From positions 158,907 to 222,906 of the IMG/VR virus record IMGVR_UViG_3300013233_000093: DNA of 64,000 nucleotides; one strand, given 5' to 3'. Both the position numbers and the translations under genes were made by a program. Below are positions 1-64,000 of this stretch, piece after piece. The DNA is from a virus. The notes under the pieces are model-generated. The model was not told the origin of the DNA. It did not search any database and saw only the letters and a program-made list of their open reading frames with translations. Within the stretch, counting starts at the first letter, position 1. Every line of letters begins with the position of its first letter.

Positions 1-5
1 CACAC

Positions 6-50
6 CTACCCACTGGCATTGCCAGTGGGTAGTATGCAGGTTTTATTTTT
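6..50 (+). terminator. Intrinsic terminator of the upstream operon
   Basis: A 12-bp perfect stem (arms 6-17 and 21-32, loop ATT) is followed by a T-rich run near 41-50. It would end transcription arriving from the left before the first gene of the window. Confidence 0.8.
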
Positions 51-95
51 ACCATCGCCACTGTACTATGAACCTATTATAGAAGGATTAATAAA

Positions 96-1028
96 ATGTC
101 AGATTTAACCACAGCAATACAAGTTAAGCATGAACGACACTACGGCAATTACCCATTCAAGGCACGGGGATTTATTGTTAAGTTCGAAAATGACTGCATC
201 GTAGTATCAACAGATGACAGTTATGCGGATGATCCTAAAATAGAGGTATGGGGCGTATCAAGCCTTTGCGAAGACAGCACATTAATCAGGGTCAATGTCT
301 GTAACCCCGACGGCAGAAATTCGTTCACTAGCGAGTGGGTTATGCCAAACAGCCTTTATCCAGAGGGGTTTCGTAACCCTAACGATCTTTGGGCAGATGA
401 TGCGAATTACTGGGAAGTGCATTACCAGGCAGGCCACCAATTAGCCGTCGGGATTGAGTTTCAAGATAACGTTAAGCTTATTGATGCTACAAACACTAAC
501 CCGCTCTACAAGTTATTGACTTGCATTGCTAACGGTGATTTTAGCATAGCACCTTTAGACGAGGATGTCGCTACACATGCAAGGCTATTAGCCACGTATC
601 ACGCATTATCTGATAAAACACGGTCTATGGTTAAAGAAGAGTTAGTTACGCTGGGTATACCTTGCATGGCGGCGCTAGATGAGTTTGACATCCACGCTCT
701 TTCTACCTACGACGATCATTACGAAGCCATACGTAAAGTAGTATCGAAGGGCAAGCAAGATGGCGTCCTTCTATCTGATAACGATTCGACGAAGGTGAAA
801 ATGCAAACGTTTCGTTATATGACGGAAGGACTTGCGCTTATCGCCCTATACCCTTCCGTAAGCAATGATTTATACAAACTGTTGCGTACTCATAACAAAA
901 CACGTCTATGTGATTTGTCAGAAGCCCGCACCGAGTACGTTTTACAGGAAGCGATGGCGTTATGCAACTGGCTTATGAAATACAATCCACTAATCCAACA
1001 AGTATCAGGAGATGCTAATAATGTTTAA
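96..1028 (+). CDS. Hypothetical early protein, 310 aa
   Basis: I do not recognise this 310-residue protein. It starts at an ATG preceded by an AGAAGGA ribosome site. There is no signal peptide or membrane segment. The N-terminal half has alternating beta-type segments with many acidic and aromatic residues, and the C-terminal half (from about residue 140) looks helical. It lies alone between a terminator and an early-type promoter, in a region of early genes, so a role in host takeover is possible but unproven. Confidence 0.85.
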   Translation: MSDLTTAIQVKHERHYGNYPFKARGFIVKFENDCIVVSTDDSYADDPKIEVWGVSSLCEDSTLIRVNVCNPDGRNSFTSEWVMPNSLYPEGFRNPNDLWADDANYWEVHYQAGHQLAVGIEFQDNVKLIDATNTNPLYKLLTCIANGDFSIAPLDEDVATHARLLATYHALSDKTRSMVKEELVTLGIPCMAALDEFDIHALSTYDDHYEAIRKVVSKGKQDGVLLSDNDSTKVKMQTFRYMTEGLALIALYPSVSNDLYKLLRTHNKTRLCDLSEARTEYVLQEAMALCNWLMKYNPLIQQVSGDANNV

Positions 1029-1078
1029 CTTATTTGACATGCCTTAATGCACCACTGGGCCGTCGTCAGTGATCGTCG

Positions 1079-1108
1079 GTTATTCAAAACTATATCACTA
1101 TTATGATA
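1079..1108 (+). promoter_or_regulatory. phiKZ-type early promoter
   Basis: An AT-rich block contains the core TATATCAC (1091-1098) inside a longer motif, TATTCAAAAC-core-TATTATGATA, that recurs almost unchanged near 5047, 8070 and 55224. The core resembles the TATATTAC early promoter described for phiKZ. It sits about 50 bases before the next gene. Confidence 0.7.
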
Positions 1109-1153
1109 ACGATCGTGTTATCTAACCTTTAAACAACCAAAGAGATTCGAACT

Positions 1154-1810
1154 ATGAGTACCGATTTAAACGCGTTTGTTGTTATGCATGATACGATTGA
1201 CCGTCTCGTAAAGTTCGGTCTGGAAGGCCGTGATGGCACCATCAAACGGATGGTGGAACGCAACGAAGACTTTTGGCGCTATGCACTTGTTGAGGAATGT
1301 GCGGAGGTGTTGAACGAACTGGGATACAAGCCTTGGAAGTCCGCCGACGTTATCAAGGCCATGCTGGAGCTGGGTGACGTGTGGTACTACGTCGTAGTAG
1401 GCTTTGGCAGGGATAGTCGTGACGACAAAATGCCTGGGGAGTTGACTGAGCTTATGCTTGGAGACGTACGTCCACGTGAAAAGACATTGCCGGATGCAGC
1501 CGTAGAGCTTATTTCGTACGCGGCGCGAAAGAAGTTACCGGAAGTGGTAACGCAAATGCGTTGCATGGTGAAGATGATGGGGTATTCCACGAACGAGTTC
1601 TTTAAGATGCAGATGTGGAAATCTGCGTTGGTAGAGCGTCGTTACGCGTACACCGACACTCACGCCGCTAAACAGGTAACTTATCGTGGCAACGAGATGA
1701 CGGATGACGCGGCACTTGCCAGTTGGCTTGGAGAGGGCACCTGGCGTGAGTCAGATGCAGAGATGGACAAGACTGAAATGCGCGACTTTCTCATGAGTAT
1801 CATGAGCTAG
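1154..1810 (+). CDS. All-alpha NTP pyrophosphatase, dUTPase-like
   Basis: This is probably a dimeric dUTPase or MazG-type nucleotide pyrophosphohydrolase that hydrolyses dUTP or another NTP to the monophosphate. The family metal-binding pattern is visible: E47-E48 and E51 in 'EECAEVLNELGYKPWK', then E72 and D75 in 'LELGDVWYY'. It is 218 residues, within the range of phage members. It has its own early promoter and the leader motif AACCAAAGAGA, shared with the genes at 5110 and 10506. Together with the thymidylate kinase at 7378 it suggests early control of thymidine nucleotide pools. Exact substrate cannot be read from the sequence. Confidence 0.7.
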   Translation: MSTDLNAFVVMHDTIDRLVKFGLEGRDGTIKRMVERNEDFWRYALVEECAEVLNELGYKPWKSADVIKAMLELGDVWYYVVVGFGRDSRDDKMPGELTELMLGDVRPREKTLPDAAVELISYAARKKLPEVVTQMRCMVKMMGYSTNEFFKMQMWKSALVERRYAYTDTHAAKQVTYRGNEMTDDAALASWLGEGTWRESDAEMDKTEMRDFLMSIMS

Positions 1811-1825
1811 TCGTAAAATTACATC

Positions 1826-1852
1826 AACGCACAGACACTCCGTTTGTGCGTT
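1826..1852 (+). terminator. Hairpin after the NTP pyrophosphatase gene
   Basis: An 8-bp stem (1826-1833 with 1845-1852) follows the stop codon. The T-tract after it is poor, so this may be a weak terminator or an mRNA end-protecting hairpin. Confidence 0.4.
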
Positions 1853-1884
1853 TACATTAGAACCACCCATAGAAGGATAGAAAT

Positions 1885-2694
1885 ATGTACATTCAAACCA
1901 TGTTTACAGAGTACAAGATCACCAAGAAATTCGCTGCGGAAGCTGCTGCCATTATTGGCCGTGACCCAGTGTGGTTATTAAACGTGCTGAAGCGCAAAAC
2001 CGACCTGCCAAAGAACGTGCTGACAACCACGATTGACGAGCTAGGCACTATCGCGGGACTGGGCAATTTTTCACGGGCATTTATCACCAATGAACAGGCG
2101 GCGACCGCAACGCATCAGTTGCTGGCATGGCTACGCTTTAACGGCATTTCTATCACCCAGCTGTCAGTTGCATTGGAGTGCTCGCGAAACGCGCTTTATA
2201 AGGCTTTTCAAGACTCCAAGTTATCTGTGTCAATGCTCGGTAAGCTAGAGGAGTTTCTGACAAACATCCCCAAGTTACAATGCAGTACACAGGGGTTTCG
2301 TTTGTTACGTTCGATGAAAAACACCACGCCGCAAGGACGTGCACACACCTCTGCATCAAGGCGGTTAAACCGCACAACCTTGTCGGATTACTTCGACGAT
2401 GTAATTCCATGGTGTGAGGTCCGGCATGCCGCAGGCAAGGCAGATACATCCATGCACCAGTATCGCAGCGGTGCCGTAGCGCTGGTAGGCAAGTCCGCCG
2501 CAAGGGCACGTGCAATGGTGGAACAGTTAAACCCCGATTGCCTAGAAGAGTTTGACCGACTGCTTGTAATCCGCGATCGTGGTCATACATCGAGACGCGT
2601 ATCAGAAATGTCTGTATTAACCCGGGAGCTCTCCACGTTAGACGACGAGGAATTTGAGCGCGTGTTAGCCAAGTGTCTTGCGTCTTTTAGCTAG
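1885..2694 (+). CDS. Helix-turn-helix protein, 269 aa (paralogue of the next gene)
   Basis: Predicted DNA-binding regulator. Residues about 85-130 ('LLAWLRFNGISITQLSVALECSRNALYKAF') read as a helix-turn-helix of the XRE/Cro type. An N-terminal segment with 'AAIIGRDPVWLLNVL' resembles the start of the following gene ('ARTTGRDAFWCKGVM'), so the two look like old tandem duplicates. The C-terminal half is helical and basic, with no recognised domain. The ATG at 1885 follows an AGAAGGA ribosome site. The target is unknown. Confidence 0.6.
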   Translation: MYIQTMFTEYKITKKFAAEAAAIIGRDPVWLLNVLKRKTDLPKNVLTTTIDELGTIAGLGNFSRAFITNEQAATATHQLLAWLRFNGISITQLSVALECSRNALYKAFQDSKLSVSMLGKLEEFLTNIPKLQCSTQGFRLLRSMKNTTPQGRAHTSASRRLNRTTLSDYFDDVIPWCEVRHAAGKADTSMHQYRSGAVALVGKSAARARAMVEQLNPDCLEEFDRLLVIRDRGHTSRRVSEMSVLTRELSTLDDEEFERVLAKCLASFS

Positions 2695-2708
2695 GCCATA
2701 ACTTACAG

Positions 2709-2730
2709 CGACGGTTCATGTGAACCGTCG
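2709..2730 (+). promoter_or_regulatory. Intergenic hairpin between the two HTH genes
   Basis: A perfect 10-bp stem (2709-2718 with 2721-2730) has a 2-nt nominal loop and no T-run. It lies between the stop of one HTH gene and the ribosome site of the next. It may tune processing or act as an operator, since it is also a DNA palindrome. Confidence 0.45.
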
Positions 2731-2752
2731 TAATTACCAAAGGATCGTTTTT

Positions 2753-3535
2753 ATGTATTTACAACTGAAGTACGTTACACAGACACTGCCTGATTATAAG
2801 GCCATTGCACGCACCACGGGTCGTGATGCATTTTGGTGCAAGGGGGTTATGAATGGCCTCTCCATACCAGTGGGTATCGCCAGAGAGTTCGTACGTGAGC
2901 TGGCTACCTGTGATCCGATATACAAGAAAGCATATCTCTCTATAGGAGAGCGTATGACGTTAGGCGAGGAAGTCCGTGCCTGGATGAAAGCCTATGGAGT
3001 CACACGCAAGGAGTTTGGTCGTCTGTGTGGGCATAGCGGTCCATGGGTGGGTAAGGTACTCATGGGTGAGTACATCGACCCTCTGGCATCACAGGCGGCA
3101 GTAAGGCTTATCAACAAACTTAACCCACAGAACAAGTCTTTAATGCAAAGACTTATCTCCGCTTCTAGCAAGAAGCGGAGCAACAAACATATGTATCCCT
3201 TCCGGGACAGCTGGTGTTTGTTTATTGAGAAAGTTATGCATGAGGAGGGTTTGTCGTGCGCTGATGTAGAACGTATCTGTGATAAAGCTACGGGTTGGCT
3301 GCATCCCCGATTGTCTGGGAGAGAAGTGGGGTCTGCTATCATGATGCGTGATTTAGAAGACATTATTCCAGAACGTCACATGCGTCCATACCGGACACAT
3401 TGCGTTAATCGACTCAAGCGGTTCTCACCGGAACGACTTGAGACATGGAGCGAAAGCTCGTCCTTATTATTCAATCTGGATGATGATAAAATGAAAGACG
3501 TATTGAAACAACTGCGATTTGACTTAAGGAGTTAA
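2753..3535 (+). CDS. Helix-turn-helix protein, 260 aa
   Basis: Predicted DNA-binding protein. At about residues 75-125 'LGEEVRAWMKAYGVTRKEFGRLCG' followed by 'VGKVLMGEY' matches the XRE/Cro helix-turn-helix layout. A second region near 165-200 ('IEKVMHEEGLSCADVERICDKATGWLHPRLSG') looks like another, more divergent one. I chose the ATG at 2753 because an AAAGGA site lies just before it; an upstream GTG at 2720 overlaps the intergenic hairpin. It is related to the gene before it, and its operator is unknown. Confidence 0.6.
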   Translation: MYLQLKYVTQTLPDYKAIARTTGRDAFWCKGVMNGLSIPVGIAREFVRELATCDPIYKKAYLSIGERMTLGEEVRAWMKAYGVTRKEFGRLCGHSGPWVGKVLMGEYIDPLASQAAVRLINKLNPQNKSLMQRLISASSKKRSNKHMYPFRDSWCLFIEKVMHEEGLSCADVERICDKATGWLHPRLSGREVGSAIMMRDLEDIIPERHMRPYRTHCVNRLKRFSPERLETWSESSSLLFNLDDDKMKDVLKQLRFDLRS

Positions 3536-3539
3536 AAAC

Positions 3540-3809
3540 ATGCGACCAGAAACAACTTTCGGAATCAACCTCCGAGCTTGGAGAAAGAAACACGGCATTA
3601 CCCCACGTACAGTGGCGTTTAAAACCGACATCAGTCTAGGGCATTACCGTCACATTGAGCAATCAAAACGACGCTTTAGTGAAGACTGGGCTAACGCGTT
3701 AATGGTATACATGACGGGCGTCGATGCGTCAGTGAGCACCAAGTACTTCGGTGGCACCCTAGAAGGGGCTGTAACGTACGAACGCACTGCACGAGGAGGA
3801 AACCCATGA
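3540..3809 (+). CDS. Small XRE-family HTH protein, 89 aa
   Basis: This short protein is nearly all one helix-turn-helix domain: 'LRAWRKKHGITPRTVAFKTDISLGHYRHIEQSKRRFSEDWANALMVYM' follows the Cro/XRE pattern with the 'IE.SKR' turn typical of the family. It starts 5 bases after the preceding HTH gene and overlaps the next gene by 4 bases, so the three regulators and the following gene form one operon. A compact repressor or anti-repressor role is the natural guess. Confidence 0.65.
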   Translation: MRPETTFGINLRAWRKKHGITPRTVAFKTDISLGHYRHIEQSKRRFSEDWANALMVYMTGVDASVSTKYFGGTLEGAVTYERTARGGNP

Positions 3810-4282
3810 AGTCATTTAGCAATCAGCTCCGTGGCCTCTTTGGCGGGAACACAGAGACACGCGACGAGTTAGACGATCTCATTGATCTGCTGGAACCGTT
3901 GAACGTGTTGCCGGGCGATGTCACCGACCTGCATTTAATGCAGCCGATGGTGCAGCAGATTGTCCGCGATCGAATCCGTCCCATTTCCATGGCGCGCTGT
4001 GATAGTTCAGAGGTGTGTAATATCACCGCTGGCGTCATGCATGTGGTGGACAACCATCGTAATAAACAAGACATGGCTGTGTCTACTGTAGAGATGATAC
4101 TGGGCATGACCATCTCCATGCAAGAGGATTTAATCGCCTCTTTCTTAGAGCGGTCAAATCCTCGCATTCACACATATGTACGTGCCACTGCGTACGACGC
4201 GAAGCATTTAGTCAACGTGCCATTACACGCGCTGACCGAAGATAACAACTACGTGAAAGAGTTCATCTCTAATCGCAGTTAA
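3806..4282 (+). CDS. Hypothetical protein, 158 aa
   Basis: I do not recognise this protein. It is mostly helical and acidic, with a strongly acidic patch near residues 18-30 ('ETRDELDDLIDLLEPL') and no membrane segment. The start overlaps the stop of the small HTH gene (ATGA) after a GAGGA ribosome site, so translation is probably coupled. A strong terminator follows. It may work with the HTH proteins upstream, but that is inference from the operon only. Confidence 0.75.
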   Translation: MKSFSNQLRGLFGGNTETRDELDDLIDLLEPLNVLPGDVTDLHLMQPMVQQIVRDRIRPISMARCDSSEVCNITAGVMHVVDNHRNKQDMAVSTVEMILGMTISMQEDLIASFLERSNPRIHTYVRATAYDAKHLVNVPLHALTEDNNYVKEFISNRS

Positions 4283-4292
4283 CCACTAACTA

Positions 4293-4340
4293 CACCATGC
4301 CTAATTTAGGCATGGTGCTCTATACCACTTTTTATTTTTA
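4293..4340 (+). terminator. Intrinsic terminator
   Basis: An 11-bp stem (4293-4303 with 4307-4317) is followed by a T-rich run at about 4328-4340. It closes the HTH operon. Confidence 0.8.
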
Positions 4341-4353
4341 TAGGATTTTTAGC

Positions 4354-5007
4354 ATGTGGAACAATCTTAAATACCACCTTGGGTTTGCGAGCGAGGCTTA
4401 TCTCAGGGATAGACTATCTGCGATACACGCCGAAGTTAAGGAATACTACGACCCTGTGGACGCGTTAGAATACATCTATCCGTATATGAAGAAGGGCCGT
4501 ACCACGGTATCTGATGTCAAGGCAGTCGAAGAACGGCAGTGTATATGGAAGCTCAAAGTCTCAGTTATAATGGAGATTGTAGCAGACGTCGCGTGCATGC
4601 GTCATGAGTGGCGCGATACGCTAAACACTGCGTTACAGGAAGAACACCTCTTTGTAGCGGATAAGTTATACGACCATGACCGTGCGTTTATATTGTCAGA
4701 CCTACATATACTGGAGGAAATCAAGTCGGTTGTAAAACACGTACGGCTTTTAGAACACAACTCGCCCAAAGCCTTCACGCCATCGCCGACCAAAAAGACG
4801 GCGTCTAAAAAGAATAACGCGGAACTACGTGGGTTTATTGCAGGGACGCTAACGGATAGGCAGCTTAATATGCCATGCCTCGCTTCCGGTGCGATAAAAA
4901 ACCTTGCGGGGTTGTTACACCATGAGACGGAGTTTAACAATGCCTGTAACTCATTAAAGCATTACAACGAAGTTTACATCGAGGCGAAGGTGTATTTCAT
5001 GCGATGA
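4354..5007 (+). CDS. Hypothetical protein, 217 aa
   Basis: Unknown, mostly helical protein with a basic low-complexity stretch in the middle ('SPTKKTASKKNNAE', about residues 147-160) that looks like a linker between two helical parts. The ATG at 4354 follows a TAGGA site; an upstream ATG at 4297 lies inside the terminator hairpin and is unlikely. No signal peptide or recognised catalytic motif is present. It is the only gene between a terminator and the next early promoter. Confidence 0.75.
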   Translation: MWNNLKYHLGFASEAYLRDRLSAIHAEVKEYYDPVDALEYIYPYMKKGRTTVSDVKAVEERQCIWKLKVSVIMEIVADVACMRHEWRDTLNTALQEEHLFVADKLYDHDRAFILSDLHILEEIKSVVKHVRLLEHNSPKAFTPSPTKKTASKKNNAELRGFIAGTLTDRQLNMPCLASGAIKNLAGLLHHETEFNNACNSLKHYNEVYIEAKVYFMR

Positions 5008-5036
5008 GGCTGTACTCAGTTTCTGTGTTTACCAAA

Positions 5037-5065
5037 TATTCAAAACTATATCACTATTATGATGG
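5037..5065 (+). promoter_or_regulatory. phiKZ-type early promoter
   Basis: It has the same motif as at 1079, with core TATATCAC at 5047-5054 and the downstream block TATTATGAT. It drives the gene at 5110. Confidence 0.7.
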
Positions 5066-5109
5066 ACAACGTGTTGTTGTCTTTACTTTAACCAAAGAGA
5101 AATAGAACT

Positions 5110-5757
5110 ATGAACATCGCACAAATCGACAGCAGCGCAGAGCATCCACATCACAGCATTCCGGTGCTAACAACACTGCACTACGTGCTGTCTAAAATGA
5201 AAGACGGTGAAACAATGACCGCTAAGAAGCTGCATTTAGTAACCGGTATTACAGTTACTGGATGGGGTGCGCTAGCGAATGATGTAGAAAAGGTGACACA
5301 GGAAGAGATCTACAATGTGGCACGTAATTGGCGGCAAGCAACCGACCTGGATGCGGGACGGTGCGTTACAGCAGTGCCCGTAGGTCAGAACCAGTTATAC
5401 CTGCAGGTGGATACAAAATCCACCAGCGGCGGGAGCGTCGTGCACTTCGGCCACGAAAGCTGTGATGACATGGGCGAGTTCCTTGGCATCATGACAAACG
5501 AGGACGTGTTAGTGGTAATGTATGAAAACGGCATTACAGTACTACGTATGTTGCAAGGCGGGTTCCGTAAAGTTTGCGCCGCTATCTCTAAAGACACTCA
5601 CCGTATGGAGATGCTCTATAACATGATCGTCACCGACGGCGGCGTTGTGATTTACTATTACGCTTCTGGTGAGCGTATGTTGATACTTATCCCAAATGAG
5701 GATATTGCCGCCACGGGCGTCGTGCACGAGATGCCCGACACTGCCGTGATGCATTAA
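5110..5757 (+). CDS. Hypothetical early protein, 215 aa
   Basis: Unknown protein. The first 70 residues are helical. From about residue 85 the chain is rich in beta-type segments ('CVTAVPVGQNQLYLQVD', 'GVVIYYYASGERMLILIP'). The leader carries the CCAAAGAGA motif shared with the genes at 1154 and 10506. It is a single-gene unit with an early promoter before it and a terminator after it. No function can be assigned. Confidence 0.8.
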   Translation: MNIAQIDSSAEHPHHSIPVLTTLHYVLSKMKDGETMTAKKLHLVTGITVTGWGALANDVEKVTQEEIYNVARNWRQATDLDAGRCVTAVPVGQNQLYLQVDTKSTSGGSVVHFGHESCDDMGEFLGIMTNEDVLVVMYENGITVLRMLQGGFRKVCAAISKDTHRMEMLYNMIVTDGGVVIYYYASGERMLILIPNEDIAATGVVHEMPDTAVMH

Positions 5758-5771
5758 CAGTTGAACAGGGA

Positions 5772-5803
5772 GTCCTCGATGGAGGACGCCTTTTTCTTTT
5801 TTA
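5772..5803 (+). terminator. Intrinsic terminator
   Basis: A 6-bp GC-rich stem (5772-5777 with 5782-5787, loop GATG) is followed by a long T-rich run. Confidence 0.75.
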
Positions 5804-5849
5804 TTATATCGAACAGTATTACTTGACTATAACTACGAGAGCTTATAAC

Positions 5850-6374
5850 ATGCAAAACGAAAAACAGATCCGTGCTACGTTACGCGGTATTATCAGAGAC
5901 CACTTAAAATCCGTAAAGCATCTTAAGTGTGACCCCATGTACTTTACATCAGATATACTGATCTCAAAACTTGGACTGGATCTACTGGTCAATGGCCGCA
6001 GTCACGATCTGCAAATGAAGATGAACGCATTGGACACTAAGTCGTTGCAGTCACTGGCGACGCAGTTACATTGGTGTGTTACTAATTACAACATGAAGCT
6101 TAAACTCATTGCCATTACGAGATCCATGGTAATGTGCAGCACTAAGTTTAGTAGCGATGCTGTCATCGACTTTGATGCGGAACGACAAGCGTTGTATTTA
6201 AACGCTACGGGCGTATTGTTAAAGATGCCGTTATTGTTACTGCGCACCGACTTCCACGTAGCAAAACGTTGTATCTCCGGCGCATGTCACCAAATCATCT
6301 TTGGTAAAGAGTTTACACCGTGCACAGAGGAAGACTTCAACACGCCGTGGGCACGTGAGTGGAGTGTCCAATGA
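5850..6374 (+). CDS. Hypothetical protein, 174 aa
   Basis: Unknown helical protein with basic N-terminal half. I chose ATG 5850; a TTG at 5823 would add nine residues. It is the first gene of a tightly packed operon running to thymidylate kinase, where neighbours overlap by a few bases. No membrane segment or recognised motif is visible. Confidence 0.7.
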   Translation: MQNEKQIRATLRGIIRDHLKSVKHLKCDPMYFTSDILISKLGLDLLVNGRSHDLQMKMNALDTKSLQSLATQLHWCVTNYNMKLKLIAITRSMVMCSTKFSSDAVIDFDAERQALYLNATGVLLKMPLLLLRTDFHVAKRCISGACHQIIFGKEFTPCTEEDFNTPWAREWSVQ

Positions 6375-6493
6375 ACCTTCGAACGCTGTTGTTACTGACG
6401 TGTCTTGGCACTGCGTGGCTGTACGGATCCAATCACAACTGGTTTACTGACGGTGAGATTAAGCCCATGAGTTCGTTGTTCTACGGAGAATAG
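6371..6493 (+). CDS. Small membrane or exported protein, 40 aa
   Basis: This 40-residue reading frame starts on the ATGA overlap with the preceding gene and ends three bases before the next. Its first 19 residues ('MNLRTLLLLTCLGTAWLYG') form a signal-anchor-like hydrophobic stretch and the rest is polar. The spacing within the operon and the clean N-in membrane pattern support a real gene; the function is unknown. Confidence 0.6.
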   Translation: MNLRTLLLLTCLGTAWLYGSNHNWFTDGEIKPMSSLFYGE

Positions 6494-6495
6494 CC

Positions 6496-6912
6496 ATGCA
6501 CAGCAAAGACGGGGTAGAAATGGCCATTAACGTTATAATGAGAATAATGTTAGTTGGTGTTGGATGGGTTATTCACGCAGCACACATGTCGGACGCACAA
6601 GCGCTGACGTTCACTGTTTGCGCGGTGTTGGTTACGTCCATGCCGGACATACTCGCATACACATTTACCGTGATGCCCGAACTGCGTAAGCGCAGGCGCA
6701 GTGAGCGGTTGAAGGGGATGTTCACTATGGCCACGTTGATGCACAACGCAGGTAAGCGCAGTAAGTGCCTCGGCTATCAGTTTGCAAAAGACGCGGGGTT
6801 TCAAAGACCCTCGTTCACACACAGTTTTAGAGATTTTGACGACGATGAACTGAAAGAACAGCACGCGCTTCTTAAAGACGTCGTTAACAAATTGGGGATT
6901 ACGGTAAAATGA
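6496..6912 (+). CDS. Small membrane protein, 138 aa
   Basis: Two hydrophobic segments in the first 60 residues ('INVIMRIMLVGVGWVIHAAH' and 'ALTFTVCAVLVTSMPDILAY') are followed by a basic soluble tail ('LRKRRRSERLKG...') ending in an acidic helix. This gives a two-pass membrane protein with its tail probably in the cytoplasm. It lies in a run of small membrane genes between 6371 and 7375. No family was recognised. Confidence 0.75.
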   Translation: MHSKDGVEMAINVIMRIMLVGVGWVIHAAHMSDAQALTFTVCAVLVTSMPDILAYTFTVMPELRKRRRSERLKGMFTMATLMHNAGKRSKCLGYQFAKDAGFQRPSFTHSFRDFDDDELKEQHALLKDVVNKLGITVK

Positions 6913-7097
6913 ACGACTATATTAACAACGAGTTTGCTAATGCTACTTCGTGGACTAAGCTAAAACTATTATACAAACTTATCAGTACAATGCCTGCGTT
7001 AAAGTGGACGCTGGTGGTTTTTGTGGTACCCAGTCTGCTGGGCACCATCATGGGCGTTGCAGGGTTAATCGGCGTCATAGGGAGTATACTACCATGA
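6909..7097 (+). CDS. Small membrane protein, 62 aa
   Basis: It overlaps the previous gene by 4 bases (ATGA). The C-terminal half is one long hydrophobic region with a Gly-rich hairpin ('TLVVFVVPSLLGTIMGVAGLIGVIGSILP'), which could be one or two membrane passes. Function unknown. Confidence 0.7.
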   Translation: MNDYINNEFANATSWTKLKLLYKLISTMPALKWTLVVFVVPSLLGTIMGVAGLIGVIGSILP

Positions 7098-7375
7098 TCG
7101 ACTTTATATTAGCGGCGGTAATTGGAGCGGCCACCGTGTATGCATGTCCCATAATGCTTCACGTCAGCATGGTGCCCGTCGTGATATACCGTACATTGAG
7201 ATTGTTAGTAACACCATTATCAGTGGCCTTTGTGGCCTTTGTCGCATTTAGTAATTACCAAGGACTATACAAGATGACAAGATACGAAACCAGCGTCTTA
7301 GCCATAGCGACGATCGCGTTCGCTGTAATCAACATTGTTATTTGGCTTGTTGTAAAATCCAAGAAGGATGAGTAA
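7094..7375 (+). CDS. Small membrane protein, 93 aa
   Basis: The ATG at 7094 overlaps the upstream stop (ATGA), which decides the start. The protein has about three hydrophobic segments ('FILAAVIGAATVYACPIML', 'TLRLLVTPLSVAFVAFVAF', 'VLAIATIAFAVINIVIWLVV') and a basic C-terminus. It is the last of four consecutive small membrane genes before thymidylate kinase. Confidence 0.75.
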   Translation: MIDFILAAVIGAATVYACPIMLHVSMVPVVIYRTLRLLVTPLSVAFVAFVAFSNYQGLYKMTRYETSVLAIATIAFAVINIVIWLVVKSKKDE

Positions 7376-7377
7376 CT

Positions 7378-8010
7378 ATGTTTATCGTAGTAGAAGGATC
7401 TGACGGCTCCGGTAAATCCACCGTATGCCAATACATTGTGAAGTACCTTACCGCGAATAAGATACCTTGCATATCGGTATCCGACTTAGACGGTAATCGA
7501 TACGGTGCTATGTTTAGAGATATGCTGGAAAATCCGAGGGTACCGCCACCCTCGCTGATTACCAAGACATTGTTGTTACTAACGTCCCGCTCTGAAAACG
7601 TTAATAACACTATCTTACCCGCGTTAGACGACGGCAAGGTCGTTGTATCAGATCGTTATATAGACAGCACTGTTGTGTATCAAGGAGCAGAAGGGCTGGA
7701 TGTGGGCACCTTACGCACACTAAACTCGTTTGCAACCGATAACCTGGTGCCGGATTTGACCATCCTATTACAAGTGGAACCTGATATAGCCAAGGCTAGA
7801 ATACTATCGAGCGGGGCACCCGATGAGATGGAAGCCAGTATGATGAGTCGGATATCTGAACTCAACGATCGGTATGTTAACGAGATACGACACACTACGG
7901 TATTGATTGACGCTAATCAACCCGTGACACAGGTGCTGGAAACGATACGGGAAGTGTTGGTGTCTGCGCTAGCTGACCATGTACTGGGCGACGTGATGGA
8001 TTCGCAATAA
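7378..8010 (+). CDS. tmk: Thymidylate kinase (dTMP kinase)
   Basis: Phosphorylates dTMP to dTDP using ATP. The P-loop is at residues 7-15 (G-S-D-G-S-G-K-S-T) and the family signature D-R-Y at 92-94 is followed by 'DSTVVYQG'. Its length, 210 residues, is normal for the family. The C-terminal quarter is divergent and the usual lid Arg cluster is not obvious. It ends the operon that begins at 5850. With the dUTPase-like enzyme at 1154 it completes a route from dUMP-derived dTMP toward dTTP. Confidence 0.93.
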   Translation: MFIVVEGSDGSGKSTVCQYIVKYLTANKIPCISVSDLDGNRYGAMFRDMLENPRVPPPSLITKTLLLLTSRSENVNNTILPALDDGKVVVSDRYIDSTVVYQGAEGLDVGTLRTLNSFATDNLVPDLTILLQVEPDIAKARILSSGAPDEMEASMMSRISELNDRYVNEIRHTTVLIDANQPVTQVLETIREVLVSALADHVLGDVMDSQ

Positions 8011-8012
8011 CT

Positions 8013-8044
8013 ATAATGACTGCTGCTTGTGTGGCGGTCATTAT
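8013..8044 (+). terminator. Hairpin after thymidylate kinase
   Basis: An 8-bp stem (8013-8020 with 8037-8044) lies directly after the stop codon. The T-tract is weak, so termination is possible but not certain. Confidence 0.4.
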
Positions 8045-8057
8045 GCTGTTCTCCAGA

Positions 8058-8088
8058 TTTATTCAAAACTATATCACTATTATGATAC
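8058..8088 (+). promoter_or_regulatory. phiKZ-type early promoter
   Basis: The core TATATCAC at 8070-8077 lies in the shared early motif. It is followed by CTTAGGTAATGTATTGATG, a leader that recurs with one change at 55247. Confidence 0.7.
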
Positions 8089-8103
8089 TTAGGTAATGTA
8101 TTG

Positions 8104-8211
8104 ATGGTGTATTTAGTTGTAACGGCGTTTGTGTTGTGGGTACTTGCACTCGCAGTAGGCGTGGTATTCGAGGCGTTTATGTGGGCGTACGATAAGTTAA
8201 CAAATCGTTAA
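8104..8211 (+). CDS. Single-pass membrane microprotein, 35 aa
   Basis: The first 27 residues ('MVYLVVTAFVLWVLALAVGVVFEAF') form one clear transmembrane helix, followed by a short basic tail. It is directly behind an early promoter, and the same leader precedes the unrelated gene at 55263. I infer a real early microprotein acting at the inner membrane. Confidence 0.6.
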   Translation: MVYLVVTAFVLWVLALAVGVVFEAFMWAYDKLTNR

Positions 8212-8261
8212 CGTGTAATCAACCAGCGACAATCATGTCGCTAAACAGAAGGTATGAAAAA

Positions 8262-8357
8262 ATGAACGAAGTGGTTTTTGGCGTGGTAATAATTGTGATG
8301 GCTTTGTCCATCATATCACTGGCCGGTATTGCTTATAAGGCGAGTGATGATGTTTAA
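8262..8357 (+). CDS. Single-pass membrane microprotein, 31 aa
   Basis: An AGAAGGT ribosome site precedes the ATG. Residues 4-24 ('VVFGVVIIVMALSIISLAGIA') form a membrane helix. The gene overlaps the start of the next HTH gene. Function unknown. Confidence 0.55.
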   Translation: MNEVVFGVVIIVMALSIISLAGIAYKASDDV

Positions 8358-9018
8358 TCCAAGATGTGAGTTTGGGCGGGCGTGCGCCACAGTAGTGCTG
8401 GAAGAAGGTATTTCCTTCATCGTGTTAACGGCCAAGCTTGAGATGGCCAACGATGTACGTTATACGTACGGGGGCAATCACACACAGTTGCCCACCAACA
8501 TGGCGGGTAGGATCATTAGATCTGATTTGTCAGACCGCAGTAAGCGCGTCCTGTATCTGGCATACATGTTAGAATGTCCAGCACCCATCCTTCATCTAGC
8601 AGGGCTGTCTGTGGAAGGCAGGAGACGTTTGGCTTCTGTGTATGCACCGGTGTCCTACACGCACCGTGTACCGTCCGCACGGAAATTGATTGCTGGTAGA
8701 AACATAAGTCTGCCTAGCAAGGCGCCGTTTAACACATTCCACAATGCCATTACCGAGCACCGTGTTAAAATGGGCGTGACCGTCACCCATTTAGCGGAAC
8801 GCGTTGGCTATAGTCGTCGTCACTTTGATAAGCTGATGCATTTATCCCACGGCTTTAAACTCGATATCTGCAGTGTGCTTGCCGATCTCATGCATCTTGA
8901 CGTAGATCAAGATCATGATCTGGTGCACTGTTACTTCGAGTCTACTGATGTGCCGGTGGTTACGTTGCCGGTGTTCGAAGAAGTGGTGGACCTATTACTA
9001 GAGGAGCATGCTAAATGA
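8347..9018 (+). CDS. HTH-like protein, 223 aa (paralogue of next gene)
   Basis: Residues about 125-180 ('FNTFHNAITEHRVKMGVTVTHLAERVGYSRRHFDKLM') match an XRE-like helix-turn-helix. The whole protein aligns by eye with the next gene: 'YLAYMLECPAPILHLAGLSVEGRRRLASVYA' here against 'YEAYLLQCKSPMIDIGHLNSEQKKLLADVYS' there. It is therefore an old tandem duplication. The start is ATG 8347 or 8350, just after an AAGGCGAG site. It probably regulates transcription. Confidence 0.6.
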   Translation: MMFNPRCEFGRACATVVLEEGISFIVLTAKLEMANDVRYTYGGNHTQLPTNMAGRIIRSDLSDRSKRVLYLAYMLECPAPILHLAGLSVEGRRRLASVYAPVSYTHRVPSARKLIAGRNISLPSKAPFNTFHNAITEHRVKMGVTVTHLAERVGYSRRHFDKLMHLSHGFKLDICSVLADLMHLDVDQDHDLVHCYFESTDVPVVTLPVFEEVVDLLLEEHAK

Positions 9019-9581
9019 ACGTCAATTATGTAATGTCATTGTTCATATCGGACATCATAAAGCCGTGTGCGGGTAAAGCTGTTTTACGCTGTGACGAGGT
9101 AGACAAGCCCAGTACCGTGCGCATGTACGAGGCTTACCTTTTGCAGTGCAAAAGTCCAATGATTGACATTGGTCATTTGAACAGCGAGCAGAAGAAGTTA
9201 CTTGCGGACGTATACAGTTCATGTAACATGCATCATGCGCTTGGTAAATACCCCTTGGCATTAGGGGACACGCATTATGCGAGATCAAAAACACCGTTTG
9301 GTGAGATGGTCAATCGTATCCGCATTAGCAATAACGTGGATATACATGAGTTTGTAAAGGGACTTAGCATCAGTCGGTCTCACTTCCGCGGGGTTTGTCA
9401 AGGCACATACACACCTCGCGTCGATTATGCCACGCGCATTGCCACCATGATGCGCCTGGGTGATGACGAGTACAAGGCCCTAGTGCGGACGTATTTTGAT
9501 TCATACGATCGATTAGCAGTACGCCCTAACACTGGCTTTGCTGCTTACGCCGCCGAGTTGATCGTGAACGCATACGACTAA
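9015..9581 (+). CDS. HTH-like protein, 188 aa
   Basis: Paralogue of the previous gene, overlapping it by 4 bases (ATGA). The helix-turn-helix-like region lies near residues 95-140 ('FGEMVNRIRISNNVDIHEFVKGLSISRSHFRGVCQGTY'). The N-terminal 80 residues match the neighbour in spacing. It is shorter because it lacks about 30 N-terminal residues. Target unknown. Confidence 0.6.
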   Translation: MNVNYVMSLFISDIIKPCAGKAVLRCDEVDKPSTVRMYEAYLLQCKSPMIDIGHLNSEQKKLLADVYSSCNMHHALGKYPLALGDTHYARSKTPFGEMVNRIRISNNVDIHEFVKGLSISRSHFRGVCQGTYTPRVDYATRIATMMRLGDDEYKALVRTYFDSYDRLAVRPNTGFAAYAAELIVNAYD

Positions 9582-9591
9582 CCACTTACAG

Positions 9592-9640
9592 CATATACTG
9601 CATGGCTATGTGCCATGCAGTATATGTATCTTTTTTTATT
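9592..9640. terminator. Strong bidirectional terminator
   Basis: A 15-bp perfect stem (9592-9606 with 9612-9626) is followed on the + strand by a T-run. It separates the HTH pair from a convergent small gene on the - strand. Confidence 0.85.
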
Positions 9641-9881
9641 TTTTATTGTAAAGCCATTTATACAACACCGCTTTGAAGTCACTGTCTAATAGTAACGAAT
9701 CGTGATGCTTGCCCTTTAATGGCGCAGACAGTCCGTTATAATCAAGACCGCGCAGCCATCGTTCTCGTATCGTAGCTATGCTCAACACGCCATACGATTC
9801 CAGGTGTATCTGGTTAGGCGTGGTGTATTTACCATCATTGTCTTTTATCTTGCTGTGTATGCTAAACGAAGTGCGTCTCAT
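9636..9881 (-). CDS. Small basic protein, 81 aa
   Basis: A lone - strand gene within an otherwise + strand early region. An AGGA site precedes the ATG. The sequence ('HLESYGVLSIATIRERWLRGLDYNGL', 'LLLDSDFKAVLYKWLYNKK') is basic and helical, and could contact nucleic acid. The convergent terminator supports transcription in this direction. I do not recognise a family. Confidence 0.55.
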   Translation of the reverse strand: MRRTSFSIHSKIKDNDGKYTTPNQIHLESYGVLSIATIRERWLRGLDYNGLSAPLKGKHHDSLLLDSDFKAVLYKWLYNKK

Positions 9882-9918
9882 AATAAGTCCTATTGTAAGT
9901 CACACAATAACATTCTCA

Positions 9919-9950
9919 ATGATTAATCAAGACTATATTACTACTATGAT
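9919..9950 (+). promoter_or_regulatory. phiKZ-type early promoter (variant)
   Basis: The core is TATATTAC at 9932-9939, exactly the phiKZ early consensus, followed by TACTATGATAA. It precedes the nucleotidyltransferase-like gene by about 50 bases. Confidence 0.7.
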
Positions 9951-9990
9951 AACACTTTTGTTATTGTTACGGATAAAGGTTTGAAGTAAT

Positions 9991-10416
9991 ATGCTGAACT
10001 CAGACGACATTACCGCCTTGATGTTAGAGGTCATTACACATCTTGGTATTCGCCAGGATGAATTGTGGGTTGGTGCGGGGAGCGCCATGTGTCTAGCAGA
10101 CTCAAGTCTGCGAAAGGAAACTGCAGACGTGGACACGGGTTGTTTGCCTGAACTGTACGATCGTATCGCCAAGTCTTCCCTGGTGACCGATAGTCACATT
10201 GACAAGCGGTATAGCGAGTATCCCATCGTAACGTTACTGGATTACGTCGACGTGCATCGCGAGGAAGAAAAGCCTGACGACTTGGTATCTACTGGGAGCG
10301 TTACATACGCTTCTATGGAAAGCGTGCTGGAGTTTAAACGCGGGTTAAACCGTTCAAAAGACCAGCGCGACATTCGCGCGTTGGAAGTCTACATTGCATT
10401 GAAAGGAAGGATTTAA
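9991..10416 (+). CDS. Minimal nucleotidyltransferase-fold protein
   Basis: Resembles the MNT/AbiEii class of DNA polymerase beta-type nucleotidyltransferases. G-S-A at residues 30-32 is followed by T-A-D-V-D at 44-48, where D46 and D48 would bind metal. The C-terminal 'LEFKRGLNRSKDQRDIRALEVYI' matches the family helix with K-x-Q-R-D-I. At 141 residues it is very short, with little space for a separate recognition domain. Members modify tRNA, proteins or antibiotics, and some act as toxins. It is a single gene behind an early promoter, so a host-directed role is plausible. Confidence 0.6.
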   Translation: MLNSDDITALMLEVITHLGIRQDELWVGAGSAMCLADSSLRKETADVDTGCLPELYDRIAKSSLVTDSHIDKRYSEYPIVTLLDYVDVHREEEKPDDLVSTGSVTYASMESVLEFKRGLNRSKDQRDIRALEVYIALKGRI

Positions 10417-10457
10417 AGGACCGGCGCCGATTAATCCTTAGTATCGCGGCGATATTA

Positions 10458-10483
10458 TACAGTGATGCAACCGTATCACTGTA
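10458..10483 (+). promoter_or_regulatory. Leader hairpin before the gene at 10506
   Basis: A 9-bp stem (10458-10466 with 10475-10483) lies in the 5' leader, with an AT-rich ATATTATAC block just before it that loosely resembles the early promoter core. The leader ends in the shared AACCAAAGAGA motif. Confidence 0.35.
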
Positions 10484-10505
10484 ACAACCAAAGAGAGTAA
10501 CTATT

Positions 10506-11504
10506 ATGAACATCAGTATGATGGACAACGTGTTGGCACTTAAGATGTTTGATGAATGTGAGTTCATCGTGCATCTGGAATCCGATGAGGATAACAATCC
10601 CACAAGCATTGGCTTTAGCTACTACGGGGAAAACATTTTAATCAATGCGTATAAGAAACAGTTGAACATGACGGAGTCGTGTATCGAATGGCGGTATGAC
10701 AGCAAGTACGACTTTGAATCGGTGACACGCACCACCAAAGGATTATTCGATCTAATCCACATCACCAAGGAAGCACACGCTTTATTTTTGAAGCTTGTGT
10801 CTCAACAGCTTGTGGTATTACGTACCATTACACCCTTGCTGAAGAACGTCACTAGCCTGGTAAAGAATAATGTCGGGAGCGGTGACAATAAGGTCGGTGA
10901 TGTACTGGCGCTAGCCGCGCTCATTGCTTTGGAGGCCTCTGAAGAAGATCTGTTAGCAATCGATCACAACCCGTCCACTGTAAAGGATACAGTGACCATG
11001 GGACGGGTTATCACCGCATCAGGTAATAACCGCGATATGCTGACTCGCTGTGTGGGCAAGCCGTGGTTGTTTGACACTACCACGTTTGATGCCGCATGCA
11101 TGACAACCACGCACACGGACAGAGGCATCGCAGTGTCTCTGATCGAAAGCAGTCCTGGTGAGATGTCTGCACACATTCTTTCGTACGACAAGATTGACGA
11201 CAGCGTTATCTTGACGCGAGAGTTTGAGTCGGCACTGTTGAAGGCGGGTGGTGTGGACACACGTCTCACTGCGGTATCTGTGTTAATCTACGCCATGTCA
11301 AAAGTGGGCATGGATACTGTAACATACGAGATGTATGTAGACGAAGTAAATCGAATGGTGTCGATTGCAGCGTGTACAGAAGACTTCATTCCTCTGTACG
11401 ACGACATCGAATCGCTGGAAGGCATTAACAAGGAGTCGTTCCGGTTAAACCACGAGCTGTATCCCTTGGCACTACACGATGTTAAGATGGCGGTATTGGG
11501 TTAA
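10506..11504 (+). CDS. Hypothetical early protein, 332 aa
   Basis: Unknown protein. The first 70 residues look beta-rich and acidic; residues about 100-160 are helical ('VVLRTITPLLKNVTSLVKNN'). It has no signal peptide, membrane segment or recognised motif. The leader is shared with the genes at 1154 and 5110, which suggests the same expression class. It is followed after 35 bases by an HTH gene. Confidence 0.8.
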   Translation: MNISMMDNVLALKMFDECEFIVHLESDEDNNPTSIGFSYYGENILINAYKKQLNMTESCIEWRYDSKYDFESVTRTTKGLFDLIHITKEAHALFLKLVSQQLVVLRTITPLLKNVTSLVKNNVGSGDNKVGDVLALAALIALEASEEDLLAIDHNPSTVKDTVTMGRVITASGNNRDMLTRCVGKPWLFDTTTFDAACMTTTHTDRGIAVSLIESSPGEMSAHILSYDKIDDSVILTREFESALLKAGGVDTRLTAVSVLIYAMSKVGMDTVTYEMYVDEVNRMVSIAACTEDFIPLYDDIESLEGINKESFRLNHELYPLALHDVKMAVLG

Positions 11505-11539
11505 ACTTGTTTTACCAACAAACATAAGAGGTAACATTT

Positions 11540-12226
11540 GTGAAGAAGACAAAGCTCGCGCTAGAGTCATGGCATCCCACCGCTATGCGTCGTCGGTCGG
11601 TCGTAGCGAACGTAGGGGAGGGCTATCCTGTCCCAGGCATACTGGGTGTGCTAGGCCTGTACATCCAATCGTTTTGTGATGCGCAGGGTGTTTCCATTCG
11701 ATCGTTCACCACACGGGTGGGCATCGCGCCGCCAAGGATGTGTAAGATCTTGGAAGGCAAAGTGGTGGTAAGCCGTACACACTTGGGACTTATCCATGAC
11801 TACATGCGATCCAGGGCAGGGGATGACTTTGACCAGCGTGACTGGAGAAAGATGGTCGCGGTGATAACGGGCAAGGAGGAACATCCGGTAGGCAAGTTGG
11901 TACGCAGTCTATTAGCGCCCACCGAGGCCGACATGCGGAAGCTCGCGAGCTATATGATGATTACCACAGGTTATCTGCATCGCATATGCGCTGGATCAGA
12001 GGCGTTGAATTACAGCAACTCGGTGAAGATCCGTCGCTATGCGAAATCGATAGGTGTGGATAGCGCAGAGTTAACAGAGGTGTTGCAGGTTAACACCTCT
12101 CAGTTATCAGCCAGCTCCATGGAAGACCGGTTTAAAGCCCTGTCTTCTGATCAACAAGCCACGATCGTTAAGATCATGGCTTGTATGGAGGTGGATAACG
12201 ATGCCCCAGTACACAAACGTACGTAA
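11540..12226 (+). CDS. HTH-like protein, 228 aa
   Basis: It begins at GTG 11540, six bases after a GAGGTAA ribosome site. Residues about 35-90 ('GLYIQSFCDAQGVSIRSFTTRVGIAPPRMCKILEGKVVV') follow the XRE helix-turn-helix layout. A second helical region near 125-170 may be a repeat of it. It is the sixth protein of this type in the first 12 kb. Probable transcription regulator, target unknown. Confidence 0.6.
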   Translation: MKKTKLALESWHPTAMRRRSVVANVGEGYPVPGILGVLGLYIQSFCDAQGVSIRSFTTRVGIAPPRMCKILEGKVVVSRTHLGLIHDYMRSRAGDDFDQRDWRKMVAVITGKEEHPVGKLVRSLLAPTEADMRKLASYMMITTGYLHRICAGSEALNYSNSVKIRRYAKSIGVDSAELTEVLQVNTSQLSASSMEDRFKALSSDQQATIVKIMACMEVDNDAPVHKRT

Positions 12227-12479
12227 GCCGTTTAGGGACTTCGCTATTGACAACTGCAGCATCATCATCATCGTCGACGGTGTACGGTGTAACATCGGAT
12301 ACCAGGAGATGACAATGACCACGTTAAACGCCAACGTGACTCATGCGTACAAGGTAACTGATGGATATGTGGACATATGCTTGTTTACGCTTACACACCG
12401 TACGAGGATTGTATCACAGCGTAATGCAGATCGGTATTACGTAACCCACTCACTCATTTCGGAACAGGAAAGATCCTAA
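12201..12479 (+). CDS. Hypothetical protein, 92 aa
   Basis: It overlaps the HTH gene by 26 bases and the next gene by one base, so all three are translationally linked. A GGAGGTGG ribosome site lies inside the upstream gene. The chain is beta-like in the middle ('NCSIIIIVDGVRCNIGYQEM') with no recognised family. Confidence 0.65.
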   Translation: MPQYTNVRKPFRDFAIDNCSIIIIVDGVRCNIGYQEMTMTTLNANVTHAYKVTDGYVDICLFTLTHRTRIVSQRNADRYYVTHSLISEQERS

Positions 12480-13270
12480 TGAATACAAAAGGTTTTATCA
12501 CTTGCAATGCCCACTCCATGTGGTCTGAAAACGACATACGCGGTGCCTTAGAGCCGTATCTAAATGTGGCAGTAACGCATACGAATGCTCTGCGGTCTAC
12601 CGTCATGCTGTGTGTGTTTCGCACAGACGGCACTATCCTAGCACGACAGTCGTTGAGTACCGGCACTGTATCCTACACACCAGAGTCAAAAATCTGGTCT
12701 AAGTACATGCTGGACACGTCTACCGACGTAATGGCAGTGACCAGTTCTGTACGGAGTCTACGTGCGTTACTGAAACCGGTTAGTCCTGATGGGTTAAACA
12801 GCTTGGCGTTTTTAAAGATCAGTACCTTTCGCATGAGGGGCAGTGTATCTGAACGTGCGTTAAGTCAGTTGCAATCCATCGTCATTAATGGTGATGGTGA
12901 TGGTGGCAATCCGGATTGCGGTAAGTTGACGACGGACGTGGATAGCAGTGGCGCCATGACTGTTACGTCAAGTTCTGCTCAAGCTGGGTTTGAAACGCCC
13001 GGGCGTACGCGAAAGGGAGAATACATAATCGTCTCTTCGTCGGACAGTCACGTCATCACCGCTTCTAACATTGTCAATGCTAAGCACAAGTGTAGCTTAC
13101 ACATGACAGTCGTGTCAAACGGCAAATGTCCTACCGGTACGTGGACGTATGGCATTGGTACGTACCGAGCTGATTTATCAACTCCGTGCGGATTTGATGA
13201 GATAGTCTCTCAAGTAACTCCGATAGCAGGACAGCTCTCTAATTGGGCAGATCGCTATCTAGGAAAATAA
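12479..13270 (+). CDS. Hypothetical beta-rich protein, 263 aa
   Basis: Unknown. It consists of short beta-type stretches with 'FRTDG.IL' and 'GEYIIVSSSDSHVITAS' patterns similar to propeller blades. A Gly/Asp-rich linker occurs near residue 140. Its layout resembles the protein at 16727 (similar length, a blade-like N-terminal part, a linker and a second beta part), so the two may be distant relatives, but I could not align them with certainty. Confidence 0.7.
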   Translation: MNTKGFITCNAHSMWSENDIRGALEPYLNVAVTHTNALRSTVMLCVFRTDGTILARQSLSTGTVSYTPESKIWSKYMLDTSTDVMAVTSSVRSLRALLKPVSPDGLNSLAFLKISTFRMRGSVSERALSQLQSIVINGDGDGGNPDCGKLTTDVDSSGAMTVTSSSAQAGFETPGRTRKGEYIIVSSSDSHVITASNIVNAKHKCSLHMTVVSNGKCPTGTWTYGIGTYRADLSTPCGFDEIVSQVTPIAGQLSNWADRYLGK

Positions 13271-13272
13271 TA

Positions 13273-13296
13273 ACCCTTCAACCCTTCAACCCTTCA
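13273..13296 (+). repeat. Three tandem copies of an 8-bp unit
   Basis: The unit ACCCTTCA is repeated three times plus a partial fourth copy in the 47-base gap before the next small gene. It lies just before the AGGAG ribosome site, so copy number could alter leader length. Confidence 0.8.
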
Positions 13297-13317
13297 ACCT
13301 TCTCTAGGAGAGAAACA

Positions 13318-13464
13318 ATGTTTAACTGTTTAACTGAGTATCGCGTAGCGTCATCCCGTATTGCATTGGGCTTCTTTGTATTTGGCGTGGCAAGCGTCGT
13401 GTATAAATACCGTTATCCCGTGGCAATCATTGCGGCATACGCCGCGTTATACCAGTTGGTTTAA
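13318..13464 (+). CDS. Small membrane protein, 48 aa
   Basis: The ATG follows an AGGAGAG ribosome site. Two hydrophobic stretches ('IALGFFVFGVASVVY' and 'PVAIIAAYAALYQLV') separated by a basic turn suggest a two-pass hairpin membrane microprotein. An upstream in-frame ATG lies inside the previous gene and is unlikely. Confidence 0.65.
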   Translation: MFNCLTEYRVASSRIALGFFVFGVASVVYKYRYPVAIIAAYAALYQLV

Positions 13465-13475
13465 CAACCCCTTTA

Positions 13476-13505
13476 GCAGTCGGCGTTTTACGCCGACTGC
13501 CTTTA
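13476..13505 (+). terminator. Intrinsic terminator or attenuator
   Basis: A 10-bp GC-rich stem (13476-13485 with 13491-13500, loop TTTTA) is followed by only a short T-run. It probably reduces rather than stops transcription into the membrane-protein array. Confidence 0.6.
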
Positions 13506-13520
13506 TACAGGATTATCAAA

Positions 13521-13703
13521 ATGAGATTACACATATTGCTGCTTATCGCGCTGGCAGTCGCCACGGGCATTTGGATAAACGCGCTTTTGGCCAGTCACAG
13601 CGTATCCATAAGCGGGTACCAAGATCCACACAAAGACTTCAAGCCGGGTCTATGTCAGGCATGTCACCCACTGCCACCACGGTACCCTGGACGCGTAACA
13701 TGA
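13521..13703 (+). CDS. Exported or anchored small protein, 60 aa
   Basis: Residues 1-24 form a signal peptide or anchor ('MRLHILLLIALAVATGIWINALLA'). The polar remainder contains C-Q-A-C-H at about 47-51, which fits the heme c motif CxxCH. With only one such motif and a Pro-rich tail this may be chance. It overlaps the next gene by 4 bases. Confidence 0.6.
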   Translation: MRLHILLLIALAVATGIWINALLASHSVSISGYQDPHKDFKPGLCQACHPLPPRYPGRVT

Positions 13704-14179
13704 TTATGACACCGGATGCACACAGTGTACGAGAATCACACGGAGCTGATGTAATAGCAATCATTGGAATGGCGGGGTTTGTGGTGTTCGACATCACATG
13801 GATACAGTCGCATCTAACCGCTATGATGGTGCCCGTGGTTGTGCTCGCGTCGCTGATCGCAGCGGCATTGATTAACAAAGCTTCCTCTCATATACTTATG
13901 GATGGGTTAATCCGTGGCAATGAGCAAAGAGCTTACTGGGCAGTAGCACGATCTGTGTCACACGATCACGGACTGCTTGCCACCTTATACGCCGCAGTGG
14001 GTTTGGTCGTGGGCTGTAACATTTACTTCTACTCCATAGACGCGACGTTTATGTCTGACGTGTTTATAGGGACGTGTGTGTATGCGAGTATCATGCACGG
14101 CAGGTACGCAGCTGTGCGATCGGTACAGCCTTACTTTATCGTTAGCACGGAACAGGAGCAGTCATGCGATACACTATGA
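13700..14179 (+). CDS. Four-helix membrane protein, array member 1
   Basis: First of six consecutive genes for membrane proteins of about 140-160 residues. Two hydrophobic helices ('VIAIIGMAGFVVFDITWI', 'MMVPVVVLASLIAAALI'), a charged loop, and two more helices ('HGLLATLYAAVGLVVGCNIYFY', 'DVFIGTCVYASIMH') are visible. The start on the ATGA overlap at 13700 is preferred to in-frame ATGs at 13652 and 13661, which would overlap the upstream gene heavily. No family recognised. Confidence 0.7.
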   Translation: MIMTPDAHSVRESHGADVIAIIGMAGFVVFDITWIQSHLTAMMVPVVVLASLIAAALINKASSHILMDGLIRGNEQRAYWAVARSVSHDHGLLATLYAAVGLVVGCNIYFYSIDATFMSDVFIGTCVYASIMHGRYAAVRSVQPYFIVSTEQEQSCDTL

Positions 14180-14604
14180 AGCGGCAAGATTTGGAGTATG
14201 CTAAAAAGGACGTGGTGATGGCAGGTGTATACAACGCATCCGGCATTACGGCATTTACCCTGGTGGACATATTGATGCACGCGGGCGGGTATACGTACCA
14301 CTTGATGGCGATCGCGGCATTGGTGATACTTACCATGGTTATCGTAGATTATTATGCCAGTCAGTTACATGACCTTGTGTCTGTCGACGATATCGCCACC
14401 TTCGATACCGACATCCTTGTGCATTACGTTAAGTTTGTCATTTATGCGTGCACTGCTATAAGCGGTTTCTGCTTCTTATGGCTTACGTTACAACCAAACC
14501 ATTTTGCGCCGCCGCTGGTGGCGATCGTTTACTTTACACACATGCGTCTATTCTGGATGGTGTGGTTTGTAAAAATAAAAAAGGAGTCTTCTGATGAATC
14601 TTAA
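14164..14604 (+). CDS. Four-helix membrane protein, array member 2
   Basis: The ATG follows an AGGAG site and the gene overlaps its predecessor by 16 bases. The layout is two helices ('VVMAGVYNASGITAFTLVDIL', 'LMAIAALVILTMVIVDYY'), an acidic loop ('DLVSVDDIATFDTD'), then two helices ('YVKFVIYACTAISGFCFLWL', 'LVAIVYFTHMRLFWMVWF'). It has the same topology as its neighbours but little sequence identity. Probably acts in the host inner membrane. Confidence 0.75.
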   Translation: MRYTMKRQDLEYAKKDVVMAGVYNASGITAFTLVDILMHAGGYTYHLMAIAALVILTMVIVDYYASQLHDLVSVDDIATFDTDILVHYVKFVIYACTAISGFCFLWLTLQPNHFAPPLVAIVYFTHMRLFWMVWFVKIKKESSDES

Positions 14605-14650
14605 AGAGCTTAAAGAGGATTGTGCACTATGTACACCGACGAAAGCTTAG
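14594..14650 (+). CDS. Possible 18-aa coupling peptide
   Basis: A very short frame (MNLKELKEDCALCTPTKA) begins 7 bases after an AAGGAG site, overlaps the end of array member 2, and reads into the start of member 3. It may be a translational coupling leader or a chance frame. Confidence 0.25.
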   Translation: MNLKELKEDCALCTPTKA

Positions 14651-15048
14651 AAGATAGGGCTGCGTTTCTACACAACTTTACACAGGCGTATGTAATGGGA
14701 ATGGCTATTTATACGACATTTTATTACATCATATCAGGATCTGCAATGGCATTGCTCCCGCTTGCTTGCTTAACTGCACCAAGCTTTGTCGTAATATGGT
14801 GGAAGGCGGAGGTGCGGCGACAGCCGCTTATTACGGATGGGTATAAAAAACGTGTGAGTATTGCAAGAAGTATATTCGACATTAGCTTACATTGCGTGTT
14901 AGCGTACTACGCGATCGCAGCGGTGCGTGCAGGATTTACGCCAGAGTCGTTTACGCACGTGGTTATAATGGCGTTAACTTACACTGTGGCTGCAGGGGCG
15001 TCTGAGATATCGCTGCCGGGCGACGACTTGACGTCTACGCCGAAATAA
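14629..15048 (+). CDS. Four-helix membrane protein, array member 3
   Basis: The start at ATG 14629 is nine bases after AAGAGGA. Hydrophobic segments are 'AYVMGMAIYTTFYYIISG', 'MALLPLACLTAPSFVVIWW', 'ISLHCVLAYYAIAAVRAG' and 'HVVIMALTYTVAAGA', with a basic loop ('RRQPLITDGYKKR') between the pairs. A short acidic N-terminus and an acidic C-terminus flank them. Topology as in the other array members. Confidence 0.75.
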   Translation: MYTDESLEDRAAFLHNFTQAYVMGMAIYTTFYYIISGSAMALLPLACLTAPSFVVIWWKAEVRRQPLITDGYKKRVSIARSIFDISLHCVLAYYAIAAVRAGFTPESFTHVVIMALTYTVAAGASEISLPGDDLTSTPK

Positions 15049-15107
15049 AGGTTTGCGGTAACTAAGCAAGTAATGTCACATGCTTATCATTAATGAGGAA
15101 TGGTGTT

Positions 15108-15533
15108 ATGAGTAAAACAGATCCATTACGAGGCTATACCGGACTTGGGTTTCAGGACGTTATTTGGTTCGCGTATACCGTGTACACGGTAAATACAATG
15201 ACGACTGATATACCCATAATAATGTCGTGGGCGTTTGCCACTGCATTAACTGGATGGGTTTTTGGCTTGCACTACAGCACAGCTGCATACACGAGTCGGA
15301 TTAACCTTCACGCCGCGCGTCAGGCAACGGATAGGAATATGGCGATGACTGTAAAGGCGTGCGTCATAACACACGCCATATTTTTACTGTCTGCATTGGC
15401 GACCTCCGTACTCGTTATCGGATACGCAGACGACATTAACAAAATGCATATCGGTTACCTAATCGTATCAGGTATTTACATGCTACTTAACGCACTCTTT
15501 GCCGTGCTAATCATGGGGGACGTTAAGCGATGA
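15108..15533 (+). CDS. Four-helix membrane protein, array member 4
   Basis: The ATG at 15108 follows GAGGAA. Helices are near residues 10-30, 35-55, 80-103 and 115-138. The central loop is basic ('SRINLHAARQATDRN'). It ends in an ATGA overlap with member 5, so the genes are translated together. Function unknown. Confidence 0.75.
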   Translation: MSKTDPLRGYTGLGFQDVIWFAYTVYTVNTMTTDIPIIMSWAFATALTGWVFGLHYSTAAYTSRINLHAARQATDRNMAMTVKACVITHAIFLLSALATSVLVIGYADDINKMHIGYLIVSGIYMLLNALFAVLIMGDVKR

Positions 15534-15961
15534 ATAAACCATTTGCGGTGATTGCCAAGTTCGTGTTTATTTGGATGATCTTGACGTGGTTTACCCATGA
15601 GACTGTCGTGCCCATAGTAAAGGCGGGTTTAGAAGTGAGTGGGGATCAGCTGCTCGTGTTTGGATTTATGTTAGTCTACATGACCATAGCGTATATTCTA
15701 ACACACCGCTGCAGCACACTCGTCTATTTAATGGAAGACCGTCCGTGTGTTGATGTACGTAAATCCTTGATTAGAACTATGTCAGTGGATGTGATTGTAC
15801 AAGTGTTGTTTATAGTAACTGCGTGGTACCTGCTTCCGTCTACACCTGTAGAAGTATTGTTACTTACTTGTGGTCTACTTATCGTGTACGTATCAGTGCT
15901 TTACATTAACATACGCCGCATGGACAAAGCTAGGGTGTCGTTGCAAGGAGACGTCAAATAA
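15530..15961 (+). CDS. Four-helix membrane protein, array member 5
   Basis: It starts on the ATGA overlap. Helices: 'FAVIAKFVFIWMILTWF', 'LLVFGFMLVYMTIAYILT', then after a charged loop 'VDVIVQVLFIVTAWYLL' and 'VLLLTCGLLIVYVSVLYI'. The middle loop carries 'MEDRPCVDVRKS'. It matches the repeated two-plus-two pattern. Confidence 0.75.
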   Translation: MNKPFAVIAKFVFIWMILTWFTHETVVPIVKAGLEVSGDQLLVFGFMLVYMTIAYILTHRCSTLVYLMEDRPCVDVRKSLIRTMSVDVIVQVLFIVTAWYLLPSTPVEVLLLTCGLLIVYVSVLYINIRRMDKARVSLQGDVK

Positions 15962-15962
15962 A

Positions 15963-16439
15963 ATGGATACACCAGGTATGGTGGTGATAGAATGTGAGTC
16001 AGTGGTGCTGGATGCTATGACAGGACTGTCATTTGGCATAATGTGCATGGCAATGGCTAACTACCTATTCGTGGGTAGCTGGCACCTGACGTTCCTTTTA
16101 GTAGTCGGGGTACTGATAAGTAATTACCGGCTACGTGGCGTCTTATCTCGATACCGTTGTTTGTTACAGCAAGATTATACATCAAGCATGGACTACATGA
16201 CAAGCAACGTTGTGTCATCCACCTCTTCAATTGCACTGCTGTTCATACTGTTTAGCGTGGCCACTGCGTACACAGCAGTGCATACAGTCATGTGGCCTGC
16301 GTTACTCATTACTTATATAGTGACTGCATTACTATACTGGAAGGTCAACAACGCACTGAGTTATTACACACTCTCGGTGAATCACCACAGATCCCAGTTT
16401 ATACGTAATACAGTCACGGGTAGGTACGAACGTGTGTAA
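15963..16439 (+). CDS. Four-helix membrane protein, array member 6
   Basis: Begins one base after the stop of member 5, following an AAGGAG site. Helices: 'LSFGIMCMAMANYLFV', 'LTFLLVVGVLISNYRL', then 'SIALLFILFSVATAYTAVHTV' and 'ALLITYIVTALLYW'. The loop is basic ('RGVLSRYRCLLQ'). It closes the array; the next gene has its own early promoter. Confidence 0.75.
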   Translation: MDTPGMVVIECESVVLDAMTGLSFGIMCMAMANYLFVGSWHLTFLLVVGVLISNYRLRGVLSRYRCLLQQDYTSSMDYMTSNVVSSTSSIALLFILFSVATAYTAVHTVMWPALLITYIVTALLYWKVNNALSYYTLSVNHHRSQFIRNTVTGRYERV

Positions 16440-16454
16440 TTTGCGTTCGTCTGT

Positions 16455-16480
16455 ATGATAACGCTATATTACCTTAGTGA
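16455..16480 (+). promoter_or_regulatory. Early promoter of hairpin-chain cassette 1
   Basis: The core is TATATTAC at 16465-16472, followed by CTTAGTGA, as in the promoter at 23564 (CTTTAGTGAT). It precedes the lipoprotein gene and the hairpin-rich gene. Confidence 0.65.
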
Positions 16481-16482
16481 GG

Positions 16483-17507
16483 CATGCGACCTTGCATGTT
16501 GTAACCATAGGTGCCATAACCTACAAAGATAGGTATGGTAAGTGAAGAGTATGAAATTAGATGTAGAGTCTCTACTGATCGCCGTTGTGGCGGTCGTTGT
16601 TCTTGTCGGGTGTTTTGCACCTGACGCTTCCACAGGTCGTACTTATAAAGAGTACGGCCCTTCTGAAACAGAAGCGGCGCAGTTGCGTCGCGATTATGGG
16701 CCTGCGAGGCCCAAAGGATATTAAAAATGTTTGTTGCCCGTAACTACAACGCCAAGGCTAGCATTAGCCTTGGCGTATTAACCAGTGAGGGGGATGTGTC
16801 TGTTGCACTGTCCCCCTCACTGAGAGGAGTGGAACACGGCTACGCAGTGATCGCCACTCTGCGGGGAGGTGCCATGAAAGCACTAGCCCCAGCTGGCCGT
16901 GTGCTGGAAGCCTGCACAGGTTTCCAGGTATTTACCAGAGATGGTAAATACCTTGTTCTAGGCACTGCTGTCGGTGACGACAGTGCTTATATCCGTCTCT
17001 TCAACCGCTATGGTAAAAACATAGCGGCCGTGTTCGAGGCGGGAGACGTAGATTCTTTTACGTTCTCCTCCTCATTTCTGGAGTCCATTATTAATGGACT
17101 CTTGGTGGCCTCTGGGAATTTTCCCAGAGAGTCACAGTGGGGGCGCAAGTCCTTCTCTTCCAAGACCAGCGATGGCTTGGATCCATGCATGCCCAAACTG
17201 GGCACCCAGAGCACCCAGGCGGGTACAATGCAGGTAAACGGTGATATGAAGAATATCACCATCGACATCACCACCCGTGAGGGGAAAGTGATGGCGTTGA
17301 AAGCGCTTAAGAAGCACACCCGCACCGCCTACAGTGTGTCCGACGATCTGTCCATGGTAGTATGTGCACAGCAAAACGCTGCGGGAGATCATTTCCGCAG
17401 TAAACTGTCAGTCTACACCTTCGGTGATGGAGAGTATCTCCACACCGCTACGGTGTGGCTGCCCGTCGATCACGACGGGGTTATGGGTCACACAGAAATG
17501 TGTGACC
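16483..17507 (+). other. Chain of unrelated perfect hairpins (cassette 1)
   Basis: Stems read directly from the sequence include 16749-16760/16765-16776 (12 bp), 16783-16794/16811-16822 (12 bp), 16926-16936/16943-16953 (11 bp), 17005-17012/17020-17027 (8 bp), 17081-17088/17094-17101 (8 bp), 17110-17118/17121-17129 (9 bp, nominal loop 2), 17240-17247/17253-17260 (8 bp), 17440-17447/17451-17458 (8 bp), 17462-17468/17473-17479 (7 bp) and 17486-17494/17499-17507 (9 bp, GAAA loop). Many shorter or bulged ones lie between. By a rough count, far fewer than one stem of 8 bp would be expected by chance in this length. Confidence 0.85.
16551..16724 (+). CDS. Small lipoprotein, 57 aa
   Basis: An N-terminal hydrophobic stretch ends in a lipobox, L-V-G-C, at about residues 18-21, so the mature protein should be lipid-anchored with a short polar tail rich in Tyr, Gly and Pro. 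A GTG at 16542 is an alternative start with a slightly better ribosome site. The coding DNA already shows the hairpin pattern: stems at 16638-16656 (6 bp), 16660-16674 (6 bp) and 16698-16712 (6 bp). It is the first gene of cassette 1. Confidence 0.65.
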   Translation: MKLDVESLLIAVVAVVVLVGCFAPDASTGRTYKEYGPSETEAAQLRRDYGPARPKGY

Positions 17508-17536
17508 GGGTCGGCCACATGTTAAGAGGAGGCTAA
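16727..17536 (+). CDS. Hypothetical protein encoded by a hairpin-chain gene, 269 aa
   Basis: I do not recognise the protein. It has beta-type segments ('FQVFTRDGKYLVLGTAV', 'LSVYTFGDGEYLHTATVWLPV') that look like propeller blades, a Ser/Gly/Thr-rich linker near 135-165, and a His- and Met-rich C-terminus. The DNA is extraordinary: at least nine perfect stems of 8 bp or more with short loops follow one another through the gene, each of different sequence. An AAAGGA ribosome site precedes the ATG, two bases after the lipoprotein stop. A strong terminator follows. Confidence 0.75.
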   Translation: MFVARNYNAKASISLGVLTSEGDVSVALSPSLRGVEHGYAVIATLRGGAMKALAPAGRVLEACTGFQVFTRDGKYLVLGTAVGDDSAYIRLFNRYGKNIAAVFEAGDVDSFTFSSSFLESIINGLLVASGNFPRESQWGRKSFSSKTSDGLDPCMPKLGTQSTQAGTMQVNGDMKNITIDITTREGKVMALKALKKHTRTAYSVSDDLSMVVCAQQNAAGDHFRSKLSVYTFGDGEYLHTATVWLPVDHDGVMGHTEMCDRVGHMLRGG

Positions 17537-17555
17537 ATATTGATGTTGGTTAGAT

Positions 17556-17605
17556 AGGTTGACGTTACATACGTCAACCTAGCCTATGTCTTTATTTTTT
17601 ATTTT
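17556..17605 (+). terminator. Intrinsic terminator of cassette 1
   Basis: A 10-bp stem (17556-17565 with 17571-17580) is followed by a long T-rich run that reaches the next start codon. Confidence 0.85.
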
Positions 17606-17607
17606 TT

Positions 17608-18690
17608 ATGAGTACATACTTACAAGGCATCATAGACGGGGAACCTGCGAAGTTCTTTACGTCTGCATCTAAAAACGGTGACTGTGTTGTAACCTACGAT
17701 AACACAAGTGTCGGCGTATTGCACACTAAGTGCATCGTAAATTCCAGTTGGACTGCGTTACCTGATGTCACTGTCCCGACCGTTACGGGTGATAAGTTCA
17801 GTGGGCTGTTTGCAATAAGCGGAGACGGGCAGCGACTATTCACTGCGGGATACGCCGCGACAGGCACTGTAAACATTTACGTGCGTCAGAGAATCACGGC
17901 AGGTTGGGCATCTCCAATAAGCGTAATAACCACGGTTACTGCGTATGATTTACACACACAGCTTATTGTTTCTTATGACGGATCGTTAGTCGTTATCAAC
18001 AGCATAGACAATCTGACAAAGGCGTCTGAGTTCTATCTGTTTAAAGCCACTACGGCATGGCCTGCGATACCACACGTTATCACAGCAGATAGGATAAGTT
18101 GTAGTAACGATGGCACCCGTGTCGTCTGTGGCACTGCATGCGGGTTAACTGCTCGAGGTAAGGCAGACTTGCTTTACTACGATAATGGAACATGGCTTCC
18201 TCCTGTAAGTCTCGATGCCAAGCTCACTGGGCGATCGTCCACGCGGGACGGTTTAGTGACGATATCAGGGGACGGACTCACTGTGGTGTGCGCTGCGCTG
18301 TTAAACCCACCCAGGGGATCCACAGTAGGGACTTATTCACTTGTGCGATATCAACTGGCTGAAATCGGGAACGTCGCTTACGCGGGCGTTATAGGCGCCA
18401 GAACGGGATGCGGTATACAAGAGCTACCAGCAATCATCCAGAACATTGTGATCTGCACTCGCGGGGAGAACGTCCTTGTGTATGGAGTAGATGCTGCAGG
18501 CGGGATGGTCTCTGATCTGTACACGATGAAAGACGCGTTATGGCGGGTGATAAAAGCACCTGCTACCGTGGAACTTATTACCCTGCAATCTGTATCTGCA
18601 CCCAGAGCTTACGTATGCAATAACGCCGATGCGTACATGATTACCTATGCCACACCGAATGGTGTAGAACGATCCAGTATACTAAAGTGA
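17608..18690 (+). CDS. Beta-propeller-like virion protein, 360 aa
   Basis: Repeated blade-type units with 'SGDGQRLFTAG', 'SYDGSLVVINS', 'SNDGTRVVCGT' and 'SGDGLTVVCAA' spaced by about 45-55 residues suggest a six- or seven-bladed propeller like FG-GAP or YVTN proteins. There is no signal peptide. It is the first of four consecutive propeller genes followed by a spike-like gene, so a tail or adhesin role is likely. The ATG lies immediately after the terminator T-run. Confidence 0.65.
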   Translation: MSTYLQGIIDGEPAKFFTSASKNGDCVVTYDNTSVGVLHTKCIVNSSWTALPDVTVPTVTGDKFSGLFAISGDGQRLFTAGYAATGTVNIYVRQRITAGWASPISVITTVTAYDLHTQLIVSYDGSLVVINSIDNLTKASEFYLFKATTAWPAIPHVITADRISCSNDGTRVVCGTACGLTARGKADLLYYDNGTWLPPVSLDAKLTGRSSTRDGLVTISGDGLTVVCAALLNPPRGSTVGTYSLVRYQLAEIGNVAYAGVIGARTGCGIQELPAIIQNIVICTRGENVLVYGVDAAGGMVSDLYTMKDALWRVIKAPATVELITLQSVSAPRAYVCNNADAYMITYATPNGVERSSILK

Positions 18691-18701
18691 GGTAAATAAG
18701 A

Positions 18702-19853
18702 ATGAGTATCTTTTATAAGCACCAAGTGTTTGAAGGTAATGCTGAAGTACAGGACATGGCCGTCTCCACCGACGGCACAATGTTGGTGATTGGTCGACCT
18801 GACCTGTCCAGTGTATCCATTTATGAGAAACTGGCTACTGTACCGACCTTTGATGTCCCTGTATCATTAGACATGCCTGAAAGAAGAAACTTCGGCTATG
18901 CAGTGGCGCTATCAGGTGATCTTAATACCATTGCAGTGGGTTACTCAGAAATAGCCGTAGAGGACACCTACATGGCTCCTGAGTTCACCCACGTGGTTAT
19001 GTTTATCCGCAATGATCTCGGCAACTGGATTGAAGACGGTGAGGTATCGGTAGGCTTAAACGGAGTAACTCCCGATACGATACGACTGTCGTTCGACGGA
19101 CTTACGTTAACCGTGGGCGGCAGTGACCTTGTGTATACACTTATAAAGGATCCCGTGAACGGCGATGTGTTGGATACGGAAGATCTTCCGCTTACCGCTC
19201 AGTTGTTTGAGCGATCGTTGGCTGATCCTTGGCATGCCGTAAAGGCGGTGCGGGCAGGCAACATAGACGGGCTACAGCAAGCGTTTGGCGGGAATGCGTG
19301 GACAGTGAATAACGTCGCTGGTGCAGTGGATGAGATGATGGTCTCTACTGAATGGCGTCATGGACCTGTGGCAGGCTGTCGTATGTACAGAGTAACGAAG
19401 AAAGCCGGTATTTGGACCGCGCCGGTTTTGGATGTATCCGCTATGGGCAGCGACATTGTTATGTCAGACGACATGACTGTAATGATCGTGTCTGTCACGT
19501 CTAACGTGCCACAGGCCGGTTTGTTTCATATGTACGCACGCACTCCAGGCGGTGCGTGGAGTGTGCCTACCGTGATCCTAAAGCCTCCTCTGGCAGATGA
19601 CCTGTTGTTTGCCCTTAACCTAGGAATGAGTTCTGATGGATTATGGCAGTCCGCTACAGCAAGGCATTACGATGCGCCATCAGGTAACGTATACGTATAT
19701 AAAGCAGGTGTGTATAACGGACGCATTGTAACCGGAGATGTCACGCGGACTTCGTTTGGTAAAATTACCAGATTGCCCTCATTACCACAGCCCGTAGTCT
19801 ACGTGTCGGACGGTTCTAATGTAAACCAGTATACTACTGTATTACCATTATAA
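18702..19853 (+). CDS. Beta-propeller-like virion protein, 383 aa
   Basis: Second of the propeller series. Blade motifs include 'STDGTMLVIGRPD', 'ALSGDLNTIAVGYS', 'SFDGLTLTVGGSD', 'MSDDMTVMIVSVT' and 'SSDGLWQSATAR'. It is fully soluble and lacks a separate anchor domain. The short spacing (11 bases) to the previous gene indicates one operon. The receptor or partner is unknown. Confidence 0.65.
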   Translation: MSIFYKHQVFEGNAEVQDMAVSTDGTMLVIGRPDLSSVSIYEKLATVPTFDVPVSLDMPERRNFGYAVALSGDLNTIAVGYSEIAVEDTYMAPEFTHVVMFIRNDLGNWIEDGEVSVGLNGVTPDTIRLSFDGLTLTVGGSDLVYTLIKDPVNGDVLDTEDLPLTAQLFERSLADPWHAVKAVRAGNIDGLQQAFGGNAWTVNNVAGAVDEMMVSTEWRHGPVAGCRMYRVTKKAGIWTAPVLDVSAMGSDIVMSDDMTVMIVSVTSNVPQAGLFHMYARTPGGAWSVPTVILKPPLADDLLFALNLGMSSDGLWQSATARHYDAPSGNVYVYKAGVYNGRIVTGDVTRTSFGKITRLPSLPQPVVYVSDGSNVNQYTTVLPL

Positions 19854-19874
19854 CAATATAAAATCGGAGAGAAG

Positions 19875-20990
19875 ATGACTTACGCAGACAACGTCCGCAA
19901 ATGCATAGACATGGACATGAGCGCAGACGGACGCAGTTGCGTTACGCTGGACAGAGTGATGGATAATAAAGACGCCATCGGTACCCTACATCACCACACT
20001 TTGTTGGGCGGTGAATGGCACAACACCCGTACCTTTCAAATACCCACGTTGTTCAAGACATCTGTGTCGTATGAAACGGTACAGGCCGTGTGTATATCAG
20101 GAGACGGTAACGTAATGGCTGTGACGACCAATTTCAGTTATCGTGTATACGTCAAATCCTTATACGACGGCAACATTTGGATGCCTGTTATAACGCACTC
20201 TTATCGATACGATAAGATCGCCACGACACGAGGCGCCAGACCTACGCTAAGTTATACGGGCAACAAGCTTATGCTTTCCCCGATAGGACATACTCCTAAA
20301 CGATGTAGGTTAAAACTGGTATACCTCACGGCTAAGTTTGATTACAACCAAGTAGGTAAGTATAATGACTTATCCATAAACCCCACGTTTTACTGGGATG
20401 TAACTAACGTGGCCGTGAGTGAGATAAGTACGAGTTACATCGTCGGGATTATCACAGAAGCCACTGTACGTCAGGCGCGACATAAGGGCAATGGCGTGTT
20501 GCGTGTAGAGGACATCACAGGTCACCTGCAGAAAAAGATCCGTGATGTACGTCTGTACGGACTGTATGTGGAACCACGCAACATTTGCCATCATCAAGAT
20601 GAACGTGAAATGGCGTACATCAATGGCTTAGAAGGTGCGTTACACGTACTGCCATATGACACACAGAAGCAAGTCATCGTGACAGACATGCCGGACAATA
20701 CTGTCGCCACAGGCACGGTGTCTTCCAGCTTAGACGGTGATATCATCGCAGTGAGTGTGTGCAGATCCGGTACATACGGTTTACTCATATTTAAACGACG
20801 CGGTAGGGTATACGATGTGGCAAGGTTTGTGGATACCAATTCCAACGACGCCATTAACCCGATCGCTGTCTATAAGGTAAGTCCTTGTGGTAATCACTTG
20901 GACTACAGCGTCCCCACTAAAATAGACCCTGCTACAGGGGAACGTGGGGACTGGACACGCTTACAACTTAACATTGTTGAAAAGGATTAA
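19875..20990 (+). CDS. Beta-propeller-like virion protein, 371 aa
   Basis: Third propeller gene. Blade-like motifs are 'SADGRSCVTLDR', 'SGDGNVMAVTTN', 'SYTGNKLMLSP', 'SLDGDIIAVSVC'. It is more divergent and basic than its neighbours. It starts after GGAGAGAAG and ends two bases before the next gene. Confidence 0.6.
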   Translation: MTYADNVRKCIDMDMSADGRSCVTLDRVMDNKDAIGTLHHHTLLGGEWHNTRTFQIPTLFKTSVSYETVQAVCISGDGNVMAVTTNFSYRVYVKSLYDGNIWMPVITHSYRYDKIATTRGARPTLSYTGNKLMLSPIGHTPKRCRLKLVYLTAKFDYNQVGKYNDLSINPTFYWDVTNVAVSEISTSYIVGIITEATVRQARHKGNGVLRVEDITGHLQKKIRDVRLYGLYVEPRNICHHQDEREMAYINGLEGALHVLPYDTQKQVIVTDMPDNTVATGTVSSSLDGDIIAVSVCRSGTYGLLIFKRRGRVYDVARFVDTNSNDAINPIAVYKVSPCGNHLDYSVPTKIDPATGERGDWTRLQLNIVEKD

Positions 20991-20992
20991 AC

Positions 20993-21985
20993 ATGCATAC
21001 AGAATCAATTCGCATTACCGAGTTAGCTGAGTTCGCAAGTGATACGTTCAGCAGTAATGCAATGGATTTATCCAGTGACGGTAAAACCGTGGTGACGATT
21101 ACACCCGACCAGAAACACGCGGTTGTATTGGTTGTGATGAATAAGCACAGGCGTAAATGGTCTAAGGTCGCAGAAGTGACACTGCACGGATGTAACTATG
21201 ACGATGCCAGTGTAAGCATCAGTCCGGATGGATTGCGTGTTGCGGTGGGTCTACCTGGAGATGACGTTGTGTATGTCTATCGCTTATACGTGCACGGCGT
21301 GAAACCACTTACATGCATATGTCGTCTACATCGTCCGAACTCCATGATCGTACACGGATTTGGTTGCGTCGTAGCCATTCGATTGGTTAACGAAAAGTAT
21401 CGTTTGTTTACGACTGCGTACTGCATGCAAATGCATGCGTATGAATTCGATGATAAAGATGCCGCTAAGTGCGTTCGTACTGGGACGCTGCAAGCACCTA
21501 TGACACCTAACGCGTACTACGACATCTTTGCCAATCATGACGGGTCACGTGTCACAGTTATAACAGGATCTACTGCTACCGTGATGACCGGCGAATTGAT
21601 GACATTGGAGATGATTGCGTTACCATCGACTGTGGATCGTGCGTGTGCAGCAGACAGTGACGTGGCCGTGGTCTCTTCTGGAGATAACCTGTATCATACA
21701 CGCTATAATGCAGAGAGCAAGGAGGCCAAGGAGGTGCTAGACGATCCACTGGCCATCAGTGTGGATGTGTCTGCCAACTACGATGGCACGGTCTTAATAA
21801 ACGCCATGCGCAGTAAGATGGTGGTGTACGATTATAAAGCCGATCTCGTCACCCATGTGGGGTTGTTACGCCCAGATGTGAACGGGATGACGGGTAGATG
21901 TACTATGGCAGGTGCATCACGTGCATGTGCTGGCATGCATCAGTTACGTGCTGGCGGAAGTGTGTTATCAATAGCGGAATGGTGA
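20993..21985 (+). CDS. Beta-propeller-like virion protein, 330 aa
   Basis: Fourth propeller gene. It contains 'SSDGKTVVTITPD', 'SPDGLRVAVGLPGDDVVYVY', 'NHDGSRVTVITG' and 'NYDGTVLINAMRSKMVVYDY', again at regular spacing. The gene lies one base before the spike-like gene at 21987, which argues for joint assembly on the baseplate or tail tip. Confidence 0.65.
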   Translation: MHTESIRITELAEFASDTFSSNAMDLSSDGKTVVTITPDQKHAVVLVVMNKHRRKWSKVAEVTLHGCNYDDASVSISPDGLRVAVGLPGDDVVYVYRLYVHGVKPLTCICRLHRPNSMIVHGFGCVVAIRLVNEKYRLFTTAYCMQMHAYEFDDKDAAKCVRTGTLQAPMTPNAYYDIFANHDGSRVTVITGSTATVMTGELMTLEMIALPSTVDRACAADSDVAVVSSGDNLYHTRYNAESKEAKEVLDDPLAISVDVSANYDGTVLINAMRSKMVVYDYKADLVTHVGLLRPDVNGMTGRCTMAGASRACAGMHQLRAGGSVLSIAEW

Positions 21986-21986
21986 T

Positions 21987-22904
21987 ATGGATTCTCAAGT
22001 AAGACGCAAGTCCCTTGCTGTGGTGGCGATGAACAAAAAGTTATCGTCTAACATCATCGAGTGCTCCCCCGTAGAACAGATCCGTCTTATGGACGGTGAG
22101 TTAGACGTGGGCACGGAAGATGTGGTCAGCAGTGGGATCGACCGGGATAACAATGTATACACTGCCAGTATAAAGATGGGTGTGACTGTGGAGGCGGAAT
22201 GGTGGCCTGAGACCAACCGTCCCACACCGCCTGACGTCCGCCGTGGAGAGACTGTATGGCTATGGCATACCGGAGACAGTAATAAGTTTTACTGGGAGTC
22301 TACGGGAGCCTATGACGACCTCAGACGTCTAGAGACCATCGTCTTTCGCTTATCTGGATTACCCGATAACGCAGATGAGAAGTTAGATGCCAGTAATACG
22401 TACTGGATAGAATGGTCTACTCATAAGAAGATGGTGACGTTACATACTTCTATGCGTAACGGTGAGAAGGCAGGTTACACATTACAACTTAACACGGGTG
22501 ATGGTCAGGCTACGCTGGAGGATAATGAAGGTAATATAGTTCAGTTGGATACAGCAGCCACACACATCTGGGCGCGTAACATAAAAGACAGCATCTTTGA
22601 GTTACTTAAAGGTGATATACGCGCGTCCGTCCCAGGCGGGTCGGAGATCTTTATGAAGGACGGAGACATCCTTACTCATAACGGCCATGGCGTAGAGTTT
22701 AACATGGTAGGTGGAAACACAATCCACAAGATGCCAGGTAACTACATCATAAACGCGACGAACATGATCGTGAATGCAAAGACCATGCACAACAAACCTG
22801 TAATTGGCGGAAAGGCCACTTACGGTAAGATCAGTGTAGGAAGCATCTCTGGTGGTAAGGGGTCATTTGGCCTGTTGCTTGCTGGTAAGTTTAACTATCC
22901 ATAG
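21987..22904 (+). CDS. Putative baseplate spike protein, 305 aa
   Basis: An N-terminal OB-like region ('RRGETVWLWHTGDSNKFYWES', about residues 85-110) is followed by a long series of short beta strands with regular polar turns ('GYTLQLNTGDGQATLEDNEGNIVQLD', then 'GSEIFMKDGDILTHNGHGVEFNMVGGNTIHKMPGNYIINATNMIVNA'). This is the pattern of a trimeric beta-helix spike such as gp5 or VgrG tips. The C-terminus is Gly-rich. Assignment rests on pattern only; no membrane-puncturing His/metal tip motif is obvious. Confidence 0.5.
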   Translation: MDSQVRRKSLAVVAMNKKLSSNIIECSPVEQIRLMDGELDVGTEDVVSSGIDRDNNVYTASIKMGVTVEAEWWPETNRPTPPDVRRGETVWLWHTGDSNKFYWESTGAYDDLRRLETIVFRLSGLPDNADEKLDASNTYWIEWSTHKKMVTLHTSMRNGEKAGYTLQLNTGDGQATLEDNEGNIVQLDTAATHIWARNIKDSIFELLKGDIRASVPGGSEIFMKDGDILTHNGHGVEFNMVGGNTIHKMPGNYIINATNMIVNAKTMHNKPVIGGKATYGKISVGSISGGKGSFGLLLAGKFNYP

Positions 22905-22948
22905 ACGGCATACACAGTACCGCATTGCGGTACTGTGTCTTATGCCGT
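22905..22948. terminator. Bidirectional terminator
   Basis: An 11-bp stem (22913-22923 with 22927-22937) is extended by an outer 8-bp stem (22905-22912 with 22941-22948). It lies between convergent genes. Confidence 0.8.
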
Positions 22949-22956
22949 GTATTGTA

Positions 22957-23493
22957 CTACTGTGATATATGCGCCATCAGTTCTTCCAGCTCTTCCGGAT
23001 GGTGTATGTTAAACACCGGGATCTTAGCATGATTGGCGACTCGCATCTCTAAGAAGGTGATTGTAGGACTGTACGCGACCACGAATTCAGAACGTGACTG
23101 TGCGCCTACTAACTCTTCATCTCCTAATACAGATAACGTTTTAGCTACTGACTTAAGACGATCTTCTTTAGACCCCCGTAGCAGATTACTGTCAAGCTTG
23201 TTGCTGTCCAAGTGTCGGACTACTTGATGTTCTTCTGTTGTGGTGGGCACCCAGCAATGTGCATTGTGTTGATTCTTGATTCGAGGCGCTGTCTTAGAAT
23301 AACTCCATATCTCGTGACTGCCGTTGGCCATTAATGCGCCGTTGACAAACTCCTCTGCGACGCCTTCTGTGCCGTTATGTCTAAGAGTGTAACCCATCTT
23401 AGCCAACCGACTTGAAATGCCGTGTATGGCCTCTGTGATGTGCTTAGGGGCAGACGTCGCGCATCCTGCACCTGTATAGAATTTTTCACTCAT
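22957..23493 (-). CDS. SLOG-domain protein, DprA-like, 178 aa
   Basis: The N-terminal 'FYTGAGCATSAPKHITEAIHGISSRLAKMGYTLRHNGTEGVAEEFVNGAL' follows the phage SLOG/DprA-like pattern of a Rossmann fold with a Gly-rich nucleotide-binding turn ('GIGS' replaced by 'GAGC') and the 'G-T/A-E/D-G-x-A' loop. Such proteins bind nucleotides or nucleotide-derived signals. The C-terminal 'VANHAKIPVFNIHHPEELEELM' fits the family end. It is alone on the - strand beside the TraB-like cassette. Function in the phage is unknown. Confidence 0.65.
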   Translation of the reverse strand: MSEKFYTGAGCATSAPKHITEAIHGISSRLAKMGYTLRHNGTEGVAEEFVNGALMANGSHEIWSYSKTAPRIKNQHNAHCWVPTTTEEHQVVRHLDSNKLDSNLLRGSKEDRLKSVAKTLSVLGDEELVGAQSRSEFVVAYSPTITFLEMRVANHAKIPVFNIHHPEELEELMAHISQ

Positions 23494-23556
23494 TTACTGC
23501 GTGCTCCATATGTGGATTTATTAGACATACGATACTTAACTGTGTTCGCTACTATC

Positions 23557-23577
23557 TACTATCTATATTACTTTAGT
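23557..23577 (+). promoter_or_regulatory. Early promoter of hairpin-chain cassette 2
   Basis: The core is TATATTAC at 23564-23571 with CTTTAGTGAT following. It opens the leader shared with cassette 3. Confidence 0.7.
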
Positions 23578-23646
23578 GATACTTAGGTAATAATACTTAG
23601 GTGCACTGTTATAACTAATAGATCTCTTACTAGAGATCAAAGGATA
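23578..23646 (+). repeat. 69-nt leader, copy A (shared with 40037-40105)
   Basis: The 69 nt match the leader at 40037-40105 apart from the six central bases of an 18-nt hairpin (23621-23638). The arms GATCTC/GAGATC are the same, but the loop is TTACTA here and TAGTAA there, its reverse complement. Two copies of ATACTTAGG lie upstream within the leader. The AAAGGATA ribosome site follows. Confidence 0.9.
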
Positions 23647-23652
23647 AAGATT

Positions 23653-24522
23653 ATGTTTAAAATGATTAAAAGGTTGTTTGCCTGGATTAAGAAACTTCCA
23701 GTAATTGTACAAATTATGGTATTGGTTGTAGCCCTGCCCCTGGCTGCCGCGGCAGCTGTGGCATATGCAGTAACAATTGCAATGGTTTTAGTTTGGACAT
23801 GCACGGTTACACTCGCACAATTGTGTGCGAGTGTAACTGCCAAGGGACACCTCTACAGAGTAACCACACCAGACGGCATGGTCGGGTACATCGGAGGTAC
23901 CGTCCACAGTATGGTGCAGGCGCCGATGAAGTATATCCGCGCCGTCCGCGCAACTGGTAATTTGCTGGTGGAATACCGGGGATGTTGGGTTAAGGAAAAC
24001 GCTGTCGAAATTGCGGGGCTTAAGCAGAAGTTCTCTCCGGAGATTCCGGTCGAGCATTTGGTTGAAATGGAGGTAGAGAATGCTATTGCCCCTTTAACCC
24101 AGCTCCTGTTTGGCGGGTTGTTGACAATGGAGCGTACCCTTGAACGACATGCTGATAGCAAGTCGGCTGAGGTAGAGGACTTGCCTTCTATGGCCATGCA
24201 CTTGGATAGCATCCAGTGCCTAACGCCGCTGTACGCGGCGCGTACAGCGGCCATCGGCGCGTTTGCGAGCACAGCGGCGTTTGTAAAGACGGCGTATGCC
24301 ATTACGTACAAGGGCACAACGCCATTAGGCACCCATCTTTGTATGGGTGAGTCGTACGGCCTTAACAGCCGCAGCGCCATTCAGGCGCTGCGGCTGATGG
24401 ACGAGCTGGATGCCGGCCGTCCAGCCACTTTGATGGTCGGCGTGCTCCACCTGTACGCAGGAGGCCCATTCGCCTGCCTTGAGGTCTTAAAAGACAGAGG
24501 CTGCAAAATCGAACGCATGTAA
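23653..24522 (+). CDS. TraB/GumN (Tiki-like) family membrane protein
   Basis: Two N-terminal hydrophobic stretches (residues about 15-58) precede a soluble domain with the TraB/GumN hallmarks. These are the first GxxH motif at G82-T-V-H85 after 'VGYIG', 'NLLVEYRG' matching the usual 'vlvE', 'KSAEVEDLPSMAMHLDSI' matching the 'GLEt...Q...l' region, and the second GxxH at G263-V-L-H266 in 'TLMVGVLHLYAGGPFACLEVLKDRGCKIERM'. The family includes PrgY and the Tiki metalloproteases. It probably acts at the host membrane on a peptide or protein. The gene is hairpin-rich, notably at 23806-23837 (14 bp), 24225-24251 (11 bp) and 24366-24396 (13 bp). Confidence 0.7.
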   Translation: MFKMIKRLFAWIKKLPVIVQIMVLVVALPLAAAAAVAYAVTIAMVLVWTCTVTLAQLCASVTAKGHLYRVTTPDGMVGYIGGTVHSMVQAPMKYIRAVRATGNLLVEYRGCWVKENAVEIAGLKQKFSPEIPVEHLVEMEVENAIAPLTQLLFGGLLTMERTLERHADSKSAEVEDLPSMAMHLDSIQCLTPLYAARTAAIGAFASTAAFVKTAYAITYKGTTPLGTHLCMGESYGLNSRSAIQALRLMDELDAGRPATLMVGVLHLYAGGPFACLEVLKDRGCKIERM

Positions 24523-24532
24523 GTGCGTTCGT

Positions 24533-24571
24533 AGATCTCCTCCGTTTAGGCGGGGGAGATCTTTTTTTTTT
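24533..24571 (+). terminator. Intrinsic terminator of cassette 2
   Basis: A 12-13 bp stem with one G-U pair (from about 24533, loop TTTAG) is followed by eleven T residues. A further 7-bp hairpin (24511-24517 with 24524-24530) spans the stop codon just before it. Confidence 0.9.
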
Positions 24572-24592
24572 TTGCGTTTACAGCATAGACTC

Positions 24593-24620
24593 CTATACAC
24601 AAGCGATCGCTTGTGTATAG
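24593..24620. terminator. 28-nt perfect palindrome after the fibre gene
   Basis: The two 14-nt arms are fully self-complementary. It stands between the convergent TraB-like and fibre genes and may end - strand transcription, although the - strand lacks a clear T-run after it. Confidence 0.55.
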
Positions 24621-24637
24621 ATGACGTATACTTATAT

Positions 24638-25900
24638 TTACAAGACTCCGCAATCCACAGGTCCGACGTATATCGTGTCGGGGTATACCGGTGGTGCACG
24701 GTTTGGATCTATTGGCAAACAGTTTACAATGTCGCTGTCTACGAATGGGAATCCGCCGATAACGCTGCTGCTGTCTGTAACGTCTCCGCTATCTGTGCTG
24801 TCGCCTGAGCTATCGTCGGTGCTGTCGGTGGTGTCTACCACCACAGAGTCATCACTGATAACGCTGCTGCTGTCACTCTCGGTAGCTGTGTCTGCGACGA
24901 CCGTGTCGTCCACACCGGCCTCTACCAGGATGTCGTCTCCAGATACAACCTCGGCAGTACCGCTAGTTGTGTCTGTGGAGGTGCTGTCCGTAGAAGTACT
25001 GTCTGTGCTATCTGTACTGTCACTTGACGTACTATCGGTACTATCCGTAGTGTCAGTAGTGGTGTTATCTGTAACCGTTTCCACCGTGTTATCGGACGTC
25101 TCTACTGTGTCAGTGGTCACTGTAGAAGAACCGTCTGCCTCCACCACCGTGGTTACGGTCTCTGTGGTATACACAGTAGTGACTGGATGATTTGCCAAAT
25201 GCGCTGCCAGTGATTCTTCAGCAGCGATCACCCTAGCAGTAAGCTTAACGTTCTCTTCCACACATGCATGGATGGCAGAAAACATCTGACTCATGTCTTC
25301 CCGCAACCGTCCCATAATTTTTATGGTTCTGCTGTCCTGCTCTTTAAGGGCAAGTCCAGCTAGATTTAACGGGCGTGACTCCACAAGCGATTGCTGCAGT
25401 CCCAACACACTGTCCCGTAACGGATTAAGGTGCGTGATTTGCGATAGTGGATGCGTGTGATCCTCTGGTGTAAACCCGCCGGGTATCTCAGTTAGATTGT
25501 TAAACGAGACGGACGTGGTTTTAACCGCATCGATCGTGGCACGCAGATCCATGATCAGTTGGTTACTGCGACCTTCCACACCACCGACTGCCTGATAGGT
25601 TAACAGTACTTTACTGTATACTCCGGGGTTTGTGATGTGGATTGCCGTGGCGGTTTCTATGCCAGTGGCCAAGGTGATGTCTGCATCTATGCTGTAAAAG
25701 TCATAGTCCGTACCAAGTAACAGAGGGACGCTAACGCCTTCTGCTCGCAGTATCAACCCTGGCGTGTACATGAGACCGTGGTTGGCCACGATAATGTACG
25801 CCGTAGTGGCAGATACCTCATGTAACTCATCTACGATGTAGTTGGAGGGGTTAGCCGCCGTACCATCGTATCTGTATTTTAAGGCGTTTACGACAGACAT
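24638..25900 (-). CDS. Tail fibre-like protein with Ser/Thr/Asp-repeat tail, 420 aa
   Basis: The N-terminal 110 residues ('NYIVDELHEVSATTAYIIVANHGLMYTPGLIL...LLGTDYDFYSID...VLLTYQAVGG') match the N-termini of the proteins at 35966 and 37692 and are probably the virion attachment domain. A helical region follows. The C-terminal third (about 265-385) is low-complexity Thr/Ser/Asp sequence ('TDSTDSTSSDSTDSTDS') like a flexible stalk. A short ordered end follows. It should be a short fibre or spacer on the tail. Confidence 0.6.
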   Translation of the reverse strand: MSVVNALKYRYDGTAANPSNYIVDELHEVSATTAYIIVANHGLMYTPGLILRAEGVSVPLLLGTDYDFYSIDADITLATGIETATAIHITNPGVYSKVLLTYQAVGGVEGRSNQLIMDLRATIDAVKTTSVSFNNLTEIPGGFTPEDHTHPLSQITHLNPLRDSVLGLQQSLVESRPLNLAGLALKEQDSRTIKIMGRLREDMSQMFSAIHACVEENVKLTARVIAAEESLAAHLANHPVTTVYTTETVTTVVEADGSSTVTTDTVETSDNTVETVTDNTTTDTTDSTDSTSSDSTDSTDSTSTDSTSTDTTSGTAEVVSGDDILVEAGVDDTVVADTATESDSSSVISDDSVVVDTTDSTDDSSGDSTDSGDVTDSSSVIGGFPFVDSDIVNCLPIDPNRAPPVYPDTIYVGPVDCGVL

Positions 25901-25915
25901 TGTATCGTGCCCTCA

Positions 25916-26293
25916 TTAAATAATATCGTCAAAGAAATGCGTACGTATGTACCCGTATACCCTCGTGCCTAATTGCATGGCGGATGCTCTACGAGGCTTC
26001 ACCTCGCAAGCAGCCAGTGCCATTTTAAAGTGTTCGTTAGCCACTGTCCAACCGTGCCCGTTTACCAATAGCCAGTCGTGAACTACTGCAGCAAGAAAGT
26101 ACTTATCTACAGGAGGGTAAAGTCCCCACAGCCATCTTGGCACTGAAGCGCCGTCCGTCACAAACCCTGCTTCTATATCGTAACCCAAGATCGTAATCTT
26201 ATCGCGCAGTCGATAGCGCACCGTCGGGTTATCCACAGAAGGGAGTAAGATGTCGACAGCGACGCATTTGATGTCTTTAAGCGTGGATTGCAT
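25916..26293 (-). CDS. DUF1353 family protein, 125 aa
   Basis: The sequence 'GFVTDGASVPRWLWGLYPPVDKYFLAAVVHDWLL' is the signature of DUF1353: a 'TDGaSvP' turn, then 'P', then 'HDwL'. Many tailed phages and prophages encode it near tail or lysis genes; the conserved Asp and His suggest a hydrolase, but the reaction is not established. It begins 15 bases before the fibre gene. Confidence 0.75.
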   Translation of the reverse strand: MQSTLKDIKCVAVDILLPSVDNPTVRYRLRDKITILGYDIEAGFVTDGASVPRWLWGLYPPVDKYFLAAVVHDWLLVNGHGWTVANEHFKMALAACEVKPRRASAMQLGTRVYGYIRTHFFDDII

Positions 26294-26398
26294 TACCTAC
26301 TCCTTTTTAAAACCGCCGAGCACTCTTATAAAAGAACCCGGTAAATAAATTAGCCATCCGTGGTATACTCACGCTAACATGAGCTCCCTTTCCCTCTA

Positions 26399-26473
26399 AA
26401 CGCGATGTGACCGTGCGGCTAGGCACAGCCCCTACACCATGCCTTTGCCGCAGCAAGCGGATGGCATCGCGTT
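26399..26473 (-). other. Structured intergenic element
   Basis: Three nested stems are visible: 26399-26407 with 26465-26473 (9 bp), 26414-26419 with 26447-26452 (6 bp), and 26421-26425 with 26440-26444 (5 bp). It lies after the stop of the - strand propeller gene and has no following T-run, so it may be a structured 3' UTR or small RNA rather than a simple terminator. The remainder of the 186-base gap holds only a possible 16-21 aa frame ending near 26310. Confidence 0.45.
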
Positions 26474-26479
26474 CCTCCT

Positions 26480-28213
26480 TTAACCCAGCACGTGTACTAA
26501 GCCGGTGTTCAAACCAGCCGCGTCGTTCCCTGTGCTACCGGCCAACCCACGAATGCCAGACAAGTCAACAGACACGTCGTGTCCGAAACTGTCCCCGCTC
26601 AGTGAACTGGCTGATACGATAGACGCAGTGTTGCCCCAGACAGAAGCTGTATTTAGATACACTAAAACCATGCCTGTTTCAACGGCTGCGTTATCTTGAA
26701 ACGGAGCGCCAACAAGTAACGTCAAACCGTCACCTGATAGTGCCACCGAGGTCCCAAAGTTTGCACCCAGCTCAACGGTGGGCGCTTCTATCTTTGTAAC
26801 TGCAGTCCATACGGACGTTGTGTTACTGTAAATGTACACACCACCGGCACCGGCCAGTGTAGCGTCATCTGCATTAGCGCCAATGGCACACGTAAGCCCG
26901 TCGTTTGAGATGGACACCGCAAAGCCAAAGTGATCGTTAGCGGTTACGCTTAGATCTGTCAATTCAGACGTAAGGCTCCATGCACCAGCAGCCAGTGTGT
27001 ATACTTCCGCTTTACCTGCACCTACTCCTGCAGTAGAGTCATAGGGAGACCCCACTACCAGATTGTTGGCGAGGCCGTCGACGTCGACTGCGTGACCAAA
27101 GTACCCGTCAGCGATAGCCACTGGCGGTGCAATACCTGCGGTCTGTGTCCACACACCTAAGGCGTCTTTCGTGAACACGTACACATAGCCCGCCGTCGTG
27201 ACCGGGATCACGCCCACTGTTTTAGTAGGTGATCCAATTACCACGCAGTTACCTGCGGTGTTTACACTCACACTGTAGCCGAACCATCCGATGTCTGTGT
27301 GATCCAATGGCACCAGTGATGTATCCAGTGTCCAGACACTGCCTGTGCGTTTATACACATGTACCGCACCAGCACCGACTACGTTATTGACATTACTGTT
27401 ACCATACGCACCCACGGTTAAAACATCGCCCGTTTCGTTAAGAGACACGTCACAACCAAAGTATGCGCTGGCTTGTCCAAGCGGATGCATGAGTTTTTCT
27501 TTCTCTACCCAAATACCTGCGACTTGTTCATAAAGAAACACGGCGCCTGAGTCTAGTCCGAGTGTGTCGTCCAGATACATACCTACAGCTGCGTACACGC
27601 CGTTTCCAGAGATAGCAGTGGCATTGCCATACTGACCGCCTAAAGACGGCGTAGAGGGCACCAGCGTCCCTACAGTGCCTGTGATGTCCAACGCTTCCAC
27701 GGTGAACGACGTCACAGGACCAAACTCAGAGACCACGCCGTTACTGCCTTCGTAACTTACACGAGCAAAGTATTGAGTGGTGGCGTTTAGTGTAACGCCC
27801 AGCGCACCCAAATCCACTGTGTTACTGGTACTCACGGTTCTACCACTGTCGTACACTACGTTGGTAAATGTAACGTCTAACGCAAGCACCAGGCGATAAG
27901 CCACTTGGGTGTCTGAGTTATAGTTTACATCCACGCCCGTAAAGGAAGACAGTGTGATGATTGGAGAGGGCACTACGTTTAACGCACCGTTAACTGGCAC
28001 CGTTACCTTGGGAGGCGCCACGCCTGTTAAGATAGACGAGGTAATCGCCTGACCACCGGGTGTACTGCCGTCGTGAATGTGAATCACGGGCGCCGCTGTA
28101 TCGGTATAATCAATCACCATTTCATTTAGAGGACCTGTGTAGGCGCCGTTAGCGCCTGCCGTAAACGTGCGTTTCCACAGCCACGGCTCGGTCATTTGTT
28201 TTTCGCCAGCCAT
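26480..28213 (-). CDS. Tail fibre with beta-propeller (FG-GAP-like), 577 aa
   Basis: Residues 1-75 resemble an attachment domain ('NEMVIDYTDTAAPVIHIHDGSTPGGQ'). Residues about 80-190 look like an Ig/Fn3 module ('PVNGALNVVPSPIITLSSF...TQYFARVSYEGSNGVVSEFGPVTSFTV'). The remainder is a propeller with about seven blades, each 'FG..V.....G..L.VGA......G..YVY'. Two neighbours share the design. It is likely a receptor-binding adhesin. Confidence 0.75.
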   Translation of the reverse strand: MAGEKQMTEPWLWKRTFTAGANGAYTGPLNEMVIDYTDTAAPVIHIHDGSTPGGQAITSSILTGVAPPKVTVPVNGALNVVPSPIITLSSFTGVDVNYNSDTQVAYRLVLALDVTFTNVVYDSGRTVSTSNTVDLGALGVTLNATTQYFARVSYEGSNGVVSEFGPVTSFTVEALDITGTVGTLVPSTPSLGGQYGNATAISGNGVYAAVGMYLDDTLGLDSGAVFLYEQVAGIWVEKEKLMHPLGQASAYFGCDVSLNETGDVLTVGAYGNSNVNNVVGAGAVHVYKRTGSVWTLDTSLVPLDHTDIGWFGYSVSVNTAGNCVVIGSPTKTVGVIPVTTAGYVYVFTKDALGVWTQTAGIAPPVAIADGYFGHAVDVDGLANNLVVGSPYDSTAGVGAGKAEVYTLAAGAWSLTSELTDLSVTANDHFGFAVSISNDGLTCAIGANADDATLAGAGGVYIYSNTTSVWTAVTKIEAPTVELGANFGTSVALSGDGLTLLVGAPFQDNAAVETGMVLVYLNTASVWGNTASIVSASSLSGDSFGHDVSVDLSGIRGLAGSTGNDAAGLNTGLVHVLG

Positions 28214-28222
28214 TAACCTCTC

Positions 28223-29902
28223 CTAAGCGTATGTGTATACCGCACCGGCTTCGTTACCGTTAGTGCCTTCACCGAAAGCACCCACTGCACCGACAGAACC
28301 GTCTGCTGATAATGATGTTGAAATACCCACGTAATCGTAGGACGTTGCGTTACTTGCGGAAACAGAGGTGCCAGCTTGCACCCACGTGCCTGTGGCTTTA
28401 GAGAAAATACTAAAGTCACCTGCGTACACGTTAGCCCCATACGCACCTGCAATGATTAACAGCCCGTCACCTGAGATGGCAACCGAACGACCAAACGCAT
28501 CGCTTGCAGATAACCCGGAAGGCACCAGTCGTGTACCACTGTCCCATGCACCGTTAACGGTATCGTAAGTGAATACGTATATCGCGCCTGCAGAAGTCGC
28601 AGTGGCATCTTCACCGTACGCACCGATTACAACAGTATTACCGTCAGTAGACGAATCCACCGAGTAACCAAAGTATCCGTAAAGCTCGGGAGTGGGTGGG
28701 TAGAGTACATCGTCTTCGTTATAACCACCACCGCCATCGGGTGAGAATACGAACACGGCACCTGCGTCGGTTTGACCTGCATCGTCGGACAAATAAGCGC
28801 CCACGAACAAGCGTGACGCATCCCCCGCCATAGACACAGACGTCCCAAAGCGATCGCCGGTAGTGGTGTTATTAGCCAACACTTCGTTTTCTTTGCCGTC
28901 TGTAAAATCGCGGTTATCGGGATCCCACGTATAAACAGCACCGCTGGAGTTACCATTAGCTGGATTAAGGTCGGAACCTGCTGCTAACCATAAACCGTCA
29001 TCAGAGATGGATACTGAAATGCCTAACTGGTCATCTTGATTACCCGTAGCCAGCATTTTTACATCTTCACTCCAGTTGTTCCCGCCGCCGCCGTCTAGGA
29101 AGATATAGATAGCGCCTTCTGCGGGAGCATTACCGCCATCGTGCATATAAGCACCAACCGCCAGTACATCACCCACGTCGTTCAACGACACAGAGTAACC
29201 AAAGAAATCGCCAGATTGTGTATCGCTGCCTGTAAATGCCGCGTCCTCGATCCATTTCAAGGTAGGTGCATCCCATTTATAGATATACACCTTACCGCCG
29301 TCAGTACCAGCATCAGTTTGCAAGTACGAACCTACGGCTAATGTCAGTCCATCGGCAGACAATGCCACCGACTGTCCAAAGCGATCGCCGCCAGCAGCAT
29401 CACTGGCGTAAACGATGTCTGTCTCTGTAGACAAGACATCTGCCAATGTGCTAAAGGAAATCACAGGTGACCATGAGGACAACGGTGCAAGGTTGGATTC
29501 ATAGCGCACTTGGATGTAGTACGTAGTACCTTGGATTAACGTAAGTCCTAACGAGGTTAAATCCAACGACGTTAGGTTCGCGGTATCACGGGACGTATCC
29601 ACGACTAACGTGGACATGGCTGCGTCTGTAGCCACTCGCCAGTAAGAGGCCACGTGCGTGCCGTCTCCTGACATTGTACTTGCGGTTACAACAGGAGCAG
29701 TGGTAAACCCACCAGCACCGTCCAGTGGGGAAGTCACGGAAGGAGCTGTAATGGCAAACCCTACTGGGTCTAACGAGACACCACCCGCCACTGTATTTTG
29801 AATCAACAACTGTCCCTTGCCTTCCCGAACAAGCAACTCGCCATACTCGCCTGCTTTAGCGGGCGCTTCTAAGGCAGTCAACGGATGTAGTTTTACTCGC
29901 AT
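28223..29902 (-). CDS. Tail fibre with beta-propeller (FG-GAP-like), 559 aa
   Basis: Same architecture as the neighbour: a short N-terminal part ('AGEYGELLVREGKGQLLIQN'), an Ig/Fn3-like module to about residue 160, then seven or so blades with 'DRFGQSVALSADGLTLAVGSY', 'DFFGYSVSLNDVGDVLAVGAY', 'DQLGISVSISDDGLWLAAGSD' and similar. The Asp-rich turns fit calcium-binding FG-GAP blades. Probably one of several alternative adhesins. Confidence 0.75.
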   Translation of the reverse strand: MRVKLHPLTALEAPAKAGEYGELLVREGKGQLLIQNTVAGGVSLDPVGFAITAPSVTSPLDGAGGFTTAPVVTASTMSGDGTHVASYWRVATDAAMSTLVVDTSRDTANLTSLDLTSLGLTLIQGTTYYIQVRYESNLAPLSSWSPVISFSTLADVLSTETDIVYASDAAGGDRFGQSVALSADGLTLAVGSYLQTDAGTDGGKVYIYKWDAPTLKWIEDAAFTGSDTQSGDFFGYSVSLNDVGDVLAVGAYMHDGGNAPAEGAIYIFLDGGGGNNWSEDVKMLATGNQDDQLGISVSISDDGLWLAAGSDLNPANGNSSGAVYTWDPDNRDFTDGKENEVLANNTTTGDRFGTSVSMAGDASRLFVGAYLSDDAGQTDAGAVFVFSPDGGGGYNEDDVLYPPTPELYGYFGYSVDSSTDGNTVVIGAYGEDATATSAGAIYVFTYDTVNGAWDSGTRLVPSGLSASDAFGRSVAISGDGLLIIAGAYGANVYAGDFSIFSKATGTWVQAGTSVSASNATSYDYVGISTSLSADGSVGAVGAFGEGTNGNEAGAVYTYA

Positions 29903-29912
29903 GACATCTCCC

Positions 29913-30623
29913 CTAAAGCGCTAAAGCATCTGCAATAGCTGTGGTAAAACGCTGTGATACGTTAATGTCTTGTAACGCAGGAAGATCTCCTGTGGAGACC
30001 GCCAAGTTCATCTGGATCTCCAACTCACCACGCACCTTATAACCCAGTGCGTAACGAGTAAGGATCGCACGATACAGCTCAGTAGCCGCAGTGCTGTCCG
30101 CGATGTCCAAAGAAGCAGATGCATTACGATCCGCCAGATGTCCTGGTGTGTTTAGATTGACTACTGCTTTGGCACGCCAAGTAGTGGCGGCTGCCCAGCC
30201 TGCAGTAAAGGCATCCATCAGATCTTTCGCGTCAGACTTAGCCGCGCCGTCGTGTGAGATCATCACTCCGCTGTAAGGCAGTCGAGTGGTGATGTACCGT
30301 TTATGCACGGCTTTCAACTCACGCAGTTTTACGTCCAACAACTCTTCGGCAGTCATATCCACTGCACTGTAGTTGATTGTAATGGTTGAATCGTTTTCTT
30401 CTCTACCGATCACCCGTAGACGTTGGTTTGGGCTTACAGGCGGCTTATTAGCCACGACCTGTTTTACAACCAGATGGTCTCCGATGGCAGCGCCACCGTG
30501 GATGGATCCTGGCACCAGGTTAGGGTCAATGCCGTTTCGTGCAGCCAGGTCACGCACTGCGATGGGATCGTATTCCACAGGACCCATAACACGTTTACCA
30601 CTTCTAAAAATTTCGCACAACAC
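29913..30623 (-). CDS. Tail protein with DUF4376-like domain, 236 aa
   Basis: Residues about 100-215 ('TAEELLDVKLRELKAVHKRYITTRLPYSGVMISHDGAAKSDAKDLMDAFTAGW...TWRAKAVV...TELYRAILTRYALGY') resemble the DUF4376 region found in phage tail proteins, usually near fibres. It starts at GTG 30623 after AGGAG. It is sandwiched between propeller fibres and may help attach or assemble them. Confidence 0.55.
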   Translation of the reverse strand: MLCEIFRSGKRVMGPVEYDPIAVRDLAARNGIDPNLVPGSIHGGAAIGDHLVVKQVVANKPPVSPNQRLRVIGREENDSTITINYSAVDMTAEELLDVKLRELKAVHKRYITTRLPYSGVMISHDGAAKSDAKDLMDAFTAGWAAATTWRAKAVVNLNTPGHLADRNASASLDIADSTAATELYRAILTRYALGYKVRGELEIQMNLAVSTGDLPALQDINVSQRFTTAIADALAL

Positions 30624-30635
30624 GTTATACCACTC

Positions 30636-32354
30636 CTATCCGAATAAAATAACACCGCCGCCGTTTACAACGACGCTTGCATCTGATGCAGCACCTGCTG
30701 CTAATGTATCGCCACGATCGCTTACCGCCAGAGAACTGCCCAGCTTACCGCTGGCACCTACTGTGGTGCTGGTTAAGGTCACGGTCTCTATCCAGTTATT
30801 GGACAGATCTTTACTGAACATATAGATACTGCCCGCATCCACGCCGCCTGCTACTGTGTCTTTAAGACGCGCAGATACGAAGAGTTGGTCGCTGGTGGAT
30901 GTGAACACAAGCGCACCGCCAAAGGCATCGCCGAGTACGGTGGTCGCGGGCTTTAACAATCCATATTCTGTCCAGACACTGTTAATGTCCTTTCTATACA
31001 AATGCACTGTCCCTGTCTCTGTGCCGATCCCGCCTTCAGTGGGTGCGCCTACAGCGATCACACTGGCATCCGGACTGATGCAGACACTAAGGCCAAACTG
31101 TCCGTCTGCTTGTGGTGTAGACGATGTCAACGCGACTTCCGTCCACACACCTAAGACTTGCTCAAACACATACGCATCACCGGTCTTACCGGATGCTGCT
31201 CCGTGATATGTACCAATCACAATTACTTTCTTGTCATCCGACACACTTAGAGAGTACCCGAACTGTGCGGCTGTGACTTGTACCGCAGGCGTTAACACAC
31301 CTTTGTTATACCAGTCGTTTGCAGCATCCACTTCAAAGATTTGTGCAGTGCCCAGGGCGGTTGAATTACGCTCACCCACCACGACCATTGTGCCGTCAGA
31401 AGACACAGTCAGTGAACTGCCAAATAACGCAGATGCCACAGGAGTGTTAGACACCACTGTTTTCTCTAGTGTGTATGCGCCGTTTACTCTACGGTAGATA
31501 TGCACTTGTCCTGCGTTAGTGACCACGGAGCCGTTTACCACTGGATCTCCCAGTGCTTCAGATATAACAAGTACTTGTCCGTCATTAGACATGGCCATGG
31601 CCTGTCCAAAGTAACTGTATGTTACACCGGCGGGTGAGAAGATGCGTTGTGTCTCCACGTAAGCGTTGTTTACCAATTCACTGATATAGACAGATCCAGT
31701 ATCAATGATGGCGTTACCGTCTTCGTATGGCGCTCCTGTGGCCATAATGCTGCCATCGCCAGAGAGGGCTACTGAAGAACCAAAGAAATCATCTGCTGCT
31801 GCATCGGACGCCACAACGTGTGCTAATTCAGCTGTGGGATACGCCAACGCTACGGTAAAGCTTACAGGCGCACTCCAGTCAGACATTACCCCTGCAATAG
31901 AAGTATACCGCACTCTAGCGTAATACGTACCTACTGATAGTGGCGAGTTAAGACTGGCTACATCGAACTGCGTTAAAGCAGTATAAGACTCTGGTATATT
32001 AGCTACCAGGTTTTTCATTGTTACGTCGGTGGCGATTTCCCAAAAGGCAGTGGCTTGCTGTGCTACAGATTTATCACTGTTGATTCCTTCGAAAGGAACT
32101 GCAGATAACATAGGTTCTGGATGCACGCCTGTACTGCCTTCCACAGGCGTCACCATGATGGGTGTTACTACACCACCAATGCCAGTGCCCATCGCCGGAT
32201 AACCGCCTGGTGTAACGCCGTCACCCAAGCGTAAGCGAGGGGTGATATCACGACGATCTACAAACAACTCATCCTTTAACTGGATGTTGTTGAATAAGTC
32301 CGTCGCGTTAAACGAGTTTAAAACTACCGGCTGTGTTAAGAATACAGTAGGCAT
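30636..32354 (-). CDS. Tail fibre with beta-propeller (FG-GAP-like), 572 aa
   Basis: The N-terminal ~70 residues ('IQLKDELFVDRRDITPRLRLGDGVTPGGYPAMG') are like the attachment region at 26480. An Ig/Fn3-like module follows to about 170, then seven blades ('DDFFGSSVALSGDGSIMATGAPY', 'YFGQAMAMSNDGQVLVISEA', 'LFGSSLTVSSDGTMVVVGER' and so on). Third copy of this fibre design in 6 kb. Confidence 0.75.
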   Translation of the reverse strand: MPTVFLTQPVVLNSFNATDLFNNIQLKDELFVDRRDITPRLRLGDGVTPGGYPAMGTGIGGVVTPIMVTPVEGSTGVHPEPMLSAVPFEGINSDKSVAQQATAFWEIATDVTMKNLVANIPESYTALTQFDVASLNSPLSVGTYYARVRYTSIAGVMSDWSAPVSFTVALAYPTAELAHVVASDAAADDFFGSSVALSGDGSIMATGAPYEDGNAIIDTGSVYISELVNNAYVETQRIFSPAGVTYSYFGQAMAMSNDGQVLVISEALGDPVVNGSVVTNAGQVHIYRRVNGAYTLEKTVVSNTPVASALFGSSLTVSSDGTMVVVGERNSTALGTAQIFEVDAANDWYNKGVLTPAVQVTAAQFGYSLSVSDDKKVIVIGTYHGAASGKTGDAYVFEQVLGVWTEVALTSSTPQADGQFGLSVCISPDASVIAVGAPTEGGIGTETGTVHLYRKDINSVWTEYGLLKPATTVLGDAFGGALVFTSTSDQLFVSARLKDTVAGGVDAGSIYMFSKDLSNNWIETVTLTSTTVGASGKLGSSLAVSDRGDTLAAGAASDASVVVNGGGVILFG

Positions 32355-32364
32355 GACTACTCCT

Positions 32365-32571
32365 TTACTTAGGTTTACCGCCCCCTACAAAAAAGGCAGT
32401 GCCGTTACAAAATTTCTGCACTGAGCTAACAAAGCCGTACAGCTGAGAGATCGTTAACGCTCTTTCCTTAGGCGGTAAGCCGTTAAGCCGATCTGTCAAT
32501 TTAGACATGTAATCCGCACCTTTATAGAAGTGATCGGAAAAGGCCTCTCGTGTTCTGTTGGCGGGCATCAT
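32365..32571 (-). CDS. Hypothetical protein, 68 aa
   Basis: Its ATG overlaps the stop of the upstream gene (TGATG arrangement), which fixes the start. Helical and basic, with a Gly-rich C-terminus ('FFVGGGKPK'). It lies between fibre genes; a chaperone or connector role is possible but unsupported. Confidence 0.6.
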   Translation of the reverse strand: MMPANRTREAFSDHFYKGADYMSKLTDRLNGLPPKERALTISQLYGFVSSVQKFCNGTAFFVGGGKPK

Positions 32572-32774
32572 ACGATTTGCTCCAGCTTCACATAGTAGGG
32601 CTGTAAGAATTTGGTTTGTTCGGAAAACCACCGCAACGTGTCTTTATCGGTTATTTCTGCATCCGATAGTGCAGCGGCAGCGTCACCCAACAGGTATAAT
32701 ACTCTGGCTATCTCGTCTATTAGTGCAGTCGGGGTATTTAAACTGCCGAGATCTTTAAATCCAATATTAGTCAT
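32568..32774 (-). CDS. Hypothetical protein, 68 aa
   Basis: Acidic helical protein ('ALIDEIARVLYLLGDAAAALSDAEITDKDTLRWF'). The start is immediately after the upstream terminator T-run and lacks a clear ribosome site, which is odd here; ATG 32780 is an alternative. It is coupled to the next gene. Confidence 0.55.
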   Translation of the reverse strand: MTNIGFKDLGSLNTPTALIDEIARVLYLLGDAAAALSDAEITDKDTLRWFSEQTKFLQPYYVKLEQIV

Positions 32775-32780
32775 AAGCAT

Positions 32781-32808
32781 AAAAAAGCCGGGGGGCGTTA
32801 GCCCCCCG
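32781..32808 (-). terminator. Intrinsic terminator (- strand)
   Basis: An 8-bp G/C-only stem (32789-32796 with 32801-32808, loop GTTA) is followed on the - strand by six T residues. It ends the fibre gene at 32838. Confidence 0.85.
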
Positions 32809-32837
32809 ACCCTCCTCAATTAATACTCAATTGATGG

Positions 32838-33851
32838 TTACGCCAAGGCGTCTTTCTCTTCAACGATGATACGGGCGCGCAGAGGCTCGCCCAACACCAA
32901 AGTTGCAGACTTAGCAGTAGGGTCCATTTCAACCTGCACATAGTCGTTCAACCATTTGCCGGTCACTGCGTCTTGGAAGAGCGCATCGACAGACAGGTAG
33001 TTGCCAGACAAGTTATGTGCGAAGCTATGGGTGACCATAGGTGTAGCAGAATCGTACAATGCAACACGGCTGTTCAAGCTGTCTTTCAACACAGCAGCAC
33101 CAGCACCGGCTTCTGCTTTCAGCTCGTTCACAGCACCAACCAAGTCACTGGCAGATGTTTGAAGATCTGCAACAGTACCGATTTCGTTTTCGAGATAAGT
33201 CATGCCATCGCTTAACGCTTGATCGGCAGCGGTGAAGCCATCGGACACAACAGTGCTGAGATCAGAGATCGCAGTAGCGTTGGTTTTGTTGTTAGCATCA
33301 ACTTCGTTAATCGCAGCAACCAGGCTGGATTTGTTAACGGTCGTCAGTGTAGCCAAATCACCGATAGCGGTGGTGATGGTGGTAAGCTTAGCTTCCACTT
33401 CACCCAACGTATCCATCGCAGTCGTAGCAGTACCAAGGATCTGTTGATCCAAGCTGGCGATGCTGGTGTTTACCAATGTTTCCAGGGTGGTAGCGATGTT
33501 AGGATCGTTGTTGATGGCAGCGGCCAGTGTTTCCAGAGTCGCCAGAGCGGTAGGTGCATTACCCACAACGTCAGCGATCACTTTACGGAAAGAACCAGCA
33601 GTGACATCATCGCCATTAATGACGTTGACCACAGATTCCAGAGCCAGTACATCAGCTTCGGTAGCGAAGGTTTGGACGACGATAGCGCCAGCGCTGTCCA
33701 GAGAGCTCAAACGCATGACTTTATCAGTGTCGTTATACCAAATACGACCTGCTACCACAGGGGTAGGATCGGCCGCTAAGCGTTCGACGTTCAGGTTGTT
33801 GATGGTTTCAGAACCGATAATTTCCATGCCGTGCATACGTGCATAAGCCAT
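32838..33851 (-). CDS. Tail fibre protein, 337 aa
   Basis: The N-terminal part 'GRIWYNDTDKVMRLSSLD' is typical of fibre attachment regions. Residues 70-255 form heptad-like helical repeats with 'LATLTTVNKSSLVAAINEVDANN' and 'VADLQTSASDLVGAVNELKAE', the common trimeric fibre shaft. The C-terminal 80 residues ('TPMVTHSFAHNLSGNYLSVDALFQDAVTGKWLNDYVQVEMD') resemble repeats in the protein at 35966. Confident virion protein. Confidence 0.75.
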   Translation of the reverse strand: MAYARMHGMEIIGSETINNLNVERLAADPTPVVAGRIWYNDTDKVMRLSSLDSAGAIVVQTFATEADVLALESVVNVINGDDVTAGSFRKVIADVVGNAPTALATLETLAAAINNDPNIATTLETLVNTSIASLDQQILGTATTAMDTLGEVEAKLTTITTAIGDLATLTTVNKSSLVAAINEVDANNKTNATAISDLSTVVSDGFTAADQALSDGMTYLENEIGTVADLQTSASDLVGAVNELKAEAGAGAAVLKDSLNSRVALYDSATPMVTHSFAHNLSGNYLSVDALFQDAVTGKWLNDYVQVEMDPTAKSATLVLGEPLRARIIVEEKDALA

Positions 33852-33922
33852 AGGTAAATCCTTGAAGTGTTTGAAGCAAAAAGAAGATTACTCCCACTCC
33901 GCGGCCTCTCCACAGGGTGACG

Positions 33923-34144
33923 TTAGCCCCCCTTTACGATACTCTTCAATCCCAACAAGTTGATGTCCACACGTCTAGACTTAGAGTTAGCGTGCAAGAT
34001 CACCCACTTGGATTTTGAGATAGGAGACTCGAAAATGAAATTCGGATCTTTGTAATCCACAAACACCGTTTCCGGATGTTCATTGATGTACGCAGCCAAA
34101 TGCATATTCCGAGAAGGTATCACGATTCGATGTAAATCACTCAT
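33923..34144 (-). CDS. Hypothetical protein, 73 aa
   Basis: ATG 34144 follows a GGAG site and is preferred to upstream starts. Short mixed alpha/beta chain ('MHLAAYINEHPETVFVDYKDPNFIFESPISKSKWVILHANSKSRRVDINLLGL'). It lies between two fibre genes. Family not recognised. Confidence 0.65.
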   Translation of the reverse strand: MSDLHRIVIPSRNMHLAAYINEHPETVFVDYKDPNFIFESPISKSKWVILHANSKSRRVDINLLGLKSIVKGG

Positions 34145-34244
34145 GATGGAACTCCACATATTATTAAACAAAACCTCACCGAATATGTGACCGTTTCATA
34201 ATTATCTCCATGTACGAAACAACCTTTACGTCCAGCTAAGGGTT

Positions 34245-35963
34245 TTACGGTAATGTACCGCAGTCTATGATGTCATTAATCGTCATCAAGTCTGCGACGT
34301 TTACCGCACCAAGCACCGTCGTTGCCGCCAGTGCATCAGTTAGTGCCTGAGGCAGAAGCGCTGTCACAGCTGCAGTAGCAGCGGGTGCTAATTTAGCGTC
34401 CACCTCGGCGGTTACAGCAGCAGGTAAGTCTGCAGCAAGTTGCGTGGTAATCAAACCTGGCAATGTCAATGCTACAGTGTCTGCTACTTGTGTGCCAATG
34501 ACTGCTTGAATGGCTCCGGGCAACTGTACAGTCACCTCTGCCGTCACAGCCGCTGGCATGTTTGCGTTCAACAGATTTACCAACTCAGTCGTGAGCTGTC
34601 GCGTTACTTCAGCAGTCACCGCTGTGGATAACTGTAAAGTAACTTCTGTTTGAATGCTGTTGCTGATTTGATTCGTTACTTCCGTGCCCACCAGTGTAGC
34701 CAGGTTCAAAGCCAGGTAATCGGACACTGCAGTGGCCACAGACGAGCCAATCGTGTTTGTGATTACCGTGGTGATGTTAGCAAGATCCAATACCATTGCT
34801 GGTGTGATGTCTTGTAACTGCTGGGGTAAGTTGGTTGCGATGTTCAACGTAGTAATTGCGTCGTTTACCGCTGTGATTGCGGCGGCGCTCATTAGCGGCG
34901 GCAGATCAGTCAACTTAAACGTCGTCATAGACTGCGTTACGGTTGTGTTGATCGCATCCGGTATGGTCGTGGCCATAATGGGCGTCAACGCAACAGACAA
35001 TGCAGCGGACACTTCGTTTGTTACCGTAGACGCCAGCGCCTGTAAGTTGGTGACGTCTGTAGGCGTAATCAACTCAATGTGTGCAGGGATGTTAATTGGC
35101 GGGATGTACGTCGTTAACGCGGCTTGTACTGCAGTGTTAACCTGGTTAGGTATAGTGACGTCAAAGTTAAGTGCGGTCAATGCCGCGTTTACCGTTGTAT
35201 TCACCGCACCCGTAATGTCAGCTGCAACCAAAGAAGCAGAAACCGCGTTAGCGACTTGCGAAGGCAATGTAACATTGACAATGTCGTTCGTGGCTAATAA
35301 AATCTTATCCGCGATAGACGAATCAATACCTGCAGCGGCGATGGCCAAAGAAACTTGTGCCACAACCTTACCCGCTAAGTCTTCCGCAAGTAACTGTGCA
35401 GTCACCTCTGTTGTAACTGCTGGTGTAATGGCGGTAGCAAGAACACCCGTCAGTACACGGTTTACTTCAGCCGTTACCTTAGCGGGGATATCTTGCAGTA
35501 CAACAGTGTCTGTAACCATTCCTGGTAGATTGGCCAGTGCCAGAGTCGTGGTGACCTTTGTGCCAATCGCAACATCGATTTCATTCGCCAACGCCAACTG
35601 CAAAGACGATGTTACATTAGCAGTCACTGCCGCTGTAATCAACGCATTGAGGTTGGCCAGGTCTGCTGCTTGCGCGACCGTAATAGCACCGATGTGTGTG
35701 GGTAGGATTGTCGTTAAGTCAATCAGTCCCATCGCAGTAGCGACTGCTGTATCCACCGTGGTGGCGATACCGGCTAAGGCATTAACCACATCTACAGATA
35801 ACAGGCCTAGGTTAATCCAGGTCTTGCCTGCAACGGCAGGATTATACCACAACTCGCCAGTTACTGTAATGAGCGCAGGCAGTGCAGGGTCTGTCGTGGG
35901 CACTGCTGGATAATCCGGCAGTGAAAATGGAGCTTGAAACTCCAGTGGTGATAAAACTAACAT
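34245..35963 (-). CDS. Long repetitive tail fibre-like protein, 572 aa
   Basis: The N-terminal 'GELWYNPAVAGKTWINLG' is a fibre attachment-like motif. From about residue 60 to the end the chain is built of degenerate units rich in Ala, Thr, Val and Leu ('TAEVTRQLTTELVNLLNANMPAAVTAEVTVQLPGAI'), with very few charged or aromatic residues. This suggests a long extended or coiled shaft. The ATG follows GGAG. Its biased composition also opens long false frames on the other strand. Confidence 0.7.
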   Translation of the reverse strand: MLVLSPLEFQAPFSLPDYPAVPTTDPALPALITVTGELWYNPAVAGKTWINLGLLSVDVVNALAGIATTVDTAVATAMGLIDLTTILPTHIGAITVAQAADLANLNALITAAVTANVTSSLQLALANEIDVAIGTKVTTTLALANLPGMVTDTVVLQDIPAKVTAEVNRVLTGVLATAITPAVTTEVTAQLLAEDLAGKVVAQVSLAIAAAGIDSSIADKILLATNDIVNVTLPSQVANAVSASLVAADITGAVNTTVNAALTALNFDVTIPNQVNTAVQAALTTYIPPINIPAHIELITPTDVTNLQALASTVTNEVSAALSVALTPIMATTIPDAINTTVTQSMTTFKLTDLPPLMSAAAITAVNDAITTLNIATNLPQQLQDITPAMVLDLANITTVITNTIGSSVATAVSDYLALNLATLVGTEVTNQISNSIQTEVTLQLSTAVTAEVTRQLTTELVNLLNANMPAAVTAEVTVQLPGAIQAVIGTQVADTVALTLPGLITTQLAADLPAAVTAEVDAKLAPAATAAVTALLPQALTDALAATTVLGAVNVADLMTINDIIDCGTLP

Positions 35964-35965
35964 GT

Positions 35966-37690
35966 CTAGCTCCTACTTACGCGTGCGCGTACATTGCCTG
36001 CTGCAGAAAGAACAATCTGCATGTTGTTGGCGTCTACGTTCTCCACGCCTAATACATCACGTCTCCATTTACCTGTGGCATCCTGCACCCAAATAATGAC
36101 ATCACAGAAATCATCATTTAAGTTGTGCGGTAGATTGTGAATCGTGGTGGGTGTGGTGGATATGTAATCCCAGGTAGCGCCCTGTAAAGCGGTCACGTAG
36201 TTGTGCACTAACGTAAGTTCGTTTTGCAACTCCGTTATAAGTAATGTCAGACCATCTTGACGATCTGAGACATTGACTACCGATTGAGATAAGTCACTGG
36301 CCACAGAAGCAGCTGCCCAAGTACTGGGCTGCACCACCACTTTAACGGTAGGTGTGGTATTATCAAATCTCAACAAGAATGCATTTAACCCGTCCAACTC
36401 AATGTCCACCAGATCACGTCTGTAACGTCCTGGAGAGACTTCCATCCATAAAGTAATGGATAGGTACGACGAGTTCAGTCTGTGTGTAACAAACTGTTCT
36501 GGCTGTGCTGAGTTGTACTTTGCGATATACGAGTTAGGCAAGGGCTGTTGTAACACCACCATCATTAACTGCGCCGCGTCCATTGTGATACGAACGACGT
36601 TGTTGGATATGGTTTCTGCTTCGTACACCGTCTGTGTCCAGATACCATTGATATCCACCCACACACAGATCGAAAGAAAACCCGTCGATAAGTTATGGTT
36701 TATATCCACCGTAGTCGCAGGCACAATGTTTTCATACACATGCCCACCTGCCGTGACCTTTCTGATCACCGCGCGTATGCGGATAGGTGTACTGGAGTTC
36801 ACAATAACCGTGTTAGCATCCAACATCATCGCGTCATGCAATGGTACAGACCACCGACCGTTATCGTCCTCTGCCCAGATTTGTACATCGAGAGAAAACG
36901 AGTTAAGTCCATGAGTGATCGTGTGCGTGGCAATCGCAGTAGGCGAGTTATACGCAAAGCTGTCCACTGTAGGAACCGGCAACTGAAAGCCAGTTTCAAT
37001 GGTGGTGTTCAGTGTATCGAACAACTCCATCGCGTCTAAATAAGACTGCTTTACACCACCGAAGTTAGACTCCACCGTGTTCTGTCTGTCTTCCACATAG
37101 CCCTGACGTATCTCTACACCAGTGACTTGTTGTAACGTGGCGACATCGCTGCCAGGAGACAGTCTGTTTGCACCTACTGTCAACTCACCCACGCCTGCAA
37201 TCAATGCAGTACAGAACTCATCGTTGTTTAAAAGAGGTCTTTTAAACCGTGTGTTATACCCATCGCTGCCACGGAAGTTCAACCATTCTGCTGTAGAGAG
37301 CGGGTTAAACGTAGCCGAACGAATCGAGTCTAAAAGACCTTTATCTTCGTATACGTCTACTTGCACTCCATCAACAACATGATGTCCGACTGCCTGGTAA
37401 ACCAAACGTATGTACAGACCCTGTCGTTCTATGACAAGATACGTATACGCCTCTTCGCCTGTATCGGCTGTAATGGCCAGAAACAAAGGAGAGAATTGAT
37501 AATCTACATTGGCCACCAATGGTGTCCACTGAGGACTTGCCAGTGATACAGTCCCTTCCACAATCAAACCGTGTCGGTAGAATGCACCTGCTGTGGGAAA
37601 CACAGCCACAGATGAATTTGTGGAATGCACTTCGTCTTGTATTAAGTTATCCGCCGAAATGGCGGTATGGTCAAAAGCATACGTCGCCAT
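35966..37690 (-). CDS. Tail fibre-like protein with repeated C-terminal modules, 574 aa
   Basis: Residues 1-115 match the shared anchor domain ('NLIQDEVHSTNSSVAVFPTAGAFYRHGLIVEG...PLVANVDYQFSPL...RLVYQAVG'). From about 240 on, four modules repeat a theme: 'THTITHGLNSFSLDVQIWAEDDNGRWSVPL', 'TVDINHNLSTGFLSICVWVDINGIWTQTV', 'FVTHRLNSSYLSITLWMEVSPGRYRRDL' and 'IHNLPHNLNDDFCDVIIWVQDATGKWRRDV'. Modules of this kind also end the fibre at 32838. ATG 37690 overlaps the upstream stop region. Confidence 0.7.
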   Translation of the reverse strand: MATYAFDHTAISADNLIQDEVHSTNSSVAVFPTAGAFYRHGLIVEGTVSLASPQWTPLVANVDYQFSPLFLAITADTGEEAYTYLVIERQGLYIRLVYQAVGHHVVDGVQVDVYEDKGLLDSIRSATFNPLSTAEWLNFRGSDGYNTRFKRPLLNNDEFCTALIAGVGELTVGANRLSPGSDVATLQQVTGVEIRQGYVEDRQNTVESNFGGVKQSYLDAMELFDTLNTTIETGFQLPVPTVDSFAYNSPTAIATHTITHGLNSFSLDVQIWAEDDNGRWSVPLHDAMMLDANTVIVNSSTPIRIRAVIRKVTAGGHVYENIVPATTVDINHNLSTGFLSICVWVDINGIWTQTVYEAETISNNVVRITMDAAQLMMVVLQQPLPNSYIAKYNSAQPEQFVTHRLNSSYLSITLWMEVSPGRYRRDLVDIELDGLNAFLLRFDNTTPTVKVVVQPSTWAAASVASDLSQSVVNVSDRQDGLTLLITELQNELTLVHNYVTALQGATWDYISTTPTTIHNLPHNLNDDFCDVIIWVQDATGKWRRDVLGVENVDANNMQIVLSAAGNVRARVSRS

Positions 37691-37691
37691 T

Positions 37692-38678
37692 TTAATCACT
37701 CACTTTAAGTAACGTCAGCGCACAAGACACGTTAATGTCTGCGACGACAATGGATTCCACAGTAGCGTCAGGGATACGGATCTGCATGGTTATAACACGA
37801 CCTGCTGTAATGCCCACTGGACTTACGCCCAATGTAGAAGCAGAAACCGCATAGCCGTCTATCAAGTACCGAAACTCGTAATGTTGCCGTACACCGTTTA
37901 ACAGCGCTCTTGGATTACCTGATAAAAACACCAGATAGTTGCCTGTGTATTTTACCAACACACTGACACCTACGTCTACCCATTCATTCATAGTGACCAA
38001 TGGAAGCTGTTTTAACACCGTGCCGGTAGAACCGCCTGTGTGATAAAACGCAGTCGCTGCTGCTAACTGTCCAATGGCCAATGAAACGTTTTTCATGGAG
38101 TCTACAATAGGCGCTACTAACGTCGTATCCAGATCCACTATATCACTCATTGTAATATGACGGTCTGGTGATCTTACTGCTAATGACAACGTTTCAAAGG
38201 CAGCCAATATTTCTGGCACACCTGTGATGGTGGTCAGGGGTGTATTGTGGGGTGTAGGGGGGAAGGTCGCAGGGATGTCTGTCAGACTGCTCCAAGGTGT
38301 GTTTATCAACTCACCTAATGTACTAAGACCGTCTGCTAATGCAGTGGTCATGGCATTGACGTAATCGCCGCCCAGCGTCCGATAAACCAACCGATATGAC
38401 CCCGTGGCCGCTAGGTTGTAAAAACCTATGGCACCGTAAATAGGGAATCCCGTCTCTATTGAAGCCTCTTCAAAGGGGTAAGCAAAGAAGAAATCACTGC
38501 CTTCGGAAATAGGCATACCTGACTCTGCATCTACCACCACCATGCTGCTTGCAAAGAAGGGTGCTGCGTCTGGAATAAGGTAATTATATTGCGTTCCGTT
38601 TATGGCCGTGATTGTATGAAGTTCATTAGGGATTTTGTTACCCGGTATTACCCCCAATGGATCGAAGTCATATGGCAT
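37692..38678 (-). CDS. Tail fibre-like protein, 328 aa
   Basis: The third protein with the shared anchor domain ('NKIPNELHTITAINGTQYNYLIPDAAPFFASSMVVVD...EGSDFFFAYPFEEASIETG...YRLVYRTLGG'). A helical centre ('SDIVDLDTTLVAPIVDSMKNVSLAIGQL') and a beta-rich C-terminal domain follow. ATG 38678 is seven bases after an AGAGGA site. First gene of the - strand fibre operon; a divergent intergenic region with TATAAT lies upstream. Confidence 0.7.
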   Translation of the reverse strand: MPYDFDPLGVIPGNKIPNELHTITAINGTQYNYLIPDAAPFFASSMVVVDAESGMPISEGSDFFFAYPFEEASIETGFPIYGAIGFYNLAATGSYRLVYRTLGGDYVNAMTTALADGLSTLGELINTPWSSLTDIPATFPPTPHNTPLTTITGVPEILAAFETLSLAVRSPDRHITMSDIVDLDTTLVAPIVDSMKNVSLAIGQLAAATAFYHTGGSTGTVLKQLPLVTMNEWVDVGVSVLVKYTGNYLVFLSGNPRALLNGVRQHYEFRYLIDGYAVSASTLGVSPVGITAGRVITMQIRIPDATVESIVVADINVSCALTLLKVSD

Positions 38679-38739
38679 CTTGTTATCCTCTTGGGTGCTG
38701 ATCATATAATTATAGAGTGCACACGTATAGGGGCAAAAA

Positions 38740-39954
38740 ATGTATAACGTGGTGTCGGTATTGGTAAGAAATAACCGTGAATGGTACGAATTGGATTACA
38801 CAGACTTGTTGTTATCTGACCTGGTGTCTGTGAATCACACGGTGCACGTCACTGTGCATGACGGTGAGCAAAGTGAGAATACGTTTAACTTACGAAGTGC
38901 GTTACAGGAGTTACGCGTACGGACGGATAACAAGACATTAGACGAGTGGGTCGCGACGCTCGAACTGCTGCCTTGGAAGTCACTGGTCAATCAACAGCCA
39001 CTGGATAACGTAAGAAAGATGCACGTCACTGATATCTATCACTGGGATGTGAAATATGAGATCGGTAACTACGAATACGGTCGTGGTCAATCCGTGCCTT
39101 TGGGATCCAGTACGGATTTGATGATCTATAACAAAGGTGATGTGGATGTCATCAGTTGGATGCAGCGGCATTGCTTGTTTAGCATTAACGGTTTCGTGCA
39201 CCGCAGTGAAGTCGTGGGAGATGCATTGGTAGTGCGTCATGCATTAGCGTACCTACGGGCATCCGGTACACAAGCTGCTATTATCCGTGTGATCGATTTA
39301 TCTGAGTTAGGCGAATGGTCTTGGCACGTCATGGACTCGGCTGAGTTAAAGGTGTTAGAACCTACGGATAACGATCGTAACCGAAACGAGACTCGTGTGA
39401 CGTATGAACATGCAGGACTGTCTGGTAAATCCATTGCAGGTGTATTGGACGCACATCCACATTTGTTTGACGGTGTGTTTACCATGCACGATGCGGATCA
39501 CGTGATGATTACACTGAACCGTAAGGCGATGGTGCAACACGAGTCTAAGAATCCAGTACCCAGTCATGCAGACGGTCTTGTGGACGGTGTGTTGTCTCTG
39601 AGTAACTTTGATGCAGTCCAGTATCTTAATCACGGGGTGAGTGGGATTATCATTTTCGAGAATCCAGATGTGAACGTAAAACGTACGCTGATGGGTCGTA
39701 CGGACATCCCTGGGTTATATACGTCCCATCGCACGCACAGTGGGATCATGGTGGACAGTAAGGGATGGGTGGTGGATTACACGTTAGAAGGTCTGTCAAC
39801 CGACATGATGGTCTACAGTACCACTGCTGGATATCGACGTGCATACTTGTCTGATATGTACGGCCAGCGCTCATACCTGAGTCATGGTGAATACGCAGTA
39901 AGCGCGATAGCGGATGATGTATACGCAATCGACTTATACGCAACGATGGATTAA
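38740..39954 (+). CDS. Putative virion structural protein, 404 aa
   Basis: Unknown protein with a mixed alpha/beta sequence, rich in Asp, His and Tyr, and no signal peptide. It is divergent from the fibre operon and followed by a strong terminator. Regular beta segments ('GVSGIIIFENPDVNVKRTL', 'THSGIMVDSKGWVVDYTLEG') suggest a tail or baseplate component, but position is the main argument. Confidence 0.6.
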   Translation: MYNVVSVLVRNNREWYELDYTDLLLSDLVSVNHTVHVTVHDGEQSENTFNLRSALQELRVRTDNKTLDEWVATLELLPWKSLVNQQPLDNVRKMHVTDIYHWDVKYEIGNYEYGRGQSVPLGSSTDLMIYNKGDVDVISWMQRHCLFSINGFVHRSEVVGDALVVRHALAYLRASGTQAAIIRVIDLSELGEWSWHVMDSAELKVLEPTDNDRNRNETRVTYEHAGLSGKSIAGVLDAHPHLFDGVFTMHDADHVMITLNRKAMVQHESKNPVPSHADGLVDGVLSLSNFDAVQYLNHGVSGIIIFENPDVNVKRTLMGRTDIPGLYTSHRTHSGIMVDSKGWVVDYTLEGLSTDMMVYSTTAGYRRAYLSDMYGQRSYLSHGEYAVSAIADDVYAIDLYATMD

Positions 39955-39956
39955 CT

Positions 39957-39990
39957 ATATAGACTATCCCGTAGTGGGATAGTCTATATG
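39957..39990. terminator. Intrinsic terminator
   Basis: A 14-bp perfect stem (39957-39970 with 39977-39990... arms ending at 39989) with loop around GTAGT follows the stop codon directly. A T-rich stretch follows at about 39990-40000. Confidence 0.75.
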
Positions 39991-40015
39991 CTCTATTTAT
40001 GTGTCCGCTAAATAA

Positions 40016-40040
40016 ACAAAACTATATCACTATTATGATA
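40016..40040 (+). promoter_or_regulatory. Early promoter of hairpin-chain cassette 3
   Basis: The core TATATCAC at 40023-40030 is followed by TATTATGATA, the usual early motif. Confidence 0.7.
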
Positions 40041-40105
40041 CTTAGGTAATAATACTTAGGTGCACTGTTATAACTAATAGATCTCTAGTAAGAGATCAAA
40101 GGATA
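40037..40105 (+). repeat. 69-nt leader, copy B with inverted hairpin
   Basis: It matches 23578-23646 except for the hairpin at 40080-40097, which is the exact reverse complement of the one at 23621-23638. It ends with the AAAGGATA ribosome site. Confidence 0.9.
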
Positions 40106-40110
40106 TTGTT

Positions 40111-40515
40111 ATGTTGAATGCTAAATTGATGGTTCGTTCTGCTAAGAAATTTTCTTTCTGGTACGCACGCCAAATGCGTGCGGTTAGTAAGTACATTGTC
40201 GTGAAAAATAAGATGTTAAAACTCACCCTTGGCTTAGGGATTTCCCAAACTCAGATAAACAAAATAACCGGTCACCGATACGAGCTGCACGCACGCCCGC
40301 TCGGTGGGCATGGTTGGGTGTTCGTAGCCCGAGAATGGTCTGCAAGCAAGGGGGGTACGCGTACCCTCCTGCGGGAGAAAACGGTTTGTGGTAACAAACC
40401 GATTGAGGTGGGTTACCACAACATTATCCATTCGTCTACCGTGATAGACGAAGGCATAGAGCGTGTCGAGAAGTACCGATTCAACATCGAGAGTAACTCG
40501 CTTATTAGTGTGTAA
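40111..40515 (+). CDS. Hypothetical basic protein, 134 aa (hairpin-rich gene)
   Basis: Unknown protein, strongly basic in its first 45 residues ('KLMVRSAKKFSFWYARQMRAVSKYIVVKNKMLKL') and mixed afterwards. The DNA carries successive stems: 40164-40170/40176-40182 (7 bp), 40349-40358/40361-40370 (10 bp, one G-U, nominal loop 2), 40382-40389/40394-40401 (8 bp) and 40431-40438/40445-40452 (8 bp). It is the only gene of cassette 3. Confidence 0.7.
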   Translation: MLNAKLMVRSAKKFSFWYARQMRAVSKYIVVKNKMLKLTLGLGISQTQINKITGHRYELHARPLGGHGWVFVAREWSASKGGTRTLLREKTVCGNKPIEVGYHNIIHSSTVIDEGIERVEKYRFNIESNSLISV

Positions 40516-40525
40516 CCCTCTACAG

Positions 40526-40575
40526 CATACATCCCCTGCAAATGCAGGGGATGTATGACTTACTTTCTTTTTTCT
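40526..40575 (+). terminator. Intrinsic terminator of cassette 3
   Basis: A 15-bp perfect stem (40526-40540 with 40543-40557) is followed by T-rich sequence. Confidence 0.85.
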
Positions 40576-40647
40576 TTTTACATCGTCTAGACTTTTATAC
40601 GTCGTCGTGTTACCTAGAGGATCTGTAGATGCATATATCACATATGC

Positions 40648-42069
40648 CTAGCTTGCGTCACCGCCCACATGTTTGTTTACTTGAGTCGCTATAAACAACT
40701 GCGTATCTGTCCAATGCTTTAAGACCTTCACGCCTAATGCATACGACGATGTATAACTACTTATGATGCCAGTGATTGCACTGGCGACTCGGTCGTTTTT
40801 GCCGATCTTGGTGAGGCGGGCGGTCTTAGCATAACCGGGCTCATGGAGAGACCCGTCTCGCAATGAATCTTCATTGCTTTCATGCGCCTTCTTTATTTCT
40901 TTATGCATCTCCTTGACCTTCCCCGACATGACCTTGGCCGTAACTTCCGAAAGCTCTACCAACTTAGCGACATTACCATGACGATTTATACGCTTATCTG
41001 TGGGGTCGTCAGGTATAACGTAATCGACCGGAATGTATATATGGTCGTGTTTATACGTATCGGGTAGGTAATCGAAGCTCCACGTCGGTATGGACTGGAC
41101 GTAGTCCACCTTCGTCCTCACCCGGCCACCTATTAACTGATCGTGGATAAGCGGTTCCTTGGTGTTAATTAATTCACCTGGCATAGCGATGCCTTGCTCC
41201 TCTAACCGCTCAGATAGATATGTGAGTGGCGGGGATATAAAACCCGACGTCTCAAAATAGTTGCGACTAATTGCATCGAGGTACCTTTCTTCTGCATCAG
41301 ACAAGGAGAAGCCACTGTCAAAATATGAGGACATGCGCTTTACTAACGCACCCGTGTTATTTAAGGTCGTGCGTGCCACTGTATTGTTGATCGCAGCGTA
41401 CGCGGTTCGGGCACAAACATCTCCGTTCACACCTATGTGATCTTTGTGATAGTCTATGTATTCGCCATCTTTATTAAAGAATCCCCATTTTAAAACGTGG
41501 TCTAGTTCCTTGTCACGTTTTCCACGAGGACATGGTACTGAGAAGAACCCCTCTTTGTCAGTAGGTGGTAAAAAAGGTTGCGCGTCTTCGTCGCGCTTCG
41601 AGGCTTCCTCTCTACGCGCGTCTTCGTCGCGCTTCGAGGCTTCCTTCTCACCGGAGATTATTTTGCGGGTATCTGTGTTTATCCTGTCTTCCCTTGCTTG
41701 GATTTTGCCTATGACGCCTCCCACGGGAGTAGGCTTCTCTTCATACACACTTCCAGGAGTATCAGGGTTAGTGCTGCCCTTACCTCCGGTAAGCCACTCC
41801 CAGAGTCTTTTAAGGCCGTTTACCACTGCCATGACTGCTTTTACTATAAGCTTCCACACAGCCTTAAAAGCACGTCCTATAAACTGCATGCCTGCCACAG
41901 TGTCTGCGCCTATGGAGTCGCCAGACACCCACTTCACACGGTCTTTGTCTAGGCAAAGCATACCGGCAATACTATCAGACTCCTCATAGATCTTAATAAC
42001 ACGACCACTAAGCACCCCATCCAACACCAACTCAGCATACTCCAACTCACTCACCACACTACTATCCAT
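40648..42069 (-). CDS. Internal head protein family member, 473 aa
   Basis: Shares with four other genes here an N-terminal propeptide-like region followed by a cationic amphipathic helix and a 'WLTGGK' turn: 'MQFIGRAFKAVWKLIVKAVMAVVNGLKRLWEWLTGGKGS', then 'PGSVYEEKPTPVGGVIGK'. After this comes a repeated 'EEASKRDEDA' segment (about 155-170) and a unique helical domain. In phiKZ-like phages such proteolysed, abundant proteins fill the capsid. ATG 42069 follows GGAGA. Confidence 0.6.
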   Translation of the reverse strand: MDSSVVSELEYAELVLDGVLSGRVIKIYEESDSIAGMLCLDKDRVKWVSGDSIGADTVAGMQFIGRAFKAVWKLIVKAVMAVVNGLKRLWEWLTGGKGSTNPDTPGSVYEEKPTPVGGVIGKIQAREDRINTDTRKIISGEKEASKRDEDARREEASKRDEDAQPFLPPTDKEGFFSVPCPRGKRDKELDHVLKWGFFNKDGEYIDYHKDHIGVNGDVCARTAYAAINNTVARTTLNNTGALVKRMSSYFDSGFSLSDAEERYLDAISRNYFETSGFISPPLTYLSERLEEQGIAMPGELINTKEPLIHDQLIGGRVRTKVDYVQSIPTWSFDYLPDTYKHDHIYIPVDYVIPDDPTDKRINRHGNVAKLVELSEVTAKVMSGKVKEMHKEIKKAHESNEDSLRDGSLHEPGYAKTARLTKIGKNDRVASAITGIISSYTSSYALGVKVLKHWTDTQLFIATQVNKHVGGDAS

Positions 42070-42100
42070 TACTGTTCTCCAGGTAATATACGACATAAGA

Positions 42101-42120
42101 TCAGCTCCTTAAGGAGCTGA
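42101..42120. terminator. 20-nt palindrome between head-protein genes
   Basis: Two 10-nt arms are fully self-complementary, between the stop of the upstream head gene and the next start (- strand direction). A likely attenuating terminator or processing site. Confidence 0.5.
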
Positions 42121-42136
42121 TCTGTATGTGGTTTAG

Positions 42137-43345
42137 TTACATAATCCCGGCAAGCAAAATCTTACGTTTAAGCTCTGTGTCATATGCAATCGTGGCCGTC
42201 AGCGATTTAACAGTTTTAGACAGTATTCCTAACGATGCAGTTTCCTCGCTTAGGTACGCTGAAAAAACGCGCGCGCGCGCAGTGGCTTCGGTTTCGTGGT
42301 CTTCTTCTTTTGATAAGGCACCTTCGACCAGTCTTCTACTGACCGTCACGCCCTTTGTAAGTGTGGCATGTGCCTTCTCCGTCGCATTCACGACGGCGGC
42401 AATCGCAGCATGGGTTTCCTTAACAACATCAGCATTTAATTCGCCGTTTTCGACAACAAGGGTGGTTAAGGATTGTGCTTGACCTGCGATCAAAGTCATC
42501 TTAAGCGACGTCCCCTTTTTTAGCATTGCAATTGACTTGCCTCCACCCATTAGCATCCCTGTAACCCATTCACCGTCTTTAAGGGCTCTAGGATCATCCT
42601 TTATACCCAGAGCGCCCAAAGCATTCTTTTTACGCGTGTGCACAATATCTACAAAACCGGCAAGGTTAAACTTGCCCTTAATGTCCAGTACCACGTGTTT
42701 AGCGGCGGTCAGCATCGCCTTCCCCCCGGTCTTCGCGTAAAGTGCCATGTATGAGTTAAGCATTTTGTATGTGGCCGCGGTGGCTTTGCTGTCAAGCCTT
42801 CCATCAGGCGAAACGATGCCGTTATCTTCTATCTTCTTAATTAAGTCGCTGAACTTTTTACGTACATCGCCGGTAAGTTTAATCTCGAAATCGAGGTCAA
42901 CAGTTGACGTAGGCGCGTACATGCCTTCCGGCAGTGCGGCGCGTGCCCAGTCTACGCCGTCCGAGATTGCCTTATTAATTTGGGCGGCGTGTCCGCGAAT
43001 CTTGGTGGCTGCCTTGTCTTGAGCCGCCATGGCCTTACCGATCACACCTCCTACTGGAGTATCGGTCTTTTCATAAGTGGCGCTGACAGTACCTTTATTG
43101 TTAGACTTCTTACCACCTGTGAGCCATTCCATCAGCTTTTTCAAGCCATTCACTACTGCCGTGACTGCTTTGACGATCATGTCCCATACAAACTTAAAGG
43201 ACTTCTTGATAAACTGCATGCCAGGTTGTTTGGCTTCCAATCCTCCAGCAATGCTATCGCCGTCGTACGGCATCTCGGTAACACTTCCATCGGTGACAGC
43301 GTCTAACAAAGAGATCGCTTCGCCTAATTCTACATATGCTTGCAT
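42137..43345 (-). CDS. Internal head protein family member, 402 aa
   Basis: Clear paralogue of the gene at 40648: 'MQFIKKSFKFVWDMIVKAVTAVVNGLKKLMEWLTGGKKS' then 'SATYEKTDTPVGGVIGKAMAAQDK'. The first 40 residues are acidic, as expected of a removable propeptide; G-L-E just before 'AKQPGMQF' fits the small-x-Glu type cleavage site of phiKZ-like head proteases. The C-terminal region differs among members. Confidence 0.6.
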   Translation of the reverse strand: MQAYVELGEAISLLDAVTDGSVTEMPYDGDSIAGGLEAKQPGMQFIKKSFKFVWDMIVKAVTAVVNGLKKLMEWLTGGKKSNNKGTVSATYEKTDTPVGGVIGKAMAAQDKAATKIRGHAAQINKAISDGVDWARAALPEGMYAPTSTVDLDFEIKLTGDVRKKFSDLIKKIEDNGIVSPDGRLDSKATAATYKMLNSYMALYAKTGGKAMLTAAKHVVLDIKGKFNLAGFVDIVHTRKKNALGALGIKDDPRALKDGEWVTGMLMGGGKSIAMLKKGTSLKMTLIAGQAQSLTTLVVENGELNADVVKETHAAIAAVVNATEKAHATLTKGVTVSRRLVEGALSKEEDHETEATARARVFSAYLSEETASLGILSKTVKSLTATIAYDTELKRKILLAGIM

Positions 43346-43358
43346 CGGTCACGTGTCC

Positions 43359-43958
43359 TTATTTAAGGTTAAGTAGTAAGGCTTCAAGTACGTCTACTTG
43401 GGCCTGAGTGTCGGCTGTACGTCCGATCCAGTGCTTTAACTCCGCATAAGCGGTGCGTCTGTCTGTGATCGCCGCTAGCCTATTGCGTTCCAGTAATGCA
43501 GCTTGTGCAGGGGTCACTGGAACCGTAATGGGATATCGATGTATCTGTACCTGTGGCATGACGCCAATAATGTCTGAACAGTAATCCTTAAACCCGTCTG
43601 TAATGGCGGTGATGTCCAGCTTGTCTGGAATCAATCCAAGGTCTGCGGATAAGATTACATTTGTGTAATCTGAAGTCTGTGCAGGTGGTGCAGCTACTAT
43701 ATATGATTCGGGTAAGTTTATCGCATTACCCGATGTCGTGCTGATAAGCGTGACTATTTTTCCACCTGTGGCTAGGTCTGCCGCGTAGACTGTGGCAGGT
43801 AATCCAAGCGGTTTGTAATGTGCGTTATACACATCCACGCCTGAAAGCTGTAAGGATTCAAAGGTCTCTATCGCACTGCATTTTAATACCTCTCCAGGAG
43901 CCACTGTGAAGGGCGCAGAGAGTTCGTATACACCAACCGCATCAATTGACGGTAACAC
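43359..43958 (-). CDS. Putative virion protein, 199 aa
   Basis: Unknown. It starts at GTG 43958, eight bases after GGAGG, and overlaps the upstream gene by 17 bases. The first two-thirds are beta-rich ('FTVAPGEVLKCSAIETFESLQLSG'), the end is helical ('TPAQAALLERNRLAAITDRRTAYAELKHWIGR'). Coupling to the next structural gene suggests they work together. Confidence 0.6.
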   Translation of the reverse strand: MLPSIDAVGVYELSAPFTVAPGEVLKCSAIETFESLQLSGVDVYNAHYKPLGLPATVYAADLATGGKIVTLISTTSGNAINLPESYIVAAPPAQTSDYTNVILSADLGLIPDKLDITAITDGFKDYCSDIIGVMPQVQIHRYPITVPVTPAQAALLERNRLAAITDRRTAYAELKHWIGRTADTQAQVDVLEALLLNLK

Positions 43959-45234
43959 TGTTTACCACCTCCAGATAGCTCTTACGGGTCACCAGCAGTT
44001 GCGATGTACCGTCTACGATAAACGTAAGGTAGTCTAGACGATTATCCGATAACCGAGACACATGTAACGGTAAATCTTGCGTACCGTCGTCAACTTCAGC
44101 TAATCGTATGACCTCTTCTATAGTAGCGACTGCATCGCGAGTGATGGACGTCAGTCTTCCTAAGTTCACGTCGTTAAGAGGAATGACAGCGTAATCAGGA
44201 TACAGTGTACGGAACGGAGTCCGATCGCCAATGCCCATGGGTACTGCTACAAAGCCAATGGACTTATAATGCGTGGTGGCGTGTATTGCACTGCTAAGGT
44301 AGTCTACTGCGTCTGTGGGGAACACAATACCAAGTGCATCCAGAATATCCCCTGGTGATGTCACAGGTGAATACTGATAATCCGTGGTGCCACTGGAACG
44401 AATGGACACATTATCCCATCTTGGAATAATCGTCAGTGTGTTTCTGACAATGATGTCAGGTACACGTTCTTGCCAGTAGTCTGGTGTAAGTCCCGTGGTT
44501 TCCAACAGATACTTACGAATCGCATCCAGTTGGTTTTGCGCATCACTGGCTTGTTTGCCGTAACACACCAACGCCCACGTGAGCATAATGGATTCCAGGG
44601 AGACAGGATCGATCCATTTCAACTCCATGGTCTCGACTGTGGTTTCTGGATCTCCGTCCTTGGCTAACTCTAATGCCTTATAATGCGTAGCCACATTGAT
44701 CTGTGACAACGACCAGCGCAAATCAGCAGCAGTCCCTTTAAGGTCGTTTACATTTGGTACGGGTGGCACAACACGGACGTCGTACTCGTCGTAGGTCTCT
44801 TGGAAACTGGTGTCTGATAACCAGATCTTTACATCGCAAGACACCGTCCCGTAAACGACACTCCACGCTACCCAAGCGGGTAGCGTAACGCTTCCACTGA
44901 CCATTGATGGTCCAGCGGAGATGTTACTCAGTTGGTTGTTTCTGGTAGATAGCTGATCTGCGAAATCTGAATCCGGTGTGGCATGGATTACAAAGTCGTT
45001 TAGCACGGCCAATGTGGTCAGGTCAAAGCCATCTGGTACGTGCGTGGACACACTGTCCAGCTTAGAACTGAAAACCACCAGTGAGACTTCAGGATATAGC
45101 TTATCCGCTAAGTTGGTTTTACTGGTGCTGTATGTGCGACTGATGGGCGATAGCTCACCAAAGCCCGCTGTGTTACCTGTAACGCTATCAAGCTCTTTGT
45201 TGATGTTACAGAAACCCTTTAAAGAATATCCCAT
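43942..45234 (-). CDS. Putative virion structural protein, 430 aa
   Basis: Unknown mixed alpha/beta protein without signal peptide or membrane segment. The N-terminal 180 residues are beta-rich ('GSVTLPAWVAWSVVYGTVSCDVKIWL'), with a helical middle. Position between head and tail genes and length suggest a structural part. Paired with the 199-aa gene. Confidence 0.6.
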   Translation of the reverse strand: MGYSLKGFCNINKELDSVTGNTAGFGELSPISRTYSTSKTNLADKLYPEVSLVVFSSKLDSVSTHVPDGFDLTTLAVLNDFVIHATPDSDFADQLSTRNNQLSNISAGPSMVSGSVTLPAWVAWSVVYGTVSCDVKIWLSDTSFQETYDEYDVRVVPPVPNVNDLKGTAADLRWSLSQINVATHYKALELAKDGDPETTVETMELKWIDPVSLESIMLTWALVCYGKQASDAQNQLDAIRKYLLETTGLTPDYWQERVPDIIVRNTLTIIPRWDNVSIRSSGTTDYQYSPVTSPGDILDALGIVFPTDAVDYLSSAIHATTHYKSIGFVAVPMGIGDRTPFRTLYPDYAVIPLNDVNLGRLTSITRDAVATIEEVIRLAEVDDGTQDLPLHVSRLSDNRLDYLTFIVDGTSQLLVTRKSYLEVVNSVTVN

Positions 45235-45296
45235 GGTGACCTCCCAGCGGTCATTTAATTATTAACGATGCATAAATTTAATGGACGGATGATCCG

Positions 45297-45551
45297 ATGA
45301 CTTACGACGAACCTAGCTTTTTAAATTACTTGTGGTCTGCGCGTCCTGATTGGATTCGCTTAGATGCAAAAACCTTGCTGATTACTCTGGTTTCGATTGT
45401 ACTCATTGGATTGTTCATCGGTGTGGCATTGTCTGCTGGCGACACTGACTCTGTCAGAACCGTCATAGAAAAAACCGCTACATTGGATACATACGCTTTA
45501 GACGAGTTACGTAACTACAATTCCCTGTTGGATTCACTTAGGAGACATTAA
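45297..45551 (+). CDS. Possible inner-membrane spanin, 84 aa
   Basis: A 26-residue N-terminal segment is followed by one membrane helix ('TLLITLVSIVLIGLFIGVAL') and a short charged periplasmic part. The next gene, starting on its last base, encodes a lipoprotein. That order fits an inner- and outer-membrane spanin pair, which fuse the membranes in the last step of lysis. The periplasmic part is short for a spanin, so this remains tentative. Confidence 0.45.
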   Translation: MTYDEPSFLNYLWSARPDWIRLDAKTLLITLVSIVLIGLFIGVALSAGDTDSVRTVIEKTATLDTYALDELRNYNSLLDSLRRH

Positions 45552-45994
45552 TGCGATACATTATGTTACCACTTCTTGTGCTGCTGTCTGGCTGTGCACA
45601 TACCGTAAGACCCCCTATCGAGGTAAACGTACCGCCTGCTATGGCACCGAACATCATTGTTAATGTCACCCCCACTCCACAGTCGTGTCCTGAGCAAAAA
45701 ATACACGTGGTGCTAAAGGACAAGATTGTCTATCGTGATAAGAAATGTCCTGTGTTACACAAGCCAGTTGCGTTAAGTCCCGTGAGTAAGGACGACTGTA
45801 CCATGTCAAAATCCGATTATCTGGCATTGAAGACGTATCCCGACTACGAACTGCCGCCAGCAGCTACGGATAAAAAACCCTCACTTGGCCTCGTGATTAA
45901 TCACTACCGTACGACATTACATGAGGCAGTAACTGCTTTACGTAAACTGGAAGACACAAACAAGGGGATTGTGAATCGTGTTAAGTGCAATTGA
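45551..45994 (+). CDS. Lipoprotein, possible outer-membrane spanin, 147 aa
   Basis: The signal sequence ends in a lipobox L-S-G-C at residues 12-15. The mature part starts with a Pro-rich stretch ('VRPPIEVNVPPAMAPNIIVNVTPTPQSCPEQK'), as in Rz1-type spanins, but is longer. It has four further Cys residues that could pair. It overlaps the RNase H gene by 17 bases. A lipid-anchored lysis or superinfection function is possible. Confidence 0.5.
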   Translation: MRYIMLPLLVLLSGCAHTVRPPIEVNVPPAMAPNIIVNVTPTPQSCPEQKIHVVLKDKIVYRDKKCPVLHKPVALSPVSKDDCTMSKSDYLALKTYPDYELPPAATDKKPSLGLVINHYRTTLHEAVTALRKLEDTNKGIVNRVKCN

Positions 45995-47327
45995 GGTACC
46001 TGAGGTAGCGGCGGAGTCGTGTGAAGTGTATGTGGATGGTGGATCTGCACCTACTAATCCTGGACCAGGGTCTTGGGGGTTTTACGGGAAGTCCAGTGAT
46101 GGACTGGAGTATAATGCATGCGGTCACTGTGGGGATCACGTGACGAACAACCGTGCTGAGTTAACTGGGTATATCCGTGTATTGGAGACGGCGATTCATC
46201 AACGCTGGAAACAAGTACACGTTATCTTTGACAGCATGTACGTTTTGAAGGGTTCTTCTGAATGGATGGCTAAGTGGATCAAAGCCGGTTGGAAGAAGTC
46301 TTCGGGCGACGCCATATCGAATCGTGATGGCTGGGAGCGTGTGAATCAACTTCAGATCCATTTGAAGTCAGAAGGCGTTAAGGTGACACGGCAATGGGTG
46401 AAGGGTCACAGTGGCGTAGAAGGTAACGAGATCGCGGATCAGCTTGTGCATAAGGCAAGACAGGCTGCTAAGAACGGCGAGAAGCGTGACGTTATTACCA
46501 TGAAGACCGAGAAGGAAGTCAAACGTAAACCTAAGGCGTCTGTGTACAACAAGTTGCTGGCTGGTAAGACGATGTTGTTTTACACCAATGCACCTCGTAT
46601 AATGGAAGACGGCTACCACGTATACACAATGAACAGTTACTACGGAAAGAATCCGCTAGGTGAACTGCATGGCGTAGACAGCGTAGATGCACATTACTCT
46701 GTGATTATGACCAAAGATCCTGTAACGCAGATAGACGACATTATGCGGGTGCAAGATAAAGTCACTCCTGATGACTTCGTACATCCAGTAGCTGCTATTA
46801 TGTCCAGTATCGTGAAGCCTGTAAACTGGGAAGTGTTGACTGAAACTAAGGGCGTCCATTTAAAGCACCGTAGGCTATCCCTAGAGACGATGGAAGGAGA
46901 ACCCATCACCAACTACATCCGACCGCCTAGAACCGCTTACATGGCAATGGACAAGCTCTCATTCATGATCGGACAGCTCACGTCGATACGTGAAGACAGT
47001 ATTGGTAAAGATAAACTGCACGACGTCACAGACTTGTTCTACGAAAAGGATAAGAAAGGCAATCTAAAGATCACAGAAGGTCTAAAGTCACAGTCGATTA
47101 AGATACCCGTAAAGATGTGCGGTAAAACCGTATCACTTACGCTATCCCTAGGCATTGACATTCCACCACGTAATAACTTTACCGCCATAGGTAAGGCAAC
47201 AAAAGACATAAAGATTCAGATCTATACGTACGATGCAATGAAGAATAACTTTCGTTACGGATTAGTAATAACCACAGATGATGATTACGCGCTCTATCGG
47301 AGCTCTGCCAATTTAAAGATGGTGTAA
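45978..47327 (+). CDS. RNase HI with long C-terminal extension, 449 aa
   Basis: Residues 15-165 form an RNase H domain with all catalytic positions: D20 ('YVDGGS'), E61 ('NRAEL'), D85 ('IFDSMY'), and H144/D154 ('HSGVEGNEIAD'). It cleaves RNA in RNA-DNA hybrids, for instance primers. The C-terminal 280 residues match nothing I recognise and may target it to a partner. phiKZ-like phages carry RNase H-like genes in the same neighbourhood as their UvsX homologue. Confidence 0.85.
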   Translation: MLSAIEVPEVAAESCEVYVDGGSAPTNPGPGSWGFYGKSSDGLEYNACGHCGDHVTNNRAELTGYIRVLETAIHQRWKQVHVIFDSMYVLKGSSEWMAKWIKAGWKKSSGDAISNRDGWERVNQLQIHLKSEGVKVTRQWVKGHSGVEGNEIADQLVHKARQAAKNGEKRDVITMKTEKEVKRKPKASVYNKLLAGKTMLFYTNAPRIMEDGYHVYTMNSYYGKNPLGELHGVDSVDAHYSVIMTKDPVTQIDDIMRVQDKVTPDDFVHPVAAIMSSIVKPVNWEVLTETKGVHLKHRRLSLETMEGEPITNYIRPPRTAYMAMDKLSFMIGQLTSIREDSIGKDKLHDVTDLFYEKDKKGNLKITEGLKSQSIKIPVKMCGKTVSLTLSLGIDIPPRNNFTAIGKATKDIKIQIYTYDAMKNNFRYGLVITTDDDYALYRSSANLKMV

Positions 47328-47335
47328 AAGCCATC

Positions 47336-47365
47336 CATCCACTGACTCCTAGGAGTCAGTGGATG
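47336..47365. terminator. Bidirectional terminator, 30-nt perfect palindrome
   Basis: Two 15-nt arms are fully complementary with no unpaired centre. It separates RNase H from the convergent head-protein gene. Confidence 0.75.
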
Positions 47366-47374
47366 TTGTGCTGT

Positions 47375-48748
47375 TTAGTCGGTAGCGCCTAAGACGTCGG
47401 TTAGAATCTCCTCCGTCATTTTGGAGTAAATAGTCAATGCGTTATTGGCGCGTGATATGATAATCAAGAACTCTTTAATGAACAACAAGAGGACTTTATT
47501 AATCGTAAGGTACATACGTCGTAACTTACTCATCTCAGCGACCACTGTGGTTTTCTTGTTGTTTTTCCACCCGCCGTTTACCATCTTCACCGCTTCATCA
47601 CGGAAACCACCAACAAGCTTCCATGCGTCCTTTACAGACTTCTCTGTCTTAGCCATTAACACATCAAAGCTTTTAGCCTTCCACGCAATCTGTCCTTTAC
47701 TTTGTATGAACAAAGAAGTAGGTTCACTGGCATGCGTTGTTACGCGCATCACGTCAACCGTGCCGTCATCGTGATACAGGAGACGGATGCGTTTCTTTGC
47801 CATCAGCAATTCGGTGTCGTATGCGTTGCCCTGTACATGGGTTGCTTCGTGCATTCTAAAGATCGCAGGCAGTTCTTCGGTTAACGCCGTTTGCAACAAC
47901 TCTTGATGCTCGACTAGGCCACCCAGTACTTCATCTTCATCGTCACTAGAGAAGCTGCCTTTCTTTTTGAACTCTGCTAGAAACTTAGTCGCGGCGATAT
48001 CTGCTTGTCGAACTGACGCAAACAGTTTAGAAAGTCCTTCGATTGCCCGTGTGTTAATCGCGGCCTTTAACGTGCGCTCTGCTTCTGCCGTGTTCATACG
48101 GTTAATGTCGTCTTCCGTAGCAGGATAGCTGGTAGCCAACACACCGAGCTGTTGTTTGTACTTGTCAGTCAATGACTTGTACAGCTTTATCTCAGTGATT
48201 GCGACGGCTACTGCATCACGAGGTTCTGACTTTTCCTTATTGGGTTCGGACGCAGACGTATCTTGTCCAGCAGAACCTGCCTTAGAGACAGTCTCTGTTG
48301 TATCCTTAGCACGGACTTTCTCTTCTGTGTTGACTTCCTGCACCTTTTTAGCAGTGACTTCGTCTAACACATTAGAACCTGCCTTCTTACCTACCGCAGC
48401 TGCTTTTGGAATGGCCTTGGCGTCTGCCTTATCCCGGGCACCCATGTCCCCACCGACCTTGCCTTTAGTCTTCGGCGATTTCTTTTTATACTCACCACCA
48501 GCGACGTTATGTGGTGGGAATGTGGTACCACTAAACAACCAGTCGAAGAACTTTGTAATCCACGATCCCACTTTGCGTATGGCTGCGATAATGGCGTCCC
48601 ACACGGCTTTGACCATACGGCCAAATGCCTGTGTACCTGCCATTACACGTTCTATGTCAGCATGCATGGAATCGCCCTCGCTGGTGCGATGTCCCATCAA
48701 TCTATCCAACTCAGCACACGCGCTTTCTAATGAAGCTTCGATGGTCAT
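47375..48748 (-). CDS. Internal head protein family member, 457 aa
   Basis: The family helix is 'FGRMVKAVWDAIIAAIRKVGSWITKFFDWLFSG', followed by a basic stretch and 'GGEYKKKSPKTKGKVGGDMGARDKADAK'. This parallels 'GSVYEEK..PVGG..GK..A.D' in the others. Residues 105-170 are Lys/Glu/Ala-rich and probably disordered. The ATGA overlap with the upstream family member indicates coupled translation. The start follows GGAGG. Confidence 0.55.
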   Translation of the reverse strand: MTIEASLESACAELDRLMGHRTSEGDSMHADIERVMAGTQAFGRMVKAVWDAIIAAIRKVGSWITKFFDWLFSGTTFPPHNVAGGEYKKKSPKTKGKVGGDMGARDKADAKAIPKAAAVGKKAGSNVLDEVTAKKVQEVNTEEKVRAKDTTETVSKAGSAGQDTSASEPNKEKSEPRDAVAVAITEIKLYKSLTDKYKQQLGVLATSYPATEDDINRMNTAEAERTLKAAINTRAIEGLSKLFASVRQADIAATKFLAEFKKKGSFSSDDEDEVLGGLVEHQELLQTALTEELPAIFRMHEATHVQGNAYDTELLMAKKRIRLLYHDDGTVDVMRVTTHASEPTSLFIQSKGQIAWKAKSFDVLMAKTEKSVKDAWKLVGGFRDEAVKMVNGGWKNNKKTTVVAEMSKLRRMYLTINKVLLLFIKEFLIIISRANNALTIYSKMTEEILTDVLGATD

Positions 48749-49575
48749 AGTACGTCCTCCAATACATCCACAGTACGGTTATGCGCTGCGATGGCTGCAC
48801 GGGTGTTATACACCAGTACACCTAACAGCTCGGTTTCTTTTGCAGCGGTCTCTACCATGGCGACCAGTAACCGGATTGTGTTTTTATTCTTAGACGCAAT
48901 GCCGGGTTCTTCTTCTACCACTTCCACATACTCGCGAATGGCTTCGGACAGCATTAACTCTGACTTAGCCAGGTCTTTAAGATCAAGGTCATCAATGAGA
49001 TCGTAAAGATCTTCGATTAACTGATTGGCTGTTTCGAAGTCTCTGCCTGACCGATAGACCTTATCAAACCGTGCAGTACCGTTGCCCTCACTACGACGGA
49101 CATCTGTGTTGTACGCGACACCAAGTGACTTGACGATTTTACTCACGTCCCGGACTTCCACGTCCTTAGGTGCCCACAGTTCATTTTGTTCGCGAGTCGT
49201 GGTGACTGCATGCTCGAAGTATTTACGTAACGGGATATACACGCGTTGTTCTATGTCTTGGATTTCCCGCACAGCGGAGATCATAGCTTCGTAATGCGGC
49301 ACGACTTCTCCCACCATATCCAGTGGCACACTGATTGCCAGATCTTCGTACATAGACGGGCTGATCGTCTGCATCACACGCGCAGCCGACTTCCCGTTTT
49401 TAGGTTTGGTGCGCAAGGGCACAAACAACAGCGCGACGTCATTAGCTATGGAACGCAGTGCCTTGCCAATCGCCTTAAAGCCATTTACAACGCTGTCCCA
49501 AATCTTACCCTGTCCGCCGAACACTGACGCATCCTGCGTACGATCCAGGTACGCTTTCATTTCATAAGAACGCAT
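48745..49575 (-). CDS. Internal head protein family member, 276 aa
   Basis: Start chosen at ATG 49575, directly after a strong GAGAGGAGG site. The helix is 'IWDSVVNGFKAIGKALRSIANDVALLF'; the 'WLTGG' turn is missing, so it is a divergent member. The rest is helical and acidic. The same frame continues open upstream of the start (see the next entry). Confidence 0.5.
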   Translation of the reverse strand: MRSYEMKAYLDRTQDASVFGGQGKIWDSVVNGFKAIGKALRSIANDVALLFVPLRTKPKNGKSAARVMQTISPSMYEDLAISVPLDMVGEVVPHYEAMISAVREIQDIEQRVYIPLRKYFEHAVTTTREQNELWAPKDVEVRDVSKIVKSLGVAYNTDVRRSEGNGTARFDKVYRSGRDFETANQLIEDLYDLIDDLDLKDLAKSELMLSEAIREYVEVVEEEPGIASKNKNTIRLLVAMVETAAKETELLGVLVYNTRAAIAAHNRTVDVLEDVL

Positions 49576-49860
49576 TACACGCCCTCCTCTCTTAGTTAGT
49601 AAGTCCAGTCGGACAATTAAATCGTCTATACCGCGCACTACCCAGTCTGTAAAAACCCTGCTTAAGTGCATCATTGGCGTTTGTGTCGCATACAAGAACG
49701 AAGTAGCATTCCATGCGATAAACGCATCGGTGTTCTTTAGCTTGTTATAAACGCATTCCGTGCGACGGAGACCATCTTACATAGTCCATGCCCCACCTCG
49801 CGTCAATCACTCTTCCGGGATAGGCAATCCATCCAAGGCGCCTTCGTAATCAGTATGCAT
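49576..49860 (-). pseudogene. Interrupted in-frame extension upstream of a head-protein gene
   Basis: This 311-base gap (49576-49886) has no normal gene. On the - strand, in the frame of the gene at 48745, an ATG at 49860 with a GGAG site gives 17 residues ('MHTDYEGALDGLPIPEE'), then TGA (49807-49809). Nine codons later comes TAA, and the frame then stays open for about 70 codons into the real start ('NKLKNTDAFIAWNATSFLYATQTPMMHLSRVF'). It reads like a small decayed gene or lost 5' end, or a separate 17-aa peptide gene. Confidence 0.35.
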
Positions 49861-49886
49861 GCGCTTCTCCACAAGTGGCCGCTGGG

Positions 49887-51116
49887 CTAACTTTCGGTTC
49901 TGTTTTCATACACATCCACGATTTGTTTAAGCAGTTTGTACCGGATCTCTAATTCTCGTGCGTACGCAGATCCAACTTTAACTATATAATTGGAAAGGTT
50001 CTTCACCAGAGTAAGCTCCCCCAGGTAATACTTGATAAGCATCGAAATAAACACAACGTCTTCGTCTGCTGCGTTGGGATTACCTGCCCTTGCCATAACC
50101 AGTTCGTCCACGATCTTGCTGAATGCCAGTCCCCACGCGTCTAGCACGGCACATATGTCACCGGCTTTAAGCCAAGCGCTTCCCCAGTCCTTGTCAGTGA
50201 ACTCTTTACCAAAAACGAATCGTGATACCTCCGGTTCGTTAGAAAAGTCATTATCTGGAGCAATCGTTATACCAGGTGTTGCCTTCCCTCTAACATAATC
50301 TACCTTTATGGCGACGGACGCACCAGTTCCTGGCAACTTGAAGTTTGTTTCAAACTTAATATCTTCACCAGACGTCGTGCGGTGCGTGGTTCCTGCAGCA
50401 TTGTCCCAGTCACGATGCCTTTGTTTCAAGTGCCACTCGAATTGTTCCGACGCTATTACTGCACCATCCGCGCCACTCGGCTGGTACTTCTGTAGAGTGT
50501 CGCTCTTATTAAATATGTCTCCGTATGCAAGTAACGCCTGCACCCCCCTACCGTCCCACGGACCCCAGTCTACGGCGCCGTCTTTTATAATTAACGTTTT
50601 CTCGATCTCTAGCCTAGAAAAGGTACCAAAGGACTCTATTTCATCAATCACACTTGATTCAGGATACGCTGGCTCAACTACCATATTCAACCCAGCGACG
50701 TCTAAGATGGTTTTCTTAGATATCTTACCCGGACCTACAAGTGACGCCGCCTTGGGTAAGATGTTCAAGCATTTATGCCGATACGTATCGATCATGTTAA
50801 CCACCGCGCCCGCCTTGCCGCCAACCTTTACATATTTGTCTTCGTACACAGACCCGGGTACGCCGTTCTTACCAGACTTCTTACCACCTGTAAGCCATGC
50901 AAAGAAACGTTTTACTTGTTTCTTTACAAAATCCACTGCGCGCATCACCGCTTTCCAAATGGACGATGCAATTTTCTTAATGCCCTGCGTTCCTATTTGG
51001 GAAGCATATGGGATGTTGTTTACTGAGCCAAGTTGCGTCAACAATACAGTAGCGTCTGCAATGCTGGTGTCGAAACTCTCTGATAGTTCATCTTCGTAAA
51101 GCGTATAAGCAGTCAC
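49887..51116 (-). CDS. Internal head protein family member, 409 aa
   Basis: Family signature: 'IKKIASSIWKAVMRAVDFVKKQVKRFFAWLTGGKKSGKNGVPGSVYEDKYVKVGGKAGAVVNMIDTYR'. The 45 residues before it are acidic and likely a propeptide. The unique domain has beta-type segments near 190-300. It is divergent from the UvsX-like gene at 51199. The C-terminal ~100 residues are helical. Confidence 0.6.
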   Translation of the reverse strand: MTAYTLYEDELSESFDTSIADATVLLTQLGSVNNIPYASQIGTQGIKKIASSIWKAVMRAVDFVKKQVKRFFAWLTGGKKSGKNGVPGSVYEDKYVKVGGKAGAVVNMIDTYRHKCLNILPKAASLVGPGKISKKTILDVAGLNMVVEPAYPESSVIDEIESFGTFSRLEIEKTLIIKDGAVDWGPWDGRGVQALLAYGDIFNKSDTLQKYQPSGADGAVIASEQFEWHLKQRHRDWDNAAGTTHRTTSGEDIKFETNFKLPGTGASVAIKVDYVRGKATPGITIAPDNDFSNEPEVSRFVFGKEFTDKDWGSAWLKAGDICAVLDAWGLAFSKIVDELVMARAGNPNAADEDVVFISMLIKYYLGELTLVKNLSNYIVKVGSAYARELEIRYKLLKQIVDVYENRTES

Positions 51117-51198
51117 GATCTTTCCTTTATTTGTAGGGTATTTGGTATCTCATGAAGAGCGGTCACCCGCATGACATATTATCAAATAGGAGAAACAT

Positions 51199-52620
51199 AT
51201 GTACGAGGATTTTTCACCGGCTCCGCGCACAGTACCAATGCCAAACCTTGGCTGTCTGTTAGACGTGCCCACTGGGAGTTTCGTAGAAGGTCTAAGGGGG
51301 GAGATGATCCTAAACGGCGGGATGCCCGCCATCAGTTCTTTGGCAGGTCCAGGTAACGCAGGTAAGTCTGAAATCGCCTTTTACATCTGCGCGACTATCC
51401 TTGGTCGTTATAAGAACAGTCATTGGCATTACTATGACACCGAGTGCAGCACCACTTACGGACGTATCGAACGTTTGTTGGCACGTTATCCTGAGTTTGA
51501 TGACATCGACATTTCCGAACCTAATAAACGTTTTATTATGGTGAAGTCAGATCAAGTCATGGGCGACGTATGGTTTGATAAGATCCAGAAGTTCTTATTA
51601 GGTCGTATTAAGGACAAGAAGAAGCATCAAGTGGCCATGCCCTTTAAGACGCCTTCTGGTGGACCGCTAATGGGCTATCAGCCACTGGCCTTACTGGTAG
51701 ACTCGCTCACTGAGTTTAAGGTGTCTGCGGTACAGACAAAGCTTGTGGATAAAAACAACGTGGGTGATTCAGGCCAGAACATGGTCTTTATGTTAGACGG
51801 CAAAGCTAAGACGATCTTTATGTCACAACTGCCTAACATCGCAGCACGGTCTGGCACCCAGTGGTTGCTCGTGGCACACATTGGCATGAAGCATGAGTTA
51901 GATCCTTACGCACCTAAGGCACCTACACTGACGCATGCACGTGCAGGTCGTAAAGCTAAAGGTGTTCCTGAGAAGTTCAGTCTCATCAACGGACATCTGG
52001 TCGAAATCAGTAACTCTGTAGTGCTGAAGAACAGCAGTAAAGACACCTCGGCTAAATACCCACTCACAGCTACGGATAGAGAGCAAGACTGTAAAGACCT
52101 GATGGCCATCAACTCCATCAGCACTCGCAACAAAACAGGTCCGTCTGGTGTTGGGTATCAGTTCTTGACGACGCAGTCTGGTGGTGTGGACGCGGCACTG
52201 TCTGAGTTTAACTACTTACGTGAGCATAACGAGAACACAGCCGCTTGGGGCATGTCTGGTAATGTACAGAACTACCACCTAGACTTGCTTCCAGAAGTGA
52301 CCGTATCCCGTACCACGGTACGTAAAGTCATCGACGAGAACGCGAAGTTCCGCAGAGCACTTACGCTGACCACGGATCTACATCAGATCATTTCTTTGTG
52401 GGGTGGCGACCAGACCAAGTTTGACCACACACTTATTGTCCCACTGTCGCAACTGCACACCGATCTTAAAGAGATGGGATACGACTGGGATGATTTACTT
52501 AACACACGCCCTTACTGGCTTCCTGTAGACGAAGAAGAAGGCGAGCTACCTTACATTAGCATCTACGATTTGTTTCGTATGCGTGCTAAACTATACGTGC
52601 CTTACTGGCACGATAAATAA
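51199..52620 (+). CDS. UvsX/RecA-like recombinase ATPase, 473 aa
   Basis: A RecA-fold ATPase. Walker A is at residues 50-57 (G-P-G-N-A-G-K-S), the catalytic Glu region is near 'YDTECSTTYGRIERLL', and Walker B is 'PLALLVDSLTEF' near residue 170. 'WLLVAHIGMKHELD' corresponds to the strand and L2 region. It likely promotes strand exchange in recombination-dependent replication and repair. It is longer than bacterial RecA. An AGGAGAAA site precedes the ATG. phiKZ-like phages have a comparable UvsX-like gene beside RNase H and vRNAP genes. Confidence 0.75.
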   Translation: MYEDFSPAPRTVPMPNLGCLLDVPTGSFVEGLRGEMILNGGMPAISSLAGPGNAGKSEIAFYICATILGRYKNSHWHYYDTECSTTYGRIERLLARYPEFDDIDISEPNKRFIMVKSDQVMGDVWFDKIQKFLLGRIKDKKKHQVAMPFKTPSGGPLMGYQPLALLVDSLTEFKVSAVQTKLVDKNNVGDSGQNMVFMLDGKAKTIFMSQLPNIAARSGTQWLLVAHIGMKHELDPYAPKAPTLTHARAGRKAKGVPEKFSLINGHLVEISNSVVLKNSSKDTSAKYPLTATDREQDCKDLMAINSISTRNKTGPSGVGYQFLTTQSGGVDAALSEFNYLREHNENTAAWGMSGNVQNYHLDLLPEVTVSRTTVRKVIDENAKFRRALTLTTDLHQIISLWGGDQTKFDHTLIVPLSQLHTDLKEMGYDWDDLLNTRPYWLPVDEEEGELPYISIYDLFRMRAKLYVPYWHDK

Positions 52621-52630
52621 TGGAGGATTT

Positions 52631-52984
52631 ATGAGCATTCTCGTAAACCAGATACACATGAACTTGTTGTCCCATGTGGACAATGACTCGGCGGAGATCT
52701 TTATGGCAGACGTTACGTTTGCCCTGGGCGACATGGACACCATCAGCACGCGTTATCACGCTGGTTTAGTACGTACATGGCTTGGCAGTTACTGGATATC
52801 TCAGATCAACGCCATTGGCCTAGATACGACGCACGTCTCACACGCACTCTTATACGGAGGTAACAACGAGACGTTTATCTCCATCTTCACCACCAGTGTT
52901 TTGCCCATGATTATGGAAGTGGGGTTATCTCCCATGCAAATGCCGTTACCTATGGAGGTGCGTCATGAGCAGGCAAGCTGCTGA
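52631..52984 (+). CDS. Hypothetical protein, 117 aa
   Basis: The ATG at 52631 follows GGAGGATT. Mostly helical with many Met and His residues ('FITTSVLPMIMEVGLSPMQMPLPMEV' type C-terminus). It overlaps the next gene by 20 bases, whose ribosome site lies inside it. It sits between the recombinase and the RNAP-like fragment. Function unknown. Confidence 0.7.
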   Translation: MSILVNQIHMNLLSHVDNDSAEIFMADVTFALGDMDTISTRYHAGLVRTWLGSYWISQINAIGLDTTHVSHALLYGGNNETFISIFTTSVLPMIMEVGLSPMQMPLPMEVRHEQASC

Positions 52985-53633
52985 GAAGCTTATCATCAAG
53001 TGGGTGAGTGAGTTGGAGAACGGCACTGAAAACGCCGCTCGCTACAAGGAGCTGTTTAAAGGCATGTCCAACAGTGCCTTTGAGACACTGATGATCTCCT
53101 TCCGTGACAAGAAAGCGTACGTAGGGATGGTGGTACCTAACTCGGGTAAGATAAAGTTATCCGCTAAGCGCTCGCAGGACGTGTGTGCTAAGTTAGGCGT
53201 TAAGTTATTCCAACGCATCATTTACACCGATGTGTCCAGTGGTGAGAAGCTACTGACGCCACGTAAGTACATGGTGTATCACCTTACCCAACGCAGACAG
53301 AACCAACATCTTGTGAAGAAGAAGTCCATACCTAAATCGGATACGGTTATCGACAACATGACGGGGCAGGTGACTGGCGGCGATAAAGGTTCTCGCATGT
53401 CCATGCCCGAGACACTGGTGCTTAGTGGTAAGGGCATAGAGCACGGGCTAGTGGAAATGCTTAAAGTCCGCGGCGGCGACCGGGAAGCCAGTTATGCAAT
53501 GAAGAAGTCGCTGCGTGAAACAGGTGGCTTTAGTCTGGCACCTATTGTAGACGCAGGCACGAAACCCACTTCGGTTAAAACACTGGCGGCTTTACTGAAG
53601 GCAATGCATCTTGATAACACATTGGGGAAATAG
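52965..53633 (+). CDS. Probable virion RNA polymerase beta C-terminal subunit (split)
   Basis: The order of motifs resembles the C-terminal part of bacterial beta. 'GEKLLTPRKYMVYHLTQRRQNQH' corresponds to the 'G..Y.lkL.H.v.dK.H' segment, and 'TGGDKGSRMSMPETLVLSGKGIEHGLVEMLKVRGGD' corresponds to 'GGkaqfGGqRfGEMEvwAL.A.GA...L.EmLt.kSDD'. phiKZ-type phages split beta and beta' into several genes, one small fragment lying near UvsX. At 222 residues it fits. The match is by eye and the start follows GGAGG. Confidence 0.5.
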   Translation: MSRQAAEKLIIKWVSELENGTENAARYKELFKGMSNSAFETLMISFRDKKAYVGMVVPNSGKIKLSAKRSQDVCAKLGVKLFQRIIYTDVSSGEKLLTPRKYMVYHLTQRRQNQHLVKKKSIPKSDTVIDNMTGQVTGGDKGSRMSMPETLVLSGKGIEHGLVEMLKVRGGDREASYAMKKSLRETGGFSLAPIVDAGTKPTSVKTLAALLKAMHLDNTLGK

Positions 53634-53636
53634 CAC

Positions 53637-54089
53637 ATGTCCATAGTAGATCTAGCAAGAGATGTACTGAGTCAAGTGTACAGTAGTTTACACATGCATG
53701 ATAAACATTTACGGTCTGCTGGTCGTAGTAAAACGTTTCGGCAGTTGTACGATTATGCCATAAGTACGATCGAGCCGGTAACTGTGATCGGTGACATCGA
53801 TGCGCAGAATGCGATTTACGAAAGTATGGGGGACGTGTCGGACGGTTACATGTTGATATGGGGTAACATGATGACTGTCTCTCCTGAGTTACGCGGCAAG
53901 GTGAAGGTTCTGGCGGATGCCCTTGCAGTCACAGCACCGCTGTATTACGGCACTGATGTAGAAGATGTGGCGGTGGCTGTAGCAAGCGAGTTTAAAGGGT
54001 TTCCCCAGTTGATGGTAATTGCGTTAACCAGATTACTTACACCAGACCACATGCAGGACATAATGCGAGGACAATCTACAGATGAATAA
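53637..54089 (+). CDS. Hypothetical protein, 150 aa
   Basis: Helical protein with no recognised motif. It begins three bases after the RNAP-like gene and overlaps the next by 8 bases, so it belongs to the recombinase/polymerase operon. The C-terminal half is hydrophobic-acidic ('VKVLADALAVTAPLYYGTDVEDVAVAVASEFKG'), compatible with a small structural or assembly factor. Confidence 0.7.
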   Translation: MSIVDLARDVLSQVYSSLHMHDKHLRSAGRSKTFRQLYDYAISTIEPVTVIGDIDAQNAIYESMGDVSDGYMLIWGNMMTVSPELRGKVKVLADALAVTAPLYYGTDVEDVAVAVASEFKGFPQLMVIALTRLLTPDHMQDIMRGQSTDE

Positions 54090-54798
54090 GACCGCTACGT
54101 TTCTTGTAAGTATGGATTCGCTAATGGATACATTTCTTGGTACAATCGCAGGCATTAACTACGATCATGCAGAAGCGTTACTAGCCAGTGGTAAGTATCA
54201 CACACGTGCCTCTAACAAGGTGGAGATGTTTGTCCCAGAGATCGACGGTGAACTGGTGCGTAAGGTCTACAAGATACGCGACCGCAGTACGCTGTTTTAC
54301 AGCGGCATGACCAACATGGTAGGTGTATTGCGCGAGAGCGTCACCACAGCCGTGACCGGCGAGCAGACAAAGCCAGGAAACACAAAGGTGCATTTAGTGA
54401 TTAATACCTGGCCGTACGACCTAAGCGCAGACGAGATAAAAGAACAGGAGATCGTCATATCCGGGCACACCTGCGCATCAAAGGTAACCAGTATTTACCG
54501 ATCACCGGAGGATCTTACCCCGGACTATATATCCGAGTTCGATGCGTTTACATGGCACGAGTTAGACGGCTGGCTTTCGATGCATCTGGATGCGTTGAAA
54601 ACGGGTGTAATGAAGGAAGTCAATTGTTACTTCCCGGTGATCGCGGTGGTGGATGAAGAGGAAGCTGAAGAGATGCATGACGGATACATAGCACACCACG
54701 TCACGCATGCGCTCGGACAGTACTTCGTTTACAATGGCATGCCGTTGCATTACTTTTCCTTGTTTATGCCCACGGAGCATAATGACCAGGCACAATAA
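54082..54798 (+). CDS. Hypothetical protein, 238 aa
   Basis: Mixed alpha/beta protein with an acidic patch near the C-terminal third ('VVDEEEAEEMHDG') and His-rich segment ('YIAHHVTHALGQYFVYNGMPLHYF'). No family recognised. Last gene of the operon from 51199, ended by a bidirectional terminator. Confidence 0.7.
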   Translation: MNKTATFLVSMDSLMDTFLGTIAGINYDHAEALLASGKYHTRASNKVEMFVPEIDGELVRKVYKIRDRSTLFYSGMTNMVGVLRESVTTAVTGEQTKPGNTKVHLVINTWPYDLSADEIKEQEIVISGHTCASKVTSIYRSPEDLTPDYISEFDAFTWHELDGWLSMHLDALKTGVMKEVNCYFPVIAVVDEEEAEEMHDGYIAHHVTHALGQYFVYNGMPLHYFSLFMPTEHNDQAQ

Positions 54799-54808
54799 GC
54801 CTGGTCAT
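54782..54808. terminator. Bidirectional terminator
   Basis: A 10-bp stem (54782-54791 with 54799-54808) overlaps the stop codon of the + strand gene and faces a convergent gene. Confidence 0.7.
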
Positions 54809-54814
54809 ATTGAG

Positions 54815-55168
54815 TTAATCCTCACCCATGATTTCTTCATAGGTTATGTTGTCTGCGCCTGTATGGGTTTCACCCTCGCCGACCTCATACGCCTCGAGTA
54901 ACGAATCGTCTACCTCAACGGATCGTGCCACAGGGTTTATCACCTTGACATCCTCTCTTGTCTCGCGCAGCACCGACACCAGGGCTGCTGCGATTTCTTT
55001 AACCGTATCGTCTGCTTTTTCGGCAGACGTTATGCGCATTTGCCCAAGGGACGTATTAGACATCGAGGTCATAAGTGTAACCTTCGCCTTGTCTATAACG
55101 TCATCGGAGTTTAGCATCTGTAAACGCTGCCGCTGTAATTCATCTAACATCTCTTCAGGGGATAACAT
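54815..55168 (-). CDS. Hypothetical acidic protein, 117 aa
   Basis: Helical N-terminal half ('SPEEMLDELQRQRLQMLNSDDVIDKAKV') and a very acidic C-terminus ('EVDDSLLEAYEVGEGETHTGADNITYEEIMGED'). A GGAG-type site precedes the ATG. Single - strand gene beside an early promoter. Acidity could mimic DNA or serve as a scaffold tail; both are guesses. Confidence 0.65.
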   Translation of the reverse strand: MLSPEEMLDELQRQRLQMLNSDDVIDKAKVTLMTSMSNTSLGQMRITSAEKADDTVKEIAAALVSVLRETREDVKVINPVARSVEVDDSLLEAYEVGEGETHTGADNITYEEIMGED

Positions 55169-55211
55169 AATCCGTCTCCTATGTAAATCGACATAGCATT
55201 AAGCCTCGATG

Positions 55212-55242
55212 ATTATTCAAAACTATATCACTATTATGATAT
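55212..55242 (+). promoter_or_regulatory. phiKZ-type early promoter
   Basis: The core TATATCAC at 55224-55231 lies within the full early motif. It is followed by CTTAGGAAATGTATTGATG, one base different from the leader at 8088. Confidence 0.7.
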
Positions 55243-55262
55243 TCTACTTAGGAAATGTATTG

Positions 55263-55544
55263 ATGTGTGAGATTCGCGTTTACCGTTACAAGACGACTAT
55301 GTCTAAAATGCAGAGTCAGATTCTGCACCAACTAAAGCGTTTGGTTCCAGACGACGAGGTTATCGAGGTACCCAGTTGCATGTACGTTTGGAACGGCAAC
55401 TCATTGATGTTTGGCGGGGAGGATGTAATTCGGCTTGGTGCAGACGTGCCTCAAGAAGAGCCGATAAAGCTGGAGGCCGTTTGTAAGAACGGTGAGTTGG
55501 ATGTAAGTGTACATGCACGGTATCGAGAGGAAATACCATGGTGA
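55263..55544 (+). CDS. Hypothetical early protein, 93 aa
   Basis: The ATG at 55263 is in the conserved leader after AGGAAA. Beta-rich in the middle ('CMYVWNGNSLMFGGEDVIRLG'), no membrane segment. It is an early-promoter unit inside a late region. It overlaps the next gene by 7 bases. Confidence 0.65.
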   Translation: MCEIRVYRYKTTMSKMQSQILHQLKRLVPDDEVIEVPSCMYVWNGNSLMFGGEDVIRLGADVPQEEPIKLEAVCKNGELDVSVHARYREEIPW

Positions 55545-56050
55545 GGGAATGGCTTAACGGTTTAAGGATTGCTCATAAGAAGTATGTACTGCGCGTCTTA
55601 CTTAGTAAGGGCGCAAGCATATCCCATCCACAAGTTGTGGCTGTGTACTGTGAACTGCTTTCGTTAACGCCGGTAGCGGACGTTAACTATAACCGTGTAA
55701 ACAAACTGGAAATAAACACATCTGTGAGGTCGTTGGATCATCTTGCCACGGCGCTGATGGAATCACTGAGATCCTTAAAGGATAGTGGGCGTATTGCATC
55801 TAATGCCAGACATTACTACACAGACGTCACAGAGGTAAACGCGGCCACTTGGCTGCAGACAGAATCGGGAGGAGCGGGAGACGCACGAGGTCTAGTGGAC
55901 CTTGTCGTTTTACGCCTCACCCTTATTTACCAACAGATTAAAAAGAACAACGAAGTATCTATGCACTCGTATGCCTATCGTCAAATGACGTCACTGGCTG
56001 AATGCAATCGTGCTTTGTTGGATCTGTTGGAGCGTATGAATGAACCATAA
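55538..56050 (+). CDS. Hypothetical protein, 170 aa
   Basis: Helical basic protein. It starts on an ATG overlapping the upstream stop. 'MSLRSLKDSGRIASNARHYYTDVTEVNAATW' type sequence offers no family. It may be co-expressed early with the gene before it and the two after it, since no terminator intervenes before 57173. Confidence 0.65.
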   Translation: MVREWLNGLRIAHKKYVLRVLLSKGASISHPQVVAVYCELLSLTPVADVNYNRVNKLEINTSVRSLDHLATALMESLRSLKDSGRIASNARHYYTDVTEVNAATWLQTESGGAGDARGLVDLVVLRLTLIYQQIKKNNEVSMHSYAYRQMTSLAECNRALLDLLERMNEP

Positions 56051-56067
56051 AGGAGCTGAGAAGCGAA

Positions 56068-56694
56068 ATGAGTTCAAAAGAAACGTCAAAAATGGGCGTC
56101 TTTATAGACAGCCTAAAATTACCTCAACAGGTAAACCGCAGCACACCTGCTAAACTTTGGCATAGATCGTTACTTGCCGTTAAGATGAAGCCGGATGTCT
56201 GGAACCGTTTAATCAACGAATGGAGGGAGGTGCAGGCTAAGTTGCTTGGTAATTCTAAAGCTATTAGCTTGAAGACCAATACGGGCGACGCGTTAGCGGG
56301 TGACCGCATGACGTGGATGCACTTCGAGCGTGGCGTATCCATCATCAATGCGGACGGTCGATTTAAACGGGTGACTGTGACGATCGAGTACGAGGAGTTC
56401 GACGGAGATGTTATTGTCTGTAAGGAGGACATTTACAACGCGTCTTCCACACGTGCCATGACACCTGTGGGGCATGCTAAGTACACCACGCTCACGCCAG
56501 GTGGCAAAGCGGTGCCAGGTAACGCATACCTTATAGACGGGTTCTCTTCTAAGGTAAATGGTAAGGTGTTACGATTCAACGGTGTGACGCCACTCACGGT
56601 TCCGGCGGGAACATTTGATACCCTGACTGTTGTGGGTAACTACGTACTGGATGCGAACAGCTATCCTTCTAACTTATGGGCGGGTGTAAGATGA
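56068..56694 (+). CDS. Hypothetical protein, 208 aa
   Basis: The ATG follows GGAGCTGAGAAG. The N-terminal half is basic and helical. The second half is beta-rich with a regular strand pattern ('RFKRVTVTIEYEEFDGDVIVCKEDIYN', 'KVLRFNGVTPLTVPAGTFDTLTVVGNYVLDANS'). It overlaps the macro-domain gene by 4 bases (ATGA), so the two are coupled. Confidence 0.7.
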   Translation: MSSKETSKMGVFIDSLKLPQQVNRSTPAKLWHRSLLAVKMKPDVWNRLINEWREVQAKLLGNSKAISLKTNTGDALAGDRMTWMHFERGVSIINADGRFKRVTVTIEYEEFDGDVIVCKEDIYNASSTRAMTPVGHAKYTTLTPGGKAVPGNAYLIDGFSSKVNGKVLRFNGVTPLTVPAGTFDTLTVVGNYVLDANSYPSNLWAGVR

Positions 56695-57158
56695 ACGAAG
56701 TAACTGGCGATATTTTCGAGTTGTTGGAAAGTGGCAAGTACGACTGTATGTTGTACATAAAGAACTGTGCAGGCATTCCCATACCGTCGATTGGGGTTGC
56801 GGTGCATAAACGGTACGCACTTGACACTGGCGATGTGGGGATCAAATACGCGCACGAGTTATTAGGCACTTGTGATTACACAATCGTTCATACCACAGCA
56901 GGCAGTGTCACAATAGCGGGTTCTTACGCATGCTTGTTGCCGGGCAAACCGAACGATCGCAGATTCGATTATGCTGCATTTGAGTCCAGCCTGGTTAAAC
57001 TTAGAGAGCAGTTGATCCTGACTGGTTCTAAATCGCTGATTTTTCCAAAGATCGCCACTGGCTGTCAGGGTGGACGATGGAGAAAGGCTAAGAATATTAT
57101 GGAGCAAACGCTTCACGACATTGATCTTACTCTGGTTAGGAGACCCGTTCCAGATTAA
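56691..57158 (+). CDS. Macro-domain protein (ADP-ribose binding or hydrolysing)
   Basis: 155 residues. The start 'VTGDIFELLESGKYDCMLYIKNCAG' matches the first strand and Asp of macro domains ('GDI.....D.ivn.aN'). The end 'LIFPKIATGCQGGRWRKAKNIMEQTL' matches their 'P.ig.G..gg.w..v..ii...l' loop, as in TARG1/YmdB-type enzymes. Such proteins bind ADP-ribose or remove it from proteins, nucleic acids or O-acetyl-ADP-ribose. In a phage it could reverse host ADP-ribosylation or NAD-based defence. ATG 56691 is chosen on the ATGA overlap. Confidence 0.7.
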   Translation: MNEVTGDIFELLESGKYDCMLYIKNCAGIPIPSIGVAVHKRYALDTGDVGIKYAHELLGTCDYTIVHTTAGSVTIAGSYACLLPGKPNDRRFDYAAFESSLVKLREQLILTGSKSLIFPKIATGCQGGRWRKAKNIMEQTLHDIDLTLVRRPVPD

Positions 57159-57172
57159 CCTTTGTTGTTTTA

Positions 57173-57205
57173 GGATGCCCCTCGCGGGTATCCTTTTTTT
57201 TTATT
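57173..57205 (+). terminator. Intrinsic terminator
   Basis: An 8-bp stem with one G-U pair (from 57173, loop CTCG) is followed by a run of nine or more T residues. Confidence 0.85.
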
Positions 57206-57229
57206 TGTTTTTTATAAAAGGCAACGGCC

Positions 57230-58414
57230 ATGGCAGCATTAATAAAACCAAGTATTTTTGAATCGGGTGCAGACGATGCACTCACAGTGGTCGATGTCTA
57301 TAACGGCGCTAATGTATTAGACCTTAGTGGTCTTGGCATAGAACTGCCCAGCCTACCGTCACTTGGGTTTGACTTCAGTACTGCTACGCTGGATGACTAT
57401 CTGGCACTTGGAGGCACATTACTGGCAGGTATTACATTAAGTCAGCTGCTGAAGGGCAAGTTAAACGACGGGCAACTGCGCAGACTTATACCCACGTTAT
57501 CCCGAGATATACTACCGCGTGCCATGTTGAAATGGCTTAGTGCGTATACACTCGGTGACGTAAACAGTGCGATGTCGAATTACATCAACTATCCAGGCAG
57601 TATAAATTTAGAATCACTTAGTGCAACAGACTTTACCCGATTAATGACGATCGTTGTTGCTGCATGGGTTTGGGATGTTAGTTTAACCGGTGGCAATGGA
57701 ATCGGCGGCGCAGGGTCTGTAACTTCTACTGCTGTGGGTGCACGCGTGGTGACAGGTGAGTATAGCGGTGCTGGCGCTATCGCTACTGCGATCTTTAGCT
57801 TATCGGGCACAACTGCAGTGCGTACTCCAGACGCCGCGAACGCACTTGTCCAAGCTGCGCTATCGCCACAAATAGACTACACGACCGACGACTATTCTAA
57901 TCGCGTGACTGTTTTTAGTGATTATGCTAATGTAAATGCGGCTGCAATATCGTTATACGAAGCGTTCTTAACTGCGGATAACCCAGTGACATACGCATCC
58001 GATTATATTATATCCAGCGTCATAAGGGAATTGGTAGATATGGGTGTTTTACAAACACCCGTTGCGCTTACTGCGTTGTTAGAAGTACCGTTATCTCCAG
58101 TCGAGCGGAAGCGCACGATTATTCAAATGCTTGGGCGATTTCAGCCTACGCCTGGGATGGATCCTACGGAGAACGCCAAGGTGTTTCTAGACGACCTTTA
58201 CACCATAGATCCCATGTGGGATAAGTTTATACGTAACGGTGTGGTGGAGCAGGATTTTACAATGTGGAAATGGAGTTATTATGCAGCGAGAAGCATATTG
58301 TTCCTAGACCCACGCACCAGGTCTGCTGCTGGTACTATCATGTTTTCATCCGTCAGTGCTAATCGACCAACACAGGTAATGACAAACACATATCCAAGAG
58401 TGTATTTCAAATAG
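57230..58414 (+). CDS. Putative virion structural protein, 394 aa
   Basis: Unknown. The chain is Leu/Ala/Thr-rich with moderately hydrophobic helices in the first 200 residues ('LDDYLALGGTLLAGITLSQLL', 'LMTIVVAAWVWDVSL') and few charges, then a more polar helical part. The composition fits an abundant structural protein. It is alone between two terminators and faces the convergent virion gene at 58466. Confidence 0.6.
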   Translation: MAALIKPSIFESGADDALTVVDVYNGANVLDLSGLGIELPSLPSLGFDFSTATLDDYLALGGTLLAGITLSQLLKGKLNDGQLRRLIPTLSRDILPRAMLKWLSAYTLGDVNSAMSNYINYPGSINLESLSATDFTRLMTIVVAAWVWDVSLTGGNGIGGAGSVTSTAVGARVVTGEYSGAGAIATAIFSLSGTTAVRTPDAANALVQAALSPQIDYTTDDYSNRVTVFSDYANVNAAAISLYEAFLTADNPVTYASDYIISSVIRELVDMGVLQTPVALTALLEVPLSPVERKRTIIQMLGRFQPTPGMDPTENAKVFLDDLYTIDPMWDKFIRNGVVEQDFTMWKWSYYAARSILFLDPRTRSAAGTIMFSSVSANRPTQVMTNTYPRVYFK

Positions 58415-58425
58415 TCGGCATAGAT

Positions 58426-58454
58426 CACTGTACTCGGTAATCCCGAGTACAGTG
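58426..58454. terminator. Bidirectional terminator
   Basis: A 12-bp stem (58426-58437 with 58443-58454) with a short loop sits between convergent genes. Confidence 0.8.
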
Positions 58455-58465
58455 CGTTTATGCTG

Positions 58466-60544
58466 TTAAAGGCTGGGTGCGCCGCGATCACCGCCTGCAA
58501 AGACAATTGACATTATGTTTCCCGGACCCGTGCCCGAGAACCAGTTAGTGAATTTTTCAGGCGTTAACCATCTGTCAAAAGACGCCATCTGTTTGCGCCA
58601 TGCTAGTCTAAGTCGCGGAGACACAGCGGCGTACTGATCGTACAGAGTTACCCCGCCCAAGGACAACAGGTAGTCTGTTAACACGGTGTCTTCATCAAAC
58701 ATGGACAGGCTTAACAAATCCGTTAATCCGCCACTGGGTGAAATCGGAGCATGCATCGTCTTGGACAAGTCTATAACGCTGAACGTGACGTCTACCGAAG
58801 TGGGCAATTTATCCTTACTCCAGCCCGTATTACCAGTCCCGCGTGTAATGGTAACCTTGTCAATGATACCGGTTCTTACCATGTTACGTCCAGTGGATTC
58901 CAAGCGGCATAAGAACGGGCTTGTGTACGAGTTCTTACCTGTAGACAACGGTAATACACCTGCCAGTAACATACACAGTGGGATGTAAATGTTTAAGTAG
59001 ACAGACATCTTGTTGCCGTACGGAGTCGCTAATGTAATGGTGTAGTCATTAGACGGCAGACTGGCTGAGGCAGACTCCCAGAAATCGGGGATGTCCACGT
59101 ATGACGTGCCACCTAACCCGGCTAGACTGCCCAGTCCGATAGACGCCAGTCCGCCAGCCATGAGGTTCTTAATGCCTGAGAACGCACCCTCTATCACAGA
59201 GGCCACCGCGCCATCGCCGATGTTACCGTGGCCGAAGTCAAATAGAGTACTACGGACTTTACTGCTATTGGCGTTTAGCTTTTCTTCGATGCCGGACGAC
59301 TTCGTGGTGTTTGTAAAGCTTTCGCTCACGGTTTTCTGCGCGTCTACGTAGAACCCCACCCAATGAGTGCCCTGATTCATTTCTGCTTTAAACATGGCAG
59401 GAACACGATCCCATAATCCGGTGGTGTTTTTGCGCTTGTCGTCTTTCGGCGGCGTGGTGTCGTTGCCGTATGCAATAGCAGCATCTTTATCGCCCATGGT
59501 TACGTCAGGTATATTACCCTCTCCCTGCCCGATTGGGGAGTTTTGGAAATACTGCTTTGTGTACTTAAGGATGCTCGGTTCCGACGGGTCTCCCTGTAGC
59601 ATGAACGACTCTGGCGTAGGCGGATCCATTTTATCGTTTACGTACTTTCGTACCAGATCGTTGTATGTATACTTATCTGATTTCTCAGCCGCTTTGCCGA
59701 TGTCGTGCAGTATCTTGTTATGCTTGTTGGCCAAGCGCTGTGCCCTGCTTGTCATTGCGATTATGTCTATGCCGCCGTCAGCGGTCATTACGTCCGGCAG
59801 TAAGCGATTAAACACAGCTGCTTCCGAGGGAGATAATCCATTAGAGTAACTGATCCCTCTTTTATTTTTCTTCGCGTCTGCTTTGACCTCCGCGACCGTT
59901 TTACCGTTAATGTTCTCTACATCTGATCCCTGCACTAAACCTAAGTTTACACCGAGTCGGACAGCCAGCGTATTTACAGTCGATAGATACAAAGGCATGG
60001 TTGGTTTTAAGTAGAAGAACTTAGACTGCGGTCTATCTGCGATGAAATTCACCATGCGGGATACTAGGTTAGCCGCACCCACAATGGCTTGGAACGGCAA
60101 CGTCAGAATAAAGCCTATTGCGTTACCTACGTCGAATAAGAACCCTGTGGCCTTACCTGTGGTGGCCAGTGCGGCAAGTCTGGAGTCGTAGTAGCTTAGA
60201 AAGAACGTAGACAGTCCGTTATACTCAGGCACACCGAATTGCAGATTAATGAGTTGTGCGTGATCGTCGTAAGCCTCGCTATAATACTCGCCCATGCCGT
60301 CCATATAACTGTCGGGACCAATGCCCGGACGGACGATGTCTGCGTATTCAGTAAACTGTGGTTTTGGGTTTATGCCGAAATTACCCCCTGGAGAAGAATC
60401 TGTAAACTTAATATCGGCTGAAGCAAATTTATGTACGTTAAAGATCTCGCCCAATATGCTAAACTTATTTGAAAAATAGGCTGCACGTACCCACTGCGAG
60501 TCTTCTCGTATAAACGTGTTGTAATAATCAGCAGCACCTGCCAT
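58466..60544 (-). CDS. Large virion structural protein, 692 aa
   Basis: ATG 60544 follows AGGAG. The N-terminal 130 residues are soluble. A Gly/hydrophobic region follows near 145-185 ('VGNAIGFILTLPFQAIVGAANLVSRMVNF'), and another near 455-480 ('GIKNLMAGGLASIGLGSLAGLGG'). Both could insert in a membrane or pack in a tube. Beta-rich C-terminal part. Tandem with the M23 peptidase gene, so probably part of the tail tip or baseplate. Family not recognised beyond jumbo-phage structural proteins. Confidence 0.6.
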   Translation of the reverse strand: MAGAADYYNTFIREDSQWVRAAYFSNKFSILGEIFNVHKFASADIKFTDSSPGGNFGINPKPQFTEYADIVRPGIGPDSYMDGMGEYYSEAYDDHAQLINLQFGVPEYNGLSTFFLSYYDSRLAALATTGKATGFLFDVGNAIGFILTLPFQAIVGAANLVSRMVNFIADRPQSKFFYLKPTMPLYLSTVNTLAVRLGVNLGLVQGSDVENINGKTVAEVKADAKKNKRGISYSNGLSPSEAAVFNRLLPDVMTADGGIDIIAMTSRAQRLANKHNKILHDIGKAAEKSDKYTYNDLVRKYVNDKMDPPTPESFMLQGDPSEPSILKYTKQYFQNSPIGQGEGNIPDVTMGDKDAAIAYGNDTTPPKDDKRKNTTGLWDRVPAMFKAEMNQGTHWVGFYVDAQKTVSESFTNTTKSSGIEEKLNANSSKVRSTLFDFGHGNIGDGAVASVIEGAFSGIKNLMAGGLASIGLGSLAGLGGTSYVDIPDFWESASASLPSNDYTITLATPYGNKMSVYLNIYIPLCMLLAGVLPLSTGKNSYTSPFLCRLESTGRNMVRTGIIDKVTITRGTGNTGWSKDKLPTSVDVTFSVIDLSKTMHAPISPSGGLTDLLSLSMFDEDTVLTDYLLSLGGVTLYDQYAAVSPRLRLAWRKQMASFDRWLTPEKFTNWFSGTGPGNIMSIVFAGGDRGAPSL

Positions 60545-60565
60545 GATAAACTCCTTAAAAGACAT

Positions 60566-60589
60566 CGCCTGCCGTTAAGCAGGTGATGT
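60566..60589 (-). terminator. Hairpin between two virion genes
   Basis: A stem of about nine pairs (CATCGCCTGC side with GCAGGTGATG side, one bulge) lies in the 51-base gap before the gene at 58466. No good T-run follows, so it may attenuate or protect mRNA. Confidence 0.4.
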
Positions 60590-60595
60590 AATGGG

Positions 60596-63500
60596 TTATG
60601 ATTTAAAGTTAACGACTGACCGCAAAGGTCTGGCGCTTTGGGTAAACGCACTTGGATCGTTCTTGCGTTGTGGATTGGGCGAACTTACGTTAACGTTCGT
60701 CGTAGCCACATGCACTTCTGTTGACTCACTCGCCACTGCAATCCGATCGAGTTGTTCGATCATCTTACCTTGGTTAGCGATCATTGTCTCACGCTGAGTC
60801 ACCGCTGTCTGTAACAGATTAACGCGTTGTATCTGATTGCGCATGCTGTCATCTGCCACAGCATTGGTAAACCGATTCTGACGAGCTTCCTTATAACCTC
60901 TTGCTACATCTGGAGATTGTAAGTATAGATCGTTACTGGTCAGTTCAGTGCGATGGTCGTTACGGGTTAACGTAGTCGTCTTATTCGTAACGGGAACATT
61001 CACTCGTTCTTGCACCACCGGAGCAGCTGTGGCGGTCACTGCCGGTGAAGGTGCAAAGTGGTTGAAGTTTATGTTCTCTTCACGGATAGAATCCGCCATA
61101 CCCCCTGTAACGCCCTGTGGTGCGTTATACGCCACTGCAGCACTTGCAGGGATGGCTGAGTATACCTCTTTAGATATCGGCTCACGTCCAAGCTGCGCTC
61201 GCGTAGCGTTGGCTGTGGTAATATCTTGTTGGTCGTACTTAACTACGGATTCTCCGCCGTCAGCAGCTAAACGATCTGTGCCGTACAACGACGCGTACCG
61301 CTTTCTGCTTAACGGACTTAGACCCAGGCCTGCACGATGCTCGTTGATCTCAGTGAACGTAAGCACATCTGATTTCACAGCACGTGTATCTGTACCAAGC
61401 AATTCCTTCATCTGACGTCGAGCCAGCTTAGATTGCTCTAAAGACAGGATCTTTGGCTTAGCGGGAGGCGTTACTGCGGCCAGCATTGCAGGTGGCGTGT
61501 CGTCTGCCGCCGCCAATTGTCTCCGACGCTTCTCCTCCTGTAATACAGACAGATCCATGCCAGTAGCACTTACTGCGTCGATCTTACTGGAGTCCACACC
61601 AGCTTGTGCACTCGGTGTGAGTTCAGCCAGATCCATTCCTGGATTGGCAACTTCTTTACCAGACTTAAACGTAGACGCTATGCCAGAAAATAAGTTACCT
61701 ACCACAGACTCATCCGCCGTGGCCGTTTCTGGAAGGAGGGTATTCACGCCCTCCAGCTTGGCATCGGGTGTAACGATCTTTTCCGCCTTGGCCATAACCT
61801 TAGCTTCTTTGATCGCGTTGACCACTGTGGTTTTATCTTCCGCGTTAAAACCAGTCATTGGATCAAACACTGGCGCAGACTGTCGCAAATCTTTTCTCCA
61901 TTCGAAATGGAGATGATCGCCGTCGGAGTGACCCGTGTCACCAACAAAGCCGATCAGCTGGCCCTGCTTCACGCGTGCACCGATGCCCGTGCCCGGTGCA
62001 AACCCTTGCATGTGCGCGTAACGCGTGCCCGTGCCGTCGCCGTGCTTCATGTAGATCACGTTGCCATATGTAGTACTTTTATACTGACGATAGATTTCAC
62101 CGTCAGCAGCAGCCATTATAGGCGATCCGTTAGGGGCGGCGATGTCAATGCCCTTGTGCATAGAACGGGTTTTTTCTATGGGGGCGATGCGCATCCCAAA
62201 AGGAGAGCTGATTATGCCCTTTACTGGCATCATCAACTTAGTCTTTCCGCCCGGCAACGGAGGATGTATCGCGTCCTCGTATAACTGACCTGCGACTAAA
62301 GCAGTGCCGACAGCAGCGGCCTTCGCTGTGTTACGTGCCACACGCTTCACAGTCTTAGCCATGTCGTGCGGATCTATTATGCCCTCTTGCTTGACCGCTC
62401 TATTTGGATCTGTGGATCCTGGGCGTGTGATCGTGCTGGTGCGCTGCTTAGCCTTTGACCTCACTGGCAGAGCGGGTAGCTTTGTATCAACGCCGTCTTT
62501 GTGGGTGTAGTAGTCCATCAGCTGGACGACGTAGTCTTCAGTCTCCTTACGCATTGAACTCATAGAGCGTCCACGCATGGGCTCTGCTATGACCGCGTAC
62601 GGATCCAGTCCTCTTGCAGCATCATCCGCATTAAACTGCGTGCGCATGATGTATGAGACCACATCGTCCTTATCCAGGTCATCGTCGACATCGTCTATAT
62701 CAGCACCGGAGTCTATCTTACGTAAGACAGAGATGTGTGTAAAGTACACTGGCATGAAACGACGTTTAAACCACACAGACCATTCAGTCAGATCGGCTTC
62801 GTTGTTTTTAAACCTGCCAAACCCTTCGTGCAACTCGTTAAAGAAGTACTCGGGTGGTTTGGACAACGTAGGCTTATCGTCCTTCCATGTCATGTTATCA
62901 TCGACAAGTTCTTCGAGTATGCGTAACTGGTACACAAAGTCTTTGTCAGACGGATAGACGCCGTATTGCATATACCGCATGGCTTCTAACCGGTCTACCT
63001 TTGCGCCGCGTTTAACGTGCTTATACAACAAGTACGCGCCGTAGCCCAAGGCACCTGCCACTGCAGCACCCAATAACACAGTACCTGCGCCAACCGCAGC
63101 CACAGTACTCGCAACGGTAGTTGCTGCAGTACCTGCTGCTGCCATCGCGGATGCGCCATACGTCATTGCCAACGGCACTGCCACTTTAGCAACGTTCACT
63201 ATTTTACCTCCTACATTCTTAACCGCATTAAACGCCTTAGAAAAGAACCCACCGCCGCCTCTTGGTGGCGTAGGCCGGTTTCCTGGTCCAGGACGCCCTC
63301 CCGGCATGTCGGGTATTGGCGGAGTCCCGCCGTCACCGCCCATACCGCCCATGCCGAACAATCCGGCTAGCTTAGCCATCATGCCGACTTGGTTTCGGTT
63401 TCCACGATTGCCGCGATTTCCTCTCCGCGATCCATTACGATTATCGTCGGCGTTATCATCGGCTTGTTCCTCGTCGCTACGTCCGCCTTGACCTCTAAAG

Positions 63501-64000
63501 CTGCCGTCCCGTAAGCCGTCACCGTCGACATCGCCTGCTGTAGACGCACCCTGGTCACGAATCTCTCGTAAGGCATCTAGTTGTGCCTGCAGGTATCCTC
63601 TAGAGGTCGTATCTGCAACGGTATCGTCGCCCGTTTCAATGTCGTCGCCGGTATTACCCTCACTATCCGCATCGCTTAAAGATGTATCTGGAGTTCTATC
63701 CAGAATCTCCGTAAGCGTAGCTAATATCTCAGCGGGGGTGTCTGTCGGAGGGACACCGTCGCCTGTGGGTGCCGGAGGCACCGGAGATGCTATCAGTGGC
63801 GACAGCGAAGCTGGGTCGCCCTGACGGATGTCAGATAACCCAACACGTGGACTCGCTGGCGCTCCCCCACCTGTGGGTGGAGCCGCATCACCTGTGGGTG
63901 CCGGAGGCACCGGAGATGCTATCAGTGGCGACAGCGAAGCTGGGTCGCCCTGACGGATGTCAGATAACCCAACACGTGGACTCGCTGGCGCTCCCCCACC
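60596..64000 (-). CDS. M23 peptidase virion protein (5' end outside window)
   Basis: At least 1134 residues are visible, with no start in the window. Layout from the right edge: Pro/Ala/Gly-rich repeats, acidic and Gly/Arg-rich disordered part, a hydrophobic Ala/Gly stretch near codon 270-310 ('ASAMAAAGTAATTVASTVAAVGAGTVLLGAAVAGALGYGAYLLY'), a helical part, then an M23 domain. In it 'FGMR', H and D of 'HKGID' (near 62145-62158) and 'HLHFE' (near 61910) are zinc ligands or catalytic. It likely cuts peptidoglycan crosslinks during DNA injection. The long C-terminus is low in structure. Confidence 0.85.
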   Translation of the reverse strand, partial: GGGAPASPRVGLSDIRQGDPASLSPLIASPVPPAPTGDAAPPTGGGAPASPRVGLSDIRQGDPASLSPLIASPVPPAPTGDGVPPTDTPAEILATLTEILDRTPDTSLSDADSEGNTGDDIETGDDTVADTTSRGYLQAQLDALREIRDQGASTAGDVDGDGLRDGSFRGQGGRSDEEQADDNADDNRNGSRRGNRGNRGNRNQVGMMAKLAGLFGMGGMGGDGGTPPIPDMPGGRPGPGNRPTPPRGGGGFFSKAFNAVKNVGGKIVNVAKVAVPLAMTYGASAMAAAGTAATTVASTVAAVGAGTVLLGAAVAGALGYGAYLLYKHVKRGAKVDRLEAMRYMQYGVYPSDKDFVYQLRILEELVDDNMTWKDDKPTLSKPPEYFFNELHEGFGRFKNNEADLTEWSVWFKRRFMPVYFTHISVLRKIDSGADIDDVDDDLDKDDVVSYIMRTQFNADDAARGLDPYAVIAEPMRGRSMSSMRKETEDYVVQLMDYYTHKDGVDTKLPALPVRSKAKQRTSTITRPGSTDPNRAVKQEGIIDPHDMAKTVKRVARNTAKAAAVGTALVAGQLYEDAIHPPLPGGKTKLMMPVKGIISSPFGMRIAPIEKTRSMHKGIDIAAPNGSPIMAAADGEIYRQYKSTTYGNVIYMKHGDGTGTRYAHMQGFAPGTGIGARVKQGQLIGFVGDTGHSDGDHLHFEWRKDLRQSAPVFDPMTGFNAEDKTTVVNAIKEAKVMAKAEKIVTPDAKLEGVNTLLPETATADESVVGNLFSGIASTFKSGKEVANPGMDLAELTPSAQAGVDSSKIDAVSATGMDLSVLQEEKRRRQLAAADDTPPAMLAAVTPPAKPKILSLEQSKLARRQMKELLGTDTRAVKSDVLTFTEINEHRAGLGLSPLSRKRYASLYGTDRLAADGGESVVKYDQQDITTANATRAQLGREPISKEVYSAIPASAAVAYNAPQGVTGGMADSIREENINFNHFAPSPAVTATAAPVVQERVNVPVTNKTTTLTRNDHRTELTSNDLYLQSPDVARGYKEARQNRFTNAVADDSMRNQIQRVNLLQTAVTQRETMIANQGKMIEQLDRIAVASESTEVHVATTNVNVSSPNPQRKNDPSAFTQSARPLRSVVNFKS
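63762..64000 (-). repeat. 129-bp tandem repeat (43 codons) in the peptidase gene
   Basis: The unit starts at 63762 and again at 63891; the 110 visible bases of the second copy are identical to the first. The encoded unit includes 'PASPRVGLSDIRQGDPASLSPLIASP'. It stays in frame and probably continues beyond the window. Confidence 0.9.

Follow-up and report, generated by a model that had tools for sequence, protein, structure and literature searches.

The window analysed here, a stretch of 64,000 nucleotides, spans positions 158,907-222,906 of a 222,906-bp virus record (G000). At about 40 kb, it carries a single gene with its own promoter and terminator, located between genes that, judging by homology, belong to the late programme. 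Phage morons show the same arrangement, and the question is whether this unit moves as a block, is an ordinary early gene, or shares with similar units only a control region that is itself exchanged. An earlier note had counted it as the third of three hairpin-rich cassettes (hereafter, cassettes 1 to 3) and had taken all three for mobile moron units.

The structural proteins of the phage match phiKZ-like families in profile comparisons, and by these matches the source virus is a phiKZ-like jumbo phage. The nearest named relatives are Vibrio phages Yong MS31 and BONAISHI, with about 25-40% amino acid identity; no close relative was found in phage records or IMG/VR. The unit consists of the end of gene 38740-39954, a terminator, a promoter, a leader, a Shine-Dalgarno (SD) sequence, ORF 40111-40515 and a second terminator, in this order:

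38740..39954, + strand: upstream gene, 404 aa, homolog of a BONAISHI virion structural protein and of Yong MS31 QAX96792
39947..40007, + strand: block in common with G000:98379-98439, 97% identical; last 8 nt of the upstream gene plus the terminator
39956..39990, + strand: upstream terminator hairpin, 16 pairs, separating the unit from the late gene
40023..40041, + strand: predicted early promoter of the virion-RNAP type, TATATCACTATTATGATAC; the record has 29 of these
40040..40061, + strand: leader 5' stem-loop, ACUUAGGUA pairing with UACUUAGGU; a direct repeat as DNA, a hairpin as RNA through two G.U pairs
40080..40097, + strand: second leader stem-loop, GATCTCT-AGTA-AGAGATC; stem invariant in seven copies, loop variable
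40098..40103, + strand: SD sequence AAAGGA, immediately 3' of the second stem-loop and 7 nt before the ORF
40111..40515, + strand: 134-aa ORFan gene (P0001), product basic, pI 10.2; frame favoured by codon statistics
40164..40182, + strand: inverted repeat in the coding sequence, 7-bp arms, 7/7
40349..40370, + strand: inverted repeat in the coding sequence, 11-nt arms, 10/11 per arm, loop 0
40379..40421, + strand: two overlapping alternative inverted repeats in the coding sequence, 40379-40404 (10/11) and 40386-40421 (13/15)
40425..40458, + strand: inverted repeat in the coding sequence, 14-nt arms, 12/14, 86%
40526..40557, + strand: predicted intrinsic terminator with a perfect stem of 15 bp, followed by a T-rich tail that runs to about 40590

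The upstream gene product matches phrog_3337 (E 6e-25) and aligns with its counterparts in the relatives at 23-25% identity in tblastn, the homology being supported by synteny as well. Most of the anatomy given in the earlier note was recovered. The 134-aa gene is real, with ORF 40111-40515 preceded by the SD sequence AAAGGA; its codon statistics are slightly below those of the late genes of this phage, but the correct frame is still clear. Codon statistics also ruled out an antisense ORF (40234-40641) as a true gene. The stems named within the gene exist, at 40164-40182 and 40349-40370 and as pairings around 40382-40401 and 40431-40452, and the 15-bp terminator is a perfect stem with a T-rich tail. 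The early promoter is present too, but at 40023-40041, whereas position 40037, where it had been placed, is the probable transcript start according to the motif and the phiKZ/AR9 precedent.

No homologs of P0001 were detected in Pfam, PHROGs, NCBIfam, PADLOC or PDB sequences, nor in phage records, IMG/VR or GTDB genomes, the sensitivity of the viral and genome scans being limited to close relatives; Rfam gave no match. AlphaFold models of P0001 and of the cassette 2 protein, built without an alignment, have a pLDDT of about 41. From its position and timing, a role of P0001 in host takeover or counter-defence would be the most likely guess.

The promoter motif, an AT-rich element of about 10 nt that recurs before early genes, resembles the early promoters of phiKZ-like phages, for which recognition by virion RNAP and a start about 10 nt downstream would be expected. 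The record contains 29 copies, all of them on the + strand, whereas a reversed-pattern control yielded no forward and one reverse match. Across the whole record, all 29 early promoters thus point in the same direction, yet late genes occupy both strands. In the passages of PMC7598289 and PMC5312081 considered here, the early promoters of phiKZ/AR9-like jumbo phages are likewise AT-rich motifs that recur before early operons; the promoter of this phage differs in its sequence, TATATYACTWTWRTGATAC, and in its restriction to one strand. In Yong MS31, BONAISHI and a third relative, the motif has at most one or two weak matches, which is the chance level.

Seven of the 29 promoters are followed by a 69-nt leader and 22 are not. 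All seven leader copies lie on the + strand, each at a one-gene unit, and the leader units are bounded by terminators, as had been proposed for the cassettes. The encoded proteins show no similarity to one another or to other phage genes, in agreement with the earlier description of unrelated products. The leader had been considered common to the three cassettes of the window; this holds for cassettes 2 and 3, whereas cassette 1 has its own:

16465..17536, + strand: cassette 1, variant promoter TATATTACCTTAGTGAGGC, a different leader and gene 16727-17536, the most hairpin-dense gene
23564..24522, + strand: cassette 2, promoter, leader and a 289-aa gene; second leader unit in the window

The search for the leader that had been suggested, with a listing of the genes behind it, recovered the seven copies ahead of mutually dissimilar ORFans in this genome and none in the other collections: the leader DNA had no match in phage records, and the leader plus promoter patterns had none in IMG/VR.

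The leader carries the direct repeat ACTTAGGT twice, and as RNA the two copies pair in a stem of 9 bp that includes two G.U pairs. The average folding energy of this leader structure is about -8.4 kcal/mol in the sense and about -2.8 kcal/mol in the antisense orientation; 98% of cells are paired, versus 25-47% in slid versions, and one copy has a U-A pair in place of U.G, with the stem kept. The second stem, GATCTC/GAGATC, abuts AAAGGA and is constant, whereas its loop differs among the copies in both sequence and length; within the genome, the AGATCTC-N-GAGATC hairpin occurs only at the seven leaders. This strand-specific folding suggests a structure at the RNA level; because the pairs hardly vary, the evidence is one of folding rather than proof by covariation. 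The G.U direct-repeat hairpin also sets the leader apart from the descriptions in the passages of PMC7598289 and PMC5312081 drawn on here.

About 18 of the 22 predicted early transcripts lacking the leader start with a different stem-loop (GGACAAC/GUUGUC, GAUAAC/GUUAUC or GAUACACA/UGUGUGUC; for example, at the promoters G000 33910, 48910, 51293, 71406 and 118555), with compensatory and wobble variants in which U-A or U.G replaces C-G. Taken one by one, many of these outperform shuffles by a modest margin; the weight lies in their recurrence. Because both kinds of early transcript start with stem-loops, a 5'-terminal hairpin seems to be the rule for the early mRNAs of this phage. In E. coli, stem-loops of the ompA/papA type, placed at the very 5' terminus, are established mRNA stabilisers that impede RppH and RNase E (PMC3997798). 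The predicted leader hairpin occupies the same position and, by analogy, might hinder these enzymes likewise; it differs in being accompanied by a second stem-loop set directly against the SD sequence.

Two early promoters (window 8070-8200 and G000:214130) have very short leaders, ACTTAGG(T/A)AATGTATTGATG. The ACTTAGG element of the leader seems to act as a ribosome-binding site there, and such short leaders are a possible origin of the long one.

The control region of cassette 3 is a mosaic of blocks present elsewhere in the genome. The 61-bp block with the upstream terminator has its twin at 98379-98439, 100 kb away and ahead of another leader unit (98,455); the whole control regions of these two units are 85% identical over 159 bp, and no other early-promoter pair has an upstream terminator block similarly in common. 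The nearest copy of the promoter sub-block belongs to the 34,643 unit, and the 5' stem-loop plus spacer are 100% identical to those of the 64,231 and 182,470 units. Because adjoining blocks have different nearest neighbors, recombination among the copies is indicated. The units might instead be ordinary early genes in which selection for a common regulator keeps the leader alike at seven loci with no shuffling, as the invariant stems, the variable loops and the recurrent stem-loops of other early transcripts would allow. This appears rather improbable, given that copying is needed to place a terminator together with the end of an upstream gene at two loci 100 kb apart, and to produce sub-blocks with differing nearest neighbors.

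Only the 5' control block is common to the leader units; their coding sequences and 3' terminators differ. This bears on the proposal that whole cassettes, from promoter to terminator, insert as mobile moron blocks. The isolation of the units, each with its own promoter and terminator, is compatible with such insertion, and so are the Yong MS31 sites, which are empty for both the 198,929 cassette (cassette 3 in record numbering) and the 34,643 cassette. However, no pair of cassettes has a common coding sequence or closely similar 3' terminators, and no endonuclease, recombinase or target duplication was found beside cassette 3. Its base composition is ordinary (GC 0.47 versus 0.478 in the genome), not atypical as in morons, and it resides in a lytic-type jumbo phage, with site comparisons that extend to distant relatives only. 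Mobility of the cassettes as whole moron units is hardly likely, and the earlier claim is not supported in that form.

At the site itself, just 47 bp separate the Yong MS31 homologs of genes 38740-39954 and 43359-43958, so cassette 3 and its neighbors 40648-42096 and 42137-43345 have no counterpart there. In BONAISHI, five other genes occupy the corresponding site. The two genes flanking the 34,643 unit are likewise immediate neighbors in Yong MS31. A third relative (G001), in which the flanking homologs are 17 kb apart, was set aside for this comparison. Judged from relatives at about 25-40% amino acid identity, the site is variable, a comparison that gives neither the direction (gain versus loss) nor the date of the change.

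We therefore favor exchange of the control region. The seven dispersed copies would represent one recombining module composed of a terminator, a virion-RNAP promoter and a two-hairpin leader. Packaged virion RNAP would transcribe the cassette 3 gene right after infection, and the flanking terminators would exclude it from late transcription. The 5'-terminal and SD-adjacent stem-loops would shield the short mRNA and present the ribosome-binding site, and homologous recombination would swap control blocks between loci, by which new ORFans could be captured or re-wired. The inverted repeats of the coding sequence, addressed below, would most likely be DNA-level quasi-palindromes of the template-switch type, tolerated in weakly constrained genes, and not an mRNA device. 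Taken jointly, these steps describe cassette 3 as an accessory gene of a phiKZ-like jumbo phage that would be transcribed early, as a unit of its own, under a recombining control module; this account appears fairly probable on sequence grounds.

The closest known parallel is the promoter early stem-loops (PeSLs) of T4-type phages (Arbiol et al. 2010, doi 10.1093/gbe/evq006; Comeau et al. 2014, doi 10.1093/gbe/evu129; as cited in PMC4503421). PeSLs combine an intergenic stem-loop terminator with an early promoter, as do 39956-39990 and 40023-40041, and their copies are dispersed in one genome and tied to ORFan shuffling, as with the seven units encoding unrelated proteins. Blocks are exchanged in both cases, although the mosaic of the 40-kb copy involves copies inside one genome only. 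The T4-type promoter is host sigma-70-like, whereas that of the phiKZ-like phage is phage-specific, AT-rich and of the virion-RNAP type; the module described here additionally includes the two-hairpin 5' leader. Because the promoter is not of the T4 type, we do not class the module as a PeSL; the best reading is of a PeSL-like module that arose anew around virion-RNAP promoters and whose copies recombination has shuffled. This suggests that phiKZ-like jumbo phages, which have their own polymerase, possess PeSL-like cassettes independently of the T4-type phages for which these were described. Through exchange of control blocks, such jumbo phages would have a specific way to bring new host-takeover ORFans under expression at the earliest stage.

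Hairpin-laden coding DNA had been proposed as a further trait common to the three cassettes, and in part this holds. In hairpin density, cassette 3 is third among the 68 genes of the window, behind the other two cassettes, and the inverted-repeat score of its coding sequence is 8, versus 0.8 in synonymous-codon shuffles (P ~0.003-0.005). However, the trait is modest in cassette 3, the weakest of the three, because the folding energy of its coding sequence is not unusual compared to synonymous shuffles (sense z of -1.3, versus -12 for cassette 1 and -6.7 for cassette 2; antisense z of -2.9). Three of the seven leader genes show no hairpin excess. Gene 16727-17536 of cassette 1 is the most hairpin-laden of the genome, with nine perfect inverted repeats and 20% of its bases in arms; seven of the nine are in codon-against-codon register.

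A survey covering 206.9 kb of the record, taken in stretches, identified five genes (2.6 kb) with 17 stems of at least 8 bp, versus 1.3 expected from synonymous shuffles; all other genes have 44 stems in 177.5 kb, versus about 29 in shuffles. Perfect repeats thus exceed the codon-shuffle expectation in the five-gene set, some of the cassette 3 arms being mismatched. The leader precedes four of these five (Fisher P 2e-6, a descriptive value since the class was chosen by density). The count outside the window is a fairer check, the earlier note having been made from the window only: outside it, two of the five leader genes (98543-98782 and 64319-64576) reach such density, and they are the only credible cases.

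This association, together with a cassette 1 mRNA fold 12 sd below synonymous shuffles (9 sd for the antisense), is what would be expected if the hairpins were selected RNA structures, tiled stem-loops that armour or tune the mRNAs and functionally belong with the leader. That explanation is nonetheless unlikely: stem ends show no excess of G.U over A.C (4 versus 5), antisense strands are about as structured as the sense strands, the sense fold of cassette 3 is ordinary, and not all leader genes show the excess. The lack of a G.U preference and the similarly structured antisense strands favor DNA-level quasi-palindromes, and the cassette 3 repeats look DNA-level. The part that this DNA-level reading leaves unexplained is the clustering of hairpin-dense genes behind one leader, for which a purely mutational origin does not account. 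We also give little credence to a distinct, previously undescribed class of early genes, in which the shuffled two-hairpin leader and the inverted-repeat-tiled coding sequence would form one system for early-mRNA handling or for gene birth by template switching.

For cassette 3 itself, the repeats could be a chance excess, considering that a P of ~0.003-0.005 was reached among 68 genes, that the sense folding energy is ordinary and that a Serratia phage Moabite gene attains similar density. Four stems in one 405-bp gene, behind the leader with which four of the five densest genes are associated, speak against chance, which we consider somewhat doubtful. In five other jumbo phages, genes of such hairpin density are rare, that Moabite gene being the one comparable to cassette 3. 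Two hypothetical genes of Moabite (MK994515, 251134-251748 and 217648-218088) contain several inverted repeats, a milder form of the trait. That the repeats are copies of a mobile palindromic element was rejected, as a search with the whole region matched only the leader, promoter and terminator.

Coding palindromes of Nematomorpha mitochondria are similar in being mostly perfect inverted repeats in protein genes, with both arms coding and few mismatches (PMC6649704). There, the arms reach 284 bp, versus 7-15 bp here, where only about five early genes, all of one phage, carry such repeats. Genes with inverted-repeat-saturated coding DNA offer a testable case of template switching versus mRNA structure.

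The cassette 2 protein (23653-24522) had no Pfam match; it has an N-terminal hydrophobic helix and the motifs GTVHS and VGVLHL, which we take to be reminiscent of TraB/GumN proteins. On the - strand of the window, 26480-32354 encodes three paralogous proteins of 559-577 aa (about 27-30% identity) that adjoin further proteins with a common phrog_2163 N-terminal domain; this array looks like a tail-fibre or baseplate array.
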